A stretch of 5,883 bases of DNA, taken from the NCBI GenBank assembly GCA_030630935.1, contig DAOVMD010000219.1, positions 1 through 5,883 on the forward strand. Direction: 5' to 3'. The stretch is from Candidatus Mcinerneyibacteriota bacterium (GTDB lineage Bacteria > AUK180 > JAQVHJ01). Below are positions 1 through 5,883 of the stretch, piece after piece (the stretch's first letter is position 1; each line of letters begins with the position of its first letter). The notes beneath the pieces were generated by a model. That model did not search any database. It saw only the letters and a program-made list of their open reading frames with translations, and had not been told where the DNA came from. The position numbers were made by a program, and so were the translations under genes.

Positions 1-2
1 CC

Positions 3-812
3 TGAAATATGAATACAATGTGCAAGAATTGTTTTTGGGTTCAATATATTAAAGTGGTTTAATAAATGAACGACTCCATTGTACCCGCGCTTTTTAGCTA
101 ATTGAAAATCCTCAATACCTTCAGCACAATGAATATGGAAACCCGCATCAACTTCTGACCCAAGTTCAACTGCTTTCTTAAATGTTTTATCCTTGATCGT
201 AAAACTTGCATGAAGCCCAAATAAAGCTGCGTGCATTGGATTCTTATTCTTCTTAACTTTCTTTAGATATCTAATATTCTCCTCAAGACCTTCGTTCCGA
301 ATTTTTGCACCATCTCTATCTGAGACTTCATAACATAATATACTTCTAAGTCCAACCTTGTCAAAAGCTTTCTCAATCTTATCAAGTGACCCTGCAATAG
401 AATTGGGAGATGCATGATGATCAATAATTGATGTGACCCCTTGCTTCACTGCATCAATTAAAATTACCAGCGTACTGTAATAAACATCTTCAAGTGTAAG
501 TTTCTTATCAAGTTTCCACCATAATCCTTTCAGGATATCAGAGAATTTATTTGGATTGAAACCAGGTAGTCCCATACCCCGGGCGAATGTTGAATAAAAA
601 TGCATATGCGGATTTATAATGCCGGGCATAACAATTCTACCTGAAGCATCAATAGTCTTTTTAGGACGTTTAAGTTTTTTACTCTTTAAATCCTTCATTG
701 AACCAAATGCCTTAATCTTCCCTTCTTCCAGATAAACAAAACCGTTATTGATTACACGATCATTATTATCAAATGTAAGTATCACACCATTCTTAATCAA
801 TATAGTTGACAT
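3..812 (-). CDS. ssnA: SsnA-type aminohydrolase (amidohydrolase superfamily), C-terminus cut by window edge
   Basis: The first 270 residues of a metal-dependent amidohydrolase are present; the remainder (the family is about 440 residues) lies beyond the left edge. Seen: an N-terminal beta strand region (residues 1-65), the metal-binding PHMH motif (His69, His71) after VMPGIIN, then FARGM, ILKGLWWKLD (93-102), DHHASPNS (131-138), LCYEVSDRDG (159-168), GLHASF (His201), FHIHCAE (His226, His228, Glu231) and LAHCIHIS (His265). The LWWKLD, DHHASPN and CYEVSDRDG blocks are what I associate with SsnA rather than with generic cytosine or guanine deaminases. Family knowledge: SsnA proteins are cytoplasmic putative aminohydrolases, often encoded with selenium-dependent molybdenum hydroxylase genes (ygfK-ssnA-ygfM-xdhD in E. 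coli); the substrate is not established. The start at 812 is supported by AAGGAGA four bases upstream. It follows the DUF3857 gene by 87 bp, with a hairpin between. The last metal-ligand Asp is outside the window, so catalytic integrity cannot be fully judged. Confidence 0.9.
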   Translation of the reverse strand, partial: MSTILIKNGVILTFDNNDRVINNGFVYLEEGKIKAFGSMKDLKSKKLKRPKKTIDASGRIVMPGIINPHMHFYSTFARGMGLPGFNPNKFSDILKGLWWKLDKKLTLEDVYYSTLVILIDAVKQGVTSIIDHHASPNSIAGSLDKIEKAFDKVGLRSILCYEVSDRDGAKIRNEGLEENIRYLKKVKKNKNPMHAALFGLHASFTIKDKTFKKAVELGSEVDAGFHIHCAEGIEDFQLAKKRGYNGVVHLLNHFNILNPKTILAHCIHIS

Positions 813-816
813 AATA

Positions 817-823
817 TCTCCTT
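817..823 (-). promoter_or_regulatory. Ribosome binding site of the ssnA-type gene
   Basis: On the minus strand AAGGAGA lies four bases upstream of the ATG at 812. This fixes the start, because no other in-frame start nearby has a comparable site. The same octamer TTAAGGAG also occurs inside the upstream hairpin (856-863), where no start codon follows at a usable distance. Confidence 0.8.
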
Positions 824-845
824 AACAAAACCAAACTTTGTAGTA

Positions 846-881
846 ATTAGGGGGACTCCTTAAAAGAGTTTCCCCCCTAAT
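846..881. terminator. Strong intergenic hairpin: possible terminator or leader structure
   Basis: ATTAGGGGG (846-854) pairs perfectly with CCCCCTAAT (873-881). Inside it, ACTC (855-858) pairs with GAGT (866-869), leaving a three-base bulge (870-872) and a seven-base loop. The stem is GC-rich and stable in an AT-rich gap between the DUF3857 gene and the ssnA-type gene. Neither strand has a clean run of T directly after the stem, so it is not a classical intrinsic terminator. It could attenuate read-through, protect the 3' end of the upstream mRNA, or structure the leader of ssnA if the promoter at 891-920 is real. The structure is seen; its function is inferred. Confidence 0.5.
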
Positions 882-890
882 ATCAAATTT

Positions 891-920
891 ATTATATCTC
901 TATCTTTCTAAAATTATCCA
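891..920 (-). promoter_or_regulatory. Possible internal promoter for the ssnA-type gene
   Basis: On the minus strand a perfect TATAAT (-10, 891-896) sits just after the stop codon of the upstream gene. TGGATA (915-920), a 4-of-6 match to TTGACA, lies 18 bases upstream. Transcription would begin near 884, just before the hairpin at 846-881, giving a leader of about 70 bases. In AT-rich DNA a TATAAT can arise by chance and the -35 is weak, so this is tentative. Confidence 0.3.
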
Positions 921-2990
921 TTCCTTGGAATATTGAGCACGGTCTTCAATGAAAGCCTTGAACGATTTATAAACACTTGAAGGAAACATCTCAGCTGTTC
1001 TATAATATTCATCCTTGAAATATATCTTATTACCTTTTGTTTTAAATTCTGCGGTATAAGAAATACTATCTTCAACTTTCTTTTCAAGTTTCTTAGGAAT
1101 ATAATAAACCTTATAGCCTTTAGGATATGTTAATTCAACATTATTAGAATAATACGAGATCCCATTCCATTTCATAGGGAATGTCCTGGTTGGTTTGCCC
1201 ACATTATACGCGCCATACCTGATTTCAGGAATTTTAAATACGAAGAATTTCTTTCCTGCTACGATTGCATAATCCTTAATTCTATATTTAATTTTAATTT
1301 TAATTGGTTTATCTAATTCCTTCATATTTAAAATCTTATACGAGATCAGTTCAGCTTTTGTATCAGCGGCATTAACAATATTCTGGATATTTTTATCAAT
1401 CTCTTCCTTCATTAAATCTTTATATGATCGGATTGTACCTGAAGCTGACCCATGAGCAGTAAAAGTCTTATCAACAATAATGGTGCCATTTGCTTGAAGA
1501 ATCATTTTATAATCAGCTTTTGAGAACTCAATATCCTTATCAAATATTGGTATGGTTTCAAACATCTCTTTTCCTGTAACATTCAAAGCAATTCGATTCT
1601 GATATGATTTTGGCAGTTCATAAAGACCAAGTGTTTCATTGACTGGATATAGATAATAATTCCTATTATCTACTGTAACTTTTACGATTGCAGTTGAGAA
1701 CTGTTCAATTGAAGGAAGTTCCTTATAAAATTCACCATAGCTTGAAGGTGAAACAAGTAAAAATTCCGGATTTAAACCTGCTTCCTTCAAGAGTGCATAA
1801 AGAAAAAATGATTTATCAAGTGAATTCCCTGAACTCTTCTTATGAATCTCAGATATTTTCTTAGGTTTATAGCTATAGCTTCCCGGAGAAACATAAATGA
1901 ACTTGATTTTTTTCGCAACATAATCATATAGTTTATTCAATATTTCAAAATCTGATTTTGAATCTTTAACAAGTGAATTCAATCTGGTTTTGAAATCTTC
2001 ATTAGTATCTAAACTATCCTTGAGTGCAGTTTGATATTCAGATTTTATATCTTCCCACTGACCTTCCATTGTAACTGCAATCTTAGGGAAAATTAAATGA
2101 TATGAAGGCATCATGTTCTCTCGGATAACTTCTTTTGAATTCTTTGAAATCCAGGTAAGAACTTTATAACCCTTCTCCTTGGACTCCTTGAACTGCACAT
2201 CGCCCTTGTCTAATCTCTTTTCAACTGGTGGGAGATATTTCATGTTCTCGGGAATATAAACCTTTACAACTTTCTTAAATACAGGTTCACTTTCACGAAA
2301 TAAACTCTCAACATAAAATGGCCTGAAAATATCATTTACCTTTCTGGTCTTCTTAACTTTAATATCTGAAATATCGCCAACCTTTACTTCCGGAACAGTT
2401 AGTTTTAAAGATTTTAATCTCTCGTAATCAGGGTTAGTTGAAAAAACAGAAGTCTTGGCAATCGCGTTCTCTTCAACGTGAAATAAACTGCCATCCTTCT
2501 TAATCGCTCGAGCCCAAAGAATCTCCATATCTTCGTTATCACCAAGAAAAGTAAATGATTGGGTGGCAATTGACCGACCGTCTTCATTCAAGGATTTCCT
2601 GATTAATCTAATTTCAACTTCTGAAGAATTATCAGGATTTAATTTGTAAATATATTCCTTGTAAAGAGTTACATAACTTGAATTGGGGTAATCCTTCTGG
2701 GATACTTCAATTTTAATTGCTTCATTTAGAATTGAATCTTTTAACTTTTCAACTTTTGAAAACTTATCTCCTGCACGGGTTTTACTAAGCTCAATTCGCA
2801 TAACATCCGCAACTGTAAATTCCTTAATCTCACCTTTTCCATAAATCTTAAATTTAACCATACCTCCTGATATACTAAGGAGGCTCCCCTTATACTCCTC
2901 TCCCGCATTTGTAGTTAAAATATCTGCGGAGACAGAGCCTGAAAGGAAAATTAAAAATATTACCAATAAAATCCCAAATCGCTTTATCAT
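900..2990 (-). CDS. Secreted DUF3857/transglutaminase-like protein lacking the catalytic triad
   Basis: A 696-aa exported protein. Residues 1-22 form a signal peptide (hydrophobic core ILLVIFLIFL, likely signal peptidase I cleavage after SVSA). There is no lipobox, and there is no cysteine anywhere in the protein. Residues about 24-70 form a small beta-rich module. A DUF3857-type region follows (about 100-300), including VPEVKVGDISD (199-209) and MMPSYHLIFPKIAVT (293-307). A transglutaminase-like fold spans about 340-450, and a beta-rich C-terminal region runs to the end. Aligned by eye to the upstream gene product, the catalytic positions are replaced: Cys by Ser390 (SGNSLDKS), His by Thr433 (STAIVKV) and Asp by Tyr448 (YLYPV). 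It is therefore probably a pseudoenzyme acting as a binding or scaffold partner in the periplasm or at the envelope; the substrate is unknown. The start is supported by AAAGGAG at 3000-3006. It is co-transcribed with, and probably translationally coupled to, the gene 14 bp upstream. The family assignment is good; the role is inferred. Confidence 0.88.
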   Translation of the reverse strand: MIKRFGILLVIFLIFLSGSVSADILTTNAGEEYKGSLLSISGGMVKFKIYGKGEIKEFTVADVMRIELSKTRAGDKFSKVEKLKDSILNEAIKIEVSQKDYPNSSYVTLYKEYIYKLNPDNSSEVEIRLIRKSLNEDGRSIATQSFTFLGDNEDMEILWARAIKKDGSLFHVEENAIAKTSVFSTNPDYERLKSLKLTVPEVKVGDISDIKVKKTRKVNDIFRPFYVESLFRESEPVFKKVVKVYIPENMKYLPPVEKRLDKGDVQFKESKEKGYKVLTWISKNSKEVIRENMMPSYHLIFPKIAVTMEGQWEDIKSEYQTALKDSLDTNEDFKTRLNSLVKDSKSDFEILNKLYDYVAKKIKFIYVSPGSYSYKPKKISEIHKKSSGNSLDKSFFLYALLKEAGLNPEFLLVSPSSYGEFYKELPSIEQFSTAIVKVTVDNRNYYLYPVNETLGLYELPKSYQNRIALNVTGKEMFETIPIFDKDIEFSKADYKMILQANGTIIVDKTFTAHGSASGTIRSYKDLMKEEIDKNIQNIVNAADTKAELISYKILNMKELDKPIKIKIKYRIKDYAIVAGKKFFVFKIPEIRYGAYNVGKPTRTFPMKWNGISYYSNNVELTYPKGYKVYYIPKKLEKKVEDSISYTAEFKTKGNKIYFKDEYYRTAEMFPSSVYKSFKAFIEDRAQYSKEWIILER

Positions 2991-2999
2991 TATTTTATA

Positions 3000-3006
3000 C
3001 TCCTTT
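3000..3006 (-). promoter_or_regulatory. Ribosome binding site overlapping the upstream stop codon (translational coupling)
   Basis: AAAGGAG on the minus strand lies nine bases before the ATG at 2990 and overlaps the TAA stop (3005-3007) of the preceding gene. Terminating ribosomes would sit on this site, so coupled translation of the two paralogues is likely. Confidence 0.75.
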
Positions 3007-5128
3007 ACTTTGTTGAGAAGAAGATTTGTTCTTGACTGAACTTTGATATCTTCTGTAAAAGTTTTTTATGTGACTGATAATCTTCCTTTTTAACCTTAGT
3101 CTTTAAAATCTTAATATGATCTTCATAAATTAAATGTCCAGCCTCAACAACATAAGAACCTTTATAATCAATATATTTCGATTTATAACGAACTGGTTTT
3201 GGGATATATTCAATTTTATAGTTCTTTGGAATTTTAATTTTGTATTTGTATCCTTCCATCTTTACAGAACTATAAACAAGATCATATCGCCGTGTCTTTA
3301 ATCCTACTTCCGGGAAACGATGGGTTACGGGCATCTTAAAAATCACAAGATCGTGAGCAAAAACAGGATACTTGGGAAGTTCATAGTTTATAGAGGTCTG
3401 TAAAGGTTCGGAAATTGTCTCTTCATTTTTAACAACCAATTCCTTTAATTGAGCTCCTGGTGAAATTGAATTCAGGTAATCCTGGAACATTTTTGTTCTA
3501 TACTCACCTTTATACATCTTGAACAAGCCTTTAAATCCCATTTCATAGTCACCGTAAAAAAGCCATTTCTCTGTAATCTTAAGGTCACCAGTTTCGGTTA
3601 ACTCACCTTCTGTCTCGCGTAACCAGGAATTCTCTTCCGGCTTATTATCGGGGATGAAACCGATTTTCCTCGTAATCTCATTCACGTATGAAATTCCTTT
3701 ATCACTTGTCGGGAAATATGGATACCTGAATGGCGGGCTGGTAGAATCTAAAATAATTGTTTTACCGTCTAAAATTACTTCGGTAATCGCATGATTCGCA
3801 TCCATCATAGGAATATCCCTGATCGCAGTACTGTCACCTCGAGTTCTAACTGAAATCGGGTAAGATTCAATCTCAACAACTTTGAGCATGGTTGAAAAGA
3901 GAATTGCCTTATCAATACAATCACCATAACCGTTTGTCATTGTCTCAAGAGCAGGATGACCAGTCCAACCTGTTGAGATATCTCCTTTAATTGAGATGTA
4001 TTCAATGTTCTTCTGAACCCAATGATAGATCGCGGCTAATTTCTCTTCTTTCGTCTTAGCTTTTGCGGTGGTAACTATTTCATTTACTTTCTGTTCAATC
4101 TCAGGCGTAACAGCAATCTTCTCCTTAATTAATTTATTGGACCAGCTCATTAAAAAATCCCAGGAGGGAGTTGTTGTAAATGCAATCTTAGGTAAAACAT
4201 CGCCTAAGCCCGGCATCATTATTTCCTTAATTAATGGCGGTGTATCAAAAGTCTCCCAGGTGTAGATGAGATTCTCTCCATCTTTAGTAATTTTCGGAGT
4301 TTTTGATTTGGCGGGCATATTTCGTGTCGCAAACTGCAGTTTCTTATCCTTGGGTATGATTATTTTGATCTTGGAATGTACAACAGGTTCCGTTGATGCA
4401 AAATACCATCTTCCCTGGAAAATATCCGGATTGAAAGGATTAAAATATTTCACAACATAATCAAACTCAACTAAATTACCAACTTCAACATTTGGTAATG
4501 TAAATGAAAATACTTCACCTCTGCTATAAAACTTTGCACCTGCGGTAGGTTTTGCAATCTTGATAGATTTTGGATCCATATCATAAATCTTACCATCAGG
4601 AGTTATTGTTCTACCACGATTAACTTCAATCTTGAATCGGGATTTATCAAGATAATGACCCATTTTACCCCAACTCTTAGCTGAAGGCTTAAGAATAATA
4701 CCTATAACTTTGGTATGATTCTCACGAGTTCCATCAGGATATAAAGTCCAGGTACCTTCATCTACAATATTAATACCTTCAACATCAGGATATTTCTTTA
4801 ATGTTTCTTCGGCTATCTTGAAGTATTTCTTGTACTTCTCAAATTCCTTCTCATCTACCTTTACGGTTTCCTGGGTCGTGACAGACTCTTGAGTCTGCTT
4901 CTCACCAAAAGTGATCTCGCGAATATCATTCTTATCCACCTTGACCTGCTTCCCATCCTGATCAAATACAAATACCCCATTCTTGTACTTTAAAAGGGTA
5001 CTCTTCTCAATAGGTTGGTTTCGGTAATCAATACTTACAGGAACCGGAACAGGTTTCTCACACCCAGATAATATGACTGTGAAAATCATAAGGGCTGCAA
5101 GAAGTATTAAAATTTGCCGTTTCTTCAT
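3005..5128 (-). CDS. DUF3857/transglutaminase-like lipoprotein with intact catalytic triad
   Basis: A 707-aa lipoprotein. The signal peptide ends in the lipobox LSGC, so Cys23 would be lipidated. The residue after it is Glu, not the Asp that retains lipoproteins in the inner membrane of enterobacteria, so outer-membrane placement is possible in a diderm. Domains in order: a proline/valine tether (25-33); a small beta-rich module (about 38-75) ending IREITFGE; a Thr/Glu/Lys linker and helix (76-113); a DUF3857-type region (about 115-310) with TLYPDGT, LPNVEVGNLVEF (211-222) and MMPGLGDVLPKIAFT (304-318); a transglutaminase-like core (about 345-465); and a beta-rich C-terminal region. The core has Cys404 (YGDCIDKA), His446 (DANHAITEV) and Asp461 (IILDST), a plausible Cys-His-Asp triad. 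Cys23 and Cys404 are the only cysteines. Family knowledge: such folds can be cysteine proteases or peptide-crosslinking or -cleaving enzymes; the reaction here is unknown. It is the first gene of the operon, with AAGGAGG six bases before the ATG. Confidence 0.92.
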   Translation of the reverse strand: MKKRQILILLAALMIFTVILSGCEKPVPVPVSIDYRNQPIEKSTLLKYKNGVFVFDQDGKQVKVDKNDIREITFGEKQTQESVTTQETVKVDEKEFEKYKKYFKIAEETLKKYPDVEGINIVDEGTWTLYPDGTRENHTKVIGIILKPSAKSWGKMGHYLDKSRFKIEVNRGRTITPDGKIYDMDPKSIKIAKPTAGAKFYSRGEVFSFTLPNVEVGNLVEFDYVVKYFNPFNPDIFQGRWYFASTEPVVHSKIKIIIPKDKKLQFATRNMPAKSKTPKITKDGENLIYTWETFDTPPLIKEIMMPGLGDVLPKIAFTTTPSWDFLMSWSNKLIKEKIAVTPEIEQKVNEIVTTAKAKTKEEKLAAIYHWVQKNIEYISIKGDISTGWTGHPALETMTNGYGDCIDKAILFSTMLKVVEIESYPISVRTRGDSTAIRDIPMMDANHAITEVILDGKTIILDSTSPPFRYPYFPTSDKGISYVNEITRKIGFIPDNKPEENSWLRETEGELTETGDLKITEKWLFYGDYEMGFKGLFKMYKGEYRTKMFQDYLNSISPGAQLKELVVKNEETISEPLQTSINYELPKYPVFAHDLVIFKMPVTHRFPEVGLKTRRYDLVYSSVKMEGYKYKIKIPKNYKIEYIPKPVRYKSKYIDYKGSYVVEAGHLIYEDHIKILKTKVKKEDYQSHKKLLQKISKFSQEQIFFSTK

Positions 5129-5134
5129 CTAACG

Positions 5135-5141
5135 CCTCCTT
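5135..5141 (-). promoter_or_regulatory. Ribosome binding site of the lipoprotein gene
   Basis: AAGGAGG on the minus strand is six bases before the ATG at 5128. It is a near-perfect site and fixes the start, which also yields a complete lipoprotein signal peptide. It abuts the AT-only palindrome TTTAATATTAAA (5142-5153) in the predicted leader. Confidence 0.85.
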
Positions 5142-5153
5142 TTTAATATTAAA
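5142..5153. repeat. 12-bp AT palindrome in the leader of the DUF3857 operon
   Basis: TTTAATATTAAA is a perfect inverted repeat directly upstream of the ribosome binding site and downstream of the predicted start of transcription. It could be an operator half-site pair, but AT-only palindromes are common by chance in DNA of this composition. Confidence 0.25.
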
Positions 5154-5170
5154 TAACACCGTATTTCCTA

Positions 5171-5199
5171 ATTATATCAGATAAAATACATAAATGCAA
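5171..5199 (-). promoter_or_regulatory. Sigma70-type extended -10 promoter of the DUF3857 operon
   Basis: On the minus strand, TTGCAT (-35, 5194-5199) is followed by a 17-base spacer and a perfect TATAAT (-10, 5171-5176). A TG one base before the -10 gives the extended form TGnTATAAT. The predicted transcription start is near 5164, leaving a leader of about 36 bases before the ATG at 5128. Spacing, position and extended element make this the best-supported promoter in the window, and it argues for housekeeping-sigma control. Confidence 0.75.
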
Positions 5200-5347
5200 G
5201 AAAAAAAATAGTTTCACTTCGCTCCACAATGAAGAAGTAAAAATGAAAAATGAAGAATAAAGAATTATTTGCTTTATGTATTATAACGCTTTAGTTCAGA
5301 GCGATATTTCTTAGTATAAAATATTTTTTATTCTTAGACAAAACATT

Positions 5348-5420
5348 AGATTGCTGCACTTTGCTTTAGCGCGTGGCTGGAGTGTAACGGAAGTTATCCC
5401 GACGCGTCGGGACAATGACA
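5348..5420. repeat. Probable degenerate dispersed intergenic repeat
   Basis: This block begins AGATTGC and ends CAATGACA and is visibly richer in GC than its surroundings. On the opposite strand it would read TGTCATTG ... GCAATCT, the end pattern of dispersed intergenic repeats found in many bacterial genomes. Its right half contains the 16-bp palindrome TCCCGACGCGTCGGGA. A shorter fragment of similar flavour (CACTTCGCTCCACAATGA) lies at 5215-5232. The call rests on pattern memory; other copies would have to be seen elsewhere in the genome. Confidence 0.4.
5397..5412. repeat. Perfect 16-bp GC-rich palindrome
   Basis: TCCCGACGCGTCGGGA is identical to its reverse complement and contains an MluI site (ACGCGT) at its centre. 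It stands out in AT-rich DNA and lies within the repeat-like block. It has no loop, so it is a poor terminator; it may be the core of the dispersed repeat or a dimeric protein-binding site. Confidence 0.6.
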
Positions 5421-5421
5421 A

Positions 5422-5431
5422 CAAACGTTTG
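5422..5431. repeat. 10-bp palindrome CAAACGTTTG with a nearby partial copy
   Basis: CAAACGTTTG is a perfect inverted repeat. The heptamer AAACGTT within it (5423-5429) recurs at 5441-5447, on the same face of the helix to a first approximation (18 bp apart). It lies about 80 bp before the plus-strand gene and could be an operator or part of an element end. This is weakly supported. Confidence 0.25.
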
Positions 5432-5497
5432 CAATTTCAAAAACGTTCGAGAAATCGGCTTATCAATTAATAATTATCAATGGTTATTGGCAAGATA

Positions 5498-5504
5498 AAA
5501 GGAG
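5498..5504 (+). promoter_or_regulatory. Ribosome binding site leading into a frame that stops early
   Basis: AAAGGAG is eight bases before ATG 5513, an ideal distance. That frame (MVDFYEDKMYNK) ends at a TGA at 5549-5551. It matters because it implies that the downstream frame originally continued from this start. Confidence 0.5.
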
Positions 5505-5525
5505 ACCGGAAAATGGTTGACTTTT

Positions 5526-5883
5526 ATGAAGATAAAATGTATAATAAATGAACAAAATAATAAGAGGAATTATGATCAAAAAAAACTGTTTAAATTTAGA
5601 GAAAAAGTTAACCGTATGCATTTTGAAGAGGGTATTGTAAAGAATGAGATCATTAGGAGAATGCATTCAAATAAGAAGTTTGTACTAAGATGGACACAAT
5701 CACCGAATCAGAATTTCGAAGAAGACAATAGAGGTTGGAAAAAGGGTAAAATGAGAAAATGGGATGAGAAGACATTAAATAGGATAAAAGAAATTCATAA
5801 ATTTCTAAGTAGTGATTCATCCAAATATTTTACAGGAGCTACAGCAATTACTCAAGAGTGGATAAAGAGATATCCGAAAGAAA
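5526..5883 (+). CDS. Helix-turn-helix transposase/integrase-like protein, N-terminal part, cut by window edge
   Basis: The frame is open from 5499 to the window end; from the ATG at 5526 it gives 119 residues of a lysine/arginine-rich protein. Residues about 24-57 (FREKVNRMHFEEGIVKNEII then FVLRW) resemble a helix-turn-helix of the kind found at the N-terminus of IS481/IS3-like and other integrase-core transposases. NRGWKKGKMRKWDEKTLNRI (68-87) leads into a second helical segment with TGATAITQEWIKRYP (103-117). The DDE catalytic domain, if present, lies beyond the window. The start is uncertain: ATG 5526 has no ribosome binding site, ATG 5616 has only a weak one, and the best site (AAAGGAG, 5498-5504) precedes ATG 5513 in another frame that stops after 12 codons. 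That suggests a frameshift near 5545 and perhaps a decaying element. The transposase identity is a judgement from overall pattern, not a firm match. Confidence 0.55.
   Translation, partial: MKIKCIINEQNNKRNYDQKKLFKFREKVNRMHFEEGIVKNEIIRRMHSNKKFVLRWTQSPNQNFEEDNRGWKKGKMRKWDEKTLNRIKEIHKFLSSDSSKYFTGATAITQEWIKRYPKE

Follow-up and report, generated by a model that had tools for sequence, protein, structure and literature searches.

The window analysed in this study is an entire contig of 5883 bp (G000:C40) from a draft genome of 3.16 Mb, and it raises the question of why a bacterium would keep, directly behind the gene of a predicted transglutaminase-like enzyme, the gene of a paralogue that has lost all three catalytic residues. 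Both genes are intact open reading frames on the minus strand. The first (positions 3005–5128) encodes P0001 with 707 amino acid residues, which its open reading frame, Pfam matches, AlphaFold2 model and alignment with relatives predict to be an active enzyme with an intact triad. The second (900–2990) encodes P0002 with 696 residues, which on the same kinds of evidence is predicted to be a pseudoenzyme partner. The most probable answer, to which we assign a probability of roughly 0.7, is that P0001 and P0002 form a couple of enzyme and pseudoenzyme in the cell envelope, in which an ancient dead paralogue has been kept as a dedicated partner, most likely within a heteromer.

The two genes are separated by a 14-nt spacer (2991–3004). 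It includes an AGGAG Shine-Dalgarno-like site (3000–3004, minus strand) nine nucleotides ahead of the ATG of gene 2, which makes co-transcription and coupled translation of P0001 and P0002 plausible from the sequence. The earlier note had described the second gene as intact and equipped with a signal peptide and a ribosome binding site, and this description was borne out. Downstream of the pair and on the same strand is a truncated amidohydrolase gene (3–812, minus strand; Amidohydro_1, 79.6 bits). The plus strand contains only one short frame of 122 amino acid residues (5517–5882), which runs off the contig end and has no Pfam match; judged by its appearance, it may encode the beginning of a transposase-like protein. 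A third DUF3857 gene of the same genome (L045, contig G000:C82, minus strand) is located at a contig end that cuts it before the triad.

The architecture of the two products is shared, as had been proposed from the sequence. P0001 starts with a signal peptide and a lipobox (LSGC, Cys23), followed by an N-terminal beta module (residues ~29–75), a DUF3857 domain (131–298), a transglutaminase-like core (~320–495) and then a beta-rich C-terminal domain. P0002 starts with an ordinary signal-like N-terminus, followed by an N-terminal beta module (~23–68), a DUF3857 domain (119–287), a degenerate transglutaminase core (~310–483) and then a C-terminal domain. About 700 residues of the two proteins could be aligned with an identity of 22% (E = 3e-25). 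DUF3857 (PF12969) passed the Pfam cut-off of 24.6 bits in both proteins, with 103.8 bits in P0001 and 54.0 bits in P0002, and Transglut_core (PF01841; cut-off 23) scored 49.6 bits in P0001 and 14.8 bits, under the cut-off, in P0002. No named family for the window proteins was found in NCBIfam, and an Rfam search of the window returned zero matches. The AlphaFold2 models, which were built on 52–53 homologues and had pLDDT values of 91.4 for P0001 and 93.1 for P0002, showed the same fold with a near-identical order of elements. The best PDB match for both models was 3KD4 (Z 30.3, 492–495 residues aligned), and the next structural matches were transglutaminases and LapG (Z 10–12). In addition, the DUF3857 region (100–309 of P0002 and 115–321 of P0001) resembled the ribophorin I/OST1 domains of oligosaccharyltransferase (Z 10–11 for P0002) as well as the N-terminal domain of M1 aminopeptidases.

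The Cys-His-Asp triad was present at the expected helix and strand positions of the fold in P0001 and absent from them in P0002. The catalytic residues of P0001, identified from sequence and alignment, are Cys404 (codon at 3917–3919), His446 (3791–3793) and Asp461 (3746–3748, all on the minus strand), and each is invariant among 52 active relatives. All three are replaced in P0002, where Ser390 (1821–1823) is at the place of the Cys, Thr433 (1692–1694) at that of the His and Tyr448 (1647–1649, all on the minus strand) at that of the Asp; P0002 has no cysteine in its whole length. The alignment and the AlphaFold2 models agreed on these places, which are also those given in the earlier note. The catalytic helix begins at Cys404 in P0001 and at Ser390 in P0002, the His strand begins at His446 and Thr433, respectively, and the Asp position comes after strand 456–460 or 443–447. 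The same pair was found in a neighboring genus with identities of 66–67% and with the triads CHD and SNF. Thus, the replacements in P0002 are no sequencing accident.

The generality of this pairing was assessed with two samples. Scanning for genes related to the active one yielded 80 named loci. In the second sample, 386 genomes were searched for DUF3857, which was found in 101 of them, and 60 regions, most of which held neighboring or fused DUF3857 copies, were taken with their triads not inspected beforehand. The window's phylum had only seven members in the genome set compared. Triads were read off alignments, and removal of duplicates left 101 arrays, the window excluded. Eighty-eight of these arrays were active-dead, seven were dead-active, two were active-active-dead and four were single-protein fusions; none of the 101 was all active or all dead. 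The two triplets (L124 and L133) were the sole arrays seen with two intact triads. In a second phylum, that of G335 and probably Bacteroidota, each of the 20 arrays combined a single active copy, with the triad CHE or CHD, with one or two dead copies. Arrays with a working and a dead copy total more than 120 in many bacterial phyla, although they share ancestry and these counts are not counts of independent events. Among the hosts are Riflebacteria, Planctomycetota, Hydrogenedentota, WOR-3 (Caldifarciminota at NCBI), Spirochaetota, Latescibacterota, Nitrospirota, Muiribacteriota, Zixiibacteriota and Methylomirabilota, many of them metagenome bins whose names may err.

These results support the earlier suggestion of a pseudoenzyme partner, which would have been contradicted by genes that are never adjacent in related genomes: adjacent pairs recurred in the arrays of relatives, one member was dead in 101 of 101 and 20 of 20 arrays, and four fusions as well as nine genomes with one active and one dead gene apart added to them. 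Two narrower expectations fared differently. Loss of the triad was not confined to the second gene, and the rule that the dead gene always comes second was rejected, as the order was reversed in 7 of the 101 arrays and frequently in the second phylum. Lipid anchoring of the enzyme holds for P0001 with its lipobox Cys23 but is no general feature of its active relatives. A simple lipobox pattern, which misses some cases, was found in 8 of 91 active versus 10 of 90 dead genes, and the rule that the active protein is the lipoprotein was rejected. A signal-like N-terminus was found on nearly all copies, active and dead, and these signal sequences point to a location in the envelope.

Of the 88 active-dead pairs, 38 had an overlap of 4 nt or 1 nt; start codons were assigned mechanically, which accounts for a few large overlaps that are only apparent. 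In each of the four fusions, a single chain comprised an active N-terminal half and a dead C-terminal half, and the junction between them lacked a signal-like segment. L144 and L145 belong to one fusion family and L146 and L147 to two others; for L147, which is on the minus strand, the domain coordinates place the active half first. Nine genomes (G392, G395, G396, G398, G399, G007, G017, G165, and G301) contained one active and one dead gene that were unlinked. Mere tandem duplication fails to explain the pairing because these nine genomes hold the active and dead genes apart. Where an active gene was found without an adjacent partner, a dead copy was located elsewhere in most genomes. Solitary active DUF3857 genes are, however, present in other clades, in which a poorly scoring dead partner could be missed, and G393 and G394 each had one active gene without a matching dead copy. 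Thus, the dead partner is not universal. Moreover, longer DUF3857 proteins of ~1200 amino acid residues (L190, L191, L194, and L196) adjoin a homolog whose triad is degenerate, and the pairing thus extends to this subfamily.

A dead protein that accompanies an enzyme might nevertheless serve the same pathway without touching it; it could, for instance, be a surface protein that binds peptides or glycans and is merely co-expressed. The genes are mostly in one apparent operon, and dead transglutaminase domains at the N-termini of toxins have been proposed to be peptide-binding anchors (PMC3482391). Contact, however, explains the four active-dead fusions and the near one-to-one ratio better than a shared pathway alone, and we regard this first alternative as unlikely, if still the best placed of those considered here. 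P0001 and P0002 may therefore be in physical contact, as suggested chiefly by the fusions. The trees of active and dead proteins also matched (Mantel r 0.89), which is no proof of contact because co-inheritance alone suffices.

How the dead protein may act was approached through its conservation. At 41 matched loci, the mean identities among the active proteins were 0.44 for the core, 0.32 for DUF3857, 0.28 for the C-terminus and 0.22 for the N-terminal module, whereas those among the dead proteins were 0.29 for the N-terminal module, 0.26 for DUF3857, 0.23 for the C-terminus and 0.22 for the core, the lowest value. In the dead proteins, constraint has moved away from the core and onto the N-terminal module and the flanking domains, which suggests that the dead protein acts through these parts and that its core is a shell. 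The degenerate core as the least conserved part would also fit a neutral ratchet, in which duplication of a homodimeric transglutaminase ancestor was followed by loss of catalysis in one subunit and entrenchment of the heteromer, the dead subunit being a structural filler without a regulatory role. Biased mutation after duplication is reported to be able to favor heteromers without benefit (PMC11066126). The genomes with one active and one dead gene unlinked and the arrays in which two dead copies accompany one active copy suggest, however, more than a passive remnant, and the ratchet is also improbable and ranks behind the preceding alternative.

Under the preferred reading of an enzyme with a dedicated dead partner, P0001 would be a secreted and, in this bacterium, lipid-anchored thiol enzyme with a transglutaminase/LapG-like fold, acting as a peptidase, amidase or transamidase. 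P0002 would be its catalytically dead paralogue, held by selection as the dedicated partner of P0001. In the heteromer, the dead subunit might stabilize the active subunit, switch it on or deliver substrate to it, and the parts responsible would be its N-terminal module and its DUF3857 and C-terminal domains. The prozyme systems of trypanosomes provide a precedent for an enzyme activated by its dead paralogue (PMC5201418, PMC3663545).

The replacements in the dead proteins bear on whether the second protein could instead be an enzyme of another chemistry, with a Ser-based triad or with catalytic residues elsewhere. P0002 itself carries Ser in place of the Cys, and this was also the most frequent replacement, found in 24 of the 116 dead copies of the main set. 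However, the Cys position was occupied by 16 non-Cys residue types, including Pro, Leu, Ala, and Gly, and the His and Asp were usually lost as well. P0002 has Thr and Tyr at their places, and its ortholog has Asn and Phe. Moreover, no other polar residue of the core was nearly invariant among the dead proteins in the matched-locus conservation analysis. A conserved Ser-based triad, which would have spoken against a pseudoenzyme, was thus not found and was rejected as a candidate, and another chemistry is very improbable. The Cys was gone in 114 of the 116 dead copies, and one or two residues of the triad remained in some dead copies, such as CDD in L149 and L177 and VHD, AHD or PHD elsewhere. 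Dead copies with the remnants GHD and SHD also occurred in the second phylum.

The loss of the triad appears to be old. On a tree of 78 tips, from which the triad columns and their neighbors were omitted, the active/dead label changed three times, compared to a mean of 26 changes over 500 shuffles; a fast tree of 242 tips with the triad columns kept also gave three changes. Only three changes on the 78-tip tree indicate that the dead lineage is ancient. Dead partners clustered together per active subclade, and a single origin of the dead clade was compatible with the data (AU p 0.23), although the branches are long and the deep order is weak. In the 78-tip tree, the dead copy of G017 (L062) grouped with a solitary active gene and may represent an independent loss. 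The dN/dS values of dead genes were 0.06–0.20 where dS was <1, showing purifying selection; one dead-only comparison gave 0.34, and others were saturated in dS. Decay after tandem duplication commonly begins with the loss of catalytic residues, but full-length frames throughout, dN/dS values mostly of 0.06–0.20, a dead lineage spread over phyla and confidently predicted folds leave next to no room for a recent duplicate on its way to a pseudogene, and decay was rejected in agreement with the earlier view of the second gene.

Conserved co-occurrence of active and dead members and purifying selection on the dead member, which are criteria for prozyme-like enzyme-pseudoenzyme pairs, were both found here. 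In trypanosomes, AdoMetDC with its prozyme and deoxyhypusine synthase with its dead paralogue are active enzymes in complex with a dead paralogue (PMC5201418, PMC3663545). Different from the pair of the window, which is bacterial and predicted to be exported, these are unrelated enzymes of cytoplasmic eukaryotic metabolism. Similar to P0001, HvyA of Caulobacter, a member of the BTLCP family, is a transglutaminase-like protein of the envelope with a Cys-His-Asp triad (PMC4241560). HvyA consists, however, of a signal sequence and one BTLCP domain, restricts capsulation and has no dead partner described (PMC4241560). Inactive transglutaminases are known elsewhere, as in RloB (PMC12239564) and toxin leaders (PMC3482391). 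Similar to P0002, RloB and other inactive transglutaminases on seven transmembrane helices are triad-less envelope proteins encoded beside partner genes, and they have a phenotype (PMC12239564; also PMC12096838). RloB differs in that it is membrane-embedded, its partners are a retropepsin-like protease and an ATP-grasp protein rather than an active transglutaminase paralogue, and DUF3857 has not been reported for it. The P0002 model is instead soluble and beta-rich with one N-terminal signal helix and without the seven transmembrane helices of RloB, and Pfam gave this protein no domain besides DUF3857 and the weak transglutaminase core.

The closest structure, 3KD4, which was the only solved member of the family found, is BDI_1141 of Parabacteroides distasonis, a DUF3857 protein deposited as a "putative protease." It shares the overall fold of both window proteins but is without their N-terminal beta module. 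In our reading of the alignments, 3KD4 has Pro at the catalytic Cys and neither His nor Asp at the other two places. With its catalytic Cys replaced, 3KD4 resembles the dead class, which suggests that it should not be taken as a protease. Erythrocyte protein 4.2 was also among the fold matches of both models (7uzs, Z 8.9–10.9). This protein has a catalytically inactive transglutaminase fold and is retained as a structural partner. It differs from the window proteins in being part of the ankyrin complex of animal red cells and in having no DUF3857.

DUF3857 proteins are widespread and almost unstudied. In 5.39 million open-access papers, preprints excluded, DUF3857 was mentioned once, in passing, and no description of this active/dead pairing was found there. 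In this uncharacterized family, the enzyme very probably requires its dead twin as a partner, and DUF3857 transglutaminase-like enzymes probably work commonly with a pseudoenzyme partner as an envelope complex. The chances are about even for the wider proposal that a large share of bacterial DUF3857 enzymes are heteromers in which one active subunit is joined by one or two dead ones, derived from an ancient duplication and present in many phyla, with the dead subunit as an essential activator or substrate adaptor and 3KD4 as a dead subunit mislabeled as a protease. If so, two annotated hypothetical proteases would become one heteromeric enzyme, and assays should express both proteins. The arrays, including natural fusions and unlinked pairs, would also provide bacterial systems for studying the origin and regulation of pseudoenzymes.

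No partner gene common to all arrays was found in the neighborhoods examined, and neither of the following two neighbors was general across arrays. At 11 Riflebacteria-type loci (L118, L099, L090, L093, L096, L101, L109, L110, L119, L136, and L142), the gene directly downstream of the pair, a few nucleotides away or overlapping, encodes a membrane protein that resembles O-antigen ligases and carries TPR repeats; the copy of L118 that was tested scored 59.8 bits for Wzy_C. This neighbor hints at surface glycans as a lead to the function in the Riflebacteria-type lineage. In the window's phylum, the gene downstream of a second type of active/dead pair (L049, L050, L051, L052, and L055) overlaps the pair by a short stretch, and its product looks like a GIY-YIG (UvrC-like) nuclease.
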